Shown: positions 1 through 64,000 of the stretch, in pieces
How the letters are laid out: every line of letters starts with the position of its first letter
Numbering within the stretch: position 1 is the stretch's first letter
Assembly (NCBI GenBank): GCA_020061465.1
Contig: JAGUYG010000020.1
Coordinates: forward strand, 1-64,000
Direction of reading: 5' to 3'
DNA from: Ignavibacteriales bacterium
GTDB taxonomy: Bacteria > Bacteroidota > Ignavibacteria > Ignavibacteriales > Ignavibacteriaceae
DNA length: 64,000 nucleotides
Program-made: the position numbers and the translations under genes
Notes under the pieces: generated by a model
What the model was told of the DNA's origin: nothing
What the model saw: only the letters and a program-made list of their open reading frames with translations
Databases searched by the model: none

Positions 1-280
1 CGTCGCTGCCTTGGACGTTGGAGGTTACTTGAAACATCACATATACAAAAAATCTCATTAAGCCCACAGAATTCTTTGGGCAACCTCCGATGATTACATA
101 CTGATTTGTCCCGTGTAACATCGAAGGTTTACTAAATCAGAAAACCTCCAACGTCGCTGCTTTGGACGTTGGAGGTTACTAGAATCTCTGCATATATAAA
201 AATTCTGAGCAACCTCCGAGGTTTACGTCCGTAATGCGATGAGCAACCTCGGAGGTTTGCCATTTATAACATCGGAGGTT
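1..280. repeat. REP-like palindrome array, left of the RAYT gene
   Basis: Several hairpins all share the terminal sequence AACCTCC/GGAGGTT. Type A has a 13-bp stem closing on a 9-nt loop (143-177, and a copy cut by the window edge at 1-26). Type B has about a 12-bp stem with a longer loop (82-129). A third pair uses AACCTCCGAGGTT (211-223) and AACCTCGGAGGTT (245-257), and a lone half site lies at 268-280, directly at the transposase stop codon. Positions 1-130 are nearly identical to 1066-1195, so the two flanks of the transposase carry direct copies of the same A-B unit. REP/REPIN arrays around a RAYT gene are a known arrangement; assigning these hairpins to this RAYT is inference. Confidence 0.85.
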
Positions 281-282
281 TA

Positions 283-852
283 CTACTCTGCAGTTTTTTT
301 GAATATCTTATCGAAATCTATCTCCTCTTCATGGTTAATATACTCTTCAAATTCCTTTACATCATTAAAATAATCCAATATAATTTTATTTGTAATTGTT
401 GCTTCTGAAATTCCCATCAACTCTTTACCACTCGAATATTCATAGTCATAAAAGTTATTACACATTTTTGCTCTAACAGGGTTAAGTAAAATATATTTTG
501 TTAAAATGGGGAAAGCATTTTCATCATACACAATTTTGCTTTTAGTTTTTCCTTCGAATAAAACACCGCTTCTGTTATATTTTTTATTAATTGATTTTGT
601 GTATGAATTTAACAAATTACCGATGAATTTACCTATAGGATTATTTTTGGAACTCTGTCTTACAAATAAATGAAAATGATTTGGCATTAGGCAATATGTT
701 AGAATATCGATTTCATATTTAATTTTATAATCCAGCAATCTTCGTTGAAAGTGTAGATAATCATTACCTTCAAAAAAAACTTTTTCCTTGAATGCTCCAC
801 GATTATATAAGTGGTGAAAAGTATCCTTTTGAAAATATCTGGGCGAGTACAA
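283..852 (-). CDS. REP-associated tyrosine transposase (RAYT, Y1_Tnp/IS200-like)
   Basis: This is a single-strand DNA transposase of the HUH/Y1 family, 189 residues, the usual length. The HUH motif is H59-F-H61 within LMPNHFHLFV, the likely catalytic tyrosine is Y84 in NSYTKSINKKYNRSG, and the family motif YILLNPVRAK is at 120-129. An N-terminal LYNRG (16-20) also fits. The start is TTG at 850-852, preceded on the minus strand by AAAGGAAAG, and no in-frame ATG lies nearby. It is flanked on both sides by AACCTCC-type hairpins, as expected for RAYTs, which process REP sequences rather than carrying their own inverted ends. All catalytic residues seem present, so it may be active. It is probably domesticated or semi-mobile, not a classical IS, because no IS ends are visible. 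Confidence 0.9.
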   Translation of the reverse strand: MYSPRYFQKDTFHHLYNRGAFKEKVFFEGNDYLHFQRRLLDYKIKYEIDILTYCLMPNHFHLFVRQSSKNNPIGKFIGNLLNSYTKSINKKYNRSGVLFEGKTKSKIVYDENAFPILTKYILLNPVRAKMCNNFYDYEYSSGKELMGISEATITNKIILDYFNDVKEFEEYINHEEEIDFDKIFKKTAE

Positions 853-928
853 ATTTACTTTCCTTTAATACAAATTCTGAAATTAAAATAAGAATTTAAT
901 TGTTAGGTATCAAAAATAAATATCAGAA

Positions 929-1193
929 AACCTCCAACTTCGCTGCTTTAGATGTTGGAGGTTACTAGAATCGCTGCATATATAAAAAATCTGAGCAACC
1001 TCCGATGTTTGCACACTGATTTGTCCCGTGTGACATCGGAGGTTTACCATATCAACACCTCCAACGTCGCTGCCTTGGACGTTGGAGGTTACTTAAAACA
1101 TCACATATACAAAAAATCTCATTAAGCCCACAGAATTCTTTGAGCAACCTCCGATGTTTGCATGCTGATTTGTCCCATGTAACATCGGAGGTT
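929..1193. repeat. REP-like palindrome array, right of the RAYT gene
   Basis: Four hairpins in the order A-B-A-B: type A at 929-963 and 1057-1090, type B at 997-1044 and 1146-1193. The first A-B pair is joined by a 33-nt spacer also seen at 178-210. The second pair uses a 55-nt spacer also seen at 27-81. The repeating unit is therefore a two-hairpin doublet with two spacer versions. Mismatches in some stems are compensated or loop-proximal. Between the transposase start and 929 there is only about 75 bp of AT-rich sequence. From 1194 to 1276 nothing recognisable is seen. Confidence 0.85.
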
Positions 1194-1276
1194 TACTATA
1201 AAGAAAGTCCTGAATGCCCCCGCCTTATTCCGCCGCCAACTCATATTTTTTTACTTTATTCTACTGATAAATAAGA

Positions 1277-1319
1277 AATTAAAAAGTATATTTGATTGTA
1301 ATTATTATACTTTTTAATT
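1277..1319 (+). promoter_or_regulatory. 14-bp perfect inverted repeat abutting a start codon
   Basis: Arms AATTAAAAAGTATA (1277-1290) and TATACTTTTTAATT (1306-1319) are exact reverse complements around a 15-nt spacer and end 3 nt before the ATG at 1323. This could be an operator, a leader hairpin masking the start region, or a terminator-like hairpin left by the repeat array. The spacer and right arm also contain TTGATT and TATAC segments that could form part of a promoter. Which of these applies cannot be told from sequence. Confidence 0.4.
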
Positions 1320-1322
1320 CAA

Positions 1323-2063
1323 ATGAGAAGATCGATATTAGCAGCCATCGTAATATTAGCGGGACATTTATTTGCCCAGGAAAATCAATTTATTATAAAT
1401 TCGTATGAGGTTAAGCTGGAGAATTCGTATTTGATTATATCAGCCCCGGATGGAAAGGAAATTTACCGCCGCGCTTTTTTAACTCCCTCGATATGGTTAT
1501 CTGATCTTGATAATGACGGAGTTCAAGAGATTGTACTTATTGACAGTGAACCGGAAAGCGGAAAAAGTTCTTATAAAATATTTATTTATTCTTTGTTCAA
1601 CTCGGTAAAATTAATTGATAGCATTTCCTCCGGCTACATGCAGCCTTATGATATTATTTCGGACGAACTGCAGCAAACGATTATTATAACTGGAAACCCG
1701 TCGTTCAATCAGTTTAATTTAGATTCGGAACTAATCTTTCTTCCGTTAAATCTTTGGCGTTATGAGAATTTCGAACTGTACCTCGTAAACTCGGAGCTAT
1801 ATGATGTGTTCATCACGGAAAATGAAAGCATTATTTCTTTTTTAGATGATATGCTTCACATTAAAAAATGGAATTGCGAAAGTTCATTGGAAGTCCTAAA
1901 TGCTATAATTGCCGCATACGTAAATTATTTAAACGCCGAGGAGTATTCAATCGCTTCGCAGCTTCTGCAAAAATATTATGTCTGCGAAGATATCGGGAAG
2001 TTAAAAAATAAAATTGATAAACTAATTAAAGAAGGAGAACTCCATGAAAATGGAATGGAATAA
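1323..2063 (+). CDS. Secreted hypothetical protein with one calcium-loop-like motif
   Basis: The function is not recognised. The 246-residue product begins with a signal peptide (1-18, ending LFA before QE), so it is exported. An acidic D-x-D-x-D-G loop, DLDNDGVQEI, lies at 61-70. This is the pattern of FG-GAP/VCBS calcium loops, but only one copy is present. The C-terminal third (from about 190) is predicted helical and charged, like one TPR hairpin (YLNAEEYSIASQLLQKYY). The stop overlaps the next start by 20 nt, and the downstream RBS lies inside this gene, so translation is probably coupled to the T9SS plug gene that follows. A role in the outer envelope is inferred from this context only. 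Confidence 0.6.
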   Translation: MRRSILAAIVILAGHLFAQENQFIINSYEVKLENSYLIISAPDGKEIYRRAFLTPSIWLSDLDNDGVQEIVLIDSEPESGKSSYKIFIYSLFNSVKLIDSISSGYMQPYDIISDELQQTIIITGNPSFNQFNLDSELIFLPLNLWRYENFELYLVNSELYDVFITENESIISFLDDMLHIKKWNCESSLEVLNAIIAAYVNYLNAEEYSIASQLLQKYYVCEDIGKLKNKIDKLIKEGELHENGME

Positions 2064-2283
2064 CTTTTTAGGTAAAACCCTAAATATCACCATGCATGAA
2101 AATTACGGGCTTACTCTTGATCCAAAGGGAGATACTCCGATTTATGAAATCGTTTTCAAATCCGGCAGGCTTATAGAAGCTTATAACGACGGACTTCTGC
2201 TGGAAACTTATAGGGAAAATGAACAGGTAAGAATTTATGTTCCATATTCTTCCGTTAAGTGTGTTGAAATTTTTAATTTCTGA
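2044..2283 (+). CDS. Small hypothetical protein, possibly Sm/SH3-like beta barrel
   Basis: 79 residues with no signal peptide and no membrane segment. The alternating pattern (LNITMHENYG, YEIVFKSGRLIEAYNDGLLLET, VRIYVPYSSVKCVEIF) suggests a five-stranded small barrel. The ending VPYSSVKCVEIF resembles the last strands of LSm-like proteins, but this is a fold guess, not a family assignment. The ATG follows a good AAGGAGAA Shine-Dalgarno inside the upstream gene. It overlaps the upstream gene by 20 nt and lies 10 nt before the preferred start of the next gene. Coding is supported by the clean RBS and by its place in a run of overlapping genes. Confidence 0.6.
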   Translation: MKMEWNNFLGKTLNITMHENYGLTLDPKGDTPIYEIVFKSGRLIEAYNDGLLLETYRENEQVRIYVPYSSVKCVEIFNF

Positions 2284-2293
2284 AAGAGATATT

Positions 2294-3529
2294 TTGTTTA
2301 AGATTATAAAAAAGTTTTTTGCCGTTTGGCTGCTGCTTACTGCAAGTCTGTGGTCTCAAGAAATTGAGATTAAAAGTCTGAAGTATTACACGGCAGACGA
2401 AATCTCGCTCCCTGTTATGGAATTAGATTTAAGCCCGCCGCAAACGCTTAAAATTGAATTTGATTTAAATGCGAATGTAATTCCCAACTTAAATATCATC
2501 TTCCGCTTCTGCGATATAGATTGGAATCCGGTTGATAATATATTTCTGTTAAATATCGGACAAAATACATCTTACAATTTAGACTTCGAAAGACTTCCGA
2601 CAATCATTGAAGGTGCGCGCTATCATTACAAAGGTTTCTTTCCGAATAATAAAGATGTTGTCTCCTTTCCGTTTTCGGGTAAGTGGATGTTTTTTATAGC
2701 AGATTCGTACGACACTTCGGTTGTTTATGAAACCGGTAGATTTTATGCAGTAAGAAATGATGTTAATTTAAAATCAACGCTCAAGCGGGAGCAGCTTGAA
2801 GACAAAACTTATTTTCCGGCAGACCTTGCTAAGGTATTTAATCTAACTACAAATTTCGATTTACCGGAAGAATTTACTCCATCATTTGTCAATTATCTCG
2901 AAATAATAGAAAACAAAAAGTTAGACGATGCCGTAATTGTCGACAGACAATTCAATACAAATACACGTCAATTTTATTGGAACGGTGCGAAAAAATTTTC
3001 TTTTATTGCGCGTGACTTAAGACCCGGCAACGGGTATCGCCAGGTCGATCTTAGAGATTTCAATATCTTCAACAGAAAAGATGTTAATGCCAAATTCGAC
3101 GGTATTGAATATTCGAGATTTTTTAAGAAGCCTAATCCTAATCTCAAAGGCAGCTTTCTTTTAACCAATTACAAAAGTGAATTTGCAGATTATCTAAACG
3201 TAACATTTTCAATTAGACCGCCCGAAGAGTTTACAGGAAGTATATTCTTAACCGGAGCTTTCAACCATTGGCGCATCCTTCCGCATTATGAAATGAAGCC
3301 TATTAACGGTCTCTATTCGATTACTATTCCGTTAAAAAGAGGAATATACGATTATCAGTATGTTACTGCCGATATAATTAATGAAAAAATAGTTAACGAA
3401 GATTGGTTCTACCTTGAAGGAAATAATTGGGATACTAAAAACGAATATTCGGTCTTTCTTTTTTATAATGATCCGCAGTACGGCGGTTACGATAGAATTA
3501 CCGGTTATCAAAAACTAATGAGCAGATAA
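2294..3529 (+). CDS. Type IX secretion system plug protein (DUF5103 family)
   Basis: The protein matches the DUF5103/T9SS plug family along its length. The N-terminal beta domain carries FRFCDIDWNPVDN and HYKGFFPN followed by SGKWMFF. A middle part has FYAVRNDVNLK and the family-typical VDRQFNTNTRQFYW. The C-terminus ends with GNNWDTKNEYSVFLFY and YDRITGYQ. In this family, plug closes the periplasmic side of the SprA translocon channel (known from Flavobacterium). A segment near 315-375 (FLTGAFNHWR..., YDYQYV) is a CBM48/E-set-like domain. I prefer TTG at 2294, with GAAAGAGA 5 nt upstream, because it puts a signal peptide (KKFFAVWLLLTASLWSQE) at the extreme N-terminus. An ATG at 2237 would overlap the previous gene by 47 nt and add 19 residues. 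The product fits the T9SS cargo genes elsewhere in the window. Confidence 0.85.
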   Translation: MFKIIKKFFAVWLLLTASLWSQEIEIKSLKYYTADEISLPVMELDLSPPQTLKIEFDLNANVIPNLNIIFRFCDIDWNPVDNIFLLNIGQNTSYNLDFERLPTIIEGARYHYKGFFPNNKDVVSFPFSGKWMFFIADSYDTSVVYETGRFYAVRNDVNLKSTLKREQLEDKTYFPADLAKVFNLTTNFDLPEEFTPSFVNYLEIIENKKLDDAVIVDRQFNTNTRQFYWNGAKKFSFIARDLRPGNGYRQVDLRDFNIFNRKDVNAKFDGIEYSRFFKKPNPNLKGSFLLTNYKSEFADYLNVTFSIRPPEEFTGSIFLTGAFNHWRILPHYEMKPINGLYSITIPLKRGIYDYQYVTADIINEKIVNEDWFYLEGNNWDTKNEYSVFLFYNDPQYGGYDRITGYQKLMSR

Positions 3530-3530
3530 A

Positions 3531-4517
3531 ATGGATAAATTAAAAATAGGGGTAGTGGGTTTAGGACATTTAGGCAAGCTTCATCTAAAAATGTTTAAGC
3601 AAATTGAAAATTGTCAAGTGACAGCAATCTTTGATATTAACCGGGAACTAGTAGACTCCATAAGCTCGGAGTATAAAGTAGCGGCGGCTGAATCGCTTAA
3701 AGATTTAATCGATAAAACCGATGCCGTTTCGGTTGCGGCTACTACCAGTGCCCATTATGATATTTGTAAACAATGTTTGCATAATAACAAACACGTATTC
3801 GTTGAAAAGCCTATTACCGCAAGAATAGATGAAGCCGAAGAGCTTGTGCAGATTGCAAATGAAAATAATCTCGTTTTACAGGTAGGACATATCGAACGGT
3901 TCAACCCGGCTTTAATATCATTAGAAAAATATATTATCCAGCCTATGTTTATTCAAACGGACAGACTCGCACAGTTTAATCCGCGGGGCACCGACGTAGC
4001 TGTAGTGCTTGATTTGATGATACATGATATCGACGTTATCCTGAGCCTTGTTAAAAGTGAAGTAAAGAAAATCGATGCGAGCGGTGTAGCGGTGGTATCC
4101 GATAATGTTGATATAGCCAATGCACGCATCGAATTTGAAAACGGTGCAGTTGCAAACGTTACGTCAAGCCGGATATCTCAGAAGAAAATGAGAAAGATGA
4201 GAATTTTTCAGAAGGATACTTATATCGCTTTAGATTTCATTACGGGTGTTTCGGAAATCTATCGGTTGATTCCTCTTGAAGAAAATACTGACGAAGGAAC
4301 AATTTCATTCGGTGAAATTGGAATTGGTAAGAAGAAAAGACGGATAGTTTATGAGCAGGCAGAAACCAAAGAAGTAAACGCTCTGCACTATGAACTTCAG
4401 CTTTTTGTAGATTCCATCCTCACAAATTCAAAACCTGTGGTATCCGGAGAAGACGGATTGAAAGCGTTGAAAGTCGCCGATATTATTCTAAAAAAAATTG
4501 AGGAATCCAGGGTTTAG
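3531..4517 (+). CDS. Gfo/Idh/MocA family NAD(P)-dependent oxidoreductase
   Basis: The N-terminal Rossmann fold begins with GVVGLGHLGKLH (7-18), and the acidic residue after the second strand is D35 (IFDIN), favouring NAD. The catalytic-lysine motif VEKP is at 91-94, and GHIERFNPA at 119-127 is typical of the sugar-nucleotide branch. An MIHDIDV segment supplies the usual His/Asp pair. Members oxidise or reduce sugars and sugar nucleotides. GHIERFNP-type members include UDP-GlcNAc 3-dehydrogenase (GnnA) of lipid A synthesis, but the substrate cannot be fixed from sequence. The ATG is one base after the stop of the T9SS plug gene, so the two are translationally linked. Length (328 residues) is normal. 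Confidence 0.85.
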   Translation: MDKLKIGVVGLGHLGKLHLKMFKQIENCQVTAIFDINRELVDSISSEYKVAAAESLKDLIDKTDAVSVAATTSAHYDICKQCLHNNKHVFVEKPITARIDEAEELVQIANENNLVLQVGHIERFNPALISLEKYIIQPMFIQTDRLAQFNPRGTDVAVVLDLMIHDIDVILSLVKSEVKKIDASGVAVVSDNVDIANARIEFENGAVANVTSSRISQKKMRKMRIFQKDTYIALDFITGVSEIYRLIPLEENTDEGTISFGEIGIGKKKRRIVYEQAETKEVNALHYELQLFVDSILTNSKPVVSGEDGLKALKVADIILKKIEESRV

Positions 4518-4657
4518 TTTTTAAATTAGCTGAGGGATAGGCAATAAATGAATTACATTTCTGTTAACATATTAAAATCTTTAAGGTTTACCTTTTCTAA
4601 ATTATTTTTTTTTATAGCATGTTGTGCCAAATATAATCTCATGTTAGGCAAAACGAT

Positions 4658-4757
4658 AAACCTCCGAGGTTTCAATGAAGAGTGTTAAGAAAAATTTTTC
4701 GATAATGTTCTTAAAGATAACTTTAAGAAAATTCGAATTAAAAAATCTCGGAGGTTT
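4658..4757. repeat. Solo AACCTCC-type REP-like element
   Basis: AAACCTCCGAGGTTT (4658-4672) and AATCTCGGAGGTTT (4744-4757) form a 14-bp inverted pair with one mismatch, enclosing about 70 bp of AT-rich sequence. The arms are the same motif as the hairpins next to the RAYT gene at 283-852, and the left arm is itself palindromic. It sits alone in the 464-bp gap after the Gfo/Idh gene, as a dispersed copy would. Nothing else recognisable is seen in 4518-4880. Confidence 0.7.
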
Positions 4758-4880
4758 TCCACTTTTTTACGTAATGTGAGTTATAAGGTTCCTCTAATAT
4801 GGTAGGCTCGATAAAAAAATTTGCGCCTTAAGTCAAAATCGTAATTAAAAAATAAATTTCGAACTTTTTTGTGTGAACAT

Positions 4881-4903
4881 AAATATCGTTCGTGCCGATA
4901 TTT
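4881..4903. promoter_or_regulatory. Candidate operator upstream of the toxin-antitoxin pair
   Basis: AAATATCG and CGATATTT are perfect 8-bp inverted arms with a 7-nt spacer, 78 nt before the RHH antitoxin start. RHH antitoxins commonly repress their own operon by binding short palindromes, so this is a candidate site; no other palindrome this clean lies between 4760 and 4982. The spacing to the start is longer than usual, so confidence is low. Confidence 0.3.
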
Positions 4904-4981
4904 CGATTGATTTTTTAGACGTAGAGCAATAAGTTAGAATAGATTTTAATCCTAGTTTTAACAATTAAATAAGTTATAAAT

Positions 4982-5215
4982 ATGCCTCAAGTAAAAATTA
5001 ATGTTAACGAGAAGCAGATACAATTTCTTAATAAGTATCAAACCTACGGTTTTAAAGACAAAAGTTCATTAGTTCGTAAAGCAATTGACCATTTTAAAAA
5101 AGAGCTTGAAATTAAAAAATTAAAAAAATCTGCCGAATTATATTCTGAAAGTTACCGTATAGATTCCGAGCTTAAAGAGTTAACAAATTCCGCATTATCA
5201 GAGTGGCCTGAATGA
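4982..5215 (+). CDS. Ribbon-helix-helix antitoxin (MazE-like)
   Basis: 77 residues. The first part, VKINVNEKQIQFLNKY followed by KDKSSLVRKAIDHF, is a ribbon-helix-helix DNA-binding fold: one short strand, then two helices. The C-terminal half (from about 40) is a charged helical tail of the kind that wraps the toxin. Its stop overlaps the toxin start by 4 nt (ATGA), the usual coupled arrangement of type II systems. There is no clear Shine-Dalgarno before the ATG; the leader is AT-rich as in many Bacteroidota genes. It probably neutralises the MazF-like product downstream and represses the operon. Confidence 0.8.
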   Translation: MPQVKINVNEKQIQFLNKYQTYGFKDKSSLVRKAIDHFKKELEIKKLKKSAELYSESYRIDSELKELTNSALSEWPE

Positions 5216-5571
5216 CAAAACTTGAACGGGGAATGGTTATTGATTTAAATCTAGACCCATCGTTAGGTTCAGAAACCGGAAGAATCAGACCTTGTGTTAT
5301 TGTTACGAATGATATTTATAATGAAAAAGTTCCGGTTATTCAGGTCGTCCCCGTAACAGCCTGGAATGAAAAGAAATCGTTAATAAAAACAAATGTTGAA
5401 ATTGAACCAACCGAATCAAATGGATTAACAAAAAAATCCATCGCCGATTGTTTACAAACAAGACCTGTTGATTATAAGCTTAGGTTAGTAAAAATAAGAG
5501 GGAGATTATCTTCTGAATTAATTGAAAGAATCGATGAAGCTTTGGCTATAGTTTTTGGTATTCGTTTTTAA
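5212..5571 (+). CDS. PemK/MazF-family mRNA interferase toxin
   Basis: 119 residues, normal for MazF. Family motifs are visible: RGMVIDLNLDPSLGSETG near the N-terminus (the RGDV..VDL.P..GSE pattern), then RIRPCVIVTND (the RPVLV strand). The C-terminal region CLQTRPVDYKLRL followed by GRLSSELIERIDEAL matches the usual QIRTVD...RL...G.L segment. MazF enzymes cleave single-stranded RNA at short sequences. The gene is coupled to the RHH antitoxin by ATGA. The pair stands alone between long intergenic stretches next to a REP-like element, typical of a mobile or plasticity spot. Cleavage specificity cannot be read from the sequence. Confidence 0.85.
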   Translation: MTKLERGMVIDLNLDPSLGSETGRIRPCVIVTNDIYNEKVPVIQVVPVTAWNEKKSLIKTNVEIEPTESNGLTKKSIADCLQTRPVDYKLRLVKIRGRLSSELIERIDEALAIVFGIRF

Positions 5572-5987
5572 GAGTAGTTTAAAGGTAAGTTGAACATACT
5601 GTAAAAAAGGATGTCGTGATGCATGTGCTTATGTTTTGATTCGGGAAATTGAAATAAATTTTCTTCCCCGTTTGTTCAGAAGATAGGATGCAAAACCCCA
5701 TTAGCGTGTTCTTGAAGTTGTATTTTCAATAATTGCGGTTAAGCTTTTTTGATATTATTGTCTGATGCTCTAAAATATAAGAGACTCGTTTAGTACCTGC
5801 ATATGGAAATATTATTTCAGAATGCAGTTCTGTGGGTTTACTTATTTAGGACAGTTAACTTTAAAAAGTTTTTTCAAACAAAGTATGTTAATAAACCCGG
5901 TATATTATTTCCCGTTAGACTGTGGAGTAGCATACAGTCTTCACAGTTGAATTAAAAATGCTGTCAAAAGAAAAAAAGAGGTGCGTA
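5572..5987. other. 416-bp intergenic gap with no recognised gene
   Basis: AT-rich, no ORF with coding character. The only structure seen is overlapping short palindromes at about 5920-5948 (GACTGT...ACAGTC and ACTGTG...CACAGT), which could be an operator or leader hairpin of the lipoprotein gene that follows. No terminator with a clear T-run was found after the toxin gene. Confidence 0.5.
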
Positions 5988-6593
5988 ATGAAAAAATATT
6001 TATACCTGGTTTTATTATTCTCTCTTACTTTAACAAGCTGCAGTGTTTACCAAACGATGGTTAATTTATCACGTTTAAAATTTAAGCTTGGAGATGTAAC
6101 AAGCTTTAAATTGAACGGCGTAAATATCTCTAATAAATCTAAGTTGGGCGATTTTACTCCGCAGGAAATTATATCTCTTTCAAGTGCAGTAGCGCAGGGG
6201 AAATTACCTATATCGTTTGTTCTTAATATCGAAGCAAAAAATCCCAACGATGGAACAGGCGGTTATCCTAAAACTAATGCTTTAATAAAATCGTTTCCAT
6301 GGAGATTGTTAATCGATAATAAACAAACAATAAGCGGAAGCATCGGCAGTGAAGTAAGCCTGCCGGGAACAGGACAAATCACAAATATTCCCGTTGAGAT
6401 TGGTTTGGACCTTGTTTCCTTCTTTAAAGATAGGGGATATGAATCTTTGATAAATTTAGCATTAAGCATCGGCGGAAGTGCTGGTTCATCATCTAACTTA
6501 ACATTGTATGCTAAACCAACAGTTACTTCTGTCCTTGGTGATATTACATATCCGCAGGAAATTAAAATTGTATCGATGGATTTCAGTAATTAG
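5988..6593 (+). CDS. LEA-type lipoprotein
   Basis: 201 residues from the ATG at 5988, which follows GAGGTG at a good distance. An in-frame ATG at 5958 has no RBS and would bury the signal peptide. The lipobox LTLTSC puts the lipidated cysteine at residue 18. The body looks like a late-embryogenesis-abundant type-2 (LEA14/WHy) beta sandwich: a short strand with KLNGVNI, a central LNIEAKNPN (the conserved hydrophobic...NPN signature), then a run of strands with alternating polarity. LEA14-like lipoproteins in bacteria are of unknown envelope function. It is monocistronic, with a 112-nt gap to the kinase gene. Confidence 0.65.
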   Translation: MKKYLYLVLLFSLTLTSCSVYQTMVNLSRLKFKLGDVTSFKLNGVNISNKSKLGDFTPQEIISLSSAVAQGKLPISFVLNIEAKNPNDGTGGYPKTNALIKSFPWRLLIDNKQTISGSIGSEVSLPGTGQITNIPVEIGLDLVSFFKDRGYESLINLALSIGGSAGSSSNLTLYAKPTVTSVLGDITYPQEIKIVSMDFSN

Positions 6594-6705
6594 CAGGTTA
6601 CTTTAGCATTGCCGTCGTCTATAAAAATTCATAATATTACACAAGACGATACCTGATATAATTAACAACTTAGCTGCCGTAAAAAAATATTTTATATTGA
6701 CTAAG

Positions 6706-7677
6706 ATGTCCAAAAAAGAAAAATATGCCGTTGGAGTCGATCTTGGCGGAACAAACTTGAAGCTGGGAATTGTAACTGATGACGGACAAATTATAGAAAA
6801 ATCAGCCTTGAAGACTAATGCTGATGAAGGACCCGATAGTATCATCCGTCAGATAATCAAAGGCATCAACGAAATTTTTTTGAATAATAAATTTAAGATC
6901 CAGGGAGTAGGAATAGGATCACCGGGAGTTGTTTCCCCAGAACACGGTACTGTTGAAAATCCTCCCAACCTCCCTCATTGGGGTACAGTACCGCTGGGAA
7001 AATATATTAAAGAGGAATTTGGTCTTGCGGTTCATGTTGAAAACGATGCTAATGCTGCGGCAATAGGCGAGATGATTTTCGGAGCAGGCAAAGATCTTAA
7101 TTCATTTATAATGATTACTTTAGGTACAGGTGTCGGCGGGGGAATTATACATAACAGGCAAATATTCAGAGGAGAGTTTGGTGCAGCCGGAGAAATCGGA
7201 CACATGACGATTAATTTTGAAGGTCCGAAATGCAACTGCGGATCCATCGGTTGTATCGAAACCTACATCGGAATAAATTATTTAAAGAAAAGGGTATCCG
7301 AAGAGCTGTTGGAACACCGTAACTCAAAAATATGGAATTTGATTAATGATAACCTTGCTGAAGTTACTCCTAAAATAATTCAAGAAGCTGCCGAAATGGA
7401 TGACGAATATGCAAAATTTGTAATTGAAAGAATGGGACTTCATCTTGGAGCAGCATTAGCGTCTGTTAGTAATTTATTAGACATCAATACCATCATAGTA
7501 GGGGGTGGAGTTGCAGGGTTTGGCGCCCCGCTGATTGATGCTATAACGAAAAATATTAAAGAGCGGGTTCTTACTTCGATAAAAAATAGAGTTAAAGTAA
7601 TCCCGGCTCTTCTAAAGAATGACGCCGGAATTCAAGGCGCATCGGCTTTAGTATTTTACAAATCGTTATCCGGCTAA
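6706..7677 (+). CDS. ROK-family sugar kinase (glucokinase-like)
   Basis: The actin-like kinase begins with VGVDLGGTNLKLG (phosphate loop 1). Other motifs are GVGIGSPG, then ENDANAAA with the catalytic Asp near 114, TLGTGVGGGI, GEIGHM, and the ROK zinc site CNCGSIGCIE (Cys near 176, 178 and 183). C-terminal IIVGGGVAGFG completes the ATP site. With 323 residues it has the usual length and no N-terminal HTH, so it is a kinase rather than a ROK repressor. Glucose is the likely substrate because the GEIGHM/CxCGxxGCxE type is found in bacterial ROK glucokinases; N-acetylated sugars remain possible. I chose ATG 6706 over an in-frame TTG at 6697; neither has a strong RBS. Confidence 0.85.
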   Translation: MSKKEKYAVGVDLGGTNLKLGIVTDDGQIIEKSALKTNADEGPDSIIRQIIKGINEIFLNNKFKIQGVGIGSPGVVSPEHGTVENPPNLPHWGTVPLGKYIKEEFGLAVHVENDANAAAIGEMIFGAGKDLNSFIMITLGTGVGGGIIHNRQIFRGEFGAAGEIGHMTINFEGPKCNCGSIGCIETYIGINYLKKRVSEELLEHRNSKIWNLINDNLAEVTPKIIQEAAEMDDEYAKFVIERMGLHLGAALASVSNLLDINTIIVGGGVAGFGAPLIDAITKNIKERVLTSIKNRVKVIPALLKNDAGIQGASALVFYKSLSG

Positions 7678-7707
7678 TATTGATTTGAATTCTCAATTTT
7701 GCTTCAA

Positions 7708-10263
7708 ATGAAATTTTCGGTTTTAATATTTAGTTTCAACTTACTGGCTGTGAATGTCCTTTCGCAGCAAATCGATACAACAGTAGCTGCTTTACCGGAT
7801 ACTTTAACCAGCTTCGCTCCCGATACAACTTTTGCTGTAGACACAACTTTGCAGCGCAGATATGATGTAGATACGGTAGTTTATGCAAGCGCTTCCGATT
7901 CACTAATTTTTTTCATCAAAAACCGTAAGATGAATTTGTACGGGGAAGGGGAGCTTTCATATAAGCAAACTAATCTTAAAAGCGCAAATATTTTTGTAGA
8001 TTTTGAAACTAGTGATATCGAAGCAATCGGAATACCGTCAGATTCGCTTCCAAATAGTTATGAGGAAACACCGGTGCTTAAGGAACGAGGCGAAGTTTAT
8101 GAGGGCGTTAGAATGAAGTATAATTTTAAAACGCAGCGTGGGTTTATTTCTTCAGCAGGCAGTGAGTCCGAAGGAGCAATTTATACAGGGGCAAAAATAA
8201 AAAAAGTCGATAGAGAAACTTATTTTATCGAGGATGGAATATACACAACCTGCGATGCCGGTTTTCCTCACTATCATTTTTATTCACCAAAGATGAAAGT
8301 GATACACAAAGAGCAGATGGTAGCCGAATGGATTTGGTTGAATTTTGGAGGAGTTCCGTTTCCGATTCCGCTGCCCTTTGCAATCTTTCCGATTGAATCC
8401 GGGAGGCGGTCTGGTTTGCTTCCGCCTGCATTCGGTGAAGACGGAACTTACGGAAGATATTTTTCACGCTTCGGTTATTTTTGGGCTATAAGCGATTATG
8501 TGGATTGGAATATAACCGGCGATTATTATACTCGCGGTAGCTACAATTTAAACAGCCGCTTTCGCTATGCTAAGCGCTATAACTTCAGCGGATCGATAGA
8601 AGGGGGATATTCTGATTTTAAAATTGGTGAAGAGACCGATATCGACAGGCAAGAAAGGCAGGACTGGAGAATACGCTGGAATCATAATCAAACTATCGAT
8701 CCTTCACTTCGTTTCGATGCCAACCTCGAATTTGTATCGGGAAATTATTTAAGAAGAAATGTTACCGATTTTAATGAAATACTTAGGAATGAAATTTATT
8801 CCAATGCAACAATATTTAAATCGTGGGATAACGGAAATAGTCTCTCTATGAGCTATTCAAGACGGCAAACTATCGAAACAGGAGATATAAGCGAAGTGCT
8901 TCCTAATTTATCGTTCAGCATTCCGCAGAGTTATCCGTTTAAGAGAAAAGCTGCTGTCGGCGATCCCGAATGGTATGAGCTTATAGGCTTCAATTATAAT
9001 TCTCAGTTTCAAAATAATCGAAATAAAAAAGCCGGTGATCTGCAAATAAGAGGAGCAATACAACACAATGCAACTTTAAATGCATCACCTAAAATTGGTT
9101 ACTTCAGTATTTCGCCAAATGTTCGTTATCAGGAAAGATGGTATAATAAGAGAGTAGAAAAAGAATCTATAATTTCTCCTTACACAGAAAAAGATTCAGT
9201 TATCACAAGAGATATTCATCAAATTAATTTTGTAAGAACTTTTTCGTTAGGAGTCTCGGCTTCAACCAAATTCTATGGGGTACTGCAGCCAAATACATTA
9301 GGCATAAGCGCAATCAGACATACAGTTAATCCAAGCATCTCTTATTCGTTTCAGCCCGATTTTTCAAAGCCGTTCTGGGGATACTATGATTCTTACAAAA
9401 ATTCTGCTGGTCAGGAAGTTCGGTACAATAAATATGAAAGAGAGCTTTTTGGCGGAATAGGTTCCGGTGAAAGGCAGGATATTTCATTTTCGGTTTCTAA
9501 TAACTTCGAAGTGAAAACGATGGCTGATCCTACCGACACGACTTCGAAAGAAGAAAAAATCCAGCTAATGAATATTAATGCGGGCTTAAGCTATAACTTT
9601 GCGGCTGATAGTTTAAATTTTTCTGATATTAATGTTAGCTTCAGAACGCAGGTGGGAGATTTATTAAACTTATTCGGTTCGTCAACCTTCTCGTTATATG
9701 ATTACACTTCCGAAGTAAATCGAATAAACAAATTTTTAATTAATGAAGGCAAAGGATTGGCGCGGATGACCAATTTAAGTCTCTCTGTGTCAACCAGTAT
9801 TTCAGGTGAAAGATTACAGTCCAAAGAAACATCGCAGCCGCAGCAGTACGAAGAACCGGGAGAATTTGAGCTTAATAATTCCGACAGAAAAATTTATCAA
9901 GGAATATATTCTGAAAAAGATCCTGACTTTAGCATTCCTTGGGATTTACAGCTAAGTTATAATTACACGTATAATAAGCCTACACCGCTTCAAACTACTA
10001 CTTATTCAAATATAAGCGGAAGCTTAAATTTTAATTTAACGCCTAACTGGAAATTTTCTGTTACCGGGAGTTATGATTTTGACAGAAAGGAATTCTCTGC
10101 TCCTCAAGTTAGAATTTCAAGAGATTTGCACTGCTGGTTAATGAATTTTACATGGAATCCTTTGGGAACGTTACAAGGTTATAGATTTGAGATACGCGTT
10201 AAAGCTCCACAGCTCCAGGATTTGAAAGTTACTAAAAGAGATTTGTTCTATTCGGGTAAGTAA
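7708..10263 (+). CDS. LptD/OstA-like outer-membrane LPS assembly protein
   Basis: 851 residues. A signal peptide (MKFSVLIFSFNLLAVNVLSQ) is followed by a Thr/Asp-rich linker. An OstA/LptA-like beta-jellyroll (about 45-120) contains SDSLIFFIKNRKMNLYGEGELSYKQTNLKSA in the usual strand pattern. The FGGVPFPIPLPFAIFPIESG stretch, the most conserved patch of this Bacteroidota/Ignavibacteria LptD-like family, leads into a long beta barrel rich in alternating aromatic strands. LptD with LptE inserts LPS in the outer leaflet. No lptE is visible nearby. The preferred start is ATG 7708; an in-frame TTG at 7699 would add only MLQ. The gap to the NYN gene is 24 nt, so the two may be co-transcribed. Confidence 0.8.
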   Translation: MKFSVLIFSFNLLAVNVLSQQIDTTVAALPDTLTSFAPDTTFAVDTTLQRRYDVDTVVYASASDSLIFFIKNRKMNLYGEGELSYKQTNLKSANIFVDFETSDIEAIGIPSDSLPNSYEETPVLKERGEVYEGVRMKYNFKTQRGFISSAGSESEGAIYTGAKIKKVDRETYFIEDGIYTTCDAGFPHYHFYSPKMKVIHKEQMVAEWIWLNFGGVPFPIPLPFAIFPIESGRRSGLLPPAFGEDGTYGRYFSRFGYFWAISDYVDWNITGDYYTRGSYNLNSRFRYAKRYNFSGSIEGGYSDFKIGEETDIDRQERQDWRIRWNHNQTIDPSLRFDANLEFVSGNYLRRNVTDFNEILRNEIYSNATIFKSWDNGNSLSMSYSRRQTIETGDISEVLPNLSFSIPQSYPFKRKAAVGDPEWYELIGFNYNSQFQNNRNKKAGDLQIRGAIQHNATLNASPKIGYFSISPNVRYQERWYNKRVEKESIISPYTEKDSVITRDIHQINFVRTFSLGVSASTKFYGVLQPNTLGISAIRHTVNPSISYSFQPDFSKPFWGYYDSYKNSAGQEVRYNKYERELFGGIGSGERQDISFSVSNNFEVKTMADPTDTTSKEEKIQLMNINAGLSYNFAADSLNFSDINVSFRTQVGDLLNLFGSSTFSLYDYTSEVNRINKFLINEGKGLARMTNLSLSVSTSISGERLQSKETSQPQQYEEPGEFELNNSDRKIYQGIYSEKDPDFSIPWDLQLSYNYTYNKPTPLQTTTYSNISGSLNFNLTPNWKFSVTGSYDFDRKEFSAPQVRISRDLHCWLMNFTWNPLGTLQGYRFEIRVKAPQLQDLKVTKRDLFYSGK

Positions 10264-10287
10264 ACATAAAATTAAATTTACAAAACG

Positions 10288-10758
10288 ATGCAAGAATTCC
10301 TTATTGACGGAAATAATTTGATTCACAAGCTGCCGCAATTAGTAAAGGTACAATCAAAAGATAGAGAAGCGGCACGAAGTAAATTAGCTTTTCTGCTGGA
10401 TAGATACTTCAGCGGAAAAAAGGTGAAAGCATATCTTCACTTTGATGGATTTTCGGAACGATCCTTTGGAGAGGGAGAGCGAATAAACGTTTCAAACATT
10501 AAAATAATTTATTCAAGCAATAAAACTGCCGATGAGAATATCAGAAAGTACATCGAAAAATCATCGAAGAGATATTTAATTACGGTAATCTCGTCTGACA
10601 GGTCGGATATCACCGGATTTGCCAAAGTATGCGGGTGTAAAATAATCTCATCCGAAGGATTCGCAAGTAAGTTGCAGAAATTGAATTCAATAAATGAAGA
10701 AGAATCAATAATTCAATCTATTAATGATGTTGAAGAATTTAAAAGGTTATTTAGCTAA
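10288..10758 (+). CDS. NYN (PIN-like) domain protein, YacP/Rae1-like putative ribonuclease
   Basis: 156 residues. IDGNNLIH at 6-13 supplies the first acidic residue of the PIN/NYN active site, and a further Asp lies in ISSDRSDITG near residue 105, where NYN proteins have an SxDxD patch. AARSKLAFLLDRYFSGKKVKAYLHFDG fits the first helix and strand 2 of the fold. The family includes Bacillus Rae1/YacP, which cleaves mRNA on the ribosome. No targeting signal. Activity is inferred from family membership. It follows lptD by 24 nt without a terminator. Confidence 0.75.
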   Translation: MQEFLIDGNNLIHKLPQLVKVQSKDREAARSKLAFLLDRYFSGKKVKAYLHFDGFSERSFGEGERINVSNIKIIYSSNKTADENIRKYIEKSSKRYLITVISSDRSDITGFAKVCGCKIISSEGFASKLQKLNSINEEESIIQSINDVEEFKRLFS

Positions 10759-10954
10759 CTTTTTAGCAGTGGTTTTAGCTAGTTCATAAAACTCTTTTCG
10801 GATAAAAAGTTTAACAGAAATACTCTTTATCTGTCTGAACCTTAGTAGTAATAACTATCATCTCAATCTCCCCGCCTTATTACCTAATTTTTTTGAATAA
10901 AATTATTTTGGACAACAATGGAAGCTTTCATATCTGTCCAAAATATATTTTTTA

Positions 10955-11131
10955 TTTCGTCCCTATCGGGACTTCTGGTTTTGATGTGATTGTTTTTTTC
11001 TATAAATATTCTGTCTCTACGGGACAAAAAACTTTTAATAATTGATTTAACATTAGTCTAATCCCTTTAGGGATTGAATATTTCTAGAAACATCTATGAC
11101 CCTTGCTATTAAAGTCCCTTTAGGGACGAAA
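10955..11131. repeat. Nested four-palindrome element (MITE/REPIN-like)
   Basis: Four short palindromes lie in order: GTCCCTATCGGGAC (10959-10972), GTCTCTACGGGAC (11013-11025), ATCCCTTTAGGGAT (11061-11074) and GTCCCTTTAGGGAC (11114-11127). The whole is symmetric. ATTTCGTCCCTA at the left end mirrors TAGGGACGAAAT at the right end, and TCTATAAATATTC mirrors GAATATTTCTAGA inside, so it could fold as one large cruciform of hairpins. No ORF. It fills the middle of the 591-bp gap 10759-11349; the flanks (10759-10954, 11132-11349) show nothing else recognisable. A related pattern is at 46588-46700. Confidence 0.75.
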
Positions 11132-11349
11132 TAGGTTTCAATTACAAAGTAAGACTAATAATTGGAAATTTGATTGTATTGTAAATTTATTATAGATTTT
11201 AAAAATAATTTGGAGAGTACTGGAATCTTTATAGATCTTAAGTTTTTATTAATCAACTATTTACAATCAAAAATTATTTTATTAATTTTAATTAAAATGT
11301 TTCTAAGATTTTTATAAAAAATCGCTAATTTTTCTAAAGGAACGGTGCT

Positions 11350-11787
11350 ATGAAACCATTCCGGATATTTTTAATCACTGCTCTCACATTTTTTTTAGCC
11401 ACATTCACGCAGCACTGCACTTCTCAAAACCAATTAAAAGAAGAAGAAAAAAATATAGTAAATGAAAATTATTTTGCACCAAGACCATTACCGCATAGCA
11501 GCGCTGAAGTATCCTGTACTGTCATAGATATTTTTGAAAAAGAAAACAAAACAGTAATCATTGTAAGAATCGATTCTGTTCATGGATATGGGGCAGCCAC
11601 TAGACCTATTGGGATTGGGACTAAATTCGAAATTGAATTAACTGAAAATCATTTGGATGACTCTAAAAAATCGGCTAATGAAATTTATAAAATAAATTCA
11701 AACCATAAATTACTATTAGCACTTCTAAACAACGAATTTGACATGTCACAAAATAAATCCTGGAAAATAATTTCCGGGGAAAAATAA
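11350..11787 (+). CDS. Small exported hypothetical protein
   Basis: Function not recognised. The 145-residue product has an N-terminal hydrophobic segment (6-20) followed by TQHC; the cysteine at 23 could be a weak lipobox, otherwise it is an ordinary signal peptide. The mature part has mixed strands (SAEVSCTVIDIFEKENKTVIIVRIDSV) and a Gly-rich GYGAATRPIGIGTKFEIEL, perhaps a small OB-like or beta-sandwich fold. An AAGGAA Shine-Dalgarno precedes the ATG. It lies 21 nt before the 1368-residue T9SS cargo gene, so they form an operon; a role with that surface protein is inference from position. Confidence 0.55.
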   Translation: MKPFRIFLITALTFFLATFTQHCTSQNQLKEEEKNIVNENYFAPRPLPHSSAEVSCTVIDIFEKENKTVIIVRIDSVHGYGAATRPIGIGTKFEIELTENHLDDSKKSANEIYKINSNHKLLLALLNNEFDMSQNKSWKIISGEK

Positions 11788-11808
11788 TTTTAATAGTGGG
11801 TATAAATT

Positions 11809-14800
11809 ATGAAAACAACATTTCGCTACTTTATAATTACTATTCTAGCATGCTTAATTTCCTTCACCTCCTTTCATATTTCCGAGGAGAGCTCTATTTA
11901 TCTGAATAAGTATGACAGCATTAAAAATGAGAAGATCCGGTCAAGTTCATCTCCTAAAGCTGGCTTTGAGACTAAAGCAAACCGTTGGGATTATTTTAAT
12001 AGAATGTTAAAAGACCCAAGAACAAATCATATTCCGATCGGAATCAGACAAAAAGAATTAGCTTTTGCCAAGGAGCTTGAGGCAAAAAACAACTTAAATA
12101 AATCTCTAAAAATTAATGATTTAGGCTGGAAAGAAGCGGGTCCAAGAGATGTTGGCGGCAGAACCAGAGCGCTTGCAATAGATGTAACAAATTCAAATAC
12201 TATAATTGCCGGAGGTGTTTCCGGGGGGATTTGGAAATCTACCGATAAAGGCGCAACCTGGCAGATGAAAAGTACTACAAGCCAAATTCTTAGCGTAACT
12301 TCTGTGGTTCAAGACCCAAGAGCCGGACAAACAAATACATGGTATTATGCAACCGGTGAATTTGACGGAACAGCAGGTGACCAAGGATATACTCATAGAT
12401 TTACGGGTGACGGAATTTACAAATCTACCGATAATGGTGAGACATGGAATTTGCTTCCTGCTACTGCCAGCTCAAATGTATCATCGTGGAATAGCCCTTT
12501 TGATTATGTATATAAAATTGCAGTGAATCCTTCTACAGGAACTATTCTTGTAGCAACTCAAGGATTTGGAATTTATCGTTCTACCAATGGAGGTAATTCC
12601 TTTAATATTTCTCTTGGAGGAACGGGTCATCATTATAACAGTGATGTTAGTGTATCTGCTAATGGAACTATTGCAGCAGTAGTATCTTCTCCGTTAACCG
12701 GTTATACTCCAACTAATTCACCCGGGGTTTACAAATCAACTAACGACGGTCAAACCTGGAATAATGTAACTCCGGCAAATTTTCCGTCTGCGCATTATAG
12801 AAATCTCGTAGAAATTGCACCATCAAATAATAATATTGCGTATGTACTGTCTTTTACCTGGCAGCAGGTTAATAATAAAAATGACGATATTAAGTTTTTC
12901 AAAATAAATCTTGCTAACGGAACTTCTGAAGATCGTTCGGTAAATATGCCTCATTTTAATCCTGGCGGAAATACTGGATTTGAAGAATGGATTAACACTC
13001 AAGGAGGATATAATTTTACTTTAGCTGTTAAACCAAATGATGAAAATTTTGTTTTAATCGGTGCCACAAGTCTTTACAGATCAACAAATGGTTTTGCTAC
13101 AAAACCGAATAATGAAAAACAAGATTGGATAGGCGGATATAATTCGCAAACCTTTTTCTATCCTAATCTACATCCGGATATTCATTCATTTGCTTTTGAA
13201 CCGAATAATCCCAATGCAATGTGGTGTGGGCATGATGGAGGTTTAAGCTATACTTCAAATATTACGACTACTAATTATACGAATCACTTCCCATGGGAAA
13301 ATAAAAATAACGGATATAATGTAACTCAATTTTATACCATAGCTATTTCTGATAAGGCTGATGACACCAGAATAATGGGGGGCACTCAGGATAATGGTAC
13401 GCCATCATTTAGATTCGACGGAACAACAATTTCAGAATCTTATGATGTTAGTACAGGGGATGGTTCTTATTGTTATTTTGGGAATAATTATCCATATGTA
13501 TCTGCGCAAAATGGAGCCGTAATTAGAGGAACTTATAATCAAAACGGGAACCCAAGGAGAGATTATCCTAATTGGAGTAATATCACGCCTAAAAATGCAC
13601 AAGGGATGCTTTTTATAAATCCGTTTGTTGTTAATCCGGCAGATGAGAATATTATGATTTATCCCGCAGGAAATACTTTGTGGAGAAATAATCAATTAAA
13701 TTCTCTTCCAAATAATCCTAATTTTGCTGAGGGAATTACAACAGGATGGACGCAATTAAATAACCTTTCTGCTCCGGGCGGATATATTATTTCGGCTTTA
13801 ACTATGTCTGTTTCTAATCCGGCACATAGGCTTTATTATGCCGCATCGGATTTTTCACAGCAACCCTCCGGTACGCCTAAGATATACCGGCTTGATAATG
13901 CTAATACAGCAACAAGCGGAGCAGTGGATATCTCAATTCCTATATCTGATCAAAATTATCCGCGTTATTATATTCATAATATTGCAGTTAATCCGGATAA
14001 TGCGAATGAACTTATGGTTGTGTTTTCTAACTATAATATTATAGGAATTTATTATTCAAATAATGGTGGACAATCCTTTACAGCCGTCGAGGGAAACTTA
14101 CAAGGAACAGAACAAAATCCGGGACCATCAATTAGAGGAGCCGCAATTTTACCAACATCCGGCGGGACACAATATTTTGTAGCAACCAGTACGGGTGTTT
14201 ATTCAACACTTCAACTAAATGGAGCTAATACCGTTTGGAGTTTAGAGGGTGCCAGCACAATTGGTAATGTAGTAGTTAACTACGTAACATCCCGTAAATC
14301 CGATGCAACAATTGTAGCCGGTACGCATGGAAGAGGTGCGTTTATAGCTAAAGCAGCTTCCGGCGGCAATGCAATAGCTTCTGTAGATGTTAGTAGTCTA
14401 ACTTTACAATCTTCCCCCGGACAAACGGGTTCTACAAGTTTTACGCTAAGCAATACCGGAACGGCTCAATTAATATTTAATGTATCGGTTACCGGTAATT
14501 TTGGAACCATCTTGCCAAAATCCAATTCTTCAGAATATATACTCAACAAAGCAGATATGAATTCAACTAAATATGATAAGTATAGAAAAAAATTGAAATT
14601 TGGCGGTCCCAATTCACAGGTTCCAAAAAGTATTATTTCAAATGAGCAAAATTCATATTCTAACTTAAACAAAACAGCGGGTGATGATGTTTTATATCTT
14701 GATGATGGAAATTCCACTGCGGATAATTTTGTGGGGTGGGGTAATGGAGATGCGTTCGCTTGGTTAAATGAGTTCAATCTTTCACAGAACTTTGATTTAG

Positions 14801-15915
14801 ACGGGTTTGATTTTTATATGCGAACAGAAACTGCTTCATCTAATAGTATCTATGCAGCTATTTACAACCAAAATAATAATTTACTTGCCGAAGGATATCT
14901 TAATTTAAACCTTGCATCCACAGGTAGTTGGTATACTATTACTCTTAATCCGTCGCTATCATTTTCAGCGGGTGAAACTTTCTACATTGAAGTTGATAGT
15001 TACAGTTTTATTGCCTATCCGGCAGGAGCGGATTTTAACGCGACTATAAAAAACAAAAGTTATTATTTCAATCCAAGTTCGGGGGCGTGGGTTAATTTAA
15101 ATACGGTTTCAGGATTTGAAAATGGAGCATTTTTGATCAGAGCGAGAGGAACATTGGGCGGTGGGGGAACAAACCAAGATCCGGTAGCAGTTGCTAATAT
15201 TTCAAAAACTCAAGCTCAAACTAATGAGGTGATTACTTTTGATGCCTCAGCTTCCTACGATAATGATGGTCAGATAACACAATATTTGTGGAATTTTGGC
15301 GATGGTAACAGCAGCTCACAAATGACAACAACACATGCTTATTCTCAGCCAAATACTTATACATACTCGCTCACTGTAACAGATAATCAAGGAGCTACCG
15401 GTCAAACATCGGGACAAATTACTATAAGTGGAACTTCGAGTAATTTAGTAACTGTAACTCCGTCAAGTGGCACTATTTCACCGGGAGGATCGCAGTTAAT
15501 CACTTTAACTCTTGATGCTTCAACTCTTCAAAATGGAAATTATACAGGACAGGTTCTGATTGCAACTAACGGAGGTAATATCACAATTCCAATTGATTAT
15601 TTGGTGAATGTGGAAAAATTATCTTCGGTTCCTGCTGAATTTGAATTAAGTCAAAACTATCCTAATCCGTTTAATCCGTCAACTAAAATAAATTACAAGG
15701 TGCCTAGAGGTGCATATATAAAAATTAAATTATTCGATGCTCTTGGTAAAGAGCTGGGTGTATTGGAGGATGGATATAAGAATGCGGGAGTTTATGAAAT
15801 AGAATTTTCCGTAGGAACCTTTGGAGATGGAAGTAATTTATCAAGCGGAGTGTATTATTACTGTTTACACACTCAAGATTTTATCATTACCAAGAAGATG
15901 GTACTATTGCGTTAA
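11809..15915 (+). CDS. Large T9SS cargo: BNR/VPS10-like propeller, PKD and C-terminal sorting domain
   Basis: 1368 residues with a signal peptide (1-25). Residues about 105-850 form a sialidase/VPS10-type propeller with Asp-boxes such as STDKGATW (144-151), STDNGETW and STNDGQTW. A first HYDIN-like strand block (LTLQSSPGQTGSTSF) follows, then a jelly-roll segment (about 960-1115). A PKD domain (about 1121-1207) carries ASASYDNDGQITQYLWNFGD, and a second short beta domain follows (VTVTPSSGTISPGGSQ). The last about 90 residues are a type A T9SS sorting domain: LSQNYPNPFNPSTKINY through KKMVLLR. It should be secreted through the outer membrane and attached to or released from the surface. The ligand or enzymatic role is unknown; such propellers occur in glycan- and peptide-binding proteins. 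It is expressed with the small exported protein upstream. Confidence 0.85.
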   Translation: MKTTFRYFIITILACLISFTSFHISEESSIYLNKYDSIKNEKIRSSSSPKAGFETKANRWDYFNRMLKDPRTNHIPIGIRQKELAFAKELEAKNNLNKSLKINDLGWKEAGPRDVGGRTRALAIDVTNSNTIIAGGVSGGIWKSTDKGATWQMKSTTSQILSVTSVVQDPRAGQTNTWYYATGEFDGTAGDQGYTHRFTGDGIYKSTDNGETWNLLPATASSNVSSWNSPFDYVYKIAVNPSTGTILVATQGFGIYRSTNGGNSFNISLGGTGHHYNSDVSVSANGTIAAVVSSPLTGYTPTNSPGVYKSTNDGQTWNNVTPANFPSAHYRNLVEIAPSNNNIAYVLSFTWQQVNNKNDDIKFFKINLANGTSEDRSVNMPHFNPGGNTGFEEWINTQGGYNFTLAVKPNDENFVLIGATSLYRSTNGFATKPNNEKQDWIGGYNSQTFFYPNLHPDIHSFAFEPNNPNAMWCGHDGGLSYTSNITTTNYTNHFPWENKNNGYNVTQFYTIAISDKADDTRIMGGTQDNGTPSFRFDGTTISESYDVSTGDGSYCYFGNNYPYVSAQNGAVIRGTYNQNGNPRRDYPNWSNITPKNAQGMLFINPFVVNPADENIMIYPAGNTLWRNNQLNSLPNNPNFAEGITTGWTQLNNLSAPGGYIISALTMSVSNPAHRLYYAASDFSQQPSGTPKIYRLDNANTATSGAVDISIPISDQNYPRYYIHNIAVNPDNANELMVVFSNYNIIGIYYSNNGGQSFTAVEGNLQGTEQNPGPSIRGAAILPTSGGTQYFVATSTGVYSTLQLNGANTVWSLEGASTIGNVVVNYVTSRKSDATIVAGTHGRGAFIAKAASGGNAIASVDVSSLTLQSSPGQTGSTSFTLSNTGTAQLIFNVSVTGNFGTILPKSNSSEYILNKADMNSTKYDKYRKKLKFGGPNSQVPKSIISNEQNSYSNLNKTAGDDVLYLDDGNSTADNFVGWGNGDAFAWLNEFNLSQNFDLDGFDFYMRTETASSNSIYAAIYNQNNNLLAEGYLNLNLASTGSWYTITLNPSLSFSAGETFYIEVDSYSFIAYPAGADFNATIKNKSYYFNPSSGAWVNLNTVSGFENGAFLIRARGTLGGGGTNQDPVAVANISKTQAQTNEVITFDASASYDNDGQITQYLWNFGDGNSSSQMTTTHAYSQPNTYTYSLTVTDNQGATGQTSGQITISGTSSNLVTVTPSSGTISPGGSQLITLTLDASTLQNGNYTGQVLIATNGGNITIPIDYLVNVEKLSSVPAEFELSQNYPNPFNPSTKINYKVPRGAYIKIKLFDALGKELGVLEDGYKNAGVYEIEFSVGTFGDGSNLSSGVYYYCLHTQDFIITKKMVLLR

Positions 15916-16120
15916 TTTTGAAAATAATTAAAATAGCAGAAAAGATTATTTTATAATCCGTCATTTTAAATTAAGGTATAATTCCGAAGGCTAATACTGA
16001 CGGCAATAAATTGAGAAGATTTTCTCTCATCAATTACCGTTCACTTTAGTTTACCAACCAAAGGCGGGGAAGGGGTGTAAGACTAACAGATAAAACGGAC
16101 TTTAGCCCAAATTAAAACCC

Positions 16121-16858
16121 TTAGAACGAGGTATGGAAATTAATCGTAAAACTCGTGGGCAAATTCATCGGTGATGATACTCCCATCGATAAACTCCAAT
16201 TATCTTCTTCAAGTCTTTTTTTATTGTATGCTGCTACAAGTCTTACGGCATTTATTGCACTTGCTAAACGGTTTATCAACATAGCCCCAACTACAAACCG
16301 GATATTATTGTATGCCTGCTCGCTGTTAACCCACATGCTGCGATAACTTCGTCGGTCTTCCTGCGACTGCCAATTCCAATCATACTCATTGTTAAAATAC
16401 ATTTTATTAAATGAACGCCGCAGCGCTTGCTGGTTGTTATATTGATCGATATTCATGTACTCACCGATAGTTGCAAAGTACTCTTCGTCTTTACCGGCAG
16501 TATTAACGCCGCTTTTTGATTGAGCAAAGGAAATATATCTATCCTTTTGCCAGCCTGCGTAAGTGTTCATTCCGATAAGTATTCCCCAAAGCGCACCGTC
16601 GGCAATTGTAAAAAATTTTCCGGTTGAATAATCGCCGGCATACAATTCTCCAATACCCGGAAGCACTAGTGAAAATATAATTGCAAGCCCTGCATTTTTT
16701 TTATCAGATTTTTGCAGAGCAATCGGCTGCACTAATAGTGAGCCTGATGGCTCAACACTTTTTAATTCATGTTCTAATAAAAAAATGGGGTTGTTATTAT
16801 GAGATTGGCTAAAAGATAAGCCGGATAGTAAGATAAGGTATAGCGTGAGTATTTTCAT
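16121..16858 (-). CDS. DUF5683-like membrane protein
   Basis: 245 residues with a signal peptide (1-17). The signature of this family is the segment after DKKNAGLAIIFS: LVLPGIGELYAGDYSTG, then a hydrophobic ADGALWGILIGM and GWQKDRY. It resembles TM2-like membrane proteins whose Pro-Gly loop sits between two helices. A C-terminal helical region (NRLASAINAVRLVAAYNKKR) precedes a final beta segment ending in aromatic F. Function is unknown; these proteins are common in Bacteroidota envelopes. It lies 23 nt downstream of mtaB and probably shares its transcript. Confidence 0.6.
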   Translation of the reverse strand: MKILTLYLILLSGLSFSQSHNNNPIFLLEHELKSVEPSGSLLVQPIALQKSDKKNAGLAIIFSLVLPGIGELYAGDYSTGKFFTIADGALWGILIGMNTYAGWQKDRYISFAQSKSGVNTAGKDEEYFATIGEYMNIDQYNNQQALRRSFNKMYFNNEYDWNWQSQEDRRSYRSMWVNSEQAYNNIRFVVGAMLINRLASAINAVRLVAAYNKKRLEEDNWSLSMGVSSPMNLPTSFTINFHTSF

Positions 16859-16881
16859 ATTTTTTTAGCACAATGTTAGTT

Positions 16882-18210
16882 TTAACTCGCTTTTAAGTCA
16901 ATTGAATTTTTATTCTCTAAAATATTTCCTTCACAAATTCCGTCAACAATTCCAGATATACTTACCTTAACGATTTCATTAGTTAGGTTTGAATCATAAA
17001 CGGTGTTTACTCTTACATAATTAGAAGAAAATCCTCTCATTGTGCCGAAATGATTCTCTGTTTCGAAAAGCACTTCAAGCTCTTTACCGATCATCTTTTC
17101 GTAGAATGACATTTTTTTCTTTTCGCTTAGAATTCTGAGCATATTGTTTCGTCGTCTTCTTTCATACACATTAATCTTTTCTTTCATTTCTGCCGCAGGA
17201 GTATTGGGTCTCTCCGAGTAAGTGAACACATGTAAATAAGAAATCGGCAGCTCCCGTAAAAAATTATAAGTAGTTAAAAAATCATTTTCAGTTTCACCAG
17301 GAAAACCGACTATTACATCGACACCGATTCCTGTATCATCCGAGTAAGAGTTAATTTTTTCAATTAGTTGATAATAATATTCGGGGGTGTATCGTCTTCG
17401 CATCTGTCTGAGAATGTGCTGGCTGCCGCTTTGCAGCGGAATATGAAAGTGATTACACATCTTTTTATTTGAAAATGTTAATTCTAAAAGTTCATCCGAT
17501 AATAAATTCGGTTCGATTGAACTGACTCTTATTCTAAAATCTCCGGGAATATCGGTTAATCGTAAAAGCAATTTATAAAGACCTGTTCCTAATGAGTGTC
17601 CATAATCGCCAACATTTACTCCTGTGAGGATGATTTCTTTATAACCTTTTTCTACCAGGTTAATAAATTCGGAAACCACTAAATCCGGATCCATGCTTTT
17701 GCTTTTTCCTCTTGCAAGCGGGATAGTGCAAAAGGTGCATTTGTAATCACAACCGTCTTGAATTTTAAGATATGCTCTTGTACGATTATCGGCATCGGTG
17801 GAATGGGCAAAGCCAAATTCATTTATTTGATTAACAGGCGAGACGAAAATACATGAGAGATCCTTTTTAGTAAAATCGTCAATCAACGAGAATAAATTGA
17901 ATTTCTCCTGATTTCCTAGTACGGCGTCTACTCCTTCAATTTGACATAATTCCTCAGGTCTTAATTGAGCATAACATCCAGTTACAATTACAAATGCATC
18001 GGGATTGTTTCTAAGGGCGCGGCGAACTAGCTGTCTGCATTCTCTTTCTGCGTTTTGTGTTACTGTACATGTATTGAACAAATAGATATCGGCGTATTCG
18101 TCAAAATTGACAACTTGAAAACCGTTGTTAAGAAATTGATCGCCGATTGTTGAAGTTTCGGAAAAGTTCAACTTACAGCCTAATGTATGTAAAGCAACTT
18201 TTTTTTGCAT
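16882..18210 (-). CDS. mtaB: tRNA N6-threonylcarbamoyladenosine-37 methylthiotransferase
   Basis: MtaB is a radical-SAM enzyme that thiomethylates t6A37 in tRNAs reading ANN codons. Three cysteines of the N-terminal UPF0004 domain, for the auxiliary 4Fe-4S cluster, are C12 (TLGCKLN), C48 (NTCTVT) and C79 (TGCYAQ). The radical-SAM CxxxCxxC is C154-x3-C158-x2-C161 (GCDYKCTFCTIP). The C-terminal 60 residues form a TRAM-like beta domain. At 442 residues it matches MtaB rather than the longer MiaB; TLGCKLN and the short RGKSKSMDP stretch also favour MtaB. It is downstream of rpsA, separated by a probable terminator. Confidence 0.9.
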   Translation of the reverse strand: MQKKVALHTLGCKLNFSETSTIGDQFLNNGFQVVNFDEYADIYLFNTCTVTQNAERECRQLVRRALRNNPDAFVIVTGCYAQLRPEELCQIEGVDAVLGNQEKFNLFSLIDDFTKKDLSCIFVSPVNQINEFGFAHSTDADNRTRAYLKIQDGCDYKCTFCTIPLARGKSKSMDPDLVVSEFINLVEKGYKEIILTGVNVGDYGHSLGTGLYKLLLRLTDIPGDFRIRVSSIEPNLLSDELLELTFSNKKMCNHFHIPLQSGSQHILRQMRRRYTPEYYYQLIEKINSYSDDTGIGVDVIVGFPGETENDFLTTYNFLRELPISYLHVFTYSERPNTPAAEMKEKINVYERRRRNNMLRILSEKKKMSFYEKMIGKELEVLFETENHFGTMRGFSSNYVRVNTVYDSNLTNEIVKVSISGIVDGICEGNILENKNSIDLKAS

Positions 18211-18221
18211 TTAAGAATTTA

Positions 18222-18252
18222 AAATTTAAAGAGCGGGCAATATACCCGCTCT
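18222..18252 (-). terminator. Intrinsic terminator after rpsA
   Basis: AGAGCGGG/CCCGCTCT stem of 8 bp (18230-18237 with 18245-18252) with a 7-nt loop. On the minus strand it is followed by TTTAAATTTT. It lies just after the rpsA stop and before mtaB, so it may reduce read-through from the highly expressed ribosomal gene. Confidence 0.7.
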
Positions 18253-18273
18253 CATAAAGATTCTAACATTTCT

Positions 18274-20100
18274 CTATTTAGAAGTATTTTCAGCCGGACT
18301 TTGTTGTGCTTCTTCAGAGATTTCGAATATCGGAAAATCGGATGCATCAACAGAGCCTGTATCGGCAGCTTTAATTTCATCGACAGAAACCCGGTCAAAT
18401 TTATGCTTATCGAGATATTCTCTAATCTCAGCTTCCGATTTGTCTTTTAATGCAGCGATTGCACTAAGCACTATCTTTTTATTTTCCTTATCGAATTCGA
18501 TTACCTTCAATGGAATCACGTCGTCGATAGGGAAGTGGTTAGCGACGTTTTTAATTTTGGATGTAGCCAATTGAGTTGCAGGTACAAATCCGTCAACCTT
18601 ATTAGGAAGCTCTGCAATTAAACCCTTCTCAATAATTCTAACCACTTTTCCTTGAGTAAACGTACTAACGGAATAAACCTTCTCGAAAGTATCCCATGGA
18701 TTATCTTCAACTTGCTTGTGTCCTAATGATATTTTACGCTGCTCAACATCAACGCCTAATACAATCACCTCGAGTTTTTCGCTTTTCTTAACAACTTCGC
18801 CGGGATGACGAATCTTCTTAGTCCAAGATAAATCTGAAATATGTACTAAGCCGTCCACACCCGGTTCAAGTTCAACGAATACTCCGAAGTTGGTTAAATT
18901 CCTTGCGATACCTATGTGCTTAGTACCGACGGGATATTTCTGCATTAACGATTCCCACGGATCCGGTTCTAATTGTTTGATACCGAGCGAAATCTTCTTT
19001 TCTTCTTTATCGAGGCTTAAAATAACAGCCTCAACAATTTGACCCATTGAAACAATTTGCGAAGGATGTTTTATGTGCTGTGTCCAGCTCATTTCGGAAT
19101 TGTGAATAAGTCCTTCGATACCTTTTTCAATTTCAATGAATGCGCCGTAATCGGTAAGAGATACAACGCGTCCGCTCACCTTATCACCGATTTTATATTT
19201 ATTCTCGATGTCTTCCCATGGATGAGGGAGAAGTTTTTTAAGGCTTAACGAAATTCTTTTTTTCTCCTCATCAAAATCAGTAACAACAATTTTGATGGTT
19301 TCGTCAAGTCTTACAACTTCGTTCGGATGATTAATTCTGCCCCAGCTTAAATCGGTAATGTGGATTAATCCATCAACGCCGCCTAAGTCAACGAATACAC
19401 CAAAATCTGTAATTGCTTTTACAGTTCCTTCAAGTATTTGACCCTTTTCTAATCCGTTTAAGATTGCGGCGCGCTGATCGGATATTTCTTCTTCAACCAG
19501 CACTTTGTGGGATACAACTACGTTCTCGGTAGGTATATTTACCTTAACAACTTTGAAGTCCATCACCTGCCCGACAAAGGCATCAAAATCTCTAATAGGG
19601 CGTATATCTATTTGAGAGCCGGGCAGGAAAGCTTCCATTCCCATTAAGTCAACAACCATTCCGCCTTTAATTCTTTTAAGAATTTTACCTTGAAGAATTT
19701 CTCCGGTTTCGTGTGCTTTAACCACTTTTTCCCAAATTCTTAAGAAATCTGCTCTTTGTTTGCTAAGAACCAGGTTGCCGTCCTGGTCTTCAAAACTTTC
19801 CAGAACAACTTCTATCTCATTACCGACTTTGATCTCTTCGGATTCATGAAATTCACTTTTAGGGACCGAACCTTCTGATTTTAACCCCACATTGATAATA
19901 ACATTGTCGCCCAGGATACGAACAATCTTACCTTTGATTAGTTCGCCCTCTTTTAAATCCTTAAAAGAATCTGTATAGAGTTTAGCAAGCGTTAAGAATT
20001 CTTCTTTCGAATATTCTTCGTTGCTGAAACTTTTCTTTGATTTTTCATACACATCTTCGGATAAAACATTCTTTGTCTGTTCTTTTATCTCTTCAGACAT
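18274..20100 (-). CDS. rpsA: 30S ribosomal protein S1
   Basis: 608 residues with six S1 RNA-binding domains, beginning near 54, 137, 220, 306, 393 and 480. Domains 3 to 5 are the canonical GxVxxxTDFGVFVDLGGVDGLIHITDLSW type, and domain 6 is more divergent. An acidic N-terminal extension (1-50, rich in Glu/Lys) is typical of the Bacteroidota/Chlorobi forms. S1 recruits mRNA to the 30S subunit, which matters in a genome with few strong Shine-Dalgarno sites. Immediately upstream is cmk, the same adjacency as in many bacteria. TTAAGGAGGCTTAA-type sequence lies just before the ATG, a strong RBS. Confidence 0.95.
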   Translation of the reverse strand: MSEEIKEQTKNVLSEDVYEKSKKSFSNEEYSKEEFLTLAKLYTDSFKDLKEGELIKGKIVRILGDNVIINVGLKSEGSVPKSEFHESEEIKVGNEIEVVLESFEDQDGNLVLSKQRADFLRIWEKVVKAHETGEILQGKILKRIKGGMVVDLMGMEAFLPGSQIDIRPIRDFDAFVGQVMDFKVVKVNIPTENVVVSHKVLVEEEISDQRAAILNGLEKGQILEGTVKAITDFGVFVDLGGVDGLIHITDLSWGRINHPNEVVRLDETIKIVVTDFDEEKKRISLSLKKLLPHPWEDIENKYKIGDKVSGRVVSLTDYGAFIEIEKGIEGLIHNSEMSWTQHIKHPSQIVSMGQIVEAVILSLDKEEKKISLGIKQLEPDPWESLMQKYPVGTKHIGIARNLTNFGVFVELEPGVDGLVHISDLSWTKKIRHPGEVVKKSEKLEVIVLGVDVEQRKISLGHKQVEDNPWDTFEKVYSVSTFTQGKVVRIIEKGLIAELPNKVDGFVPATQLATSKIKNVANHFPIDDVIPLKVIEFDKENKKIVLSAIAALKDKSEAEIREYLDKHKFDRVSVDEIKAADTGSVDASDFPIFEISEEAQQSPAENTSK

Positions 20101-20209
20101 TAAGCCTCCTAATTAATTGATCTGCTTATATTGCTTAAAACCATAAAAAGCAGTACAGGCAGAGGGTTTATGTTACATAATTTATTTAAAATGGTTTTAA
20201 AAATAATTC

Positions 20210-20911
20210 CTAAGCTATAAAAACAGTCAGACCTTTTTTTGCTGCGGTTTCTTTTACCTTTTCTAAAATTATATTTACCTGTTCATCAATCGTTACTTTA
20301 GAAGTATCGACCAAAACAGCATCGTATGCCATCGTTAACGGACTCACACTTCGTGAAGAATCAATGGTGTCGCGTTCTTCTAAATTTTTTTTTACATCCT
20401 CTAAGGGGACATTCTTACCCTTTTCAATAAATTCTTTTGTTCTGCGAAAAGCGCGCTCGTCAATTGTTGCCGTCATGAATATTTTTACATCTGCATCAGG
20501 GAATACTACTGTTCCAATATCTCTGCCTTCCATTACCACTCCAATTCCTGTGCGTATCATCTCTCTTTGCTTGGCAACCAGAAGTTTACGAACCTCCGGT
20601 ATTTTACTTATTTCGCTCACATTTTTATTTACTTCCGGCAGACGAATCTCTTCGGTTACATTCTCACCGTTAACTCTTACCCACGTTATTCCTTCTTTAA
20701 ATTCAAGCTCGATTTGTGTGTTTTTTGTTAGTTCAATAACAGCTTCAGTATTATTAAGAACGTTATTCCGGATAGCTAATAATGTTACAGTTCGATACAT
20801 CGCCCCGGTATCGATGTATAAATAATTCAATTTTTGAGCAACTAATTTTGCCGAAGTGCTCTTCCCGGAACCGGCAGGACCATCGATAGCGATGATTAAC
20901 TTTTTCGACAT
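20210..20911 (-). CDS. cmk: Cytidylate kinase
   Basis: Phosphorylates CMP and dCMP. From the ATG at 20911 the protein has 233 residues, the usual size. The start MSKKLIIAIDGPAGSGKSTS carries the P-loop GPAGSGKS. Further motifs are YIDTGAMYR (substrate site), VMEGRDIGTVVFPDADVKIF and DTIDSSRSVSPL. An open frame extends upstream to 21022 into dnaX, but that extension has no family similarity, so I reject it. It lies between dnaX (82 nt upstream) and rpsA (109 nt downstream). Confidence 0.95.
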   Translation of the reverse strand: MSKKLIIAIDGPAGSGKSTSAKLVAQKLNYLYIDTGAMYRTVTLLAIRNNVLNNTEAVIELTKNTQIELEFKEGITWVRVNGENVTEEIRLPEVNKNVSEISKIPEVRKLLVAKQREMIRTGIGVVMEGRDIGTVVFPDADVKIFMTATIDERAFRRTKEFIEKGKNVPLEDVKKNLEERDTIDSSRSVSPLTMAYDAVLVDTSKVTIDEQVNIILEKVKETAAKKGLTVFIA

Positions 20912-20993
20912 AGGGCACAAAAATATAGAATATTGCTCAATTTTCAAAAAACTGTAGTGTTTGGGAAGTATCGAATGTTTTAAAAGGGGGTTC

Positions 20994-22676
20994 TTATACC
21001 AATTCTTTGCCTCCGAGTTCATTCATTATTGTTTCTGCAAACGGGTCCCCGTTTTTGGTTTTAGACTTTTTAGGTTTACTGCTTTTGAAGCTGTTTGACT
21101 CCATGCTTTTGGATGGAGAGAGAACTTCATCCTTAATTACCAAATCTATCCGTTTGCCAAAAAAATCAAACGCCTTTTTATTGATATAATCTTTGTGATG
21201 CTCAAAAATCTCCTTGCCGTCAGGATTACCGATTTGGAGGTTTAATCTTTGCCCGTCAAGGCTTAAAGGTTTTGTGCTTCGCATAAATGGTCCTAAAATT
21301 AATCCCCTTTCGGAAGATATATCGGCAATGAAACCTTCCCACTTCTGAATTATTGCGTCAAAATCCGGAGATGAAATGATTGTTCCCGCACTTGCCTGCA
21401 CCGGTTCAATTTTTGTAGCCTTCGGAGAGGCAGTATCATGAATCGGTTTATTCGGATTTACCTGAGCGGGGCGATTTAAAATTTTTTTTTCAGCGCCGTA
21501 ATTATCGGTTCTGCCGGCGTCATGAACTCTGTTTGAACTTTCGACCCGGTTGTTTTCTATAGAAGAAATCAGCTCGCTGAGCGTTGAGGTATTTTCTAAA
21601 CCGATAAGATGACTCAAGCTTATTTCGAGCTTCAATTTAGGATTTTGTGCGAACCTTAATTGCTGCTGAGACTTGTTAAGAAAATTAAGCAGGCGGAGTA
21701 AATCGGGTTCTGTAAAACTTCCGAGGTAAGCAATGTATCTTGTTCTAAAGATTTCAGCAGTTTCAATCAGCGAAGTTTTTTCGGTTAAAACAACTGTTAA
21801 TATATTTCTGAAGTGCTCAACCAAACCGTCCATGAAGTCCGTAAAATCCCAGCCGTTATTATAAATCTCATTTGTAATATCAAAAACTGCCTTGAAATCT
21901 TTTTTTAGAACTGCATCCGAAATTCTAAAGTATAGCTCTTCGTCTATCAGGTTCAGTATTTTCGAAACGGTTTCGGAATCCACATTATTACCGCAAAATG
22001 CTACCACTTGATCAAAAAAGCTTTCGGCATCTCGAAGAGCACCATCGGCTTTTTTTGAAATTGTCGTAAGAGCTTTATCATCAATAGTTATTTTTTCCGC
22101 TTCGGCAATTTTGCTTAACAGAGCCTTAATTTCAGTAAGTTGAATTCTTCTAAAATCGAATCGCTGGCAGCGTGAAATAATTGTTAACGGTACTTTGTGA
22201 ACATCAGTAGTAGCAAAAACAAAAACGGTATGCCCGGGCGGCTCTTCCAAAGTTTTAAGGAAAGCGTTGAATGATTCTTTCGTAAGCATGTGTACTTCGT
22301 CGATAATATAAATCTTATATTTACCTCTTGTCGGTGCATACCTTACCGATTCTCTTAAAGTCCGGATCTCATCTATACCTCTATTGGAAGCTCCGTCGAT
22401 CTCAATAATATCGAGCGATTGAAAATTTTGAATTGAAGTACACATTTCACATTCATTGCAAGGTTCGGCATCAACCGGACTTAAACAATTTAATGTTTTA
22501 GCAAGTATTCGTGCTGTGGTCGTTTTTCCAACGCCGCGCGGACCTGTGAAAAGGTAAGCGTGTGCTATTCTATTATTTTTAAGTGCATTTTTTAGTGTGG
22601 TGGTAATATGTTCCTGCCCCACAACTTCCTCAAAGCGCTTAGGGCGCCACTTTCTTGCTGTTACTATGTATGTCAT
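20994..22676 (-). CDS. dnaX: DNA polymerase III subunit gamma/tau
   Basis: 560 residues. The AAA+ clamp-loader ATPase has Walker A GPRGVGKTT (45-53), the zinc-binding cysteines C64, C73, C76 and C79, Walker B IIDEVHML and sensor SRCQRFDF. The N-terminal RPKRFEEVVGQEHI is diagnostic. The C-terminal part (from about 380) is a low-complexity linker, then a tau-like domain. DnaX loads the beta clamp and couples polymerase to helicase. No recB- or recR-type neighbour (ybaB/recR) follows, unlike many genomes; instead it stands between msrC and cmk. Confidence 0.95.
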   Translation of the reverse strand: MTYIVTARKWRPKRFEEVVGQEHITTTLKNALKNNRIAHAYLFTGPRGVGKTTTARILAKTLNCLSPVDAEPCNECEMCTSIQNFQSLDIIEIDGASNRGIDEIRTLRESVRYAPTRGKYKIYIIDEVHMLTKESFNAFLKTLEEPPGHTVFVFATTDVHKVPLTIISRCQRFDFRRIQLTEIKALLSKIAEAEKITIDDKALTTISKKADGALRDAESFFDQVVAFCGNNVDSETVSKILNLIDEELYFRISDAVLKKDFKAVFDITNEIYNNGWDFTDFMDGLVEHFRNILTVVLTEKTSLIETAEIFRTRYIAYLGSFTEPDLLRLLNFLNKSQQQLRFAQNPKLKLEISLSHLIGLENTSTLSELISSIENNRVESSNRVHDAGRTDNYGAEKKILNRPAQVNPNKPIHDTASPKATKIEPVQASAGTIISSPDFDAIIQKWEGFIADISSERGLILGPFMRSTKPLSLDGQRLNLQIGNPDGKEIFEHHKDYINKKAFDFFGKRIDLVIKDEVLSPSKSMESNSFKSSKPKKSKTKNGDPFAETIMNELGGKELV

Positions 22677-22694
22677 TCTAAATTATTTATGTTT

Positions 22695-23189
22695 TTAATT
22701 ATTAAAAATTTCTTCGGCTAAGAAATCACATAAGATTTCAAGGTATTGCTTATCAACGTCGTTAAAGGAATTATAGTCATTACTATCTAAATCCAAAACA
22801 CCTAACAGCTTACCTGCTTTGATTATCGGAATAACAATTTCAGATTTGGAATCCGGATCGCAAAAGATATGACCGGGAAACTCTTCAACATTAGGAACAA
22901 TTACGGTTTGTTTTTCTGCAGCGGCTTTACCGCATACTCCTTTACCAATTTCTATTTGAGTACATGCAATCTTTCCCTGAAAAGGTCCGAGGAATAATTT
23001 ATTTCCGTCGTAAAGATAAAATCCAACCCAGCTAATCTTTTCGAAAGTTTGTTTTAATGCTGCAGTAAAATTAGATAGATTGGAAAGAAGCTTGTCTTCC
23101 TTTACAAGCAAATGTTTTAGCTGTGTTGAAAGCAATTTGTATTTTTCTTCAACGGATTTATTCGCGTGTATTTCTAATGTTTCTGCCAA
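22695..23189 (-). CDS. msrC: Free methionine-(R)-sulfoxide reductase (GAF domain)
   Basis: 164 residues, one GAF domain. The family signature WVGFYLYDGNKLFLGPFQG, IACTQIEIGKGVCGKAA and FPGHIFCDPDSKSEIVIP holds the three cysteines that form the redox centre in E. coli fRMsr (in IACT, GVCG and IFCD). It reduces free Met-R-sulfoxide using thioredoxin. The start is TTG directly after the lon stop codon (TAATTG) with no RBS, so expression probably relies on coupling to lon. A pairing of an oxidative-repair enzyme with a stress protease is plausible. Confidence 0.9.
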   Translation of the reverse strand: MAETLEIHANKSVEEKYKLLSTQLKHLLVKEDKLLSNLSNFTAALKQTFEKISWVGFYLYDGNKLFLGPFQGKIACTQIEIGKGVCGKAAAEKQTVIVPNVEEFPGHIFCDPDSKSEIVIPIIKAGKLLGVLDLDSNDYNSFNDVDKQYLEILCDFLAEEIFNN

Positions 23190-25655
23190 TTAATTATGCT
23201 TTCGGCTTTTTTTCTTTGTCTTGGATTTATTAGAATGAAATGTCAGCTTATAATGAGAAAACACATGAGGTATGGCTTCCTCAATTCTTTCGATTAAAAC
23301 GATATCTAATCCTTCTTTCACTTTCTCGTTAATGTCTTTTAGATCGATTTCATTTTCCAGCGGGATAAGAACTTTACTTATTTCGTTCCTTTTAGCGGCT
23401 AAAAGTTTTTCGGTTAGTCCACCAATGGGTAACACATTACCGCGTAAAGTAATTTCACCGGTTAAAGCTATATCGCTTAAAGCTGATTGATTTGTTACTG
23501 CTGAAAGCAATGCCATTGCCATGGTGATGCCTGCTGAAGGACCGTCTTTAGGAATAGCTCCTTCGGGCAGATGGATATGTATTTCTTTATCCTTAAAGAA
23601 ATCGGGATTTATACCGAACTTTATTGCATTTGAGCGAATGTAACTTAAAGCAGCCTGAGCAGATTCTTTCATTACGTTACCCAGTTGACCGGTTAGTGTA
23701 AGCTTACCGCCGCCGTTCATAATTGTTACGTCAACCGAAAGCAGCTCACCCCCAACGCTTGTCCACGCTAATCCGGTAACGCTTCCGATACGGTTTTCTT
23801 TATTATGCTTTTGGTGCCTGAATTTTGGAGTTTTAAGATACCCTTCAATCTTCGCTTCATCCACAGAGTATTTGTTTTTTCGCTTGCCCTTTTCCGAAGA
23901 ATTGTTTCGACCGTTTGAAGATTCTTTTATTACTATTTCCCGGGCTAATTTTCTGCAAACCGAAGCTAATTCTCTTTCAAGATTTCTTACTCCGGCTTCT
24001 CTGGTGTATTCACCAATAATTTTTTTAATTGCCGCATCGGTGAACTCGATATTTTTATTATTCAATCCGTGTGCTTCTAACTGTTTAGGTACTATATGCC
24101 TCTTAGCAATTTCAGTTTTATCGTACTCCAGGTAACCGGCTAATTCAATTATTTCCATACGATCCTGCAGAGGCAGCGGAATGTTATACCTGACATTTGC
24201 AGTAGTTATAAACATTACCTGCGACAGATCATAATCTACTTCGAGATAATGATCGTTAAAGCTGTGATTTTGTTCCGGGTCTAACACCTCAAGCATTGCT
24301 GAAGATGGATCGCCTCTAAAGTCCATACTCATTTTATCAATTTCGTCAAGAAGCATCACAGGATTAATTGTTCCTGCTCTTTTCATAGATTGAATTATTT
24401 TTCCCGGTAAAGAACCGATATAAGTTCGGCGATGTCCGCGTATTTCTGCTTCGTCTCTGATTCCGCCCAGGCTTATTCTGACGAATTTTCTTCCTAACGC
24501 TCTTGCAATGGATTTACCCAAAGAAGTTTTGCCCACTCCGGGAGGTCCAACAAAACACAAAATTTGCCCTCGCATTTGCTTAACTAAATTCAATACAGCT
24601 ATATGTTCCAATATTCGTTCTTTTGGTTTTTCTAAACCGAAGTGATCCTCGTCTAATATTTTTTGAACGTGTTCAATCTTCAAATTGTCCTTCGTCTTTT
24701 TAGCCCAGGGAACCTCGGTCAACCAATCAAGATAATTTCTGATAACGGTAGATTCGGGCGACATCGGCGGTGTTTTTTTTAGCTTGGCTAATTCTTCCAA
24801 AGCTTTTGTCTCCACTTCCTTGGGCATCTTTGCTTTTTTAATCGAATCGCGGATTTTCGAAAATTCTGGCGAACCATCCTCATCTTCACCTAATTCATCC
24901 TGCAAGATTTTTATTTGCTCCTGGATGATGAATTTACGCTGCGTCTTTGCAATATTTTCCTGAACCTTATTATCAATTTCCTTTTCGATTTTCAGGATAT
25001 CAATTTCAGAATTAAGAATTTTTATTACTTCATAATACTGCTCTTTGAGAGTATATTTTTGAAGCACCGCTTGTTTCACTTCAATTGCTTGAGAAATATT
25101 TGCCGCAACATAATACAATTTTCTATCCAGCTCTTCTATATTTTCAAATGCACTTAACGCTTCGTTCGGAATGTTTCTGCTTATTTTAACGTAGTCTTTA
25201 AATAGCTGCGACATCTGCCGAAGCATTGCATTCATTTCGTGGTCTTGTTCATACCCCGGAATAACTACTTCAATTTTTCCCTCAAAAAAATCTCTATTAT
25301 TAGTGAACTCGAGTATTCGTCCTTGCAAAAGTCCGTCAACAAGAATTTTCATTAAGCCGTTCGGCAGTTTCAAAATTTGAATGATTTTAGCAATTGTCCC
25401 TTCAATATAAATGTCTTCCTTTCTTGGATCTTCGATGTTAGATTTTTTTTGCGTGGCAAGAAAAATATACTTAGTCTTATCAAGTGCATAGTTTGCTGCT
25501 CTAATTGACTGTTCGCGCCCCACTAACACAGGAAAGATCATGTACGGGAAAATTACTATATCTCTTAAAGGCAAAATCGGAAGAATAGGCGGGATATTTT
25601 CTACAATTGATTGATCTGATAAGTTTTTTATGTCTAATGCTCCGTGATGATTCAA
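23190..25655 (-). CDS. lon: ATP-dependent protease Lon
   Basis: 821 residues. The N-terminal LON substrate domain begins at ILPILPLRDIVIFPYMIFPV. A coiled-coil/helical linker (about 190-300) contains RKFIIQEQIKILQDELGE. The AAA+ module has Walker A GPPGVGKTS (about 369-377) and Walker B VMLLDEIDK. The serine protease domain has the catalytic dyad S706 (DGPSAGI) and K749 (TEKLLAAKR). It degrades misfolded and regulatory proteins in the cytoplasm. The C-terminal tail is basic (KTKKKSRKH). It heads the minus-strand run lon-msrC-dnaX-cmk-rpsA-mtaB and is divergent from the inositol phosphatase gene. The intergenic 25656-25875 contains a purine-rich imperfect repeat (about 25788-25826) and no palindromic operator. 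Confidence 0.95.
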   Translation of the reverse strand: MNHHGALDIKNLSDQSIVENIPPILPILPLRDIVIFPYMIFPVLVGREQSIRAANYALDKTKYIFLATQKKSNIEDPRKEDIYIEGTIAKIIQILKLPNGLMKILVDGLLQGRILEFTNNRDFFEGKIEVVIPGYEQDHEMNAMLRQMSQLFKDYVKISRNIPNEALSAFENIEELDRKLYYVAANISQAIEVKQAVLQKYTLKEQYYEVIKILNSEIDILKIEKEIDNKVQENIAKTQRKFIIQEQIKILQDELGEDEDGSPEFSKIRDSIKKAKMPKEVETKALEELAKLKKTPPMSPESTVIRNYLDWLTEVPWAKKTKDNLKIEHVQKILDEDHFGLEKPKERILEHIAVLNLVKQMRGQILCFVGPPGVGKTSLGKSIARALGRKFVRISLGGIRDEAEIRGHRRTYIGSLPGKIIQSMKRAGTINPVMLLDEIDKMSMDFRGDPSSAMLEVLDPEQNHSFNDHYLEVDYDLSQVMFITTANVRYNIPLPLQDRMEIIELAGYLEYDKTEIAKRHIVPKQLEAHGLNNKNIEFTDAAIKKIIGEYTREAGVRNLERELASVCRKLAREIVIKESSNGRNNSSEKGKRKNKYSVDEAKIEGYLKTPKFRHQKHNKENRIGSVTGLAWTSVGGELLSVDVTIMNGGGKLTLTGQLGNVMKESAQAALSYIRSNAIKFGINPDFFKDKEIHIHLPEGAIPKDGPSAGITMAMALLSAVTNQSALSDIALTGEITLRGNVLPIGGLTEKLLAAKRNEISKVLIPLENEIDLKDINEKVKEGLDIVLIERIEEAIPHVFSHYKLTFHSNKSKTKKKSRKHN

Positions 25656-25875
25656 CAGCTCTCTCCTTAAATTATTCTATACATATTATTGTAATGAAAT
25701 ATATTAAAATTCGTTCCTGCTATCAAGGAAAGAGAATATGCTTAAAATTATGGGATAGGTAAATTTGTATTATGTGGGGAAATAAAATTAGAAGTTAGGA
25801 GTCAGAAGAAAGAAGACAGAAGTCAGTGGTTTTAGAGATTTTGTCTTATATTGCGCATCAAAATTTGGGGTAATT

Positions 25876-26643
25876 GTGATTGATAAAATTATACAGATTG
25901 CTAAAGAAGCAGGCAGTGTTATCAGGGAAGGCTTTGGAAAAAATTTCAGTGTGGAATTTAAGACCAACGAATTAAATCTAGTCACAGAAATCGATAAAGA
26001 ATCAGAAAAATTAATTATAAATTTTATTCGAAAAAATTTTCCTAAGCATAGCATTCTTGCAGAAGAAAGCGGCAAATTAAATGAAGGTTCAGAGTACGTT
26101 TGGGTAATTGATCCATTAGACGGCACAACAAACTTTGCACACGGACTTCCAATTTTTTCAGTATCCATAGGAGTACAAAAAAATAATCGAACTATTGCCG
26201 GTACAGTTTACGACGTAATGCGGGATATCATTTATGCTGCTGAAATAAATTCAGGTGCTTTTGAAGGCAGTGAAAAAATTTTTATTAGTAAAGAAGAAAA
26301 TTTAGGAAGGAGCCTGCTTGTTACCGGTTTTCCATATAACATACGTGAGAATCCGGAAAGTGCACTGGAAAAATTTACGGCATTCACCTTAAGGGCAAGA
26401 GGCATTAGACGGTTAGGTTCGGCTGCAATAGATTTCTGCTATACTGCTAAAGGCGTATTCGAAGGTTTTTGGGAGGTGCATTTGCATCCGTGGGATATTT
26501 GCGCAGGAAAATTAATCCTGGAAGAAGCCGGCGGTAAAGTAACCGGCTTCGACGGAAACCCGGTTGATATCTTCTCAAAAAAAATTCTCGCATCGAACGG
26601 ATTGATTCATCAGCAAATGATCGATGTGTTGAAAGTAAATTAA
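25876..26643 (+). CDS. Inositol monophosphatase family protein
   Basis: 255 residues, GTG start with GGGG upstream. Metal-binding motifs of the lithium-sensitive phosphatase superfamily are all visible: AEESG (63-64 acidic pair), WVIDPLDGTTNF (D79, D82) and the C-terminal HPWDICAG. VTEID at 36-40 also fits. Substrates in this family are inositol-1-phosphate, and in some members histidinol phosphate, fructose-1,6-bisphosphate or NADP; the sequence is closest to SuhB-type IMPases. It converges with the acyl-CoA synthetase gene with only 14 bp between the stops and no visible terminator. Confidence 0.85.
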   Translation: MIDKIIQIAKEAGSVIREGFGKNFSVEFKTNELNLVTEIDKESEKLIINFIRKNFPKHSILAEESGKLNEGSEYVWVIDPLDGTTNFAHGLPIFSVSIGVQKNNRTIAGTVYDVMRDIIYAAEINSGAFEGSEKIFISKEENLGRSLLVTGFPYNIRENPESALEKFTAFTLRARGIRRLGSAAIDFCYTAKGVFEGFWEVHLHPWDICAGKLILEEAGGKVTGFDGNPVDIFSKKILASNGLIHQQMIDVLKVN

Positions 26644-26657
26644 TGAGTTTGTTTTTA

Positions 26658-28475
26658 TTATACTCTTTGATACATCTCATCAATTAAATTTGCGTATCTC
26701 TCTTCGACGAACTTTCGTTTTATCTTCAAACTTGGAGTAATTTCACCTGTTTCAAGCGAGAATTGATGATCGAGAAGAATAAATTTACGGACACGCTCAT
26801 AGTTAGCAAGCTTTTTCTGGATGCCCGACATCTCCTTCTCAATTAAATCATATACTTTATCCGATTTGGCAAGGTCTTCAAGTTTTTCGTAAGGAATATT
26901 ATTTGAATCGGCATATTCTTTTAAGGCTTCAAAATCCGGTACAATCAAGGCGCTTAAAAACATTCGTTTATCGCCGATTAAAACGAATTGATCAATATAC
27001 TTGCTGGAAAGAAATAGATTCTCAATAGGTGTAGGGGCAATGTATTTGCCTGTTGTTGTTTTGAACAGATGCTTTTTACGATCCGTTATAACTAAAAAAC
27101 CGTCGGCATCAAATATTCCGATGTCTCCTGTGTAAAGCCATCCGTCTTTCAGCGCCTCATTAGTTTCTTTTCTGTTCTTGTAATAACCCTGCATAATGTT
27201 CGGTCCTTTTGCAAGTATCTCGCCGTCGGGCGCAATTTTAACCTGAATACCCGGAAAAGGTTTACCGACAGATCCAAATTTATAATCATCGATTCTGTTA
27301 GCGGAAATTACTGGAGAGGATTCAGTTAATCCATAACCTTCCAGAATCAGAATATCGACTGCCTCAAAAAATTCGCCCAATTCACGCGGAAGCGCAGCGC
27401 CGCCGGAAATAAAGAAACGCAAATTACCGCCGGTTTTTTCGCGCAGCTTATGGTAAACAAGCTTATCGGCAAGCTTGTGTTGTGCCGAAAGAATCATCGG
27501 TATGTGTCCGGACTTTTTAGCGGCAGCATATTTTTTACCAACATCTATTGCCCAGAAGAAAATTTTTTGTTTTGAAGCAGGCTGGCTTTCGACGTTCTTA
27601 ATAATCTTGGAATAAATTCTCTCAAATAATCGAGGCACTGAAGTCATAATGGTTGGTTTTACCTCGATTAAATTTTGAGCGACTGTCTCTATGGTTTCGG
27701 CATAGCAAATTGTACCGCCGGATGAAAACGCAGTGTAGTATCCCCCCATCCTCTCGAAGATGTGACATAAAGGTAAAAAGGAAAGGAAGACATCATTATG
27801 ATCAATGGGAAAAGTTCTAAGAGCAGATTGAACATTAGAGATAATATTTTTGTGAGTAAGCATTACACCTTTTGGTTCACCGGTTGTACCCGAAGTATAG
27901 ATGATGGTGCACAGGTCATTTTCATTAATGTTTCTAATAGATTGCTTTATCATATCGGGATTGCTTCTTTGCAGTTCCGTACCTTTCTGCTGCACTTCCA
28001 TAAAAGTATATAATGCATCAATTTCTTCCAGCTTATCTTTTTCGTTGAGAACGATGATGAATTTTAAGTCGCGGCATTTATTTCTAATCTTCAGAACTTT
28101 ATTAAGCTGCAGTTTATTTGAAACAATAACTCCAACAGATTCGGAATTGTTCAAAATAAATTCAACCGATTCGGCAGTGAGCGAAGGGTATAACGGGACA
28201 TCGATACCGCCTAATGACAGAATTGCTAAATCGCTGTAAACCCATTCAGGTCTGTTTTCGGAGATGATCGCTACTTTATCGCCCCGTTTAACACCTAACG
28301 AAGCTAAACCGTAAGCAAATAAATCTGTTTCGATCTTAAGTTCGTCGTATGTAATACCTTCATACTTATCCTTTACTTTTCGCTTGAGGATAAACTTACC
28401 CGTATTTTTTCCGTATTCCTCGGTTAAGAATTCATAAATTTCCGGTATAATTTTACATGCTTTGAGAAGCGCCAT
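26658..28475 (-). CDS. Long-chain fatty-acid--CoA ligase (AMP-forming)
   Basis: 605 residues of the ANL adenylating superfamily. The P-loop-like motif YTSGTTGEPKG is at 193-203, then LPLCHIFERMGG, the adenine-binding GYGLTESSP and the YTGDIG motif. The C-terminal ITDRKKHLFKTTTGKYIAP is the long-chain ACS signature. It activates fatty acids to acyl-CoA via acyl-adenylate, for lipid synthesis or beta-oxidation. No other fatty-acid genes are adjacent. It resembles the FAA/ACSBG-type AMP ligases of Bacteroidota. A GGAGG Shine-Dalgarno lies just before the ATG. The 352-bp region upstream (28476-28827) holds the yceI terminator and otherwise nothing recognisable. Confidence 0.9.
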   Translation of the reverse strand: MALLKACKIIPEIYEFLTEEYGKNTGKFILKRKVKDKYEGITYDELKIETDLFAYGLASLGVKRGDKVAIISENRPEWVYSDLAILSLGGIDVPLYPSLTAESVEFILNNSESVGVIVSNKLQLNKVLKIRNKCRDLKFIIVLNEKDKLEEIDALYTFMEVQQKGTELQRSNPDMIKQSIRNINENDLCTIIYTSGTTGEPKGVMLTHKNIISNVQSALRTFPIDHNDVFLSFLPLCHIFERMGGYYTAFSSGGTICYAETIETVAQNLIEVKPTIMTSVPRLFERIYSKIIKNVESQPASKQKIFFWAIDVGKKYAAAKKSGHIPMILSAQHKLADKLVYHKLREKTGGNLRFFISGGAALPRELGEFFEAVDILILEGYGLTESSPVISANRIDDYKFGSVGKPFPGIQVKIAPDGEILAKGPNIMQGYYKNRKETNEALKDGWLYTGDIGIFDADGFLVITDRKKHLFKTTTGKYIAPTPIENLFLSSKYIDQFVLIGDKRMFLSALIVPDFEALKEYADSNNIPYEKLEDLAKSDKVYDLIEKEMSGIQKKLANYERVRKFILLDHQFSLETGEITPSLKIKRKFVEERYANLIDEMYQRV

Positions 28476-28752
28476 AGTCTCCTCCCTTTATTAATTTAGA
28501 AGCCGATTGTTGAATTTGATTAGTGAGAAGCAGTTCAAAATAATGACTACCATTTTCTTGGCTAAAAAATAATAAAGTTTAGCTTTAGAGCAAATAATAA
28601 ACTGCGGAAAACTTAAACATTTGGGAAAGTTTTGAAAAGATGAAGAAATATGCTTTCACTAAAATAGGGGGAAATAGCTTCTTAGGCGGAGTTTAAAGTA
28701 GAGGTGTTACCGTTTACGCACACTATTAGATTTCGTTAATTCGATTTAAAAT

Positions 28753-28792
28753 AAAAAAACCTTCAGGATTTTCAGCTAACCCCAGAAGGTTT
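28753..28792 (-). terminator. Intrinsic terminator of the YceI operon
   Basis: Stem AAACCTTC (28757-28764) / GAAGGTTT (28785-28792), 20-nt loop, followed on the minus strand by TTTTTTTATTTT. It lies 35 nt downstream of the YceI stop. Confidence 0.8.
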
Positions 28793-28827
28793 AAATTTTA
28801 AGCTCCACCTTTTGGCAATTCTTCTAA

Positions 28828-29475
28828 TTATGATTTTGACGTGTAATTGCTGCCGACCATATTCACTTTAATTTGAATCTTCTCGGCTACTTTTTGACCG
28901 ATAAGCGAATTATTCATTCCGAAGTCCTGCAGATTAATTTCAAACTCGGCGGTAACACCCAGCAGGTCGCCGGGGATACGGGTTTGTGTCTGTTCGCTTT
29001 CATCTAAAAAAGTTAATTGAATATTAGCTGTAATTTCTTTTGTTACGCCGTGTAAAGTAAAGCTGCCAACTACATCCGCTTTAACTTTATTGTCAGCTAA
29101 TGACTGAATATTTTTTAAATTTTTTATTTCGAATGTTATCTCCGGATATTTTTCGGTATTTAACCAGCCTTCTCCTCGTAAATGTTCATCGCGTAAATCA
29201 ATTCCTGTTTTCAGAGAAGCGGCATTGATAACAATTTTTCCATTTAGGTTTTTTGATAAATCTTCAACATTGAGAGTAACCGAACCGGAAATAGCATTCG
29301 TCATTCCATTAATATCTTCAATTGGCATTGAGCTGTAAAACAAAGCCTGATTTCTTCCTCTATCATCTTTAAAATCAAAAGTGTGCGTTCCTTTTGCATT
29401 TACTTTAAATGCTTGTGCAAATGTTATACTTACACTTATAATTAATAGTAGAACTATGTTAGTGAATTTTTTCAT
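28828..29475 (-). CDS. YceI-family periplasmic protein
   Basis: 215 residues with a signal peptide (1-20). The lipocalin-like beta barrel of YceI is visible: GSVTLNVEDLSKNLNGKIVINAASLKTGIDLRDEHLRGEGWLNTEKYPEITFE is the conserved core (R..HL....FF/W...KYP.I.F), followed by a VGSFTLHGVTKEI strand. YceI proteins bind isoprenoid-like lipids in their barrel; the partner here is unknown. The gene overlaps the upstream 91-residue membrane gene by 17 nt, so it is translationally coupled, and it ends in a good terminator. Proteins of this set often occur with cytochrome or respiratory functions. Confidence 0.85.
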   Translation of the reverse strand: MKKFTNIVLLLIISVSITFAQAFKVNAKGTHTFDFKDDRGRNQALFYSSMPIEDINGMTNAISGSVTLNVEDLSKNLNGKIVINAASLKTGIDLRDEHLRGEGWLNTEKYPEITFEIKNLKNIQSLADNKVKADVVGSFTLHGVTKEITANIQLTFLDESEQTQTRIPGDLLGVTAEFEINLQDFGMNNSLIGQKVAEKIQIKVNMVGSNYTSKS

Positions 29476-29734
29476 CTTTTTTCTCCTTCTTTTTGAAATA
29501 ATAAATTAGAACTGTTGAAACGATGATTGTAAAAGCCGAAATAACTAATGTCAGATCAAGACCCCAGATAAATTTTTTCTGCCACTCTTTGTAAGTTGTA
29601 TTAAAAAGTTCATCATGAACGTCAACTAATACCGCGGTTTTGGTGAAGAACTCGCTGCCCGAAACCAGCCAAATTATTGCAGAAGCAAGAATAATTATTG
29701 AACCGAAAATAATTACGAAAGTACTTTTCTTCAT
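29459..29734 (-). CDS. Two-helix membrane protein of unknown function
   Basis: 91 residues with two hydrophobic segments (about 6-24 and 58-78), a periplasm-facing loop of about 30 residues with aromatic and acidic residues, and a basic/acidic C-terminal tail (KKKEKKDEK). Not recognised as a known family. The gene precedes and overlaps the YceI gene by 17 nt; a coupled two-transmembrane partner could anchor or feed the periplasmic protein, but that is inference. Confidence 0.6.
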   Translation of the reverse strand: MKKSTFVIIFGSIIILASAIIWLVSGSEFFTKTAVLVDVHDELFNTTYKEWQKKFIWGLDLTLVISAFTIIVSTVLIYYFKKKEKKDEKIH

Positions 29735-29899
29735 TTTTAAAATGCTCAGTCTTTTGTGTGTTCATAAAATCATTTTTTATTCAAATCCGATCGAAATAAA
29801 TATAATCCAAATATTGGATGGTTCAATATAGAAAGATTGTTAATGCCAAACAATTTATAAATTATAAGTGGTGATACCAATCAATATAAGGGCATTTCT

Positions 29900-30075
29900 A
29901 AAATCTCAAACATCAAATAGCAAATGACAAATAAATTCCAAATTCAAAAAACAAATTTCAAAAAAACCTCAGTTTTGCTTTGTTTTGGTTATTTGAATTT
30001 TGGTTATTGGAGATTATTTGACATTTGTTTTTTGCGATTTGGAGTTTTTAGAAGTTCCGATAATATATTTGATTT
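29900..30075. repeat. CAAAT-type palindromic element, copy a
   Basis: A long imperfect inverted repeat. The left half is a run of CAAAT-like words (CATCAAATAGCAAATGACAAATAAATTCC). The right half, read backward, gives the same words (CCAAATCGCAAAAAACAAATGTCAAAT). Similar sequence recurs at 41285-41400 and 44640-44795. A 63-codon frame across it is only a by-product. The rest of the 495-bp gap 29735-30229 shows no gene; GGAGG before 30230 belongs to the next gene. Confidence 0.6.
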
Positions 30076-30229
30076 TTATTTATTCAAGTCCAAACAGATC
30101 TTTCGCGTAACATAAGCTTTATGACGGTTTTTTTTGCATTTAGAAAGCCTTACTCCTATTTTTCTTCAGTGAATTTTTAACTATCAAAACGAAAAAATAT
30201 TCAAAACATGAATGAATCGGAGGTTTTAG

Positions 30230-31861
30230 ATGTCTAACGCGTATTTCAAAGTACCCTTTCCCGTAAATGAGCCTGTAAAGACTTATCATCAAGGCAGTAA
30301 GGAGAGGGAAGAGATAAAGAAGAAAATAAACGAATTGAAATCACACCAAATCGAAGTGCCGTTGATTATCGGCGGGGAAGAGGTGAAAACCGGAAATACT
30401 GAAGAGATGAGGATTCCACATAATCACAAACACATTTTAGGTGTTTACCATAAAGCAGGTAAAAAGGAAGTAGAGATGGCTATCGAAGCTGCACTTCAAG
30501 CACGAAAAGAATGGTCGGAAATGCCATGGGAACAGAGGGTATCAGTATTTCTTAAAATGGCAGATCTTCTTTCGGGTTCATGGCGTGCAGTAATAAATGC
30601 TGCCACAATGTTAGGTCAATCGAAAGTTGTTCATCAAGCTGAAATTGATTCTGCTTGCGAGTTAATCGATTTCTGGAGATTTAATTCTTATTACATGACC
30701 CAATTAATGGCTGATCAACCATATTCACCCGGCGGTATGTGGAACAGAGTTGAATATCGTCCCTTAGAGGGATTTATTTTTGCAGTCACTCCATTCAACT
30801 TTACTTCTATAGCCGGAAACTTACCGACGGCACCTGCTATGGTTGGCAATGTTGTTCTTTGGAAACCGGCATCGAGTGCAGTTTATTCTGCGTATCATCT
30901 AATGAAACTATTTGAGATTGCGGGACTGCCAAAAGGTGTAATAAATTTTGTTCCGGGGTCGGGTGGACAGGTAGGAAATCCGGTTATGGCAAGTCCCCAC
31001 CTTGCAGGAATTCATTTCACCGGTTCAACGTCAGTATTTCAGGGAATGTGGAAAACAATTGCCGATAATCTTAAAAACATGAAATACTATCCGCGGATTG
31101 TTGGAGAAACCGGCGGTAAAGATTTTATATTCGTTCATAATTCCGCAGATGTTGATACACTTGTTGTTGCTGCAATTCGTGGTGCTTTTGAATATCAAGG
31201 ACAAAAATGTTCTGCAGCTTCAAGGATGTATATTCCAAAATCGAGATGGAATGAATTTAAAGAAAAATATGTGACAGAAGTAAGCAAAATAAAAATGGGT
31301 GATGTGGAAGATTTTACAAATTTTATGTCAGCAGTGATTGATAAGGCAGCATTCCAATCGATAGCAGAATACATTGACTACGCAAAGAATTCGCAAGATG
31401 CCGAAATAATTACCGGCGGAAATTATGAAGATTCGAAAGGATATTTCATAGAACCAATAACAATCGTTACTTCCAATCCAAAATATAAAACGATGGAAGA
31501 AGAAATTTTCGGACCTGTTTTAACAATATACGTTTACGAAGATGAAAAGTTTGATGAAGCGCTTGACTTATGCGATACAACTTCACCTTATGCGCTTACC
31601 GGTGCTGTTTGGGCGCAGGATAGAAACGCCATTATCCAGATGTCAAATAAGCTTCGTAATGCAGCGGGTAATTTTTATATAAACGATAAGCCGACGGCAG
31701 CAGTTGTCGGGCAGCAGCCTTTCGGAGGCGGCAGAGCTTCAGGCACTAACGATAAAGCCGGCAGCGCTATGAATATCATGAGGTGGATGACAGCCAGAAC
31801 AATAAAAGAAACTTTCGACCCGCCGAAGGATTGGCGCTATCCGTTTATGGGTGAGAAATAA
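30230..31861 (+). CDS. pruA: L-glutamate gamma-semialdehyde (P5C) dehydrogenase
   Basis: 543 residues, the single-domain P5C dehydrogenase type (ALDH4A1-like) rather than the bifunctional PutA. Its N-terminus (FPVNEPVKTYHQGSKER) is typical of that branch. The ALDH active-site glutamate motif is VGETGGKDF, and the catalytic cysteine is C327 in QGQKCSAASR. FNFTSIAGNLPTAPA and FTGSTSVFQ are NAD-site segments. It oxidises P5C to glutamate in proline catabolism. No proline dehydrogenase is in the window. A strong GGAGG lies 7 nt before the ATG. Confidence 0.9.
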   Translation: MSNAYFKVPFPVNEPVKTYHQGSKEREEIKKKINELKSHQIEVPLIIGGEEVKTGNTEEMRIPHNHKHILGVYHKAGKKEVEMAIEAALQARKEWSEMPWEQRVSVFLKMADLLSGSWRAVINAATMLGQSKVVHQAEIDSACELIDFWRFNSYYMTQLMADQPYSPGGMWNRVEYRPLEGFIFAVTPFNFTSIAGNLPTAPAMVGNVVLWKPASSAVYSAYHLMKLFEIAGLPKGVINFVPGSGGQVGNPVMASPHLAGIHFTGSTSVFQGMWKTIADNLKNMKYYPRIVGETGGKDFIFVHNSADVDTLVVAAIRGAFEYQGQKCSAASRMYIPKSRWNEFKEKYVTEVSKIKMGDVEDFTNFMSAVIDKAAFQSIAEYIDYAKNSQDAEIITGGNYEDSKGYFIEPITIVTSNPKYKTMEEEIFGPVLTIYVYEDEKFDEALDLCDTTSPYALTGAVWAQDRNAIIQMSNKLRNAAGNFYINDKPTAAVVGQQPFGGGRASGTNDKAGSAMNIMRWMTARTIKETFDPPKDWRYPFMGEK

Positions 31862-31873
31862 TGTTGAAATTTT

Positions 31874-31905
31874 AGAGGCGGAAAATTATCTGCCTCTTAA
31901 TTAAC
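31874..31905 (+). terminator. Weak terminator after pruA
   Basis: AGAGGC (31874-31879) and GCCTCT (31892-31897) form a short stem, followed by TAATTAACC rather than a full T-run. A second, much better hairpin follows at 32058-32088. Confidence 0.5.
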
Positions 31906-31962
31906 CACTTCCAATCAACTAAAATGATGGATGTTTTATTTTTTTTTTGCTTCAATTCTCAG

Positions 31963-32049
31963 CCAATATTTTTATGATATATCTGTAGGTCAACTTGCCA
32001 GGTTGACCAATATTATTTCAGCAATTGCATTTTCCTTGATAACAAAATT
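31963..32049 (-). pseudogene. Ghost of a T9SS gene 3' end plus its downstream palindrome
   Basis: This stretch aligns for about 85 nt with 35900-35990, the 3' end of the T9SS gene 35955-37646 and what follows it. On the minus strand 32013-32042 reads LSRKMQLLK then stop, exactly the C-terminal tail of that protein. Three bases of 30 differ: two are synonymous and one changes TGA to TAA. The downstream palindrome GGTCAACTTGCCAGGTTGACC (31988-32008) is the same as at 35928-35948 with one change. No gene body precedes the tail; upstream in that reading lies the terminator and the lipoprotein gene. Confidence 0.85.
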
Positions 32050-32057
32050 ACTAAATT

Positions 32058-32088
32058 AAAACCGCAGTATTACTGCGGTTTTTTTTAA
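32058..32088 (+). terminator. Strong hairpin with T-run directly before the lipoprotein gene
   Basis: AAACCGCAGTA/TACTGCGGTTT closes around almost no loop (32058-32080), followed by an 8-T run on the plus strand; the minus strand also has a short T-run, so it may work both ways. It ends 21 nt before the ATG of the gene at 32110, leaving room only for the AGGAG Shine-Dalgarno. It may terminate transcripts of pruA or of the ghost end, or act as an attenuator for the genes at 32110-35237. Confidence 0.75.
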
Positions 32089-32109
32089 CCAGGTAGGAGA
32101 CTTCCATTT

Positions 32110-33783
32110 ATGTCGAAATCAGTAACGAATTATTTGAGGTTGCATCTTCTTCTTTCAGTTTTGTGGATACACGGCTGTATTGATATACCCGATGAGGTCA
32201 TTTTGCCACGCTGGGATGTGGAGTTAAACATTCCAATAACAGAAAGATCATATTTCCTGTCTGAGATTCTCGATTCTGCCAGAAATCCGAACATTGATAT
32301 TTTCTCGCAAGTCGGTGTTGCCGACAGTTTATATATGCTTGTTTCAAGCGATATATCCGGTTCTGCTGCCATACAGGATACAATTAAAATACCTGTTCAA
32401 CAAATACCTACCGATTTTGACTTATCAGGTACAGTAACACCCGGTACCCCGATACGCAGAGGATTGGTTTATAACCCCGATCCCGAATTTCATCTGCTAA
32501 AAGCAGAGTTCAAATCCGGAACAATTAATCTTAAATTAAATAATGAATCGTCAGTTCCGGTAAAGTACACATTTGTTCTACCCGGTTTTATAAACCGTAT
32601 TACAAATGCCGTTTTGGAATTAAATGGAACACTAAACCCTAACTCATCCTTTGAAGAGAAGATAAATCTTGCTTTGTACCGTTATGAAGAGAGACCGGTA
32701 CTTGGATTTAATCAGCTTAATCATCCCTATGCTTCACAGGCATCCCCGGGTTTCTTCTTTGTCGGTATTGCAGAAGTCACAGAATCCGGTTTAATCAACT
32801 TTGGTTTTACTTCTGAAATTACTTCTGATGAAATTATCGTAAGTAGAATGGAAGGAAGATTGAAAAGAACGGAGCTTGCACGTCAAATCTTTACTTTTGA
32901 TAACACTTTCGGTCAGGATGTTGGTGATTTTGGCTCAAAAATAAAATTCCAGGAAATAGATTTAAATTTTGCATCAATCACAACTGGTGATTTTGAAGGA
33001 TTAAAGATTATTATTGACTCTTTAATGGTTACCGGTTATGATATACTTCCAAACGGAAACCGCGCAAACACTATACCGCTTTTATTTGATGGGAATCCTT
33101 ATTTAGTGAGAGAAATGGTCGCCGGTGTGCCCATTTCTTTAGTATTTAACGAAACAAATACAAACCTGACAGATTTTTTAACAAGCTTTCCGGATGAAAT
33201 AGAAGTAAGCACTAAATTTGTTATTGATAACGTATCTGCAACTTCAACCGGTGTTGTTTCAAGTGAAGATTCAATACATTATACTATAGATATCCGGGCA
33301 CCGTTAAAAGTTTCACTTAGTGACGCAGGTTATGCAGACACAGTAAAAATTGAAGGTTTGAGTGAAGAAAACCGGAAGGACATTGTAAATGGTAATTCTG
33401 CAAATCTGACTCTTGAACTTGAGAACATGATTCCACTTGGTGTTCTTGCCAAAGTTACCATGCTCGACAAAAATTATGATCCTCTGTTTATTCTGAAGAG
33501 CAGTGATAACAATGTTGTTGGTGATATAATACAGATTGGATCGGCAGCTATAAATAACGAAGGTATACCGATAACACCCGCAACACAAACCACCACCCTT
33601 CTAATGGATAAAGATGACTTCAGAAAATTTGCAGAAACCGAGTATGTGCTTATTGATGTAGCAGTTCGTTCAACCGGTTCAACCGCTACTAATTTTGGTC
33701 CTTTTGTACGGGTTCGTGCAAAAGACTGGGTAAAATTCAAAATATACGGCGGTATTAATTATTACTTAGATTTAGATCGATAA
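32110..33783 (+). CDS. Lipoprotein of unknown function paired with a DUF5723 protein
   Basis: 557 residues. The lipobox LWIHGC gives a lipidated C23. The mature part is all-beta with repeated LEA/immunoglobulin-like strand patterns: VPVKYTFVLPGFIN and NNESSVPV near 150-170, ISLVFNETNTNLTDFL, KVSLSDAGYADT and VTMLDKNYD. No enzymatic motif is seen. The preceding ATG context is AGGAGACTTCC, a good RBS, but a strong terminator-like hairpin lies just upstream. The DUF5723 gene follows after 14 nt. Such lipoprotein/beta-barrel pairs suggest a surface complex; this is inference. Confidence 0.65.
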   Translation: MSKSVTNYLRLHLLLSVLWIHGCIDIPDEVILPRWDVELNIPITERSYFLSEILDSARNPNIDIFSQVGVADSLYMLVSSDISGSAAIQDTIKIPVQQIPTDFDLSGTVTPGTPIRRGLVYNPDPEFHLLKAEFKSGTINLKLNNESSVPVKYTFVLPGFINRITNAVLELNGTLNPNSSFEEKINLALYRYEERPVLGFNQLNHPYASQASPGFFFVGIAEVTESGLINFGFTSEITSDEIIVSRMEGRLKRTELARQIFTFDNTFGQDVGDFGSKIKFQEIDLNFASITTGDFEGLKIIIDSLMVTGYDILPNGNRANTIPLLFDGNPYLVREMVAGVPISLVFNETNTNLTDFLTSFPDEIEVSTKFVIDNVSATSTGVVSSEDSIHYTIDIRAPLKVSLSDAGYADTVKIEGLSEENRKDIVNGNSANLTLELENMIPLGVLAKVTMLDKNYDPLFILKSSDNNVVGDIIQIGSAAINNEGIPITPATQTTTLLMDKDDFRKFAETEYVLIDVAVRSTGSTATNFGPFVRVRAKDWVKFKIYGGINYYLDLDR

Positions 33784-33797
33784 AGAGGAGGAACACA

Positions 33798-35237
33798 ATG
33801 AAATATATTATCTTCTTTTTAATGATTTATTTAACGATTCCTTCTCTTTATGCACAGGGAGGAGGTTCAGTCGGTGCATCAGATGCCCGTTCAACTGCTA
33901 TGGGTAAAACTTACACAGTCACTTCTCGTGGTGTGTATGCTATCGGCAAAAACCCTGCTAATTTAATGCTTAGTAAAGATGGAACTGTACAGTTTGCTAC
34001 ACTACTTCCTATTCCGAACATTAATTTAAGGTCAGGTACTGATTTTATCACTATCAATGATTTCAACTATTTCTTTGGAGGCGTTGAAGAAAACGGCGTT
34101 AAAAAAGGAAGATACTTCGATGATGATGATAAAGAGAGGTTGAATAATATCTTTGAAGGGGGCGGTTTCTTTGTTACCGATGCAGAAGCAATTCTGCTCA
34201 GTGCAACCTATAAAAACAGTGATGATATAGGTGCTTTCGGGTTCAGCATAAGCGACAGATTTGCTTTTAAATTCAACATACCTGAACAGTTGATCAATCT
34301 TGGACTTGAAGGTAACCCAGTCGGTTCAATTTATAATTTTGACGATGCAGATATTAAAGGTTGGTGGCTTAGAGATTATTCGCTAACCTATGCCAGAAGT
34401 TTGAATGAAATAAAACCGGATAACTTCAAAAATCTTTTTGCAGGGATTTCCTTTAAACTGGTACATGGGTTTGCTTACATTGGAACTGAATATGTTAATT
34501 CAAAACTTGAAACCGGGCAGGGGAATGTTCTTTCTGCAACAGGTAATGTTCTTGCTTATTCCGCATTCTCCGAAGCATTTGCAATCAAGTATGGATTTGA
34601 TTCTACCGGTAATGATAAAGAGAGTAGCATTGGTCCATTTCCCACACCTGCAGGAAAGGGATTCGGTATAGATTTGGGTTTTGCCGCAGTTCTTGATGAT
34701 GCTTTTTCATTCGGGCTTGCTATAACAGATATTGGTAGTATTAGCTGGACCGAAAATGCTGCAAAATTTTCTTCTAATAACGCAGTAGTTTTAACTGATA
34801 TTACAAATGCAGAACAGCGGGATTCACTCGTTAATAGTATTACAGGTGATGGGGAATATATTAATAACTTTTCTTCTCCTCTTTCTACCGCACTAAGATT
34901 AGGTGTTGCTTTTCAGCTTGATAAATCCAATATGGTTAGTGATTTTTTAGGTTCACTACTTATTACTTTAGATTACAACCAGGGATTCAATAACCAGCCG
35001 AGAAACAGTACCGTTCCAAGAGTGTCGTTAGGTTTTGAATGGAAACCGGTTAACTGGTCAGCTATCCGTACAGGGTTTTCTTTCGGCGGGAAAGATGCTT
35101 TTGGCTGGGCATTCGGATTAGGTTTTGATGTAGGTGTTTTAGAAATGAATTTTGCAACTTCAGATTTACAATATCTCCTTTCTCTTAACAGTGCCAAGCG
35201 GGTTGCAGTCTCTTTCGGATCACGCTGGATTTTTTAA
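33798..35237 (+). CDS. DUF5723-family outer-membrane beta-barrel protein
   Basis: 479 residues with a signal peptide (1-20). The N-terminal mature stretch SDARSTAMGKTYTVTSRG followed by IGKNPANLM is the PorV/FadL-like entrance motif (small residues, then NPA). The rest is a beta barrel of alternating aromatic and Gly strands, with a barrel-closing C-terminus ending in F (RVAVSFGSRWIF). GAFGFSISDRFAFKF and the SWTE-type strand are typical of DUF5723. Function is unknown. GAGGAGG precedes the start, the best RBS of this region. It is co-transcribed with the lipoprotein upstream. The stop is only about 90 bp before a decayed gene end of the neighbouring cassette. Confidence 0.75.
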   Translation: MKYIIFFLMIYLTIPSLYAQGGGSVGASDARSTAMGKTYTVTSRGVYAIGKNPANLMLSKDGTVQFATLLPIPNINLRSGTDFITINDFNYFFGGVEENGVKKGRYFDDDDKERLNNIFEGGGFFVTDAEAILLSATYKNSDDIGAFGFSISDRFAFKFNIPEQLINLGLEGNPVGSIYNFDDADIKGWWLRDYSLTYARSLNEIKPDNFKNLFAGISFKLVHGFAYIGTEYVNSKLETGQGNVLSATGNVLAYSAFSEAFAIKYGFDSTGNDKESSIGPFPTPAGKGFGIDLGFAAVLDDAFSFGLAITDIGSISWTENAAKFSSNNAVVLTDITNAEQRDSLVNSITGDGEYINNFSSPLSTALRLGVAFQLDKSNMVSDFLGSLLITLDYNQGFNNQPRNSTVPRVSLGFEWKPVNWSAIRTGFSFGGKDAFGWAFGLGFDVGVLEMNFATSDLQYLLSLNSAKRVAVSFGSRWIF

Positions 35238-35324
35238 TTAAGACTAGAAACGAAAGACCGGTTATGGGATGCCCACTTTGGTTTTGAAACGATCCCTTGG
35301 ATAAGCTTCTGTGGGTGAAAGAGT

Positions 35325-35537
35325 AATCGGCAATGTTTTTATACATTACCTTGCCGTTTGGATATTCAAGTTTTAATAAGTCTTTTTCAACTTCTGTTGC
35401 TTTTGGGAATCCATCCCTTTGGGAAATATCCCCACGATTTTTTAACTGCAGAAACTTTTCCTCTTTACCGCCACTAGCAGCTAACTGTCCAAAAGTAAAA
35501 CCACCGACAACAAACAATAAACCCAAAAAGCTTTCAT
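35325..35537 (-). pseudogene. Frameshifted N-terminal fragment of the T9SS gene at 37666-39474
   Basis: The minus strand encodes the first about 70 residues of that gene's product: ...TFGQLAASGGKEEKFLQLK, then LLKLEYPNGKVMYKNIADY, aligned with TYAQLAAGISKEEKLQQLK and LLKLEFPNGKVMHKNIADF. The start ATG at 35537 reads MKAF, then goes out of frame. A T-run one base too short (5 instead of 6) explains this, giving a frameshift inside the signal peptide. The gene stops after codon about 70, where homology ends near the stop of the DUF5723 gene. A longer frame (to 35604) uses an unrelated start and is not a real gene. Confidence 0.85.
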
Positions 35538-35710
35538 CACTTTTTTGCCTCTTTATTAAGTATAGGGAAAGAAATCTACAAAATGTTGTATAACTCATAT
35601 TCAATATTTATTAAGCAAAGTAAATCTGGTTGAGAAGAACGACTCCCCGTAGTTTTTTCTGGAAATGTAAGAATGTTTAGTGGATTGTATGTCCATCCTG
35701 TTTGCAACGC

Positions 35711-35801
35711 AAAATTCGAAAATATCATATCGGATAAAAGTGATAAGTAATTCTAATGGCAGCATAATCACCACCCCCGTAAGATGGGAAGGATAATTAC
35801 A
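35711..35801. repeat. 91-nt block, copy 1, nearly identical upstream of both cassettes
   Basis: Runs from AAAATTCGAAAATATCATAT to GGAAGGATAATTACA and matches 39646-39737 with only a few changes: a CCACCCCC versus TCCCCCCCCC run and one indel. The flanks on both sides of the two copies are visibly more diverged. It lies 174 nt upstream of the ghost start (35537), and the other copy lies 172 nt upstream of the intact gene (39474). This points to selection on the block (promoter/leader) or local gene conversion. The rest of 35802-35927 shows weaker homology to 39738-39850. Confidence 0.8.
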
Positions 35802-35927
35802 ACAACGCTTTGCAGAAGATTAAGAAATATATTCAGAATCTCATTCACTCTTATCCCCCGAATTACACACCCAATAAGCTAAAATATTTTAAGAAAATCA
35901 ACGAATATTTTTATACTATAATCTGTA

Positions 35928-35948
35928 GGTCAACTTGCCAAGTTGACC
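35928..35948. repeat. Perfect palindrome GGTCAACTTGCCAAGTTGACC
   Basis: Nine base pairs around a CC-centre; preceded by TGTA and followed by A. Copies lie at 31988-32008 and, with a different core (GGTCGAATCTCCGATTCGACC), at 49967-49987. It is located 7 nt after the stop of the T9SS gene (minus strand) but lacks a T-run, so it is a repeat element rather than an ordinary terminator. Confidence 0.7.
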
Positions 35949-35954
35949 AACCTC

Positions 35955-37646
35955 TCATTTCAGCAATTGCATCTTCCTCGATAAAACTTTCCCGTTCGCA
36001 TTTAAGGTGTAGATGTATGTCCCGCTTGGAATATCTTCGGCGTAGAATTCAACTTCATATTTTCCGGCAGGTTGGTAATCATTTATGAGTGCTGCAATTT
36101 CTCTTCCAAGTAAATCAAAAACTTTCAATGTTACCATTCCTTCCTCTTTAATTGAATATAAGATAACAGTAGACGGATTAAATGGATTTGGGTAATTTTC
36201 ATTTAATGCATATACAAAGTTGTTATCTTTTGCTTGATGTGAAGCTGAATTTTTCCATGTACTCTGCCCGCTTGTTGAAACATAATCTGAATAATCGGAT
36301 GCGTTATCTGATTTGTCGATTGCCTGAACCGAATATCTGGCTATAAGCTCTCCATCTCTTCGTCTTACAATATTTACATCAGTATAAGGACTGGTTGCCG
36401 GGTTGATGTAAGTGGGATTTCCCCAGCCGCCGCCAAAATTATATTCAATTTTAAGAATGAAGTGATCAATATCCGGTTCTCCGTTATTAGTCCATGATAA
36501 AACTGGATTTTGCCCCCATCCTCCGCTCATGGAAATCGTAGGGGCTAATGGGCTGGTATCGTACTGGCGGTATTTTAAGTAATTACCTGAATAAGGTTTC
36601 CATATAACAAATAAATCGTTTGCAACCGCTGATGCAGCTACGTTTGAATTAGAACTAGTGTATTCATCGAAATAATAAATATCGCTCCAACTACTTCCGT
36701 CAAAATAGCGATGCCTCACATCTCCACTGCCGTATAATATATGTAATTTTTCATCTGCTGTTTGTTCGGCACCAATAAAATTTACCGGATCGCTATAAGC
36801 ACTAATTGTAGAGTAATTTGACCATTCCGTGCCAGATAAATCCCTGGAACGTACCTTTAATTCAAAACTATATTGACCTAAGTCAACCCAAAAATCATAA
36901 TAAAAATCGTAAAGCTTGTTCGTTCTTACTTGCAATTTTTCTCTTGCAGAAGTTTCTGACTGCCCTGTGACAGTTTGAGGTGTTTGCCAGTTATCATAGT
37001 ATTTGTCTCTAACTTTGGCAGTCCCTTGATACTCTCCGGGAAATGTGCCGGTATTTGTATTGTAACTTACGTGAACCATGTTTTCCGAAACTGCTACTGA
37101 TGGAAAACCACCAACTTCATCTTGATATCCGGTAACATATTCAATGCCGCCCCATTGGTCGTTTGAAATTAAACGGTAATATGTTTCATAATCCGGGTAA
37201 TTATCCCGCATAGCGTAAACTACATGTAGACCATAAATATTATAAACTATATCAACTCCATTGCACGTGTTACTACCAATAGATTGGTTAACCGCGTTAC
37301 CCCAGGAGCTGCCTGCATCTGTCGATTTTTTGAATCGAAGATATTCACCAAGTTTATATACAAGATAAATCTTTTCATCATCGCCAGAGATATTTGGAAA
37401 CTCAGCACCACCGGATGATTCAATGGTTGCGCTTCGAACAAGTGAGCCTGATGAATTTAATAAATAATATTTAATTGAATTTGAGCCATTGGAGTTTTGA
37501 ACTACAATGTGATTTCCGTCTTTATTAGTGAATAAGTCAATCTTTTCTGCGTTTGGTTCGTAGATGGACGTAGTAACTATACTATTCCAGCCTTGAGAAA
37601 AGATGTATGTACTGATAACTAAAAAGAAAAATAGCATCTTTTTCAT
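35955..37646 (-). CDS. T9SS cargo with beta-propeller-like body and Fn3-like domain
   Basis: 563 residues from the ATG at 37646, which has GGAG 8 nt upstream and opens with a signal peptide (KKMLFFFLVISTYIFSQG). An in-frame upstream extension to 37769 overlaps the previous gene and lacks sense. Residues about 20-390 have repeated strands with G-x-x-H-V-V-Y/V-A patterns (NGVDIVYNIYGLHVVYAM and others), like a sialidase-type propeller. A Fn3-like stretch (about 400-470: SWTNNGEPDIDHFILKIEY) precedes the type A sorting domain: ALNENYPNPFNPSTVILYS through GKVLSRKMQLLK. Ligand or enzyme activity is unknown. It lies 19 nt after the gene at 37666-39474 and shares its promoter. Confidence 0.8.
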   Translation of the reverse strand: MKKMLFFFLVISTYIFSQGWNSIVTTSIYEPNAEKIDLFTNKDGNHIVVQNSNGSNSIKYYLLNSSGSLVRSATIESSGGAEFPNISGDDEKIYLVYKLGEYLRFKKSTDAGSSWGNAVNQSIGSNTCNGVDIVYNIYGLHVVYAMRDNYPDYETYYRLISNDQWGGIEYVTGYQDEVGGFPSVAVSENMVHVSYNTNTGTFPGEYQGTAKVRDKYYDNWQTPQTVTGQSETSAREKLQVRTNKLYDFYYDFWVDLGQYSFELKVRSRDLSGTEWSNYSTISAYSDPVNFIGAEQTADEKLHILYGSGDVRHRYFDGSSWSDIYYFDEYTSSNSNVAASAVANDLFVIWKPYSGNYLKYRQYDTSPLAPTISMSGGWGQNPVLSWTNNGEPDIDHFILKIEYNFGGGWGNPTYINPATSPYTDVNIVRRRDGELIARYSVQAIDKSDNASDYSDYVSTSGQSTWKNSASHQAKDNNFVYALNENYPNPFNPSTVILYSIKEEGMVTLKVFDLLGREIAALINDYQPAGKYEVEFYAEDIPSGTYIYTLNANGKVLSRKMQLLK

Positions 37647-37665
37647 TTTAAAATCTCCAATATTT

Positions 37666-39474
37666 TTATTTAAGTAATAATACTTTTTTAGTTTTACTGT
37701 AAGATTCAGTTTTACTATGTGCTGATAATCTAATAAAATATATTCCTGAAGGTAGTGATCTACCTTCATGGTCTATTGCTTCCCAGCTATATGTATAGTT
37801 GCCGGGAGGAAAATCTTTTTCTACCAATGCTGATATTTCTTTCCCTATAACATTATATACTTTTAATGAAACCATTGCATGAGCGGTTATATCGAATTTG
37901 ATATTTGCCTTAGAATTAAAAGGATTGGGAAAAATAGGGTATAATTTATAACTAGTCGGTCCATCTTTTTCTTCAACAATTATTTCTGCTGGGAAATTTG
38001 GTTTATAAATTTGCGAAAATAATTTCAATCCAACATTTTTCTTTATGTCATCTAAGGTAATAATTACTTCTTCGATACCATTACCTGTTAAATCGTACAT
38101 CACTGCGCCGTAAAAAACACTATTTCTACCGTCTAATGCTAAGTCATTCTTTTTTAAATAAAACAGTTCAAATGACTGTCTGTTAGTTTCTCCATTGAAT
38201 TTTAATATTAACACAGTCTGCTCAATACAAATCATCATCTCTTCTATACCGTCATTGTCCACATCAACGGCTTGATAGTTTTGAGCGAAAAATGAGAATA
38301 CTCCGACAAGATCAATTCTTCCTACTATATGGTAACTATCGTCTCCGTCAGCTTCAAATATTGTTATTCTTGTCATAGGTCCTATATCAGGGTAAAACGC
38401 ATCGCCGCCTACCCAAATTTCTTTCTTGCCGTTACCGTCAATATCATTAGTTTGGGCGAGCTGATATGCATTGTAAGTTTCAACTCTTCCCACCCAGGTT
38501 GGAGAGTATGAATTGTCTCCTTTATTCTCGACACATGATACATAACCTTTAGTGCTTCCGGAAAAAAATTCTGTTCTGCCGTCCTGATCGAAATCGTCTA
38601 TAGCAAAACCGGCAAATTCCCGATTAATTGAAATGTTGTCGTAGAAGTATACTGAATCAAAATTCTGAATTGAAGGATTATATTCAAAGATGAACATACC
38701 TATACCCAATATATGGAAAGCCTGATCTGTAAATTCATCGCCATCCCAATCACCGAATTTATTATCGTTTTGTTGAGTAGTATAGGGAGTGAATGGATAA
38801 TAGAAAATAAACGATAATTCCTTGGCTAAGCTATCAATTGAAGATTTCCTATAAAATAAATAACTATTTCCCGGATATAGTGAGTCTTCAAATCTTCTAA
38901 GGTGAAGTTCAGACATTCCGTCTTTATCAATATCATAAATTGATTTAGCAATACTTGTATTGGAATAACTATAAACTGAATCAAATCCTCCATAATTATT
39001 CAATTCATAGACTACTATATCGGAATAATCGGTGTTATATCCCTTCTTCCTTCCATAAAGCTCGGGCAGCTTATTATTATTAACATCGCTAACTAATACA
39101 AATGAATTTGGTCCACTGCCCACCGGCACTTCTTTCCAAAGGCTGTATTTGTCGTAGTATAGTGTTGTATCAATATTCCTTAGATCTATTTCAGTGATGG
39201 TATAATTAGGGGAGTAGGTGGTTGGATGTGGGTAGTAGGTGGTAGGTTGTTGGTCGAAGTCGGCAATGTTTTTATGCATTACTTTACCGTTTGGAAATTC
39301 AAGTTTTAACAAGTCTTTTTCAATTTCAGTCGCCCTAATATAATCCCGGGTTTTTAATTGCTGCAGCTTTTCTTCTTTACTGATGCCTGCAGCTAACTGT
39401 GCATAAGTAAAACCGGAAATAACAAATCCAAAGAATCCTATTGAAAACAAACAGAAAACAAAAAATGATTTCAT
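37666..39474 (-). CDS. T9SS cargo with FG-GAP/VCBS calcium-loop repeats
   Basis: 602 residues. After a signal peptide (1-25), the body carries at least six acidic calcium-loop motifs of the D-x-D/N-x-D/N-G type: DVNNNKLPE, DIDKDGMSE, DWDGDEFTD, DFDQDGRTE, DIDGNGKKE and DVDNDGIEE. This is the FG-GAP/VCBS propeller arrangement. A low-complexity PTTYYPHPTTYSPNY (residues about 76-92) separates the signal region from it and is absent from the ghost copy at 35325. The C-terminal sorting domain starts at PIFPNPFNSKANIKF and ends KTKKVLLLK. It is the first gene of a two-gene operon. Function is unknown beyond surface localisation. Confidence 0.8.
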   Translation of the reverse strand: MKSFFVFCLFSIGFFGFVISGFTYAQLAAGISKEEKLQQLKTRDYIRATEIEKDLLKLEFPNGKVMHKNIADFDQQPTTYYPHPTTYSPNYTITEIDLRNIDTTLYYDKYSLWKEVPVGSGPNSFVLVSDVNNNKLPELYGRKKGYNTDYSDIVVYELNNYGGFDSVYSYSNTSIAKSIYDIDKDGMSELHLRRFEDSLYPGNSYLFYRKSSIDSLAKELSFIFYYPFTPYTTQQNDNKFGDWDGDEFTDQAFHILGIGMFIFEYNPSIQNFDSVYFYDNISINREFAGFAIDDFDQDGRTEFFSGSTKGYVSCVENKGDNSYSPTWVGRVETYNAYQLAQTNDIDGNGKKEIWVGGDAFYPDIGPMTRITIFEADGDDSYHIVGRIDLVGVFSFFAQNYQAVDVDNDGIEEMMICIEQTVLILKFNGETNRQSFELFYLKKNDLALDGRNSVFYGAVMYDLTGNGIEEVIITLDDIKKNVGLKLFSQIYKPNFPAEIIVEEKDGPTSYKLYPIFPNPFNSKANIKFDITAHAMVSLKVYNVIGKEISALVEKDFPPGNYTYSWEAIDHEGRSLPSGIYFIRLSAHSKTESYSKTKKVLLLK

Positions 39475-39645
39475 CTCTTTTATACCTTCCTAATAAGTAT
39501 AGGGAAAGAAATTAACACTTTTAGATATTATTGACGAATGTTTTCTTAATCTAAGTAAAACCGGTTGGGAAGAATGAGTCTCTGTAGTTTTTTCTGAAAG
39601 TTGATGAATGTTTAATGAGCGGTATGCCCACTCCGTGCGCAAGAC

Positions 39646-39737
39646 AAAATTCGAAAATATCATATCGGATAAAAGTGATAAGTAATTCTAATGGCAGCAT
39701 AATCATCCCCCCCCCGTAAGATGGGAAGGATAATTAC
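39646..39737. repeat. 91-nt block, copy 2
   Basis: Same sequence as 35711-35801 (see there), here 172 nt before the start of the intact T9SS operon. The wider homology runs from about 39255 (coding) to about 39840. It is a candidate promoter or leader for the operon; the sequence shows no recognised riboswitch. From 39841 to 40035 nothing recognisable is seen except an AT-rich leader of sucC. Confidence 0.75.
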
Positions 39738-40035
39738 ACTGGCATTACAGAGAAGAGTACAATTTATTTTAAGAATCTTCCTCAAATTAAACCCCCGGAT
39801 TCTGAGTGCAATTAGCAGAAATATTTATTAAAAATCAATCTATTTATTCAGTCGTTGTGCTTTGCTGAGGAAATAGAAGGAACAGCGTGAATATCATTTG
39901 ACTGACGAAGTTATTTACACTACGTCCTGACATATTTACTCATCCGAATGAAGTTTTCATCCAAACCAAATTCTTAATAAATTTGACCTCGAAATAATTA
40001 AATCAAATAATAAAAAGTTTATTAAAAAGGTTAAA

Positions 40036-41250
40036 ATGAAAATTCATGAATATCAGGCTAAAGAGCTCCTAAAAAAATTCGGAGCGGCAATTCAAGACGG
40101 AATTGCTATCAAAGATATCAGCCAGTTTGATTCAGCTATTGCAGAACTTCAAAGCAGAGGAATAAATCAATTTGTAATAAAATCTCAAATACATGCAGGC
40201 GGAAGAGGCAAAGGAAAAATTTATAATCCCAACAGCCGCCAAGAATTAATTTTAGAGGGCGGAGTAAAATTTGTCACTTCAGTTGAAAAGGCAAAAGAAT
40301 ATGCAGTCAAAATGCTTGGTAATCTGCTCGTCACTCATCAAACCGGTCCGGAAGGAAAAATTGTAAAAACGGTTTTTGTTACCGAAGGATTAGATTATAA
40401 GAAAGAGCTTTATCTCGGAATTCTGTTAGACAGAAATGTATCTCAAAATGTAATAATGGCTTCCACCGAAGGCGGCGTTGAAATTGAAAAAGTAGCAGCC
40501 GAAACTCCGGAAAAAATTATTAAAGAATGGATTGATTCAGCAGTCGGTTTGCAAAACTATCAAGCAAGAAAATTAGCATTCGGATTAGGACTTTCAGGCT
40601 CCGCATTCAAAAATTTTATAGTATTCATTCAAAAATTGTATAAAACTTACGAAGATACAGATGCATCATTGTTAGAAATAAATCCTTTGGTAATTACTAA
40701 TGACGACCGCATCGTTGCCCTCGATGCTAAAATGAATTTTGACGATAACGCTTTATTCCGTCACCCCGATATAGCAGCATTTAGAGATTTAGATGAAGAA
40801 GATCCCCTGGAAGTTGAAGCATCAAAATATAATTTAAATTATATCAAACTCGATGGGAATGTGGGCTGCATGGTTAACGGTGCCGGACTTGCAATGGCAA
40901 CTATGGACATAATAAAATTAGCAGGCGGCGAACCGGCAAACTTTCTTGATGTAGGCGGCGGCGCTAATAAAGAAACTGTTGCAAACGGATTCAAAATAAT
41001 CTTAGGAGATCCCAACGTAAAGGCTATTTTGATAAATATTTTCGGTGGAATTGTGCGATGCGATCGCGTAGCACAGGGAGTAATTGATGCCGCAAATGAA
41101 ATGCACGTCAACGTTCCCATAGTAATTCGTTTGGAAGGAACCAATGCAAAAGAAGCTGCAAAGCTGCTTAATAACTCGGGATTAAATTTTGAAGTTGCTT
41201 CTGATTTTAAAGAAGCCGCAGAAAAAGTAACATCGGTGTTGAGGAATTAG
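40036..41250 (+). CDS. sucC: Succinyl-CoA synthetase beta subunit (ADP-forming)
   Basis: 404 residues. ATP-grasp domain: MKIHEYQAKELLKKFGA at the start, then KSQIHAGGRGKGK, ASTEGGVEIE and SLLEINPL. The C-terminal CoA-ligase domain has LDVGGGANKETV and INIFGGIVRCDRVA. It forms succinyl-CoA or GTP/ATP with a SucD subunit in the citric acid cycle. SucD normally follows directly, but none is adjacent; it must be elsewhere. AAAGG precedes the ATG. A long gap with repeats follows. Confidence 0.92.
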   Translation: MKIHEYQAKELLKKFGAAIQDGIAIKDISQFDSAIAELQSRGINQFVIKSQIHAGGRGKGKIYNPNSRQELILEGGVKFVTSVEKAKEYAVKMLGNLLVTHQTGPEGKIVKTVFVTEGLDYKKELYLGILLDRNVSQNVIMASTEGGVEIEKVAAETPEKIIKEWIDSAVGLQNYQARKLAFGLGLSGSAFKNFIVFIQKLYKTYEDTDASLLEINPLVITNDDRIVALDAKMNFDDNALFRHPDIAAFRDLDEEDPLEVEASKYNLNYIKLDGNVGCMVNGAGLAMATMDIIKLAGGEPANFLDVGGGANKETVANGFKIILGDPNVKAILINIFGGIVRCDRVAQGVIDAANEMHVNVPIVIRLEGTNAKEAAKLLNNSGLNFEVASDFKEAAEKVTSVLRN

Positions 41251-41284
41251 GTTATCTATCATTAGAAATTTAGAGGAAATCTCT

Positions 41285-41400
41285 GAAATGTGAAATACCA
41301 AATAGCAAATCCCAAATCACAAATAATACTCAAATATCAAGAAATAAAACCTTAAAGTGCATTACATTGATGTTTTGAATTTGACCTATGGATCAAGGCT
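41285..41400. repeat. CAAAT-type palindromic element, copy b
   Basis: The left half is CCAAATAGCAAATCCCAAATCACAAATAATACTCAAATA-like; the right half is degraded (TTTTGAATTTGACCTATGGATC). The end CCTATGGATC is shared with copy c at 44640-44795. No coding potential. Confidence 0.6.
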
Positions 41401-41570
41401 GTTCAAAAATCCTAACCAGGAAGGAGCGGAGTTCAGTAAAGAATAGAAGTATTGCCTTAACAGATTTTCAAATTACAATTTGGTTAGAAAATATTTTATT
41501 AAGTTCAACAAAATTTTAGGGATTTGTTAATCCTCTATTCAAAGGATGCTGCGCACAAGGTCATTTTTAA

Positions 41571-41637
41571 AACATCGTAGATGTTAAATTATTGTAGAAG
41601 CATTATATTAACCGAGTAAACATCCTTGTAGAGGATG
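41571..41637. repeat. CATC-hairpin element
   Basis: AACATCGTAGATGTT (41571-41585) and CATCCTTGTAGAGGATG (41621-41637), two palindromes joined by an AT-rich spacer with ATTGTAGAAGCATTATATTAACCGAG. This is a dispersed hairpin-type repeat. The rest of the 842-bp gap 41251-42104 (41638-42104) shows no ORF, terminator or RNA that I can support. Confidence 0.55.
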
Positions 41638-42104
41638 AAGAAAGGTGATGTTCTATTATGCAAAACCTAAATAATTGAGAGAGTTGAATAAAGTATATGA
41701 AATTTAAATTAACGCTCATGCTCAAAAGGGGGAAATGCTAAGAGAAAAAAGATTTCTCCCCTGAAAATCTTCGGGAATTGATATTTAAGTTTTACTGCTT
41801 GTATTCAACTCACATTTCAAAATTTCTTCAAGAGTCATTTGAAAAATCTTTTTGGTTAGAATTAGCAGTTGCTGTTTAATGCTGAAACTTTTTTAAAACC
41901 TTTCTTCTCTTCTGATAGTGACTTGTTGAAGAATCTCCTTGTGGATACTAATTACTCTTATTTGCAAGTGAAGAAAATTATCATATTTTGAAACCGTATG
42001 TTTTTATATTTTGTCATCGCTAAAAAATTATGATAATATCGCCTTGATTTTAGAATTTATTAGTAATACATTTTTAATGAACAAAACAGAGTTTGGTGTA
42101 TAAA

Positions 42105-43523
42105 ATGTCCCTATTCGATTCCGAATATAATGATGACCTGAATACTTACGATGCGTCAAAGAATATCGATGAAGAAATAAAACGCTGTAAGGAATTAATA
42201 AGAAGCTCGGGGGTTTACAACTGTACCGATACCCTCGAGGAAATACTGAACGATTGTCTCGATGAGAATAAATTGGAAGATGGCTTATACTTTGTTAATC
42301 AGCTATTGGAAGTATTTCCTTATAATAGCGAGTATTGGGTAAAGAAGGGATTATTTTATAACGGAATGCTTAGATATTCAGATGCATTAGATTGTTTTGA
42401 AAAAGGTTTATCGTTGAACCCCGGTGATTCCGAAACGCTGCTCGACAAAGCCGCAGTGGAAGAAATGATGGGTCTATTCGATAATGCAAAAGAATCTCTT
42501 AATGCTGCCATTGCAATAGAACCAAATAACGAAGAAGCTTACTTCCAAATAGCGCTGCTTGAACAGAGGAACGAGGAGTACCGGAAAGCAATTGCGTTGT
42601 TTGAAAAAGTAATTTCGATTGACCCGGCTTTTTCTGAAGCATTTTATGAGATGGGATACTGCTTCGAATGTATAAATCAATTCGAAAAATCACTTGAGGC
42701 TTATGAAAAATTTCTTGAGTTGGAGCCTTATAGCCCGAACGGATGGTATAACCGCGGTGTTGTACTAGTGAAGTTGAACAAGCTTGAAAAAGCACTTGAC
42801 AGTTATGACCTGGCAATTTCAATAAAAGAAGACTTCCCTAATGCATGGTTCAACAAAGCTAATGCTCTTGCTGATTTAGGCAGACTGCAGCAAGCCGTAG
42901 TATGCTTTAAGAAAGTTTATGAATTAGATAAGGATGATGAAGCTTCCTGCTATAACATCGCCAACATTTATGAGGAGCTGGGCGATGCATTAAATGCTGT
43001 GAAATATTATACTGAAGCGATTAAAATAAATGAAAGTTATTATGAAGCCTACCTTGCCAGAGGTTATTGTTACGATGCAATCGGAAAGTTTCATCTCGCA
43101 CTCAAGGATTTTAATAAAGCTATTTCTCTTTCGCAGGACAGCGCCGATGCATGGTATGCTAAAGCCGATCTCGAGTATTCCCTCGGCAAATTAAAAGAAG
43201 CCGTCCTCAGCTACACCGAAGCGATTAAAATTGAACCGGATAATTATGACATTTGGTTTAATCTTGCAGAAACTTATCTTGAAATGGGGGGATGGCTTGA
43301 AGCATTGGAAGCTTTCGATAATTGTATCAGAATCGACCCTGAAGATGCAGATTCTTACTACGGCAAAGCTAAGATAAATTTTATCCTAAGCCGTACCCAG
43401 GAAGCAGTGGAATGCCTTAGAACTGCTTTCACAATCGATCCAACTATTAAATCTGATTTTGCAAAAGAATACCCCGAAATTAAATCTTCCCGGCTGTTTA
43501 AAAAACTGTTAGGGGAGATTTGA
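42105..43523 (+). CDS. Tetratricopeptide-repeat protein
   Basis: 472 residues from the ATG at 42105 (TTG/GTG codons 4 and 3 codons upstream are possible but less likely). After an acidic N-terminus, the whole protein is about 11 TPRs of 34 residues with the consensus W/Y-x-x-x-G-x-x-x-x-x-x-x-x-Y-x-x-A-x-x-x-F/Y-x-x-x-x-x-x-x-P. Examples are SDALDCFEKGLSLNPGDSE, EKSLEAYEKFLELEP and AVLSYTEAIKIEPDN. No signal peptide, so probably a cytoplasmic scaffold. The partner is unknown. It is flanked by a long empty gap upstream and aroE 154 nt downstream. Confidence 0.8.
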   Translation: MSLFDSEYNDDLNTYDASKNIDEEIKRCKELIRSSGVYNCTDTLEEILNDCLDENKLEDGLYFVNQLLEVFPYNSEYWVKKGLFYNGMLRYSDALDCFEKGLSLNPGDSETLLDKAAVEEMMGLFDNAKESLNAAIAIEPNNEEAYFQIALLEQRNEEYRKAIALFEKVISIDPAFSEAFYEMGYCFECINQFEKSLEAYEKFLELEPYSPNGWYNRGVVLVKLNKLEKALDSYDLAISIKEDFPNAWFNKANALADLGRLQQAVVCFKKVYELDKDDEASCYNIANIYEELGDALNAVKYYTEAIKINESYYEAYLARGYCYDAIGKFHLALKDFNKAISLSQDSADAWYAKADLEYSLGKLKEAVLSYTEAIKIEPDNYDIWFNLAETYLEMGGWLEALEAFDNCIRIDPEDADSYYGKAKINFILSRTQEAVECLRTAFTIDPTIKSDFAKEYPEIKSSRLFKKLLGEI

Positions 43524-43677
43524 TATCCTCAAATTAAGCAGAATTCTTTTACCTAATTACTATGTTCAATTGGCAGAGTTTAATATCATTGAATAATGAA
43601 GTTGAGAAATATTTATAACGTGTTTTTTCGATGAAAAATTGTCTGACAATCTTATTCCTAACGACAACTAAAAAATC

Positions 43678-44553
43678 ATGAAGAAAAATTCATTTCACTT
43701 AAATACAAAACTGTTAGGGTTAATAGGGCATCCGATCAAACATACATATTCGCCCTTTATTCATAACGTAGCAAGCGAGCTGCTAAAGCTTGATTATATT
43801 TATCTGCCGTTCGACGTTCCATCGTCAAATTTAAGAAGTGCATTAAAAGGAATGATTGCGCTTGGTATCAGAGGATTTAACGTTACTATTCCGCACAAAG
43901 AATCTATATTTCAGCATCTTACAGATATATCGGAAGAAGCTTCTATAATAGGTGCAGTAAATACTATCGTAAATGAACACGGGAAACTTAACGGTTATAA
44001 TACCGATGTCCATGGAGTAATAGAAACACTTCTGCCGTATAAAGAGGAAATTGCCGGACAAGAAATAAGCATTGTTGGTTCAGGCGGTGCTTCCAGAGCC
44101 GTCATTTACGCTATGATTAGATATTTTAAACCGGCAAAAATTTATCTAATTAACCGCACTACACAACGGGCGGAATCGTTAAAAGTTTATTTCAGAGATA
44201 AAATGAAATTCGATGCGTTCAAAACACGTGAACTCTTCCCCCCGGATCTTGTGGATATTTTCAGCGGATCAAAATTAATTGTAAATGCCACTTCCATTGG
44301 AATGTTCCCGGAAATTGATGATTCAATAACCGAGTTGGCAAATTCTTTCGGGAAGGATCAAATAGTATTCGATTTGGTTTACAATCCTCTTCAAACTAAA
44401 TTGCTTCAGATCGCGCAAGCTAATGGAGCAATTACAATTGGCGGGTTGAAAATGCTTGTTCATCAGGCAGCGAAGGCATTTGAATTGTGGACAGGCGAAC
44501 AAATGCCGATAGAAAAACTAAATAAATCGCTCCAGTTGTTCATTAAGAATTGA
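43678..44553 (+). CDS. aroE: Shikimate dehydrogenase
   Basis: 291 residues. Shikimate pocket LIGHPIKHTYSPFIHN (17-30), where a Thr (T23) takes the place of the usual first Ser. Catalytic lysine K74 in NVTIPHKE, D110 in NTDVHG, and the NADP loop GSGGASRAV (134-142), followed by NRT, which favours NADP. C-terminal IGGLKMLVHQAAKAFELWTG is diagnostic. It reduces 3-dehydroshikimate in aromatic amino-acid synthesis. Other aro genes are not in the window. Confidence 0.92.
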   Translation: MKKNSFHLNTKLLGLIGHPIKHTYSPFIHNVASELLKLDYIYLPFDVPSSNLRSALKGMIALGIRGFNVTIPHKESIFQHLTDISEEASIIGAVNTIVNEHGKLNGYNTDVHGVIETLLPYKEEIAGQEISIVGSGGASRAVIYAMIRYFKPAKIYLINRTTQRAESLKVYFRDKMKFDAFKTRELFPPDLVDIFSGSKLIVNATSIGMFPEIDDSITELANSFGKDQIVFDLVYNPLQTKLLQIAQANGAITIGGLKMLVHQAAKAFELWTGEQMPIEKLNKSLQLFIKN

Positions 44554-44639
44554 GCAAAATTAATTAGAGATTAGTCAGCAGAAATAAGCCCGTACGTTCC
44601 ACCGTGTAGCAAAATGTTGTTTAAGTAAACTTTTGTACA

Positions 44640-44795
44640 AAACACCAAACAACAAATCCCAAAACCCAAATAAATTTCAAATATTAAAAAGTCAATTACT
44701 AAACGGTTTTGTAATTTGAATTTTGAAATTGGAATTTGTTTGTCCTATGGATCCTATGGATAATTTATTTTTTGTGATTTGTCCCAAGACTCCTT
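44640..44795. repeat. CAAAT-type palindromic element, copy c
   Basis: Left arm CAAATCCCAAAACCCAAATAAATT, right arm AATTTATTTTTTGTGATTTG as its approximate reverse complement, enclosing an inner palindromic part (AATTTGAATTTTGAAATTGGAATTTG) and a doubled CCTATGGAT. Same family as 29900-30075 and 41285-41400. It fills most of the 321-bp gap between aroE and the aminotransferase gene. Confidence 0.65.
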
Positions 44796-44874
44796 TGGAG
44801 GAATTTCACGTAACGTTTAATTCGTTTCTAACCTCTGGCTGCATAATGTCTTGTGAATAAACTCATTTTATATC

Positions 44875-46065
44875 TTACTTCAGCTTAGCCAAGGCGTGCT
44901 TAATTCTCACAATTGCTTCTTTAATCAATTCCAAAGAAGTAGCGTAAGAGATTCTTATAAATCCTTCCGAACCGAACGCACTGCCGGGCACGACGGCAAT
45001 CTTTGCATCGTAGAGTAAATACATAGCCAGGTCGAAAGAATTTTCAACTCGTAAAACATCCGTACTTTTTCCGAAGTATGCCGATATGTTCGGGAAAAGG
45101 TAAAAAGCTCCTACAGGTTTGTAACATGTAATTCCTTCGATTGAAATTATTTCGTCATACATATAATTTCTTCTCGTTTCAAATTCCTTTCGCATTTCTT
45201 CAAGAACATCTTGGGGTCCTTCAAGCGCTTCCAAAGCAGCATATTGCGAAATGGTGGATGCATTTGATGTGCTGTGGCTTTGAATTTTATTTATTCCCTG
45301 AACAACATTTTCCGGTCCGGCAGTATAACCTATCCTCCAGCCGGTCATTGAATAAGATTTGGAGACCCCATTAATCAACACAGTTTTGCTCTTTATCTCG
45401 TCACTAAGCGAAGCGAAACTTACAAACTGAAAATCATCATAAACTAATTTTTCATAAATCTCATCGGCTATCACAAATATGTTTTTATCTTTAATGATTT
45501 CAGCAAGCGATAACAATTCATCTTTTGTATATGCTGAACCTGTGGGATTAGATGGATTACATAGAATAAGCGCTTTAGTGTTGCCGGTTATTGCCTTGCC
45601 CAATTCCTCCGGAGTAAGCTTAAAACCGTTTTCTTCCTTTGTTTGAATTATTACAGAAGTACCGTGTGCGAGTGTTACCATTTCCGGATACGAAACCCAG
45701 TAAGGTGCGGGAATTATCACCTCATCATTATTATAAATAAGGGAGTGAATAGTATTGAAAATACTTTGCTTCGCTCCGTTTGATACTATTACTTCGTTGA
45801 GGTTATACTCCAATCCATTATCTTTTTTTAGTTTTTTTAGAATAGCTTTCCTCAGCTCCGGAGTGCCGGCATTTACTGTATAATAAGTCTTATTTTCTTC
45901 TATAGCTTTTATAGCAGCTAATTTGATGTTCAACGGGGTAGGGAAGTCCGGTTCACCTACGCTTAAATCAATCACGTTAACACCTTCGGACTGCATCTTC
46001 TTCGCTTCTGCAGCCACTTTCATAGTCGGCGAAATGCCAATCCTATTTACTCTTTCCGATACCAA
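44875..46065 (-). CDS. Class I/II pyridoxal-phosphate aminotransferase (aspartate-type)
   Basis: 396 residues of the AspC/AAT-like branch. The PLP lysine is K236 in NGVSKSYSMTGWRIGY, with the SNGAKQ and CNPSNPTG motifs upstream. FIRISYATS at the C-terminal end contains the substrate-carboxylate arginine. It probably transfers the amino group of aspartate or aromatic amino acids. It is a paralogue of the enzyme encoded at 48578-49795. No operon partner; downstream lies a repeat-filled gap. Confidence 0.85.
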   Translation of the reverse strand: MVSERVNRIGISPTMKVAAEAKKMQSEGVNVIDLSVGEPDFPTPLNIKLAAIKAIEENKTYYTVNAGTPELRKAILKKLKKDNGLEYNLNEVIVSNGAKQSIFNTIHSLIYNNDEVIIPAPYWVSYPEMVTLAHGTSVIIQTKEENGFKLTPEELGKAITGNTKALILCNPSNPTGSAYTKDELLSLAEIIKDKNIFVIADEIYEKLVYDDFQFVSFASLSDEIKSKTVLINGVSKSYSMTGWRIGYTAGPENVVQGINKIQSHSTSNASTISQYAALEALEGPQDVLEEMRKEFETRRNYMYDEIISIEGITCYKPVGAFYLFPNISAYFGKSTDVLRVENSFDLAMYLLYDAKIAVVPGSAFGSEGFIRISYATSLELIKEAIVRIKHALAKLK

Positions 46066-46319
46066 TTATTTCTCCTTTCGAATCGGATAAACATTTAACA
46101 TTAAATAAATATAAATAACTAAGCAGGAGTGATTCTTTGTGGGATATCTCTACTTGATTTTACTTGTGGTAAAATCGCGGCGAAATATAGTATAAGCATT
46201 CATGAATTTAAAGCAGTAAAGAAGCCGAAAAATATTTTAATCATGTACCGACAAAGGTTGAAATCAAACAAGGATTTTATGATTAACTGATGTTGTTTAG
46301 AAATTTTCGTTTGTATGAA

Positions 46320-46510
46320 AAACTCTTACCCACCCTTCGCCACTCCAAGGAGGGGACAACCCGCTTTTTAAGAAATTAGTAAGCAATATATTTTTATTTG
46401 TAATGTTCTGCTAATTCTCTTAATAAAATGTTTAAAAATTTCTGAGGTACGTTACCATTTTTAACAAGGTGAGTCGTCCCCTCTCGAGAGGGGAAGAAGG
46501 GGTGTGTTAA
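46320..46510. repeat. Decayed inverted-repeat element with CCCCTCTCGAGAGGGG
   Basis: Left arm 46321-46360 (CTTACCCACCCTTCGCC, then CTCCAAGGAGGGGAC) mirrors right arm 46471-46510, whose core CCCCTCTCGAGAGGGG (46478-46493) is a perfect 16-bp palindrome followed by GAAGAAGGGGTGTG. A shorter relative occurs at about 16050-16085 (GGCGGGGAAGGGGTGTAAG). No coding sense is expected in the short frames here. It lies in the 863-bp gap 46066-46928; no gene is supported in that gap. Confidence 0.65.
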
Positions 46511-46587
46511 TGCTGTTAAACCGAAATTGTAAGGTAATTTTTTCCTTCGCCATACGACTGTAGTCTCTTCATAGCTCATCAAATGTT

Positions 46588-46700
46588 TCGCTCCTAACGG
46601 AGCTTTGTTTAATTATGGTTTTCTATTCCTACTGATATGTCGCTCCTAAAGGAACTCATGTAAATTCTGGGATGGTTATATCTACTGATGTACCTCTCCG
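46588..46700. repeat. GCTCC..GGAGC palindrome pair
   Basis: GCTCCTAACGGAGC (46590-46603) and GCTCCTAAAGGAAC (46642-46655), spaced like the first two palindromes of the element at 10955-11131 and with the same TTCTAT-type connector, so it seems to be a variant or half of that family. Everything between 46700 and 46928 is without a recognised feature. Confidence 0.55.
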
Positions 46701-46928
46701 TAGCTAGAAGCAATTTTTATGTGTCTCTAGTATTATAAACGAGTTTGAGTATTTGTATTTGGTTCTTTATTATTAAATCACAAAATTGCACAAAGAACAT
46801 TATAGTCAGTTACTTGTAATTCAAGAAGTATAAATGCTCAAATATTATTAATGATTGTCATTCTTAGAACTAGATGTCATCTTTAACAATGCGTAAAATG
46901 ATTCCTGACTAAATCAATTATTGCTCCG

Positions 46929-48581
46929 TCACTTGTTCCCTAATCTCTTCGGTCCGGCATTAAGCACTTCTTCGGCAGTTCCTTTTTTGTACAATTTAAA
47001 ATTCTCAATAAATCTTGCTGCCAATGCATCGTACTTTTTCCAGTACTCTTCCTTATTGCCCCATGAATTTGAAGGTTCTAAAACTTCTTGCGGAACTTCG
47101 GGACACGTTACGGGCACATCAAAACCGAATAATTTATCTTTTCGGTATTCCGCTGTATCAAGCTTTCCTTCAAGCGCAGCATTTAAAAGATTTCGTGTAT
47201 GGCGAATACTTATTCGCTTGCCAACACCAAATCTTCCGCCGACCCATCCTGTGTTTACCAGCCAAACATTTGATTTATGTTTTAACATTCGCTGCTTTAA
47301 CATAGCGGCATATTCAAATGGATGGCGAACCATAAAAGGTGCACCAAAACAAGCGCTAAAAGTAATTTGCGGTTCAATGCCAAGCCCGATTTCGGTACCG
47401 GCAATTTTGGAAGTATATCCACTTATAAAATGATATTGTGCCTGTTCTGGTGAAAGTTTTGCAATTGGAGGCATAACACCCGAAGCATCGCATGTTAAAA
47501 AGACGATATTCTTCGGATGTGAGTGAACATATCCATCAGGAACAATGTTCGGTATGAACTCAAGAGGATAGGAAGCGCGCGTATTTTCGGTAATCATATC
47601 GTCGTCAAGATCTACGCGTCGTGTTACCGGATCATATATAACATTTTCTAATATTGTTCCGAATCTTCTTGTAGTAGCATAAATCTCAGGTTCATTTTCA
47701 GATGAAAGGCGAATAACCTTTGCATAACAGCCGCCTTCAAAATTGAAGATGCCCTTGCTGCTCCAGCCGTGTTCGTCATCTCCGATTAATTTTCTTTTGG
47801 GATCAGCCGAAAGAGTTGTTTTGCCGGTTCCGCTCAAACCAAAAAACAAGGCTGCATCCCTGCCGCTTCCTACGTTTGCAGAGCAGTGCATCGGCAGAAC
47901 CTCTTTAAAAGTGAGAAGGAAATTCAGCACAGTGAAGATCGATTTTTTTATCTCTCCGCCGTAAAGCGAGTTTGCTATTAATGCAATTCTATCTGCAAAG
48001 TTTAATATGATTGCTGTTTCAGTTCTGGTTCCGTCAATTTTAGGATCAACTTTAAAACCCGGCGCAGCAATCACAGTAAAATCGGGGATGAATTTCTTAA
48101 GCGTATCGCGGTGTTCTGTTGTTAAGAACATATTTCTTGCAAATAAGCTGTGCCATGCTTTTTCAGTAATTATTCTTACCGGCATTTTGAATTCCGGGTC
48201 GGCTCCGGCAAAACAGTCCTGCACAAAAAATTCTTCACCTTGAGCATAAGCTTGTAGTCTGCTCATGAGTGCATTAAATTTTTCAAGGCTAAATGGTCGG
48301 TTGTGAACTCCCCACCAAATTTTATCTTCGGTCGATTCTTCACGAACTACAAATTTATCTGCCGCTGCTCTTGCGGTGTGTTTGCCGGTATTTACAATCA
48401 ATGGACCTCCGAAAGCGATATGTCCTTCATTCCTAAAAACAGCTTCTTCATACAAAGCTGATGCAGGCAAATTCCAATAAACTCTATCGAGGTAAACCAA
48501 TCCGTGATTATCTAATTTATAATCTGAAGCTAATTCCTTAGCTTCTTTTGTTGCGGGGGTGTTGAATTCTAAATATTTCAT
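46929..48581 (-). CDS. pckA: Phosphoenolpyruvate carboxykinase (ATP)
   Basis: 550 residues from the ATG at 48581; two upstream codons (TTG GTC) extend the frame but the ATG is preferred, as it follows GAGGG and forms an ATGA overlap with the upstream aminotransferase stop. Kinase-1a loop GLSGTGKTTLSAD (from about 248), kinase-2 LIGDDEHGW, and oxaloacetate-site RPFSLEKF. Substrate segments VNTGWVGGRFGVGKRISIRHTR and TENTRASYP are also present. It converts oxaloacetate to PEP in gluconeogenesis with ATP. An overlap with a transaminase that can make oxaloacetate from aspartate fits a metabolic unit. No repeat-like or mobile sequence is seen. Confidence 0.93.
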   Translation of the reverse strand: MKYLEFNTPATKEAKELASDYKLDNHGLVYLDRVYWNLPASALYEEAVFRNEGHIAFGGPLIVNTGKHTARAAADKFVVREESTEDKIWWGVHNRPFSLEKFNALMSRLQAYAQGEEFFVQDCFAGADPEFKMPVRIITEKAWHSLFARNMFLTTEHRDTLKKFIPDFTVIAAPGFKVDPKIDGTRTETAIILNFADRIALIANSLYGGEIKKSIFTVLNFLLTFKEVLPMHCSANVGSGRDAALFFGLSGTGKTTLSADPKRKLIGDDEHGWSSKGIFNFEGGCYAKVIRLSSENEPEIYATTRRFGTILENVIYDPVTRRVDLDDDMITENTRASYPLEFIPNIVPDGYVHSHPKNIVFLTCDASGVMPPIAKLSPEQAQYHFISGYTSKIAGTEIGLGIEPQITFSACFGAPFMVRHPFEYAAMLKQRMLKHKSNVWLVNTGWVGGRFGVGKRISIRHTRNLLNAALEGKLDTAEYRKDKLFGFDVPVTCPEVPQEVLEPSNSWGNKEEYWKKYDALAARFIENFKLYKKGTAEEVLNAGPKRLGNK

Positions 48582-49795
48582 GACCAATCCCTCACTAATT
48601 TACGATCGCCGATATATAGTTCATTGGGTGAATTTGGGTCTAATGCCCATTTTATTCTTTCTATTCCTTCGGTAATCTCTTTGATTGTTCCGCAGTAACT
48701 TAGCCGCAGAAAACCTTCCATTCCGAATTCAACTCCGGGGACAGTTAAGACCAAAACTTTGTCTATCAGCATCCCGGAAAGTTTTGTTGAATTTTTTTCA
48801 TAAGCGCTGAAATCGGCAAAGCAGTAAAATGTTCCGTCGGGTTTAGTAACTTTAACGCCTTCGAAGGAGTTCAGGTAATCAATCATTACATTTCTATTAT
48901 TTTCGAGTGTTACTCTAAGACTTTCCACACCTGATTGAATCCCGTTGAGTGCACCCACTGCGGCTTTTTGAAGAACTACCGATGGTCCCGATGTTTGATG
49001 ACCTTGAATATTCGTCATTGCTTCAATTATTTTTTTGTTTGCCACTGCCCACCCGATGCGGAATCCTGTCATAGCATACTGCTTTGAAACTCCGTTGATT
49101 AAAATAATTTTTGATTTTTCTGAAAGATCTTTTGCATAATCATAGCAGTTAATAGGTTTCTTTCCGTCGAATATCAGTCGATGATAAATATCGTCCATAA
49201 TAAGATAAAGCTCTTTGCGTTCACAATAATCTACCACATCAGCTATAAATTCTTCCGGATACATTGCGCCGCTGGGATTATTCGGGCTGTTTATAATAAC
49301 AGCTTTTGTGTATGAGCCTACTCTCTGCTCAATATCCTGAATGCGCGGATAGAAGGAACCGTCTTCGGGGTAAGCCGCTACACCTACTGCTCCGCAAAGC
49401 TTAGCCATTTCAGGATAGCTTACCCAATATGGTGCAGGATAAATCACTTCCTCCTGCGGATTAAGAATTGCCTGAAGGGCAACCATAATTGCTTGCTTTG
49501 CACCGCCGGATGCAATTACATTTTCAGGTGCTACTTTCCGGTTATAAAACTCTTCCGTATATCTTATAATTGCTTTCTTTAATGCCGGAATCCCATCGGC
49601 TGGTGTATATCTTACCTCACCTGTATTAAGGTGTGAAGCTGAAGCAAGTATGGCATCCATTGGGACCTTGCTTTTAGGCTCTCCTCCTCCCAAATGGATA
49701 ACCGGATCTCCCTTCTCACGAAGAATTGCAGCCTTTTCATTTAATTTTAATGTGGGAGAGGCACTTATAGTTTTCGCAATGTGACTGAGACTCAT
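48578..49795 (-). CDS. Pyridoxal-phosphate aminotransferase, second copy
   Basis: 405 residues, class I/II, K238 in NGVSKQYAMTGFRIGW, with ASGGAKQAIM and NSPNNPSGA, and the C-terminal FLRLSYCGT. Aspartate-type by similarity to the neighbouring enzyme, but the N-terminal LGGGEPKSKVP differs from the usual LSVGEPDF (44875-46065), suggesting another substrate. Its stop overlaps the pckA start by 4 nt (ATGA), so the two are translationally coupled. Such a pair would convert an amino acid to oxaloacetate and on to PEP; that is inference. Confidence 0.82.
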   Translation of the reverse strand: MSLSHIAKTISASPTLKLNEKAAILREKGDPVIHLGGGEPKSKVPMDAILASASHLNTGEVRYTPADGIPALKKAIIRYTEEFYNRKVAPENVIASGGAKQAIMVALQAILNPQEEVIYPAPYWVSYPEMAKLCGAVGVAAYPEDGSFYPRIQDIEQRVGSYTKAVIINSPNNPSGAMYPEEFIADVVDYCERKELYLIMDDIYHRLIFDGKKPINCYDYAKDLSEKSKIILINGVSKQYAMTGFRIGWAVANKKIIEAMTNIQGHQTSGPSVVLQKAAVGALNGIQSGVESLRVTLENNRNVMIDYLNSFEGVKVTKPDGTFYCFADFSAYEKNSTKLSGMLIDKVLVLTVPGVEFGMEGFLRLSYCGTIKEITEGIERIKWALDPNSPNELYIGDRKLVRDWS

Positions 49796-49966
49796 AACAT
49801 CCCCAATTAATTGGTATAATTCTATTTGATAATTACAAATTTACATACTCAAGATATTAGCGGAACGTTAGATAAGCAAGAGGGAGATTGGCTTACTGAA
49901 AAAATATTCGACTAAAGAAAAGTGTTCCCTGCAACCTAAAAGAAAAAAATGAATAAATATTATGTA

Positions 49967-49987
49967 GGTCGAATCTCCGATTCGACC
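49967..49987. repeat. Perfect palindrome GGTCGAATCTCCGATTCGACC
   Basis: Preceded by TGTA and followed by A, as in the copies at 31988 and 35928; arms of 9 bp around TCC. Same short-repeat family with another core. It lies in the 462-bp gap 49796-50257. Confidence 0.65.
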
Positions 49988-50053
49988 ACACCCTGACAAA
50001 TCGATAGATATTGAAACAGTATAATAAACATCAAAAAGACTCACCAACTCGAA

Positions 50054-50248
50054 GTTAGTAACTCACCTTACGCAAAATTCCAAAAAAATGTTTGAAATTA
50101 TTATCAAACTATATAATTAGTTACGTGTTATACAGTCGTAGAGACGGGGCATGCCCCGTCTTTACAACCTATAACATGACATACCTTCTAGCTAGCAAAA
50201 AGACTTAAACGAATTTTTTCTAAATTATGCGTAAGATAAGTTATTAAG
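50054..50248. repeat. MITE-like element bounded by 26-nt inverted repeats
   Basis: The left end (50054-50079, GTTAGTAACTCACCTTACGCAAAATT) is matched in inverse at 50223-50248 (AATTATGCGTAAGATAAGTTATTAAG), 21 of 26 positions. Inside lies an almost perfect palindrome GTAGAGACGGGGCATGCCCCGTCTTTAC (50138-50165) and no ORF. It could be a small non-autonomous transposon or a decayed IS end pair; no target duplication was clear. Confidence 0.5.
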
Positions 50249-50257
50249 TCGAATTCC

Positions 50258-50734
50258 TCATAAAAATTTTTTCTTAAGTGCGTCTGCAACAACGGCAGGA
50301 ACAAAGTCACTCACATCGCTTTTCAATTCAGCTAAATTTCTTATGATGGATGAATTCAGATAGGTATATTTCTCATGCGGCATAAGAAATATTGTAGTTA
50401 TATCTTTAGCTAATTTGCGGTTCATAAGCGCCATTTGGAATTCATACTCAAAATCGCTTACAGCCCGAAGTCCGCGAATGATTCCGATCGCTCCGACCGA
50501 TCTGGCGAAATCGACTACTAATCCTTCAAAGGCATCTACATGAATGTTATTATAGTCCTTCAGGCTTTCTTTCAATAAAAAAAGTCTTTCCTCGATTGTG
50601 AATAGTGGTGTTTTTGTAGGATTTATTGCCACGGTAACCACAACCTCGTCGAATAATTCTTTGGCTCTTGATATAACGTCGATGTGTCCAAAGGTTACAG
50701 GATCAAATGTTCCGGGATAGATTACTCTTTTCAT
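50258..50734 (-). CDS. coaD: Pantetheine-phosphate adenylyltransferase
   Basis: 158 residues, the normal length. YPGTFDPVTFGHIDVI at 5-20 carries the nucleotidyltransferase H-x-G-H-equivalent (T-F-D-P...G-H). GIIRGLRAVSDFEYEFQMA is the pantetheine-site segment, and the C-terminal YTYLNSSIIR replaces the typical ISSSxVR motif (the first Ser is kept). It makes dephospho-CoA in CoA synthesis. Its ATG follows no strong RBS. The stop is 10 nt away from the right end of the MITE-like element, so the downstream repeat ends directly after the gene. Confidence 0.93.
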   Translation of the reverse strand: MKRVIYPGTFDPVTFGHIDVISRAKELFDEVVVTVAINPTKTPLFTIEERLFLLKESLKDYNNIHVDAFEGLVVDFARSVGAIGIIRGLRAVSDFEYEFQMALMNRKLAKDITTIFLMPHEKYTYLNSSIIRNLAELKSDVSDFVPAVVADALKKKFL

Positions 50735-50812
50735 TATGTTGTTTTATTTTGACTGAAATAAAATTTACGCAAGTAAAGTAATAAAAAATGGCGATAAGTC
50801 AGACACTTTCAT

Positions 50813-50842
50813 AAAAAAAGCCGGTGCGTTTAACACCGGCTT
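50813..50842 (-). terminator. Intrinsic terminator of the T9SS cargo gene
   Basis: AAGCCGGTG (50818-50826) / CACCGGCTT (50834-50842) with a 7-nt loop and, on the minus strand, a T-run of seven. It lies 21 nt after the stop of 50863-52470. Confidence 0.85.
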
Positions 50843-50862
50843 AAAAATCTGAAGTAAAGAAA

Positions 50863-52470
50863 TTATCGTAAAAGCATCATCTTCTTAACTTCACTAAAAT
50901 TGCCCGAACCATCTACTGCGGATGCTTCGATGCTATAGAAATATAATCCCGAAGTTATATTTTTTGCATTAAAGCTGATTTCATAGTAACCGGGTATTTG
51001 AACGCCATTGATTAATTCGTCAACTTGTTGACCGATTGCATTAAATACGGTAATTCTGACACTGCTTTCGTACGGTAAGGCATAATTGATTTTGGTAGAA
51101 GGATTAAACGGATTTGGATAATTCTGACCCAACGAATACTTAGACGGCAGGTTACTTATTTCAAGTTCAACCTCACTTGAATAACTGAATGAACCGTCGT
51201 AGTCAATTTGTTTTAACCTATAGCTAAAAGAAGTTTCGGTTAACTCACTTAAATCATCTATGAAGGAATAGTTTTTGGCTTCGGTTGATGTTCCGCTTCC
51301 TTCCTTGAATCCAACTGTTATCCATGTTGAGTTAACCGCCTTTCTTTCAACTTCAAAACCTTTGTTGTTAATTTCTGTTGCGGTTTCCCATTTCAGTTCA
51401 ATTTTTCTACCTGTGGCAGATGCAGCAAATGAAATTAACTCGACAGGTAAAGCCGGTCCAACCCACTTAACAATTGATCCTGCATCACCCACGGCAAAAG
51501 CAGTAGCACCCGCTCCGCAAACATCTCTTAATCTTGATGAATGAGGTGTGATCATCGACCATGTAGCCCCATCATCTATTGAAAGATAAGTTACACCGCT
51601 AGTTCCGACAGCTAAAAATCGAGTACTGTTCGGAACATAATTTACAGTATGAAATGCACTTGCAGCAACGGTTGAAGACAAGGTCCAGGTTGCACCGCCA
51701 TCAGTTGTTTTTGCGAATTGTCCTTCATAAGTACAAAGCACGCCGACATTATTATTCTTGAAAGAAATACCGGAGACACTAACAACTCCACCACCAACCT
51801 CTACGGCAGTCCATGTATTTCCTTTATCGGTTGATTTATAAACTCTGGCTAAGAATGGTGCCGCCCCTGAACTATTTGCAGTTCCGAACCAAACATTGTT
51901 TCCATAAACAGCCATGGAACCAACATCACCGTACTCACTATAAGCTGAATTTGCGGGTGGATAAGCAGTGTTTGGCACTCTTGTCCAATTGGTGCCGCCG
52001 TTAGTTGTAACTAAGATTTCCCAGTCGGTATTCGGAGGCCACGGTTCGGGATCGCCGTAAGCAACACCGTAATTGGCGTCAAAAAATTTAATTACATTTC
52101 CGAAGTTAGCCGCATTAGAATATTGTACGTTCCATGTGGTTCCTCCATCGGTTGTTTTATAAATTTTACTATCGGCACCGGTTGAAGGATTAGTAACATA
52201 AATCCAGGCGGTATTTTCGTCGATTGCATCCAAGGAATATGCACGGTTAGGTACTGTTGTTAAAGGATTCCATGTAAGACCGCCGTCTGTTGTTTTTAAT
52301 AAAGTACCGTTTGAACCGCCTACCCAAACAACATTTTCATTTATTGCTTTTACGGCGTATAAACTTTGGGTGGTTCCGCTTGTTTGTGCTGCCCATTGGG
52401 CGAGAATTGAGGAAGATGTGAATACTAAAAAAGAGAGCAGAAGGAGAGAAAATAATAAAGATTTTTTCAT
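50863..52470 (-). CDS. T9SS cargo with YCF48-like propeller
   Basis: 535 residues with a signal peptide (1-24). A propeller of about seven blades (30-345) shows the YCF48/BNR-type words TTDGGLTWNP, TTDGGTTWNV, STDKGNTWTA, TTDGGATWTL and SIDDGATWSM. A Fn3-like domain (about 350-440) holds KIELKWETATEINNKGFEVERK, a segment common in Ignavibacteria cargo. The sorting domain is LGQNYPNPFNPSTKINYAL to EVKKMMLLR. It is secreted, probably to the cell surface; a function is not known. It is monocistronic with its own terminator. Unlike the other T9SS genes it has no fragment nearby. Confidence 0.85.
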   Translation of the reverse strand: MKKSLLFSLLLLSFLVFTSSSILAQWAAQTSGTTQSLYAVKAINENVVWVGGSNGTLLKTTDGGLTWNPLTTVPNRAYSLDAIDENTAWIYVTNPSTGADSKIYKTTDGGTTWNVQYSNAANFGNVIKFFDANYGVAYGDPEPWPPNTDWEILVTTNGGTNWTRVPNTAYPPANSAYSEYGDVGSMAVYGNNVWFGTANSSGAAPFLARVYKSTDKGNTWTAVEVGGGVVSVSGISFKNNNVGVLCTYEGQFAKTTDGGATWTLSSTVAASAFHTVNYVPNSTRFLAVGTSGVTYLSIDDGATWSMITPHSSRLRDVCGAGATAFAVGDAGSIVKWVGPALPVELISFAASATGRKIELKWETATEINNKGFEVERKAVNSTWITVGFKEGSGTSTEAKNYSFIDDLSELTETSFSYRLKQIDYDGSFSYSSEVELEISNLPSKYSLGQNYPNPFNPSTKINYALPYESSVRITVFNAIGQQVDELINGVQIPGYYEISFNAKNITSGLYFYSIEASAVDGSGNFSEVKKMMLLR

Positions 52471-52633
52471 AAATGCTCCGACAAAAAATTTAATTAATTG
52501 AGTTTTTTATTAAAGAACAGATTCCCCCTTGCAAGAATATTTATTCCGAATGAAAATTACTCTTAATAAAATATTAAGTCAATAGTTTTTTTAAATTAGG
52601 TTAGTTCGCGCTGGAATGATGAACTGTGTATCA

Positions 52634-53197
52634 CTAAATCTGATGGGAAGAATATAGTTTATATAAACAAGTATCTCCGATCGTCTTGAATGGTTCAGCT
52701 TTCATGTTTAGCATATCTTTTTCTTTAGTTTGAATTGAACGCTCTACAATAATAATCCCTTGCTCTTCAATAAAATTATTTAAAAGAAAATTTTTGATGA
52801 CTTCATATATATCATCCATAAAGAAAGGCGGATCGGCAAGTATTAAGTCATATTTAGTCAACGGTGCGTTTCGCGAAAAATCAACCGTAGTTGCTCTGAA
52901 TGCTGTACATCTTCCGGAAACGCCAAGCGATTCGATATTTCTAATCAGATTTTTATAAATGAGAGAATTTTTTTCAACAAAGTGGGCTAATGCGGCACCA
53001 CGGCTTATACATTCCAAACCAAGTGAACCTGAACCGGCATATACATCTAAAACGTTTATCTCTTCGAAGTCTATTAGATTATTAAGAATATTAAAAAGTG
53101 TTTCTCTGGTTCGATCGGTTGTGGGTCTGATAAGATCTGATTTAGGTACGTTGATTAATCTTCCGCCAAGCTCACCTGATATTAAACGAAGTTTCAT
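52634..53197 (-). CDS. rsmD: 16S rRNA (guanine(966)-N(2))-methyltransferase
   Basis: 187 residues. SAM-binding motif I is VLDVYAGSGSLGLECISRGA, and motif IV is LILADPPFF, the N/DPPF of N-methyltransferases. N-terminal RLISGELGGRLINVPKSDLIRPTTDRTRETLFNIL is the RsmD signature. It methylates G966 of 16S rRNA. It is downstream of the PilM-like gene by 30 nt. In Bacteroidota rsmD often adjoins a gene of unknown function (DUF3822), a synteny that fits here loosely. Confidence 0.9.
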   Translation of the reverse strand: MKLRLISGELGGRLINVPKSDLIRPTTDRTRETLFNILNNLIDFEEINVLDVYAGSGSLGLECISRGAALAHFVEKNSLIYKNLIRNIESLGVSGRCTAFRATTVDFSRNAPLTKYDLILADPPFFMDDIYEVIKNFLLNNFIEEQGIIIVERSIQTKEKDMLNMKAEPFKTIGDTCLYKLYSSHQI

Positions 53198-53227
53198 TCT
53201 AAGTTATCGCTAAAAAGAATAATTCCT

Positions 53228-54154
53228 TCATGCTAATCTGTAAGCAATTCCAGCCGCTGCCGCAAATGAATTATATTTTTCCGTATAATTTTTGTTCGAC
53301 CACAAATTTTCTGCGGGGGTAATTCTCTCGAAAGGATTGAAATGAACAAAATTAAAATTAAGATCCCTTCTTAATGTTTGAACCATCGCTTCCGAAATTT
53401 CTTCACCCGAAATAAATGCTTCTTCTATGGACGAAATGTTTGGAATTGCGAGTGATTTTTCCTTCAGAAGCGATTTCAGATTTTGCTTGGCATCTGCTGC
53501 ATCGTTTACCGGAATTATCAAAAATTGGAGCGGCTTTCCCTTCGATGAATAAATAACGGAAAGAAATTTATTGCTCAAATAAACACTTAGTGTTAATCCA
53601 TCCTCTCCGGTAAAGCTGCTTACAGCCAACCCCCTCTCGGAAGCAATATGGACATTATCTACGAACTTAAGCCTCAGATTATTTGAAGAACAAAAATTTT
53701 CCAAAATGTATAAAATCTTTCGTGGTATAGCGGTTATAATTGCAGTATTGTAGGAATACAATTCATTCTTTTCTATCTCAATATATTGAATAACTAAATC
53801 TTTTACCGGTATTGTAGGATAGAGTATCGAAAACTCCCATCTGAATTCTTCGATCAAATCTCTGTAAAGCAATGTGTTATCAAAAGGTATTTGCATCAAG
53901 TAGAATATATCGAAAGGGAGTGTGAAAGATACGGAGGTGCTCTTGATCGGTTTTTTTATGATGACCTCATTAAAAGCCGATTGGAGTAAAGCGCCGATTT
54001 TTGTATCCTTCTCTGCTTCCCAATTAATTGGATCGTTAAAGTATACTTCTTCGATATTGTTTAAGACGAATTGATTTTTGTCGTAAACAACTTCAACAAG
54101 CTGTAGTTTGGTTCCCGTTAAGCTGATTCCGGCATGATTGTCAAAACCACTCAT
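53228..54154 (-). CDS. PilM-like actin-fold protein
   Basis: 308 residues. It looks like the ASKHA/PilM fold: AGISLTGTKLQLVEVV at the start (phosphate-1-like GI..T.TKL), SVSFTLPFDIFYLMQIPFDN and an EEFRWEFSILYP segment that corresponds to PilM's MP...EL..A...E...YIP. RGLAVSSFTGEDGLTLSVYLSN is the strand-loop region, and FNPFERI near the end resembles PilM's NPF motif. Clear ATP-site motifs are weak. Synteny with rsmD also recalls DUF3822, which has a related fold, so the two families cannot be told apart here. Upstream and near-adjacent are a single-helix membrane protein and a ComEA-like protein, suggesting a pilus or DNA-uptake-related set. Confidence 0.55.
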   Translation of the reverse strand: MSGFDNHAGISLTGTKLQLVEVVYDKNQFVLNNIEEVYFNDPINWEAEKDTKIGALLQSAFNEVIIKKPIKSTSVSFTLPFDIFYLMQIPFDNTLLYRDLIEEFRWEFSILYPTIPVKDLVIQYIEIEKNELYSYNTAIITAIPRKILYILENFCSSNNLRLKFVDNVHIASERGLAVSSFTGEDGLTLSVYLSNKFLSVIYSSKGKPLQFLIIPVNDAADAKQNLKSLLKEKSLAIPNISSIEEAFISGEEISEAMVQTLRRDLNFNFVHFNPFERITPAENLWSNKNYTEKYNSFAAAAGIAYRLA

Positions 54155-54165
54155 CTTTTAAGTTA

Positions 54166-54723
54166 TTACTCCCATGAAGCGGAGTTCTTCAATGCCTCAT
54201 TATCGAGGCTGCCTATTGTTCCATATCCGTCAGGATCTTCAAGGTAATACCTTGAACCTATTACAACAGTCGTATCTACTCTTAAAATTCTGCCATATTG
54301 ATTAATAACGGTATCGATGTTAGTAGAAGTATCAATCTGCAGAATATAAAATTGCCGGGAACGCGGAGTTCTGAATAAACTTTCGGGTGAAAATTCGCCA
54401 TGAGAAAGAGCGACAAACGGATCGGCGGGACGTCGGGTTAATGAATCGAATGCTTTTCTTACACTGTCAACAAAGGGGTCGTGTTTAATAAAATCAACTA
54501 ATTTATTAAGATCGTCGGTAAAGGTTCCGAATTTTTTGAACCATAAAATCTCCGCTTCTTTTATGTTGGTCATTCGCAGCCTTGATTCGGTGCGGTTATA
54601 CTTTTCTGCTTTTACAACTTCTTTCGGATCGATGATAGCAACTTTAATTAATACTACTACCAAAACGGCAATAATTAGGTAAAGAATTGCATGAATATAC
54701 CAGGGTTCTGGTTTAGAAGTCAT
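54166..54723 (-). CDS. Single-pass membrane protein of unknown function
   Basis: 185 residues. A transmembrane helix (about 10-31, AILYLIIAVLVVVLIKVAI) near the N-terminus is followed by a soluble region. Its early part KYNRTESRLRMTNIKEAEILWFKKFGTFTDDLNKLVDFIKHD resembles a family in Bacteroidota that pairs a short helix with a G-x-F...D-x-L-V/I-x-F-I segment. A later part (RPADPF, SRYYLEDPDGYGTIG) is probably a beta domain. No lipobox, no pilin prepilin-peptidase site. It sits 11 nt from the PilM-like gene, so co-transcribed; a role as PilN-like partner is only inferred from location. Confidence 0.5.
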   Translation of the reverse strand: MTSKPEPWYIHAILYLIIAVLVVVLIKVAIIDPKEVVKAEKYNRTESRLRMTNIKEAEILWFKKFGTFTDDLNKLVDFIKHDPFVDSVRKAFDSLTRRPADPFVALSHGEFSPESLFRTPRSRQFYILQIDTSTNIDTVINQYGRILRVDTTVVIGSRYYLEDPDGYGTIGSLDNEALKNSASWE

Positions 54724-54755
54724 TTTTCCTCCGGGTATTAAAAATTTGAGTTTTC

Positions 54756-55265
54756 TTAATCAATGTAAATGTATTTTTTAATATTGCTAAACTTAGAATC
54801 GCCAATCCCCTTAACATCTAGCAAATCATTCAATTTAGTGAACTTACCCTTTTTCTTTCTAAGTTCTAAAATACTTTCTGCCGTTTTTTCTCCTATACCG
54901 GGCAATTGAGTAAGCTCCTTTATACCCGCTGTGTTAAGGTTAATACTTTTTTCGGCGGGGAGAACTTTTGTTTTACTTTCTTTAAAATTTCTTGCGTTAA
55001 AATCCAAAACTTCTTGCTTAGAGTCAACATTTTTATCTTTTAATTCTTCTGCTAAAAGTGTTGAATCGTTTATTTCACTGCGAGCAAATAAGCTATCCTG
55101 AGCCGAATAGTCGTATTCAACATATTCAATTGATTCATCCTGCTTAAAAAAGTTTTTATATATTAAGCCAACTGCAAAAACAATTAGCAGAACAAGCGTA
55201 ATATTAAACTCGGTTGTTGTTAAACCGAATTTACGCGAAAAATTTTCAAGAATTTTCAATGTCAA
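54756..55265 (-). CDS. ComEA-like helix-hairpin-helix protein
   Basis: 169 residues. One transmembrane segment near 18-36 (ITLVLLIVFAVGLIY), a Ser/Asp/Glu-rich linker, and a C-terminal HhH pair at about 107-168: INLNTAGIKELTQLPGIGEKTAESIL and LDVKGIGDSKFSNIKKYI. This is the ComEA DNA-binding module, which receives incoming DNA in natural competence. In many organisms ComEA-like proteins serve only as DNA-binding envelope proteins. It lies upstream of the membrane protein and PilM-like gene in the same transcript orientation. Confidence 0.75.
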   Translation of the reverse strand: MTLKILENFSRKFGLTTTEFNITLVLLIVFAVGLIYKNFFKQDESIEYVEYDYSAQDSLFARSEINDSTLLAEELKDKNVDSKQEVLDFNARNFKESKTKVLPAEKSINLNTAGIKELTQLPGIGEKTAESILELRKKKGKFTKLNDLLDVKGIGDSKFSNIKKYIYID

Positions 55266-55352
55266 TTCCTTTGAATTGAATTTCTTTGATGATTATTAAT
55301 TAACTCAATTGTTTAGAACTGATTCTCACAAGGGCAGACCAAATCGGTTACT

Positions 55353-56501
55353 TTAAAAACCAAATCGTTTAAAGAAATTTTTTTCATCGGCATAATTAAG
55401 CTTTTTGATGTTAGGCATTTCTGCTAACTCTTTTAATAGCTCTTTTTCTTTTGAACTTACTTTTGAGGGTATATGAACATTAACCCTGACAATCTGATCA
55501 CCGTATCCGGAATTATTTAAATGCTTTATTCCTTTATTACGCATCTTTAACAGTTTGCCGGGTTGTGTCCCGGCTTCAATCCTAAGTTTAGCTCTTCCAT
55601 TAAGTGTAGGTACCTCAACATCGGTTCCTAAAACAGCCTCGGGGTAGCTCAGGTAAAGGTCATAAACAATATCGTCGCCGTCGCGCATAAAATATTCATG
55701 CGGTAATTCCTTGAAGAAGACAATAATGTCACCGGCTCTACCTCCTCTTATGCCTGAATTTCCTTCGCCATCTAGAGTTAAGTAACTGCCTTCATGGATA
55801 CCCGGTGGTACATTAATATTAATCGTAGTTTCTTTTAATTCTCTTCCTTCACCAAAACAGTTTTTGCACGGTGTTTCGACCACATAGCCCTCACCGTTGC
55901 AATTACTGCATGGAGAGATATTAACAAATTGACCGAAGACTGATCTTGAGATTGTTTTAACTTCGCCCGAACCATGGCATACAGGACAACTTTTTTTACC
56001 TGTGCCGCTTTGTGCGCCGCTGCCCGAACATTGTTCGCAAACAGAATACTTTTTTATTTTAATTTTTTTTGAAACACCTTCCGCTATTTCTTCCAAAGTG
56101 AGCTTAAGTGTTACTCTTAGATCTGAACCAGGAATGCCCTGCGAACGCCGCCTTCCTCTGCCTCGCTGCGAACCGCCAAAGAAATCGTCTAAAATGGAGC
56201 TTCCGCCAAATATATCTGAAAAATGTGAGAATATGTCATTTATATCAGAGAATCCTTGCGAGCCAAAGCCGCTATTTTTTACTCCATCGTGTCCAAAGCG
56301 GTCGTATCTTGCCCGCTTGTCGTTATCACTAAGAATTTCATAAGCCTCTGCAGCTTCTTTAAATTTTTCTTCGGCTTGTTTGTTATCCGGGTTTCGATCC
56401 GGATGATATTCCATTGCTAATTTCCGGTAAGCTTTTTTTAATTCTTCTTTCGTAGCATTTTTTCCAACCCCTAATACTTCGTAATAATCACGCTTTGTCA
56501 T
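55353..56501 (-). CDS. dnaJ: Chaperone DnaJ
   Basis: 382 residues, full-length type I DnaJ. J domain with HPD at 33-35, Gly/Phe-rich region (about 73-115), and four CxxCxGxG zinc repeats: [24 protein letters not shown] and CKNCFGEG. C-terminal substrate domains follow. It stimulates DnaK ATPase. Last gene of hrcA-grpE-dnaJ; dnaK is not in this cluster. The grpE stop is 5 nt upstream. Confidence 0.95.
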
Positions 56502-56506
56502 ATTTT

Positions 56507-57202
56507 CTATTTATCCTCGGTATTGTTGCTTTCTGAAACTTGAGACTCGTTCTCGTCAGCCGGCAGCTCGGTTGATTCAGTGCTGATTATAACTTTTGCG
56601 TGTCGTATTACACGGTCTTTATAAATATAGCCCTTCTCTATTTCTTCAAGCACGGTATGAGGAGGGACGTTTTCATCTGCTCTTTGCATTAAAGCATCAT
56701 GATAATCAACGTTGAAGTGTTTACCGACCGTTTCCATCTTTTTCACACCTTGCTCTTCAAGCAGCTTCATCAGTTTTTCGTAAACAAGCTGAATTCCTTT
56801 TATTACAGCTTCATTGTTCTGAGTATTGTTGATATGCGGCAGGGATCGCTCAAAATCATCAACGATAGGAAGCAATTTTATTATAAATGATTCAGCGGCA
56901 TATTTAATCAGGTTAAGCTGATCATTTTCTGTTCGGCGTTTATAGTTTTCGAACTCGGCTGCTTTCCTAAGCAGCATATCTCTTAGCATATTTATCTCGG
57001 ATTCAAGCTGTTTTATTTTTTCCGCTGCCGCTGTTTCTTCGCTTAATTCATTGATTGTCTCTGTAGAATTCTGGTTGCTATCGTCATCAATTTTATTAAT
57101 CTGCTTTTCATCAGATATTTTATCTTCCGCAGAGGAATTTAAAGATGGCTTATCATTCTTACCGTTTAATGATTCCTTTTCTTCTTTCTTTTTATGCAGC
57201 AT
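56507..57202 (-). CDS. grpE: GrpE nucleotide exchange factor
   Basis: 231 residues. Long acidic disordered N-terminus (about 1-70, [14 protein letters not shown]... and [10 protein letters not shown]). Coiled coil about 70-130 with [28 protein letters not shown], the conserved dimer stem, then the wing domain [14 protein letters not shown] and [13 protein letters not shown]. It exchanges ADP on DnaK. GGAG lies 6 nt before the ATG, 22 nt after hrcA. The long tail is larger than in E. coli. Confidence 0.95.
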
Positions 57203-57224
57203 AGCTAACTCCTTTGATTCTATT

Positions 57225-58262
57225 TTATCTTAAAATATCGGATAACAATTTTGCCATATAATCTACTATGGCAACAATTTTTGAATATTCCATTCTTTTA
57301 GGTCCAATTATTCCAAGCGTGCCGGAGATTTCACCAAACTTGTATTCCTTACTTACAAGGCTGTAGTCGTTTAATTTTTGATATCTGTTCTCACTGCCGA
57401 TAGAGATAAAAACTTTGTTATCGTCTACTTCGCCGGATTTTTCAAGTATATGAATTACTACATCTTTGTCTTCAATCAGTTCAATGATGCTTTGAAATCT
57501 CTCCGGGTCGTCAAACTCTGGCTGCTTAATTACATTTTTTGCACCGGTGATTACCAAATTTTCGGGTTGACGATTTTCTTTGAATATTTTGTCAAGCGAA
57601 TCGATAAACAACCGTATTATCGGTCTTTCGAATTCGCTGATGTCTTTAAATCTATCTTCAAAACTTGTTCTTATCTCTCTTATGGTTAAGCCGCACAACC
57701 TTTCATTCAATAGGCTTTGCACAAGCTCAATCTGAGAGTCTTTTATTTCGCTGTTTAATTCGAGTGTAATGGTTTTGACCAAACCCGATTTAATGCTTAT
57801 AACTATTAAAATCCTCGTTGGGGATAATCTTATTATTTGCAGCTTCTCCAAGAGACCCGAATCTATCTTAGGATAAGTAACGCAAGCCAACTGCTTCGTA
57901 ATATTACTAAGGAGATTCGAGGTAATTCGAATTAGATCATCCGTTTCGATATAATCTTTATCTAATTCTTTATTTATGATTCCCTTTTCAGAATTTCTTA
58001 AGTGCTGTACATCCATTAAGGAATCGACATAAAAGCGATAGCCTTTATCGGTAGGCACACGCCCTGCTGAAGTATGCGGATGATCGATAAAACCCGATTC
58101 TTCAAGATCAGCCATGATGTTCCGCACCGTTGCAGGAGAAATTCCAAGCTCGTATTTCTTTGCAATATTTCTTGAACCGACCGGTAAAGCCGTAAGAATG
58201 AACTGCTGAATAATGTACCTTAATATGTTCCGTTCGCGTTCGTTTAATTCTGAGGTAATCAT
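57225..58262 (-). CDS. hrcA: Heat-inducible transcription repressor HrcA
   Basis: 345 residues, the normal length. Winged helix-turn-helix at the N-terminus with RERNILRYIIQQFILTALPVGSRNIA and ISPATVRNIMADLEESGFIDHPHTSAGRVPTDKGYRFYVD, the diagnostic segment. A dimerisation domain follows, ending with FGEISGTLGIIGPKRMEYSKIVAIVDYMAKLL. HrcA normally binds CIRCE inverted repeats before groE/dnaK operons. No CIRCE (TTAGCACTC-N9-GAGTGCTAA) was found in the 434 bp upstream or in the gap to grpE. First gene of the hrcA-grpE-dnaJ operon. A -7-like TATATTTG lies shortly upstream, a possible Bacteroidota-type promoter. Confidence 0.95.
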   Translation of the reverse strand: MITSELNERERNILRYIIQQFILTALPVGSRNIAKKYELGISPATVRNIMADLEESGFIDHPHTSAGRVPTDKGYRFYVDSLMDVQHLRNSEKGIINKELDKDYIETDDLIRITSNLLSNITKQLACVTYPKIDSGLLEKLQIIRLSPTRILIVISIKSGLVKTITLELNSEIKDSQIELVQSLLNERLCGLTIREIRTSFEDRFKDISEFERPIIRLFIDSLDKIFKENRQPENLVITGAKNVIKQPEFDDPERFQSIIELIEDKDVVIHILEKSGEVDDNKVFISIGSENRYQKLNDYSLVSKEYKFGEISGTLGIIGPKRMEYSKIVAIVDYMAKLLSDILR

Positions 58263-58427
58263 AATCCAAGATATGATTTCTGATTTTTTAGGTTACAAAT
58301 ATATTAAAATTCTTCCGAATTGTTAATCCGTAAATTGTGAACCTTGATATGATAAATTGTGTGGTCAGCAGCTGCTTGAAGCAGAAAAAAATAAACATAA
58401 ACAGGACAAGCCGGAACCAAAATGGAT

Positions 58428-58553
58428 CATAGTCATTGGTAGTCATTCGCTTCGCCTGCTTGCGCGAAGCCGCGTCGGTATAAGCAGGCTGTTATTCATT
58501 AACATTCGTTGTTTAAACTATTGAATTACAATGAATGACTACTAATGACAATG
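58428..58553. repeat. TAGTCATT inverted-repeat element
   Basis: CATAGTCATTGGTAGTCATTC (58428-58448) mirrors GAATGACTACTAATGACAATG (58533-58553), 19 of 21 positions. Inside, GCCTGCTT (58454-58461) pairs with AAGCAGGC (58482-58489). So it is a nested hairpin, again without ORF. It lies in the 434-bp gap between hrcA and purM; the rest of the gap shows no gene. Confidence 0.65.
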
Positions 58554-58696
58554 TCTGATATTTTCTAATTTCTTTTCCATTTTGCGCATGATATTTTAAC
58601 TTATAGAATAATCTCACTGCTCGTTAGTCCTTTTTTGTTTAACAAAGCATTAAGTGTTAATTTTGAACGGCAGTAAGAATATTAAAGTGAGCTTGA

Positions 58697-59701
58697 ATGA
58701 AGATAAAAAAAAATGATTATAAGTCTTCCGGAGTTGATATCCGTGCAGCCGAAGAGACGATAAGAAGAATTAAGTCTTTTACCAGGTCGACATTTAATAA
58801 GAACGTTTTAACCGATATTGGACTTTTCGGCAGCTTCTATGAATTGAAGTTGAAAGAGTATAGAAATCCTGTACTTGTTTCGAGCGTTGACGGGGTTGGT
58901 ACCAAATTGAAAATTGCATTTGCATTAAATAAACACGATACTGTAGGGCAAGACTTAGTAAATCACTGCGTAAACGATATTGCCGTATGCGGAGCTAAAC
59001 CGCTGTATTTTTTGGATTATTTAGCATTCGGGAAATTAATTCCTGCTAAAGCTGCTGCCATCATAGAGGGGTTCTCAATAGCTTGCAAAGAAAATAATTG
59101 CGCACTCATTGGAGGGGAGACAGCCGAAATGCCCGGCTTATATGCTGAAGATGAATATGATATGTCCGGCACAATAGTCGGAATAGTAGATAAACAAAAA
59201 ATAATAGACGGCAGAAAGATTAACAAAGGAGATATTCTCATCGGTTTTGAATCTAATGGTTTACATACAAATGGTTATTCACTTGCAAGGAAGGTGCTGC
59301 TCGATAAATTTAAATTAGAAACCTACAATGACGAATTGAAAACTTCATTGGGTGAAGAGCTGCTGCGGATTCATAAATCTTATCTGAATATTATTAATCT
59401 TATAACCTCAAACATCAAGGTAAAAGGATTTTCTCATATCACAGGCGGGGGAATAATCGGCAATACAATGAGGATAATTCCTGAAGGATTAAAATTGAAA
59501 ATAAATTGGCAAAGCTGGGAAGTGCAGTCTATTTTCAGTTTAATACGGGATGCCGGAAATCTTTCAAATAGAGAAATGCGAAAGGTCTTCAATCTTGGAA
59601 TCGGTTTGATTGCTGTTGCAGAGCCAAAAGACGTGGATAAGGTTATGGAGTTGAGCCGCACAATGAATGAAAAATGCTGGATTATCGGAGATGTAATATG
59701 A
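58697..59701 (+). CDS. purM: Phosphoribosylformylglycinamidine cyclo-ligase
   Basis: 334 residues. YKSSGVDIRAAEETIRRIK is the N-terminal signature. VSSVDGVGTKLKIAF carries the glycine/Asp ATP-phosphate loop, VNHCVNDIAVCGAKPLYFLDY the dimer/active-site part, LIGGETAEMPGLY the second metal motif, and FSHITGGGIIGN the C-terminal motif. It makes aminoimidazole ribonucleotide in purine synthesis. Its stop overlaps the next start (ATGA). No other pur gene is adjacent, so the translational coupling to an envelope protein is unusual. Confidence 0.93.
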   Translation: MKIKKNDYKSSGVDIRAAEETIRRIKSFTRSTFNKNVLTDIGLFGSFYELKLKEYRNPVLVSSVDGVGTKLKIAFALNKHDTVGQDLVNHCVNDIAVCGAKPLYFLDYLAFGKLIPAKAAAIIEGFSIACKENNCALIGGETAEMPGLYAEDEYDMSGTIVGIVDKQKIIDGRKINKGDILIGFESNGLHTNGYSLARKVLLDKFKLETYNDELKTSLGEELLRIHKSYLNIINLITSNIKVKGFSHITGGGIIGNTMRIIPEGLKLKINWQSWEVQSIFSLIRDAGNLSNREMRKVFNLGIGLIAVAEPKDVDKVMELSRTMNEKCWIIGDVI

Positions 59702-60732
59702 AAATATCTTGCAAATTTCATGTAACCTTGTTTATTCTTGTATTTATTTCATTAGGTTGTTATAATGACTATGCACAAATCAAAATCATCTTTACTTCAA
59801 TTGATTATAATACTGAAGATGTGCGGGCGGTTATTTGCGATTTTGACGGCAGCAATAGGATAGACCTTGGATTTAATAAAACTTATTTACCTGTTTGGTT
59901 TAACGATAAGATTCTTTTTAACAGCGATACTTATATGTGGGAGTGCGATACGGCAGGGAATAATCTTAAACAGCTTCCGGAAGGATTCCGAATTTCGGTC
60001 TCAAACGATAAAACAAAATTTGCATTTTACAATTCAAAAGGAATAGCGATTTCCGATTCTTCGGGTAAAATAATAAAGCAAATTTTAGTTGATGCATGGG
60101 AAGATATTACAATAACCTGGTCGAAAGACGACGAGATGATTTCATTCTACAATCCCGAATTGGATATCTGTTATCTTTTCAAGCTTTCGAACGATTCGTT
60201 AATGGTTTTCGGTGATTCGATTTATCATCCGCTGTGGAATAAAAAGAACGATAAAATTCTTTATAACAAAATTACCGACGAAGGTTTCTTTGATGTTATG
60301 TTAATTGATTCATTGGGAAGTAAAAATCCTGTTCGTATCAATTCAGAGAAAGAATTGGCGGTAGTACCTGTCTGGTCTAATTCCGGTGAAAAAATAGCCT
60401 ACCTCTCTGCTGCAGCAGAACCGGAAGAAGAGTGGATAACCGACATGCTTACGTCCAAGTTAATCTTGTATGATTTGAATACTTCAGCCTCGATTATATT
60501 AACTGAAAGAGCAGGTTTTACCGACCAAGCTTTTCCTCAAATATTTTTTGACGAAAATGATGAGTACATTTATTTTACTTCAATTAACGACAATGGTATG
60601 GGCGCATTAACAAGAATCAATTTAAACTTTTTGAATAATTCCGATTTATCCGGGCAATTACCAATCCAAATAGAAATTATTAGCAAAGACTCTTCAGTAG
60701 ATGATAGATTTCCTCAAGTTAAGAAATTTTAA
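59698..60732 (+). CDS. TolB-like beta-propeller envelope protein
   Basis: 344 residues from the ATG at 59698, which overlaps the purM stop (ATGA) and follows CGGAGATG. An in-frame ATG at 59674 lacks an RBS. N-terminal hydrophobic segment LFILVFISLGC, with C21 as a possible lipobox. The body has PD40/WD40-like blade patterns: DGSNRIDLGFNKTYLPVWFNDKI, DDEMISFYNPEL, WSNSGEKIAYLSAAAEP and DENDEYIYFTSINDN, like the TolB propeller. Activity is unknown; a periplasmic binding scaffold is likely. It overlaps the TPR/CHAT lipoprotein by 32 nt, so three genes are linked. Confidence 0.65.
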   Translation: MKISCKFHVTLFILVFISLGCYNDYAQIKIIFTSIDYNTEDVRAVICDFDGSNRIDLGFNKTYLPVWFNDKILFNSDTYMWECDTAGNNLKQLPEGFRISVSNDKTKFAFYNSKGIAISDSSGKIIKQILVDAWEDITITWSKDDEMISFYNPELDICYLFKLSNDSLMVFGDSIYHPLWNKKNDKILYNKITDEGFFDVMLIDSLGSKNPVRINSEKELAVVPVWSNSGEKIAYLSAAAEPEEEWITDMLTSKLILYDLNTSASIILTERAGFTDQAFPQIFFDENDEYIYFTSINDNGMGALTRINLNFLNNSDLSGQLPIQIEIISKDSSVDDRFPQVKKF

Positions 60733-63235
60733 TTCCGTCAATTTTTACTTTGCATTCATAATAATTGCAGTCAGTCATTTAACAGGATGCAGTAAAAATC
60801 CCGATGAGCTTCGAAAAGATGCGGTAAAGTATTTTGAGCAGGCAGTGGATTATTATTCAAGAGGTTATTACAGCAACGCAGAAAAGCTTTTCAACGAAGT
60901 CATATCTATCGAATCAAAAATAAAATTAAAGGACTACTCCGGCGATTCATTTCTTTATTTAGGAATAATTGCCTTTGAAGAGGGGAGCTTTTTAAACGCA
61001 ATAAAATTTTATGAATCGGCTAAAACTATCTATAAAAGTAAGCTGTTAAGAAATAAAGAAAGCATAGCGGAAAATAACATAGCTAATGCTTACGCAAGCA
61101 TAGGCAGTTTTTATAGAGCAAAAGAAGCTTACAGAAATGCCATCGGAATATCGCAATTATCAGCCGATAAAGAGGGGGAGGCAGCAGGCTGCAACAACCT
61201 CGGAATGCTTTTCTTTATAGAAGGAAATTATCAACATGCTTTTAATAATTTTTCAAAAGCGTTAGATGCTTATCAGTTTTTAAATAATATCGAAGGAATC
61301 ATTCTATCCTCAATGCGTTTAGGCGAAGCATATCTCCGCTTCGGTTCCATTCAAGATGCTTTGACAACATTCGAGTTTTGCTTAAACAGTTCTTACGAGA
61401 CCGGTTTTGATAAATATCTGCCCGGGATATATAACAACATCGGGCTATGCTTCTTTCATCTAAATAATTTCGCTGAAGCAGAATCGGCATTTGAAAGAAG
61501 TCTAAATGAAATAAATAACCGCAATCTAATTTCGGATTATTCATGGATTGCAGCAGTTAACCTTGGCGATGTCTATTACAAAACTTATAGATTTAAGGAT
61601 GCATTAAATCAGTATCACAATGCAATTGCAATATTAGATGAATTAGGAGAAGGACTTACAGCCGCGCTCGTTAAATTGAAAACTGCGTTGATTTACTTGC
61701 TTAGCGGGCTTGATAGAAATGAACAAGATTTGGGCAGAGCTGAGATGCTTTTCAAAAATTTAACCGAATATTTTGATGACCTTGAATTCCAGAGCGGAAT
61801 GATAAATTCAATTACGGGATTGGCTAAATGTTATCTCGCATCAAACCGAAGAGAAAAAACCGAAGCGTTGATGAAAGATTTGAATCGTTTAATAGAAAAC
61901 CACAGTGTCAGCTTAAGAAATAGGATTACAGAAAATTTTGCTATCGTCCCCCAAATTACCGGCAGAGTTACGTTGAATGAATACTTTACCATTCCTGACA
62001 AAGTTAGAGAAATGATTGAATTCAATTTAAGGATTGATGAAAATATTACAAGCTTTCTCTTGAGGAATCAGCTTTATTTTAATTTGGGTGACGAAGCAAA
62101 AAATGTTCTTATCGATTCGCTCAAAAACTTAGATGCACAAATTGATTTTCTCACTTTCGAAATTGCAAATGAATTGTCAAACGAGAAATATTTTAACCCG
62201 GAAAAAATTAAGAGTTATAAAAAATTGTTGAGAGAGGTAAGAAAAAAATATGATTCAAAATTGATTAACGTACTGTCGGAAGAATTCGGTTTGAAACACA
62301 ATATTAGTTTGAGAGACATTCAAAAAAAGTTAGATACTGAATCGGCTTTTTTGGCATTTATATCATTCGAAGATTCGCTGCTTTCCTGCATAGTATCGAA
62401 CAATAAGATTGAAACAGTTTCAATACCGTTTAATATTTCCGTGTTGGAAGGACAAATAAGCGCATTAGCACAAAATTTAGAAGAAGTAAATGATTATTCC
62501 GCCGCTAACATTTTAAACGGTTTGTATAATAGAATTATAAATCCTATTGAGGACTACATAAATAGCTATAAAAATTTAATTATTTATACAAGCGGTTCAG
62601 ATTTTCTTGATATGATTCCTTTTCACTCATTAACTGATAATAACGAAAACACTTTGATTAACAAGCATAATGTTTTTTACTTCAGCGGAATATCTTCCGA
62701 TTTTAATTCGACCGGAAGTTCAATAGCAATTGTACATGATTCGTCATTCAAGTTGAAGAACATTGACATGAGAAATCCGAATGTAAATTTTCTTGAAACA
62801 TCGAGCACATTAAAAAGTGATTTATTAGGAAAAGATTTTAATTCTATTCTCTTTTTAACCGGCGCATATTATAATACTATTCAAAATAATCTGATTTATT
62901 TGGAAACATTTTCGGATTCTGCGTCGATACCGGAGTTTAATATAAAAATCGGTGAAGCTAAAGCTTTAAGAGCAGAAAATATTTTGATCAATAACATTTT
63001 TCCAAGAACAACTTTTCCATCGCGGTATTTAGCAGGATTATTTCCTAACGCGAAAAAAGTAATAATTGGACAGTACAAATTTCCTGCTGAGGTGCAGTCT
63101 GTTTTGGAATTGGAAATGATTAAACAGATGAATGTACAAACCGATTTTGAACGTATATTAAATAAAACTTCGGAAGCCTTACAGACAAAGAATAAAATCT
63201 TTCTCTCGGCTTACTTTCACTATATCCGGTTATAA
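60701..63235 (+). CDS. TPR lipoprotein with degenerate CHAT-like domain
   Basis: 844 residues. Lipobox SHLTGC gives C30. Residues about 40-400 hold about nine TPR hairpins (YSNAEKLFNEVISIESK, YQHAFNNFSKALDAY, FAEAESAFERSLNEI and so on). A coiled-coil linker (about 440-520) leads into a region resembling the caspase-like CHAT domain: YTSGSDFLDMIPFHSL, then IIGQYKFPAEVQSVL. The places of the catalytic dyad are changed. Where CHAT has H-x-x-H-G there is ILFLTGAYYNT (about 715-725), and where it has the S-A-C motif there is ILINNIFPRTTF (about 761-772). So it is probably an inactive CHAT relative serving as a scaffold. The ATG lies within the end of the previous gene (32-nt overlap). Partner unknown. 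Confidence 0.6.
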   Translation: MIDFLKLRNFNSVNFYFAFIIIAVSHLTGCSKNPDELRKDAVKYFEQAVDYYSRGYYSNAEKLFNEVISIESKIKLKDYSGDSFLYLGIIAFEEGSFLNAIKFYESAKTIYKSKLLRNKESIAENNIANAYASIGSFYRAKEAYRNAIGISQLSADKEGEAAGCNNLGMLFFIEGNYQHAFNNFSKALDAYQFLNNIEGIILSSMRLGEAYLRFGSIQDALTTFEFCLNSSYETGFDKYLPGIYNNIGLCFFHLNNFAEAESAFERSLNEINNRNLISDYSWIAAVNLGDVYYKTYRFKDALNQYHNAIAILDELGEGLTAALVKLKTALIYLLSGLDRNEQDLGRAEMLFKNLTEYFDDLEFQSGMINSITGLAKCYLASNRREKTEALMKDLNRLIENHSVSLRNRITENFAIVPQITGRVTLNEYFTIPDKVREMIEFNLRIDENITSFLLRNQLYFNLGDEAKNVLIDSLKNLDAQIDFLTFEIANELSNEKYFNPEKIKSYKKLLREVRKKYDSKLINVLSEEFGLKHNISLRDIQKKLDTESAFLAFISFEDSLLSCIVSNNKIETVSIPFNISVLEGQISALAQNLEEVNDYSAANILNGLYNRIINPIEDYINSYKNLIIYTSGSDFLDMIPFHSLTDNNENTLINKHNVFYFSGISSDFNSTGSSIAIVHDSSFKLKNIDMRNPNVNFLETSSTLKSDLLGKDFNSILFLTGAYYNTIQNNLIYLETFSDSASIPEFNIKIGEAKALRAENILINNIFPRTTFPSRYLAGLFPNAKKVIIGQYKFPAEVQSVLELEMIKQMNVQTDFERILNKTSEALQTKNKIFLSAYFHYIRL

Positions 63236-63481
63236 ATTATTCGATTAGATAAAAATCGTGTCCCCATAAATGGAGTCGCAAATCGAAAAAAGCCTGATAA
63301 ATCAGCTTGTGAAAACATAATGAGTGAATAACGAATGCTTCCGGGATACTTTTTTAGGTAAGCGTTAATGTTTATGATATAATTCTAAGTTAATTCATAG
63401 CAGTACCAGTTTAAATTGATAATGATTTTTCACTCAAATCCTTACCTTGTAAGTGAAGATTAGGCTGTTTATATTTTTTAC

Positions 63482-63994
63482 ATGAAAAAAATATTCGTCA
63501 TATTAGTGCTGATAAGTATATTAATCTTAAGTAATTGCGGTGGAGGTATAGAACCCGAACCAGAAATACCGAAGGAAGAGAGAGCCGGTTTCAGCGGAAC
63601 TATTTATTTTAAAGGTGAATGGAACCCCGCGGTAAAAAGGACTCATTTAGTCGTCTTCAAAGACCCATTGAATTCTGCAGCGGATTTTAACATCTTCAAT
63701 CTAAAGTTTGTTAGTCTTGAAATTCCTTATGAAACTCAAGAATACAGTTACAATTCAACGGATTCGGCTTACGTTCCCATCTCTGCCGGAGAGTATTCGT
63801 ATGTAGCAGTAGCGCAATCATTAGCAGAGGAGTTGTCTCTTGATAGAAAAGATTGGTTTGTAGCAGGTGTTTATTATGCGGAAGGCGATACAATTAATCC
63901 TGACAGACTAGTAATACCGGAGAAGACACTTATAAAAGGAATCGATATTATTTGCGATTTCGATAACCCGCCGCCCCAGCCCCCGGGAGGTTTT
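63482..63994 (+). CDS. Small lipoprotein of unknown function
   Basis: 171 residues. Lipobox LILSNC with C19, followed by a Gly/acidic stretch GGGIEPEPEIPKEE. The rest is beta-rich (AGFSGTIYFKGEWNPAVKRTHLVVFKDPL and FVAGVYYAEGDT) like a single Ig-like or carboxypeptidase-regulatory-like (PEGA) domain, ending with PPPQPPGGF. It resembles short exported lipoproteins that accompany surface beta-barrel genes. A further gene probably begins with the ATG at 63997, overlapping the TAA at 63995-63997, after GGGAGG; it is cut by the window edge. The 246-bp gap before this gene holds only a hairpin (about 63281-63310) whose T-run is on the minus strand. Confidence 0.6.
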
Positions 63995-64000
63995 TAATGA

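Follow-up and report, generated by a model that had tools for sequence, protein, structure and literature searches.

In the window, i.e. the whole stretch of 64,000 nucleotides analysed here, a two-gene T9SS-cargo operon, A-B, appears to have been inserted between pruA and sucC and duplicated in tandem, with the core of one of the two copies being replaced by a lipoprotein-DUF5723 gene pair from a bacterium of another family (probability about 0.72). The copy that would have lost its core is termed the ghost unit below, with the gene remnants A′ and B′, and the features concerned are the following:

31862-40035, no strand: inserted block between pruA and sucC, which are adjacent in relatives
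31959-32042, minus strand: left ghost end, comprising the last 9 codons of B′ and the downstream palindrome
31985-32008, no strand: dispersed palindrome GTAGGTCAACTTGCCAGGTTGACC, with about 13 genomic sites
32058-32086, plus strand: intrinsic-terminator-like hairpin AAAACCGCAGTATTACTGCGGTTTTTTTT before the lipoprotein gene
32110-33783, plus strand: lipoprotein gene (ORF) of the putatively foreign pair, f2/f3 clade
33798-35237, plus strand: DUF5723 gene (PF18990)
35238-35324, no strand: junction from the DUF5723 stop to the ghost A′ stub, without useful match in the sequences compared
35325-35537, minus strand: ghost A′, first ~70 codons, frameshifted
35538-35901, minus strand: ghost upstream block of A′, 74% identical over 368 nt to 39475-39838
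35925-35948, no strand: palindrome downstream of intact B
35955-37646, minus strand: intact B gene, encoding a T9SS type A sorting domain
37666-39474, minus strand: intact A gene, FG-GAP-like with T9SS sorting domain
39475-39838, minus strand: intact upstream block of A, containing at 39555 the conserved element GTAAAACCGGTTGGGAAGAAT

The block from 31862 to 40035 is an insertion, since pruA and sucC adjoin each other in related genomes, with a gap of about 80 to 1000 bp (G001, G019, G026, G011, G029, G014, G004, G047 and G048), and the gene order acs, pruA, sucC, tpr, aroE is found in G019, G026, G011, G029, G014 and G004. In the relatives first examined, A-B is sited away from pruA and sucC. 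In G001, the following gap, sucC-tpr, contains a tandem of two A-B-like operons, and another such operon lies beyond acs; the neighbourhood has therefore hosted such operons repeatedly. An arrangement in which the pair always stands next to pruA without the ghost ends was not encountered, as the pair was found beside pruA in none of 20 relatives inspected with wide flanks. The sucC gene itself (40036-41250) and its homologues in the order fall into two identity groups, 80-84% and about 70%, which do not run along family lines, so that sucC was rejected as a phylogenetic control and lptG was chosen for this purpose.

Within the insertion, two units, each some 3.94 kb long, directly abut head to tail (31959-35898 and 35898-39838), as had been proposed in the initial annotation. 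The second unit is the intact operon A-B, of which the genome has one intact copy, and the first consists of A-B ends only, around the lipoprotein-DUF5723 pair, both genes of which are intact and lie, as originally described, on the opposite (plus) strand. By a search of the whole 4.2-Mb genome, the left end (31959-32042) was found to match 35898-35984 with 86% identity (E = 1e-20) over 84 bp, 24 bp of which are the dispersed palindrome; the reported recurrence of the 3′ tail of B (LSRKMQLLK-stop, here on the minus strand) and of its palindrome is thereby confirmed. The right end (35325-35901), located by the same search together with an alignment, matches 39258-39838 with 71% identity (E = 1e-83), which makes the recurrence of the start of A and its upstream block slightly longer than first claimed, and a genome-wide search yielded these two copies of the right end and no third. 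Order and orientation are identical at the left and right ends, almost all segments are spaced 3933-3942 bp apart, and the enclosed cores measure about 3.28 kb in the ghost unit and about 3.27 kb in the intact unit, so that their near-equal length holds as a measurement. With repeats at both ends and an intact copy beside a copy having an unrelated interior, the proposal that an operon was duplicated and one core exchanged with the ends kept is well supported.

With respect to the operon itself, B carries a T9SS type A sorting domain (TIGR04183, E = 3.5e-10) and A, according to Pfam, is FG-GAP-like (PF13517) with a T9SS type A sorting domain (PF18962); the two genes adjoin each other in many members of the order. 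The ghost stub of A′, frameshifted by a 25-nt deletion and insertions of 15 and 6 nt, is 67% identical at the amino acid level to residues 16-73 of A (E = 7.6e-18). Its differences from A at codon positions 1, 2 and 3 number 7, 7 and 14 of 53, respectively, and dating of the stub was dropped because this third-position excess is only mild. A short insert in the stub at 35398-35429 (GGGAATCCATCCCTTTGGGA) matches stretches of 25-29 bp in several other genomes and is perhaps a dispersed repeat.

The upstream blocks of the two units contain a perfectly identical tract of 61 bp (35710-35770 in the ghost), a run length reached in none of 20,000 simulations, and are 67% identical outside this tract. 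Around it, some 97 bp (35703-35801 versus 39637-39738) are far more alike than the remainder and harbour a hairpin that contains nine consecutive C residues in the intact unit (five in the ghost); this stretch might be either a conversion tract or a region under constraint. The conserved element GTAAAACCGGTTGGGAAGAAT at 39555-39577, which is found in several genera at a distance of about 100 bp upstream of the A gene, is degenerate in the ghost. A class-wide search with the upstream block in 390 other genomes gave chance-level matches only, a small protein gene was discarded as an explanation of the block on account of stops within the stretch tried, and the one sub-threshold match to Rfam (STnc40, E = 0.19, over the tail and the terminator) was taken as chance.

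The palindrome GTAGGTCAACTTGNCAAGTTGACC(TAC) gives 23 strand hits at about 13 sites of the genome, and its backwards control gives 0. Among the copies with flanks read, common flanking sequence is confined to those at 31985-32008 and 35925-35948. Several copies among loci L073-L095 adjoin the 3′ ends of T9SS genes, and similar matches exist in other genomes of the order. As to known classes of mobile elements, no transposase was detected among those ORFs of the block that have family hits, no integrase was found in the block by Pfam, and inverted repeats are weak only, apart from the two palindrome copies, which match each other.

The DUF5723 protein (PF18990, E = 8e-33) also has a sub-threshold match to the NCBIfam model PorV_fam of the PorV/PorQ family (E = 1e-12). 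For its structural model (pLDDT 85.5), the top Foldseek matches include TodX, FadL and the T9SS component PorV (6h3i_F, E = 2.5e-7) with modest TM-scores of 0.39-0.46, and the protein is accordingly listed here as a predicted outer-membrane barrel of the FadL/PorV type. The lipoprotein has no family hit; together with the barrel it may act at the outer membrane. In the literature searched, no mention of DUF5723 was found.

In most of the pair-holding relatives examined, the pair resides between DUF3467 and the convergent genes lptG-lptF, with TPR preceding DUF3467 and, often, an adenylate-cyclase-like gene and a T9SS gene, C, following it. In the genome of the window, this TPR-DUF3467-...-lptG-lptF site is intact on another contig, with DUF3467 located 80 bp from lptG and the pair absent. 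The site likewise lacks the pair in nine members of the family (G019, G004, G035, G011, G026, G029, G001, G013 and G018). The comparison set comprised one genome per species, the species other than the window's own all belonging to other genera, so that no intermediates were seen; the family of the window's genome, f1, appears to be Ignavibacteriaceae, and f2 Melioribacteraceae. In this set, the lipoprotein shares 39-41% identity with its counterparts in four genomes of f2/f3 and 24-29% with the full-length homologues from its own family; it is placed in the f2/f3 clade with a support of 100/100, and a grouping with f1 is rejected (AU test, p = 1.8e-5). The control gene lptG of the same genome groups with f1 (support 98, quick tree), so that the lipoprotein tree, out of the family, conflicts with the genome's own marker, which stays within it. 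For DUF5723, the best matches are from f3 (59% and 55% identity), the closest donor-like sequence being only 59% identical, and placement in f1 is not rejected by the AU test (p = 0.09); an early scan of the genomes' contigs with DUF5723 returned no close relative. With a G + C content of 0.37-0.38, the pair does not stand out as foreign in this genome.

A relocation of the pair within the genome, from the DUF3467-lptG site into the duplicated operon and without any horizontal transfer, would also leave the native site empty. However, this is unlikely, because the site is empty in the nine other family members, so that the loss of the pair looks older than the insertion, and because the lipoprotein falls outside the family's own copies. 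Instead, the empty native site, the out-of-family lipoprotein and the in-family lptG point to a gain of the pair from a bacterium of another family, which is the most likely origin as judged from sequence comparison; taken by gene, a horizontal origin of the new core is well supported for the lipoprotein, and the data for DUF5723 are consistent with it. The hairpin AAAACCGCAGTATTACTGCGGTTTTTTTT (folding z-score -6.0) resembles one between T9SS gene C and the lipoprotein gene in the f3 genomes G046 and G038, and the incoming segment would therefore have carried its own upstream terminator.

In two relatives with complete, single-contig genomes, G001 and G019, A-B-type operons have 5′ blocks with 87-95% and 3′ ends with 82-98% DNA identity. 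In G001, the units U1, U2, U4 and U5 have a 5′ block of about 256 bp in common (87-95%), and the last 271 bp are common to U2, U4 and U5 (88-92%), with 191 bp thereof shared between U1 and U2 (87%). For U2 and U5, identities of 95% in the 5′ block and 92% in the last 271 bp enclose A cores that are 30% identical; overall, the A cores of U2, U5 and the rest have 25-36% protein identity, and those of U1 and U4 have 67%. In G019, two units lying 38 kb apart have 5′ sides that agree over 495 bp (91%) and 3′ sides that agree over 314 bp (98%). One of them encloses a core of about 3.35 kb with A and B, the other a single-gene core of about 1.53 kb, and the two A cores belong to different lineages, each of which is also found in other genera. 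Strongly matching 5′ ends are confined to the respective genome, except that the 5′ end of G001 has a single match of 63 bp in G098. The 3′ ends, in which the sorting domain is encoded, are only 68-78% identical to their matches in other genomes. Among the nine multi-unit genomes compared, both ends are common to the units in two, sharing is mainly at the 3′ end in another two (83% and 75%), and an entire unit is duplicated in one (89%). Single genes in which an A-type core is fused to a sorting-domain end of the B type occur in both G001 (L259, 3267-5271) and G019 (L265, 6202-7778). Since the common 5′ blocks are largely or wholly non-coding, recombination at the ends fits better than selection, and A-B-type operons of related genomes most likely mix by recombination at their common ends, which in turn suggests that this operon family is probably prone to rearrangement.

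By extension, the ends in the window might themselves be exchange sites, at which cores would be swapped through homologous recombination in the 5′ block and in the sorting-domain end on the 3′ side, the pair being one such core. The units U2 and U5 of G001 and the two units of G019, with their closely similar ends and dissimilar interiors, speak for this possibility. It is nevertheless improbable for the window, as the duplicate ends there are only ~70-88% identical to each other, the pair is inverted relative to A-B and free of A-B sequence, and no other core was found between the window's ends, either in its own genome or in the 390 further genomes of the class that were searched. The suggestion that the ends act as boundaries of exchangeable cassettes is thus unsupported within the window's genome and gains indirect support only from G001 and G019, where near-identical ends surround different A-B-type cores. 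Nor does the near-equal length of the two cores indicate cassettes; given the unequal cores in G019, it is best read as chance. More generally, it is conceivable, if doubtful, that the T9SS-cargo A-B operons of the Ignavibacteriaceae constitute a core-exchange system whose ends can even capture unrelated foreign genes, as would have happened in the window; equally tentative is the detail that genome-specific 5′ blocks with a conserved GTAAAACCGGTTGG element and 3′ sorting-domain ends would be homogenised by recombination and the cores swapped. That the ghost ends are independent remnants of separate deletions and insertions, flanking the pair by chance, is highly improbable: one of them is short and contains a dispersed repeat, but order, orientation and spacing agree at both ends, and the E-values are those given above.

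In the preferred reading, replacement of one core in a tandem duplicate, the operon A-B would first have been inserted between pruA and sucC and then have given rise to two tandem units of 3.94 kb. Non-homologous recombination would then probably have put a segment from a member of another bacterial family in place of the interior of the first copy. This segment would have comprised the terminator, the lipoprotein gene and the DUF5723 barrel gene and been joined in the opposite orientation. As leftovers, a dead 5′ stub with its upstream region and a 9-codon 3′ tail with the palindrome would have remained. We infer this order of events, a single event and the mode of joining; non-homologous joining is the simpler assumption because of the orientation of the pair and its lack of A-B sequence.

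If so, a membrane-protein gene pair was lost from its usual site and regained elsewhere by overwriting a duplicate operon. The A-B operons may, moreover, represent a T9SS-cargo operon family of little-studied environmental bacteria in which the ends are alike inside a genome and the interiors differ, and true core exchange among them would offer a way to diversify the cell surface.

With integron gene cassettes (PMC1382264), the A-B operons share the presence of different genes between common end sequences; unlike in these cassettes, however, the block has no integrase gene, the ends are long and genome-specific, and the cores are operons. The mutual recombination of repeated surface-gene sequences is also a feature of adhesin-operon variation such as that of MgPa in Mycoplasma genitalium (PMC2169797); the parallel drawn here is limited to this recombination and does not include a silent library, an expression site or switching within a strain. 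In Porphyromonas gingivalis, domain rearrangement and allelic exchange have been described for T9SS-exported surface proteins, and gene conversion via homologous recombination has been invoked (PMC5266723). Similarly, T9SS C-terminal-domain surface proteins seem to be diversified by recombination here. However, in P. gingivalis domains and alleles vary between strains, whereas each of the genomes G001 and G019 contains entire operon cores that are dissimilar although their 5′ and 3′ ends are near-identical, and in the window unrelated genes of opposite orientation would have taken the place of a core.
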